Below are positions 1 through 6,456 of a stretch of 6,456 nt of DNA, one piece after another. The stretch is from Flavobacteriaceae bacterium (GTDB taxonomy: Bacteria > Bacteroidota > Bacteroidia > Flavobacteriales > Flavobacteriaceae): NCBI GenBank assembly GCA_002401385.1, contig NVSY01000029.1:26512-32967 (forward strand), in the 5' to 3' direction. Position numbers and translations under genes: made by a program. The notes below the pieces were generated by a model. It saw only the letters and a list, made by a program, of their open reading frames with translations. It ran no database searches and was not told the DNA's origin. Each line of letters opens with the position of its first letter. Within the stretch, counting starts at the first letter, position 1.

Positions 1-1040
1 CCTAACATTCCAACTATTGGACCTACGAATCCTCCGCCAGATGCTGCTTCTACCAATAAGGTTCCAACAATGGGTCCTGTACATGAGAATGATACAATGG
101 CCAATGCCAATGCCATAAAAAAGATGCCGATATATCCTCCTCGGTCTGCTTGAGAATCTATTTTTGTTCCCCAAGAACTAGGTAAAGTAATTTCAAATGC
201 TCCTAAAAATGAAATCGCAAATACTACTAATAATACAAAGAATAATACATTAAACCATACATTGGTAGAGAGTGCGTTTAAAGCAGCGGGTCCAAATATA
301 GCACTTACGGCTAAACCTAATCCAACGTATATTACGATAATAGAAATTCCGTAAAAAATGGCATTTCTAATTCCTGCGGCTTTTGATTTACTCTGTTTGG
401 TGAAAAAACTCACTGTCATAGGAATCATAGGAAATACACAAGGCGTAAGCAATGCGGTTAACCCTCCTAAAAATGCCAATCCAAAAATGAGAAGTAAGTT
501 TCTTTTGTCAGTTGAATTTTTAACTGGGGTTGTGATTTCCGTTTTTTCTGCTTCCTTTTCTGTAGAGGTAACTGCTGTAGCAGGGCTGTCTTTCGCTGGA
601 ATGTCAAAATTAAAAGTGGCAGATATTGGTACGCAAGCATCTTTACATGCTTGTGCGCTAATTTCTATTTCAATGCTTTTGACATCGCCTTTTAAGAGCT
701 TTATTTTTTGTCTTAAAGTACCTTCATATTCGAAATATATTTCGTCTTTTTCCCATACTTCACTATATGCTGTATGAGTTTCGCTTTCTTCAGCTTTACC
801 TATAAATTCAAAAGTTTCTCCTTCAGCATCTGCTATAAACTCTAAAGGTAATGATGCTCCTTCTGGATTGTATTGTGAGTATAAATGCCAGTCTGCTTCT
901 ATGTTGGCATTAAAAACTAAATAATACTCGGTATCTGATATTTTTTCAATGGAGGATGTCCAAGTTACCGGTTCTTCCATTTGAGCGGATACCGTAAAGC
1001 TTAAAAAAAGTCCCAGTAAAAGGGCAGTCATTTTTTTCAT
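1..1040 (-). CDS. dsbD: DsbD-type thiol:disulfide interchange protein, N-terminal part (3' end beyond window)
   Basis: This is an inner-membrane protein that carries electrons from cytoplasmic thioredoxin to periplasmic thiol proteins. The visible 346 codons start with MKKMTALLLGLF, a signal peptide probably cut at A19/Q20. A periplasmic DsbD-alpha-like beta domain follows to about residue 160, with a cysteine pair at C132 and C136 (motif ACKDACVP). The membrane domain then begins, with segments near 182-212, 226-250, 260-285 and 303-330. The two expected membrane cysteines are present: C201 in LLTPCVFPM and C320 in SFSCTGP. DsbD family proteins are roughly 600-700 residues long, so the remaining helices and the C-terminal thioredoxin domain lie beyond the left edge. 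A second in-frame ATG at codon 4 is a possible alternative start. The frame is open throughout. The gene is divergent from the operon at 1322. The family call is secure; the periplasmic partner (cytochrome c maturation, DsbC-like or peroxide defence proteins) cannot be told. Confidence 0.93.
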   Translation of the reverse strand, partial: MKKMTALLLGLFLSFTVSAQMEEPVTWTSSIEKISDTEYYLVFNANIEADWHLYSQYNPEGASLPLEFIADAEGETFEFIGKAEESETHTAYSEVWEKDEIYFEYEGTLRQKIKLLKGDVKSIEIEISAQACKDACVPISATFNFDIPAKDSPATAVTSTEKEAEKTEITTPVKNSTDKRNLLLIFGLAFLGGLTALLTPCVFPMIPMTVSFFTKQSKSKAAGIRNAIFYGISIIVIYVGLGLAVSAIFGPAALNALSTNVWFNVLFFVLLVVFAISFLGAFEITLPSSWGTKIDSQADRGGYIGIFFMALALAIVSFSCTGPIVGTLLVEAASGGGFVGPIVGML

Positions 1041-1064
1041 TGTATGGATGTTTTATAACGGCTC

Positions 1065-1072
1065 CAAATTTA
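1065..1072 (-). promoter_or_regulatory. Candidate -7 box (TAAATTTG) for dsbD
   Basis: Read on the minus strand, this octamer fits the Bacteroidota -7 consensus TAnnTTTG. A TTG sits 14 nt further upstream (1087-1089), shorter than the usual -33 to -7 spacing. It would give a leader of under 20 nt before the dsbD start. The motif is degenerate and occurs by chance in AT-rich DNA, so this competes with the box at 1112-1119. Confidence 0.3.
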
Positions 1073-1111
1073 GGCATAATTCATCACAATTAAATGTTAA
1101 TACTATAAGAG

Positions 1112-1119
1112 CAAAGATA
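1112..1119 (-). promoter_or_regulatory. Candidate -7 box (TATCTTTG) for dsbD
   Basis: Read on the minus strand, this is an exact match to the Bacteroidota -7 consensus TAnnTTTG. It would place the transcription start near 1105 and leave a leader of about 65 nt before dsbD. No good TTTG -33 element is visible at the expected distance upstream, so support rests on the -7 octamer and its intergenic position. Confidence 0.35.
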
Positions 1120-1191
1120 GTGAATTTCGTTGGTAGAGACTTGTTGTTTTTCTTTTTATACGGTATAACGTGTATTTTAATGATAAAAACG

Positions 1192-1199
1192 TACCTTTG
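1192..1199 (+). promoter_or_regulatory. Candidate -7 box (TACCTTTG) for the chaperone-usher-like operon
   Basis: This is an exact match to the Bacteroidota -7 consensus TAnnTTTG and the best one on the plus strand between the two divergent genes. No clear TTTG or TTG -33 box lies at the usual distance; the T-rich stretch at 1171-1178 is the nearest candidate. Transcription would begin near 1205 and produce a leader of about 115 nt ahead of the gene at 1322. Because the operon genes lie only 1-46 nt apart, this is the likeliest promoter for all four. Confidence 0.4.
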
Positions 1200-1205
1200 A
1201 TTAAA

Positions 1206-1321
1206 ATATTTTCTTAGGTAAGGTTTGTTTGCTTCTGTGCAACAAAAGTTACAATTGGAAAATTACCTTGAAGAATCATTTTCTTTAGGTCCCCCTATTA
1301 GCCTTATAATATCTATTTTAA
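1206..1321 (+). other. Probable 5' leader of the operon, with a weak hairpin
   Basis: This stretch would be the untranslated leader if the box at 1192-1199 is used. It contains one imperfect hairpin: left arm 1267-1275, loop 1276-1280, right arm 1281-1289, nine pairs of which two are G-U. A C5 run follows at 1291-1295. No known riboswitch pattern and no Shine-Dalgarno sequence near the 1322 start are visible. The hairpin is AT-rich and could be incidental. Confidence 0.2.
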
Positions 1322-2101
1322 ATGAAAAATTTACTCGTTGCTTTTGTCTTATTGTTTGTTCATGTTTCTCAGGCAAATGTTGTGGTCTTGAACGGGCTGA
1401 CTCATGTTCATAAGTCCAATGTAGGAACAGAAATCACTGGGGTGATAAAGCTTAAAAACACAAAAGATACGGAACAGCGTGTCATTATTTATTTTAACGA
1501 CCTTTTTCAGCCTTGTAACGGTGAAACATTGCTAACTGGGGATACTACTCACAACAGATCTTTGGTGAAATGGTTGTCTACTAATGTAACTGATAAAGTA
1601 TTGAAAGGCAATGAAGAGTATGAGTTGTTGTATACTATTTCTGTCCCTAATGATGTGAATTTATCAGGTTCTTTTTGGGGGGTACTTATGGTAGAAGTGG
1701 AAAAGCCAATTCGTGAAGAAGAAACCGAATACGGTGTGAAATTAGAATCTAAAGTACGTTATGGAATCCAATTGATTGCAGATTTAGGAGAAAAGGAACC
1801 CGCAATACTTGATTTTTTTGACATCAAATTTCAAGATACAGAATTTGGAAAAAATGTGTTGGTAGTATTAGAAAATCAGGGTGGGTTTTATGCTCAGCCT
1901 ACTATTATTTTAGAAGTTTTTTCTTTGGATGGAACCACTGTGAAAAAAGTTGAGGTGAAGTTTAAAAAGATTTACCCTTCTTTTTGTAAAGAGTTTTTAT
2001 TGGATATTTCTGGAATTGAAAAAGGAGAATATAAAGCCGTTGTAGTGGCGGATTATGGAGAAGATATGTTTGCTATAGATCTTGACCTTACTATAGAATA
2101 A
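1322..2101 (+). CDS. Exported two-domain beta-sandwich protein, putative pilus-type periplasmic chaperone
   Basis: The 259-residue product has a signal peptide (MKNLLVAFVLLFVHVSQA, probable cut A18/N19), giving a mature protein of about 240 residues. That size suits two Ig-like domains, roughly residues 20-130 and 150-258, as in fimbrial chaperones. The first domain resembles chaperone or DUF916-type sandwiches: GVIKLKNTKDTEQRVIIYF is a typical conserved-N strand pair. It ends in VPNDVNLSGSFWGVLMVEV (119W), in the place where chaperones carry the strand before the domain hinge. The following KVRYGIQLIADLG (144-156) sits where chaperones have their second-domain entry strand. Cysteines 65 and 222 are far apart and may not pair. 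It is the first gene of the operon and lies 46 nt before the usher-like gene. The chaperone role is inferred from size, fold pattern and neighbours; no single catalytic-type motif proves it. A different secreted Ig-like protein is the main alternative. Confidence 0.6.
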   Translation: MKNLLVAFVLLFVHVSQANVVVLNGLTHVHKSNVGTEITGVIKLKNTKDTEQRVIIYFNDLFQPCNGETLLTGDTTHNRSLVKWLSTNVTDKVLKGNEEYELLYTISVPNDVNLSGSFWGVLMVEVEKPIREEETEYGVKLESKVRYGIQLIADLGEKEPAILDFFDIKFQDTEFGKNVLVVLENQGGFYAQPTIILEVFSLDGTTVKKVEVKFKKIYPSFCKEFLLDISGIEKGEYKAVVVADYGEDMFAIDLDLTIE

Positions 2102-2147
2102 GGCTAAATAAAGTAACATTCTTATAATTTTATCTTGATTTTTAGAT

Positions 2148-4865
2148 GTGAAATTGTTTGTGAAATTATATTGGAATGTAAAACACTGGTTGTTGCTTGT
2201 TGTTTTTATGAGCTTTTCTACGATGGCGCAGGAAGGTGAGTTTACAGTAAGCGTTTCCAAGCATAAAGAAGAATTGAGCCCCGGTGCACATTATACCCTG
2301 TTTTTTAGCATTACTAATAATTCAAAAAAAACACGTGAAATTTGGAGTGACTTATCGTTGCCTTCTTCTTTTAGGTTATTGCTAAAACCTAGAGTCTTAA
2401 CTGTAAAACCGGGTCAAATGGCACGTCAAATGTTAACATTTAAAGTTAGTAAACAGGCTGCTTCTGGAAATTCGAAGGCCGTTTTTTCTGTCCTTGAAAA
2501 AGGGATAGAAAAGGCGCGTTTATCGTTAGATTTTACGGTTATCCCTATCCATAAATTGAATGTTTCCCTTGTCAAGTCACCGGGGTATTTGAGGACAGAA
2601 ACCGAATTTTCATGTATTTATAGTATATCAAATTTAGGAAATCAAACCGAAGAGGTGCAATTTGAATCTAAAAACGCATTGGATGTATTTCCGAGGAGTG
2701 TTCTCATAAAATCAGATTCGACGGTTTTGGTAACTGTGAGACAACGTGTGCCGGAAACTATTGGTAGGACTACCATAGTTTTGAATAATTTGAGAGCTAG
2801 AGTTGTTTCTAAGGATACCGTTTTTTCTGATAGAATTGCTATTTCAGTGTATCCAAAAGGACTAAAAAAACCAGATCTTTTTCATCGTTTTCCGGTGGAG
2901 TTTTCTCGAATTTATGGAAATTTAAAAGGCTTAGACACCATCACTTTTTTTAAGTATAAAATTAGTGGAAATGGTTTTTTGGATGTCAATGAAAAGCATC
3001 ATTTGAGTTTTGAGTATTCGGGGCCAAACCAAATTGAAATTCCACGTTTTGGAGAGTATGAGTACTATTCGGTTTCTTATAAGAATAAATGGATGGAAGC
3101 ATCTGTAGGAGATGTAAATTTTTCTTTGTCCAGTATGACCGAAAATTCTAGATCGGGGAGAGGTGTGGTGTTGGTGTTTAAAAACAAAAAATCTGAATGG
3201 ACTTCCTTTTTTGTTCAACCACGATTTACAAACCAAATTTCGGATGCTTACGGATTTAAAAGCACCTATTTTTTGTCTCAAAAATTTAATCTTAAAGCGG
3301 GGTTTATGAGTCGGAGTTTGCACGAAAGTGACTTGACGTTTTCTTCTAAGTTATTTAGTTTAGAGAGTAATTACGGTTTTAAAGGCTTAAAAATGAATGC
3401 GGAATTGGCTTTTGAAAGTAATCCTTTTAGTCAGGGATGGGGAGGAGCGGCTTCGGTATTTTATCAACATAAGAAAATAGATATAGGTAGTAGTATTCAG
3501 TATTCTGACAAAGATTTTAAAGGGTATTTAAGAAATAGTAAACAGTTGTTATCTTACGCAAGATGGCGGGTTTCTCCTAAAGTCCAAGTTTCTGGCACAG
3601 TTTTTCAAACAGCAATCAATCCGGTTAAGGATACAATTAACTTTACTTCCTTCCCTAGAATGAATAAATACCAATTAGGGGTTTCTTATCGAATCAATCA
3701 AAACCATCGCTTAAAACTATCTGGGTATTTTAGGGAAAAGGAGGATCAACAGTCACCAAAGTCTTTTGAGTTTGAAGAGCGTTTATTGAGTGTTTCTTAT
3801 CAATTTAGACATAAAAATAAATTGGACATTAGTTGGCGCAATCAGTTTGGGAATTCTATCAATTATTTGGCGGATAGCGTTGGGTCTAGAAAAGTGCTAT
3901 TTTCTACTGCGAATTTTCGTTATAATTTTTCCAATCGCCTAATTTTGGGGCTGAATGGAACGTACCAATCAACCAATAAAAACGCGGTGGATAATGCACT
4001 GGTACAGTCCTTTTATTATGGAGGGAATTTGCAATATTTTATGTACGATGACTTAAATATTAGTCTTTTTTATAAAAATGATTACGATTTTGATGAATTT
4101 ACACAAGAGCAAAGTTTTGTAGAAGCAAGTTTAAATTATCAATATAAAAATAGACATAAAATTGCGCTGTCCGCTGCGGTGTCTAGTTTGTCTGCAGAGG
4201 TAGATCAAAAAGAGTTGTTTGTGAGTGCGGCGTATACTTTTGTGTTGAATGTTCCTTTGTCTAAAAATAAAAAGGTAGGTGCTATTAATGGAATTATTAA
4301 AGATAAAAAAGGGAAAGGATGTGAAGGTGTAATGGTGTTTATAGATGATAAAATTGCTGTTTCAGATAGTAAAGGTCGTTTTTATTTCTATAATTTATTA
4401 CCCAAAGAATATTTGATTTCAGTAAAACAGTCTAGTTTACCTAAAGGAAAAATTATACTTACTAACTTGCCTTTTACCGTCGATGTGCTGCCCAATAAAG
4501 AAAGTGATGTTTTATTTCGTTTAGGACCTTCGGCTAAGGTGTTTGGGAAAGTGGTTTTTAAACGGTCTAAAACTACCGAGTCTACCAAATTCGTAAAAAC
4601 TTTGCCAAAAATGATTGTGAAAATTATGAAAGAGGATCAGAAATTTTTGACTCAAATGGATAAAAATGGTTATTTTTATTTCAATGAGTTGGAACCTGGT
4701 ACATGGAGGGTAGAGCTTTTAGTAAAAGGGCTTACAAAAGACTTTTCTTTTGACACCATAAAAAAGACGATTGAGCTAAGGTCGGGAGAAAGAAAACAAC
4801 TAGTTTTTTACGTTACTAATAAAAAAAGAGCGGTGCGTAAAAGCAAAAAAACATTTAAATTATAA
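2148..4865 (+). CDS. Usher-like outer-membrane beta-barrel protein with N-terminal Ig-like and C-terminal carboxypeptidase-regulatory-like domains (putative)
   Basis: The 905-residue product probably starts at GTG 2148. An in-frame stop at 2136-2138 excludes anything much longer, and the ATG at 2146 is out of frame and meets TGA at once. The signal peptide is likely cut at A27/Q28. Residues about 30-130 and 133-232 look like two NEW3/Ig-like sandwiches (SPGAHYTLFFSITNNSKK; LKPRVLTVKPGQ). Residues about 245-703 alternate polar and aromatic residues like an outer-membrane barrel, closing with AAYTFVLNVPL. Early in the barrel, ASVGDVNFS (G321-D322) followed by SGRGVVLVF (337-339) recalls the 'GD ... 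rGv' pattern of pilus ushers. Two C-terminal sandwiches follow, about 710-785 (SDSKGRFYFYNLLPKEY) and 795-893 (DKNGYFYFNELEPGTW), both of carboxypeptidase-regulatory type, then a lysine-rich tail. Length matches ushers (about 800-900). No plug domain is recognisable and no TonB box is seen. The usher role is inferred; another transport or surface-barrel function remains possible. Confidence 0.6.
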   Translation: MKLFVKLYWNVKHWLLLVVFMSFSTMAQEGEFTVSVSKHKEELSPGAHYTLFFSITNNSKKTREIWSDLSLPSSFRLLLKPRVLTVKPGQMARQMLTFKVSKQAASGNSKAVFSVLEKGIEKARLSLDFTVIPIHKLNVSLVKSPGYLRTETEFSCIYSISNLGNQTEEVQFESKNALDVFPRSVLIKSDSTVLVTVRQRVPETIGRTTIVLNNLRARVVSKDTVFSDRIAISVYPKGLKKPDLFHRFPVEFSRIYGNLKGLDTITFFKYKISGNGFLDVNEKHHLSFEYSGPNQIEIPRFGEYEYYSVSYKNKWMEASVGDVNFSLSSMTENSRSGRGVVLVFKNKKSEWTSFFVQPRFTNQISDAYGFKSTYFLSQKFNLKAGFMSRSLHESDLTFSSKLFSLESNYGFKGLKMNAELAFESNPFSQGWGGAASVFYQHKKIDIGSSIQYSDKDFKGYLRNSKQLLSYARWRVSPKVQVSGTVFQTAINPVKDTINFTSFPRMNKYQLGVSYRINQNHRLKLSGYFREKEDQQSPKSFEFEERLLSVSYQFRHKNKLDISWRNQFGNSINYLADSVGSRKVLFSTANFRYNFSNRLILGLNGTYQSTNKNAVDNALVQSFYYGGNLQYFMYDDLNISLFYKNDYDFDEFTQEQSFVEASLNYQYKNRHKIALSAAVSSLSAEVDQKELFVSAAYTFVLNVPLSKNKKVGAINGIIKDKKGKGCEGVMVFIDDKIAVSDSKGRFYFYNLLPKEYLISVKQSSLPKGKIILTNLPFTVDVLPNKESDVLFRLGPSAKVFGKVVFKRSKTTESTKFVKTLPKMIVKIMKEDQKFLTQMDKNGYFYFNELEPGTWRVELLVKGLTKDFSFDTIKKTIELRSGERKQLVFYVTNKKRAVRKSKKTFKL

Positions 4866-4871
4866 TTGACC

Positions 4872-5411
4872 ATGAGAGTTATTATTATCATGCTATTTTG
4901 TAGCAGTTCCTTGTTGTTTGGACAGCGGAACCAAAATGATGTTACAGCAAGTTTTGAGCTACAAGAAATTGCCCTATTAGGTCTAGAGCCGAGAAATACA
5001 AACGTTGTGTTGGGGCTGGCTGCTCCCAGCAATTCTGGAGATAAAGCGGCTGTTGTGATGGCGAATAATAGTAAATGGCTCAATTTTACTTCTGCGGTTA
5101 GACAAGGAACCTCTGGACGGAACATCAGTGTAAAAATTGAGGACGGTAACATCCCTAAAGGGCTTGTTTTGAAATTAAAAACTACAGCTTATCAAGGGGG
5201 AGGAAAAGGAGATTTGGGTTCGAATGTACAAGAAATTACACTGGGTTACCATTCTCAGGTCATTGTGAAAAATATTGGAGGAGCATTTACAGGGAATGGG
5301 AGTGGGAATGGGTATAAACTGACCTATTTTTTAGAAATTCAAAATTATGACGCATTGGATGTGAAATCCTCCGAAACGATTACTGTAAGTTTAACATTAA
5401 GTGATTTTTAA
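4872..5411 (+). CDS. Small exported beta-rich protein, putative pilin-like subunit 1
   Basis: I start this gene at ATG 4872, 6 nt after the previous stop; a TTG two codons earlier is possible but less likely. The product is 179 residues with a signal peptide cut near G17/Q18, and the mature part has no cysteine. It is predicted to be almost all beta strand, with two glycine-rich loops (about 107-117 and 136-147). The end, YKLTYFLEIQNYDALDVKS (148-166) then ETITVSLTLSDF, resembles the closing strands of spore-coat-U, DUF4402 and CS1-type pilins, in which a short aliphatic strand follows a 'Y..dtitv' element. The N-terminal stretch after cleavage (DVTASFELQEIALLGLEP) alternates hydrophobic residues and could act as a donor strand. 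No T9SS C-terminal signal or lipobox is seen. Position directly after the usher-like gene suits a major subunit. The pilin role is inference; family membership needs a profile search. Confidence 0.55.
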   Translation: MRVIIIMLFCSSSLLFGQRNQNDVTASFELQEIALLGLEPRNTNVVLGLAAPSNSGDKAAVVMANNSKWLNFTSAVRQGTSGRNISVKIEDGNIPKGLVLKLKTTAYQGGGKGDLGSNVQEITLGYHSQVIVKNIGGAFTGNGSGNGYKLTYFLEIQNYDALDVKSSETITVSLTLSDF

Positions 5412-5412
5412 T

Positions 5413-5892
5413 ATGAAATATCTGTTAGTTATTTTGTTGTTGCTTTCGGGCTTTGTGAGAAGTCAAGAGATAAAAGCCACTTCTGGTTGGTATCAAATTA
5501 TGCGTGTGAGTGATATCGAAAATGCAGGAAACGACTATCCTTTGTATGTAGAAAGTAAGAAAAAAGAGACAAAGATTTCCGTAAAGGCATTTCCGAAGTC
5601 TAAGCAAATGGATTTGTATGGATTTTTTACTGTTTTTGTGCACCATGAGCCTGTTTTTTGGGATGAGTCTTTAGAGTTGTCTGTGAGAAGAACATCAAAA
5701 GGTAAAGGAAAAAAAGGATCTATTAATGGAGGAGAAACATGGCAGCAAGTACATCGATTTGCAGGTGATTTTTTTAGACTTGTAGGAAAGGGAAAAAATG
5801 TGGATGTGCAATATCGAATTAAAGGGCTGTCTGTGTTATTACCGGTAAATACATATAGTACTGAGGTGGTATATACCGTCTTAAATTTGTGA
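5413..5892 (+). CDS. Small exported beta-rich basic protein, putative pilin-like subunit 2
   Basis: The ATG at 5413 lies 1 nt after the preceding stop. A GTG at 5401 in the same frame would overlap the upstream gene and add four residues before the signal peptide, so it is rejected. The 159-residue product has a signal peptide MKYLLVILLLLSGFVRS, cut near S17/Q18, and no cysteine at all. It is rich in lysine and arginine, with a basic glycine/lysine loop at 92-103 (RRTSKGKGKKGS), and in aromatic residues (GFFTVFVHHEPVFWDE; AGDFFRLV). The C-terminus, VQYRIKGLSVLLPVNTYS then TEVVYTVLNL, parallels the end of the preceding protein. It has the look of a pilin end ('Y.I ... V.tYstevvYtV'). It is the last gene of the operon, so a minor, tip or anchor subunit is a reasonable guess. 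I do not recognise a named family. Confidence 0.5.
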   Translation: MKYLLVILLLLSGFVRSQEIKATSGWYQIMRVSDIENAGNDYPLYVESKKKETKISVKAFPKSKQMDLYGFFTVFVHHEPVFWDESLELSVRRTSKGKGKKGSINGGETWQQVHRFAGDFFRLVGKGKNVDVQYRIKGLSVLLPVNTYSTEVVYTVLNL

Positions 5893-6003
5893 AAATCAAT
5901 AAAATAAATTATATTTATGACAGAAAAATTACTAGAAGTAAGTAATTAAGTTTACTTGTGAGTATTTAGTTTGAGTTATTAACCCCAACCCCCCTCGAAA
6001 AAA
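5893..6003 (+). other. Intergenic stretch after the operon with two mutually exclusive weak stem-loops and a C-rich tract
   Basis: No gene is called here. A hairpin with perfect 7-nt arms 5927-5933 and 5941-5947 overlaps a second one with arms 5940-5945 and 5952-5957, so only one can form at a time. Each has a single G-C pair or about that, so both are weak and neither is a clear terminator, as no T-run follows. A 10-codon ATG reading frame (5917-5949) spans them. Further on, CCCCAACCCCCC (5983-5994) and an A7 run (5998-6004) directly precede the next ATG. No convincing promoter box is visible for the gene at 6004. Confidence 0.3.
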
Positions 6004-6456
6004 ATGGCTGTAAATATATTATTTGTAGAAAATGAGAACTCCCCCGAGTCAGAGTCGTGTAAGCTACTGTGTGACAGTAGACTGATAAAATACACAACAG
6101 TTAAGGACCTGGAGGCAATGTCTCAGTCTATATTAGATGAGTCTTATACACATATAGTTTGTCATTTAAATTGCGATACTATTGAGGTTTCGATTCTCAA
6201 GTCTTTAAATTTTAATATTCCTGTACTTGTAGTTTGTAATAGTAATGTTGAATCGAACTTAACAAATGTTCATTTTTCTGTAGTTCAAGAACCATTGACA
6301 TATAAAATGTTGTTTGATTTCATTGCTCAGAAATCTATTATTTCTGATTCAACTTTAGAAAAATATGCGATGGGTGATCAGGATTTTATTGATCAGATGA
6401 AACAATTGATAATTGAAGAGTTTGAGGAAAATTTATCAAAGATTCCGTCTTTTTTA
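6004..6456 (+). CDS. Signalling protein: degenerate receiver-like domain plus start of an Hpt domain (C-terminus beyond window)
   Basis: The frame is open from ATG 6004 to the right edge (151 codons shown) and has no stop in the window. Residues 3-108 follow the receiver beta/alpha pattern: first strand VNILFVENEN, a third strand THIVCHLN (49-56), a fourth strand IPVLVVCNS (72-80), and VVQEPL (93-98). The phospho-acceptor aspartate expected at the end of strand 3 is replaced by H54, and the invariant lysine before proline by E96, so this is probably a pseudo-receiver that cannot be phosphorylated normally. Residues from about 114, STLEKYAMGDQDFIDQMKQ and onwards, match the first helices of an Hpt domain, where the consensus reads 'L....gGD.eF...l...f'. 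The phosphorylatable histidine would lie just beyond the edge. No Shine-Dalgarno is visible. It likely takes part in a phosphorelay; the link to the upstream operon is not established. Confidence 0.7.
   Translation, partial: MAVNILFVENENSPESESCKLLCDSRLIKYTTVKDLEAMSQSILDESYTHIVCHLNCDTIEVSILKSLNFNIPVLVVCNSNVESNLTNVHFSVVQEPLTYKMLFDFIAQKSIISDSTLEKYAMGDQDFIDQMKQLIIEEFEENLSKIPSFL
6064..6080. repeat. Perfect 7-bp inverted repeat inside the receiver-like gene
   Basis: CTACTGT (6064-6070) and ACAGTAG (6074-6080) are exact inverse complements around a GTG loop. The element falls about 60 nt after the start codon, within codons for KLLCDSRL. It could form a small mRNA hairpin or be incidental; a 7-bp perfect inverted repeat is not rare over several kilobases. 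Confidence 0.45.

Follow-up and report, generated by a model that had tools for sequence, protein, structure and literature searches.

Four genes on a contig from a Flavobacteriaceae genome probably encode a chaperone-usher-like fibre pathway that operates by donor-strand complementation and uses a chaperone of the WxLIP type. The stretch of DNA analysed here (the window; 6,456 nt, C18:26512-32967) comes from a genome that is 82.3% complete. The original prediction for this DNA was a separate surface-fibre route, related to or convergent with chaperone-usher pili. The evidence below supports such a route, and from it we infer the fibre itself.

The locus and its conservation

Four open reading frames had been predicted to lie tightly packed on one strand at 1322-5892, and the ORF list bears this out. 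The first two span 1322-2101 (259 aa) and 2148-4865 (905 aa, GTG start). The two small genes, p1 and p2, can each be read from two starts: 4866-5411 gives 181 aa from TTG or 179 aa from the ATG at 4872, and 5401-5892 gives 163 aa from GTG or 159 aa from the ATG at 5413. When the ATG starts are used for the small genes, the intergenic spacings are 46, 6 and 1 nt. Judged by eye, all four proteins start with a hydrophobic signal-type segment and none carries a lipobox at the cleavage site, both as originally described.

Co-occurrence of the genes, which had been suggested as a check, was examined in loci fetched with the chaperone alignment alone. This confirmed 187 of 199 pattern hits, and the best 80 of the 187 were used; the barrel, p1 and p2 genes in these loci were recognised by profiles built from the window proteins. 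The barrel gene was present in 78 of the 80 loci, p1 was recognised in 73, and a second small gene stood behind it in 73, recognised as p2 in 67. The complete four-gene set, found in these 67 loci, exceeds chance association. Among the 13 incomplete loci, six stop at a contig end (L041, L046, L053, L085, L087 and L094), five end in a small gene that the profiles did not recognise (L059, L064, L067, L102 and L103), one has a split barrel gene with both small genes after it (L086), and one has no recognised small genes behind the barrel (L088). After five rounds the p2 profile had drifted to the whole small-protein family (278 hits), so p1 and p2 are distinguished here by gene place. A further small-subunit gene lies no more than 1.5 kb upstream of the chaperone gene in 60 of the 80 loci, and in L096 the chaperone gene is last instead of first. 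Median intergenic gaps are 30 nt (75 loci), -4 nt (74) and 2 nt (73). Promoter-like sites are no more frequent than by chance (15 against 16.1 expected), and 7 terminator-like sites were found against 3.0 expected.

The chaperone-like protein

Profile matches place the 259-aa protein (1322..2101, plus strand) in the WxLIP (DUF916-DUF3324) superfamily found in Gram-positive WxL systems, an assignment that goes beyond the original prediction. In the PDB, the chaperone-family profile finds EfmWxLIP1 (9i25_C, E 1.8e-10; 9i1y_A, E 2e-10) over positions 38-249 of 261, and the next unrelated chain has an E-value of 0.42. Aligned by hhalign with seven WxLIP proteins of lactic acid bacteria, the family scores 97.4% over 217 columns; none of 20 column shuffles exceeds 1.4%, and the reversed alignment gives 1.8%. 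Pfam domains WxLIP_HBD and WxLIP_PGBD head the list for 55 relatives, each in 18 of them at E<=0.1 (best E 3.8e-13 and 1e-6), followed by fn3_5 in 15 (best 3.8e-5). The window chaperone itself matches no Pfam family at E<=1, and PF06030 has no match in its genome at that limit, at which 9 of 14 control genomes do match. A two-Ig-domain fold had been predicted for this protein; by homology this holds, as the match to EfmWxLIP1 extends over both domains, and the two domains of WxLIP are described as Ig-like in a passage of PMC10599100.

A candidate donor strand, G1-like, lies at residues 139-151 (1736..1774, plus strand). Every second position is hydrophobic bar one, with R146 in between: positions 139, 141, 145, 147, 149 and 151 are hydrophobic in all 55 relatives, position 143 is Ser/Thr in 53, and R146 is kept in 51. 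The alternating hydrophobic strand that ends domain 1 of chaperone-usher chaperones thus has a counterpart here as a sequence pattern. In PapD, a G1-like strand and an adjacent basic residue hold the subunit. Five out of eight E. coli chaperones show a similar strand pattern by regular expression, for example LAIISRIKLYYRP in FimC. One proline is stated to be invariant across all chaperones (PMC4654587). Prolines are conserved here at positions 109 (46/55), 129 (43/55) and 219 (54/55). Directly past the donor-like strand, the likely place of the invariant one, the 55 relatives have no conserved proline. For donation by such a hairpin there is a predicted precedent within the chaperone's own superfamily: in an AlphaFold2 prediction given in PMC10599100, the WxLIP hairpin turns into a strand and thereby makes the WxL sandwich complete.

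The only cysteines of the chaperone, Cys65 (1514..1516, plus strand) and Cys222 in the second domain (1985..1987, plus strand), likely form a disulfide bridging the two domains. Within two columns, and uncorrected for kinship, 35 of the 55 relatives have a Cys at both places, 19 at neither and one at a single place. One chaperone of 389 aa (L026:333-1502) has an acidic, Ser/Thr-rich insert between its domains.

The likeness to WxLIP thus covers both domains, in the same order, and the predicted donation of a strand to a client beta-sandwich. Other WxLIP features, a C-terminal transmembrane helix and the motif NQIDKxxxYFDLK (described in PMC10599100), are absent here by eye; the C-terminus reads DMFAIDLDLTIE and the mature N-terminus NVVVLNGLTHVH. 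Moreover, no WxL-domain partner was found, and a predicted outer-membrane barrel is encoded alongside. With two-domain homology to WxLIP but neither helix, motif nor WxL partner, the protein is best called a WxLIP-superfamily chaperone, not a member of a WxLIP system.

The usher-like barrel protein

The 905-aa protein (2148..4865, plus strand) is a predicted outer-membrane barrel of usher-like layout. Its AlphaFold2 model has a pLDDT of 87.1 and a pTM of 0.62. Searched with this model, Foldseek places FimD at ranks 1-9 (E 1.1e-15 to 3.6e-13, at low TM-score) and PapC at rank 11; in VIA other barrels tie with ushers, the similarity being common to porins and transporters. The original prediction of a 24-strand-type barrel agrees with the model, in which DSSP gives a continuous run of 26 strands at residues 245-706 (2880..4265, plus strand). 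FimD and PapC have a plug domain inserted in the barrel. No plug domain is present in the modelled barrel, where the longest stretch between consecutive strands is 14 residues.

Model strands and weak Ig-like Pfam matches place two N-terminal beta-sandwich (Ig-like) domains at residues 32-234 (2241..2849, plus strand), and hhalign matches them to the chaperone family at 90.8% over 106 columns. Pfam and model strands further place two transthyretin-like domains at residues 711-891 (4278..4820, plus strand); PF13620 (CarboxypepD_reg) matches residues 713-762 at 6.5e-8 and is present in all 52 barrel relatives. An usher-fold barrel with beta-sandwich domains on both sides is therefore the predicted architecture. 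The usher family PF00577 is absent from the Pfam matches that the 905-aa protein has at E<=1, from the genome (82.3% complete) at E<=0.1 (the E. coli control was positive), and from the 25 of 58 families listed for the 52 barrel relatives. Longer barrel proteins also occur, of 1304, 1341 and 1212 aa in L028 (8602-12516), L076 and L079, respectively; the one in L028 is extended at its N-terminus by about 400 residues, which start with a lipobox-like ending.

The small subunits

The pilin-like subunit p1 (179 aa from ATG; 4872..5411, plus strand) and its homologue p2 (159 aa from ATG; 5413..5892, plus strand) are related at 97.2% over 156 columns (hhalign, p2 against the p1 family). Their description as pilin-like fits the model of p1, for which chaperone-usher pilins make up 30 of the 50 VIA rows, with middling Z; several pilins align from about p1 residue 31 to about pilin residue 13. 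The hydrophobic segment at the N-terminus of p1 forms no strand and is unpaired in the monomer model. Three outcomes had been named beforehand as fatal to the fibre reading, namely a large protein lacking a barrel, a first protein lacking two Ig domains, and small proteins with complete Ig folds. None of them was seen, judged from the barrel and p1 models and from the homology of the first protein.

From alternating columns and its unpaired state in the model, residues 24-30 of p1 (VTASFEL; 4941..4961, plus strand) are the predicted N-terminal donor strand. The alternation was anchored on a P-x-V-A-L-L motif in 61 of 74 p1 proteins and 90 of 105 further subunits, the rest being dropped. In these anchored subunits, positions -1, -3 and -5 are hydrophobic in a fraction of 0.92-1.00 and positions -2, -4 and -6 in 0.05-0.19; in an unanchored test against random shuffles of each N-terminus the alternation is weak. 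The distance from the Q at the signal end to the EAG motif has a median of 36 residues in p1 (n=47), 38 in further subunits (n=84) and 21 in p2 (n=41), with ranges of 33-54 for p1 and 18-28 for p2; proteins with no recognisable Q or EAG were dropped (27 of 74 p1, 21 of 105 further and 32 of 73 p2). The N-terminus of p2 is about 15 residues shorter than that of p1, and p2 is the predicted terminal (tip) subunit. A donor extension carried by chain subunits and missing from the tip subunit is thus present at the level of sequence pattern. A His stands seven residues before the P of P-E-V-A-L-L in 85 of the 90 anchored further subunits (e.g. L033:16066-16638), and in the same column of p1 the most frequent residue is Val (24 of 61 anchored).

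Among the 7995 top word-sharing candidates, the p1 alignment found 68 relatives, and no Pfam domain is precomputed for any of them. Neither DUF4402 (PF14352) nor the fimbrillin families match any of the 107 p1-type or 51 p2-type proteins at E<=0.1. Type V (FimA/Mfa) fimbriae are the well-described fimbriae of Bacteroidota, and like them the present set belongs to that phylum and would form a fibre of exported beta-rich subunits; two of the 55 chaperone relatives also match Mfa2 weakly (best 0.013). That the window encodes a type V fimbria with unusual precursors is nevertheless hardly credible, given the lack of a lipobox by eye and of fimbrillin domains, and the presence of a chaperone and an usher-like barrel. 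Type V assembly is not known to involve an usher-like barrel.

We also considered the small proteins as WxL domains, their C-terminal ends being alike by eye (compare YTATLRYTLSDL in L029 with YTTTLTWVLSDTP in L159). On present evidence this homology is rejected, as hhalign of p1 and p2 with nine WxL-type proteins gives 2.7% (16 columns) and 2.5% (32 columns). The 50 VIA rows for the model of p1 include no WxL chain, which by itself excludes nothing, and PF13731 (WxL) has no match at E<=1 in the genome, which is 82.3% complete. These results bear on the idea of a Gram-negative counterpart of the WxL complex, in which the WxLIP-type protein would remain attached to the small proteins permanently and these, exported by the barrel, would form a non-polymeric adhesive coat. 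Such a complex would suit the superfamily of the first protein and the description of WxLIP as a stabilising partner of WxL (PMC10599100), and two Gram-positive loci ordered small WxL, WxLIP, large WxL resemble the order small subunit, WxLIP-type protein, barrel. We regard it as unlikely, because the small proteins lack profile similarity to WxL-type proteins, the genome lacks PF13731 matches, the first protein lacks the C-terminal transmembrane helix of WxLIP, and an alternating segment together with a shorter last subunit fits a chain best.

The barrel could instead be a secretion channel for small proteins that are separately secreted or displayed, with neither strand exchange nor a fibre. 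Its similarity to porins and transporters would allow this, and subunit genes also occur apart from the barrel gene (C38:92224-92772 in the same genome; L023 has no usher hit). However, nine FimD chains rank first in Foldseek, p1 and p2 belong to one family with the dispersed subunits, and the alternating N-terminal segment of the anchored p1 and further subunits would be superfluous in a soluble secreted protein, so that we consider a mere channel quite improbable.

A model for fibre assembly

In the chaperone-usher-like pathway that we favour, pilin-like subunits would be threaded through the outer-membrane barrel, and donor-strand exchange would link them into a chain, the surface fibre. 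The F1-G1-like hairpin of the exported chaperone (residues 139-151) would complete a presumably unfinished beta-sandwich in each subunit. The chaperone-subunit complex may then dock on the N-terminal Ig-like or the C-terminal transthyretin-like domains of the barrel protein, where the N-terminal strand of the next p1 would displace the chaperone strand, and the chain would grow outward via the pore. Since p2 would accept a strand and be unable to donate one, it would be the first subunit out and hence the tip. The further small-subunit genes, both those upstream and those at other places in the genome, could provide alternative shaft subunits.

Relationship to chaperone-usher pili

Several features are common to this set and to chaperone-usher systems (FimC-FimD, archaic Csu, alternative CFA/Ecp): the alternating hydrophobic strand ending chaperone domain 1, a large barrel protein (here predicted) with beta-sandwich domains at both termini, subunits with an alternating N-terminal segment of which one is shorter there, and a compact operon of similar kind. 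In direct comparison with E. coli K-12 proteins, however, hhalign gives 5.3% for the chaperone family (eight chaperones; no direct PapD/FimC-type similarity), 0.4% for the barrel protein (seven ushers) and 35.5% over 24 columns for the subunits (eight E. coli subunits), and the modelled barrel has 26 strands and no plug-sized insertion. Because defining features of the described chaperone-usher families are lacking, we say that the set would work like one and do not file it as a member. Archaic systems are named for Proteobacteria, Cyanobacteria and Deinococcus-Thermus, and not for Bacteroidota, in a passage of PMC4654587.

A second group of loci supplies a link for the chaperone. Nine Bacteroidota sequences (class II; L133-L141) were chosen because they match the class-I profile, that of the window family, and their 99.9% hhalign match to it is a matter of selection. 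They match WxLIP at 97.4% over 250 columns and the eight E. coli PapD-type chaperones at 95.9% over 211 columns (94.4% without EcpB), against at most 0.5% in 30 column shuffles and 0.1% for the reversed alignment. Taken separately, two class-II subsets score 92.6% and 86.1% with the E. coli chaperones; with WxLIP they score 91.4% and 90.3%. Because class II also aligns with the barrel protein's Ig domain (94.7%, 103 columns), a match over one domain is generic and the argument rests on the two-domain lengths. In a PDB profile search with class-II chaperones, WxLIP comes first (3.3e-6), and the chaperone FaeE reaches 0.45. The earlier alternative "related or convergent" thus has an answer in part: the chaperone is tied to the PapD type via class II, while for the usher and the subunits no direct sequence link is detectable.

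The other class-II proteins, chosen by place and size in six loci, are six barrel proteins, twelve small ones and four long ones. The six barrel proteins are homologous to the class-I barrel at 100% over 839 columns; six shuffles stay at or below 0.3%, and the reversed control still gives 35.9% over 123 columns. Those of L145, L146 and L148 are not matched by the class-I profile. As a profile, the twelve small proteins match p1 at 96.4%, and a small protein beside the class-II chaperone of L146 matches DUF4402, a family of small exported proteins, at 2.5e-7; for the p1-type and p2-type proteins direct DUF4402 matches are absent, as noted above. Four class-II loci (L142, L143, L145 and L147) encode small subunits, the chaperone, a protein of 341-477 aa and the usher-like protein. 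The C-terminal part of the 341-477 aa proteins is homologous to class-II subunits (98%), and by sequence they look like a two-domain tip adhesin.

It is possible, although we hold this tentatively, that chaperone-usher pili and the WxL system share one ancestral donor-strand chaperone. The Bacteroidota set would then be a fourth, undescribed chaperone-usher lineage with a WxLIP as its chaperone and with class-II relatives that have kept a likeness to PapD, and either WxLIP would be a chaperone deprived of its usher or PapD a WxLIP that acquired one.

Distribution and neighbouring genes

The best 80 loci carry names such as Flavobacteriaceae, Chryseobacterium, Dyadobacter, Runella, Flectobacillus, Saprospiraceae, Draconibacterium and Mariniphaga, with one Chlorobiota MAG and one Spirochaetales MAG from beyond Bacteroidota. 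Among relatives with a name, the closest is L032, a Flavobacteriaceae MAG whose chaperone is 83% identical. In a sample of 296 genomes of the phylum, the source genome included, the chaperone profile matches 53 at E<=0.001 and 21 at E<=1e-30; in six chaperone-matching genomes (five of family f31, and G309) no barrel gene was found in the stretch read. The barrel family matches 186 of 198 genomes, but most of the matches listed cover the transthyretin-like domain only. The chaperone profile is the better count, and the barrel count fails as a census. Of the three subunit genes in the source genome, two lie outside the window (e.g. C38:92224-92772); 17 other carriers have two to seven.

On plasmid 2 of Deinococcus deserti (L158:7396-11783), the gene for a chaperone relative, annotated FimB/Mfa2 (tblastn E 4e-11), precedes one for an 839-aa protein that contains carboxypeptidase-regulatory domains, with small hypothetical proteins encoded on the flanks. 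No p1-type match occurs on this plasmid; the genes perhaps form a related system. In CP069367.1, a record labelled Klebsiella pneumoniae, an unannotated stretch (101791-102450) is 72% identical to a piece of Enterococcus EfmWxLIP1, and the record is possibly mislabelled or contaminated.

Adjoining the operon and divergent from it is a gene for a DsbD-type thiol:disulfide protein with PF02683, PF11412 and thioredoxin matches (window 3-1040, minus strand; complete in L022:5587-7551). A link to the operon is conceivable because the chaperone has a co-varying Cys pair. Downstream (window 6004-6456; L022:12515-13960) lie a marginal Hpt protein (24.8 bits against a cut-off of 24.6) and then a LytTR response regulator, past which stands another small-subunit gene; in L028 a LytTR response regulator (5140-5853) is found upstream of the operon. 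Phosphorelay control of the subunits is possible. The downstream subunit gene is followed by a HupE/UreJ_2 gene (PF13795; L022:14726-15310). DUF916 genes are reported as frequent neighbours of a PF13795 group (PMC12537917), and these neighbours could be the present chaperone family.

Implications

Among the matches listed, the titles and abstract openings of CC-licensed PMC papers contain no description of the four-gene set and no link between WxLIP and ushers, nor, by title, a WxLIP paper on structures 9i25 and 9i1y. If the reading proposed here is true, Bacteroidota and some neighbours (one Chlorobiota MAG and one Spirochaetales MAG, with a related-looking set on a Deinococcus plasmid) would own a chaperone-usher-like fibre route that Pfam models miss in the window, and several unannotated gene families would gain a function. 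It would also explain why the WxLIP strand is predicted to fit WxL. Two surface-assembly systems would be joined, and the origin of donor-strand chaperones would become testable across the Gram divide.
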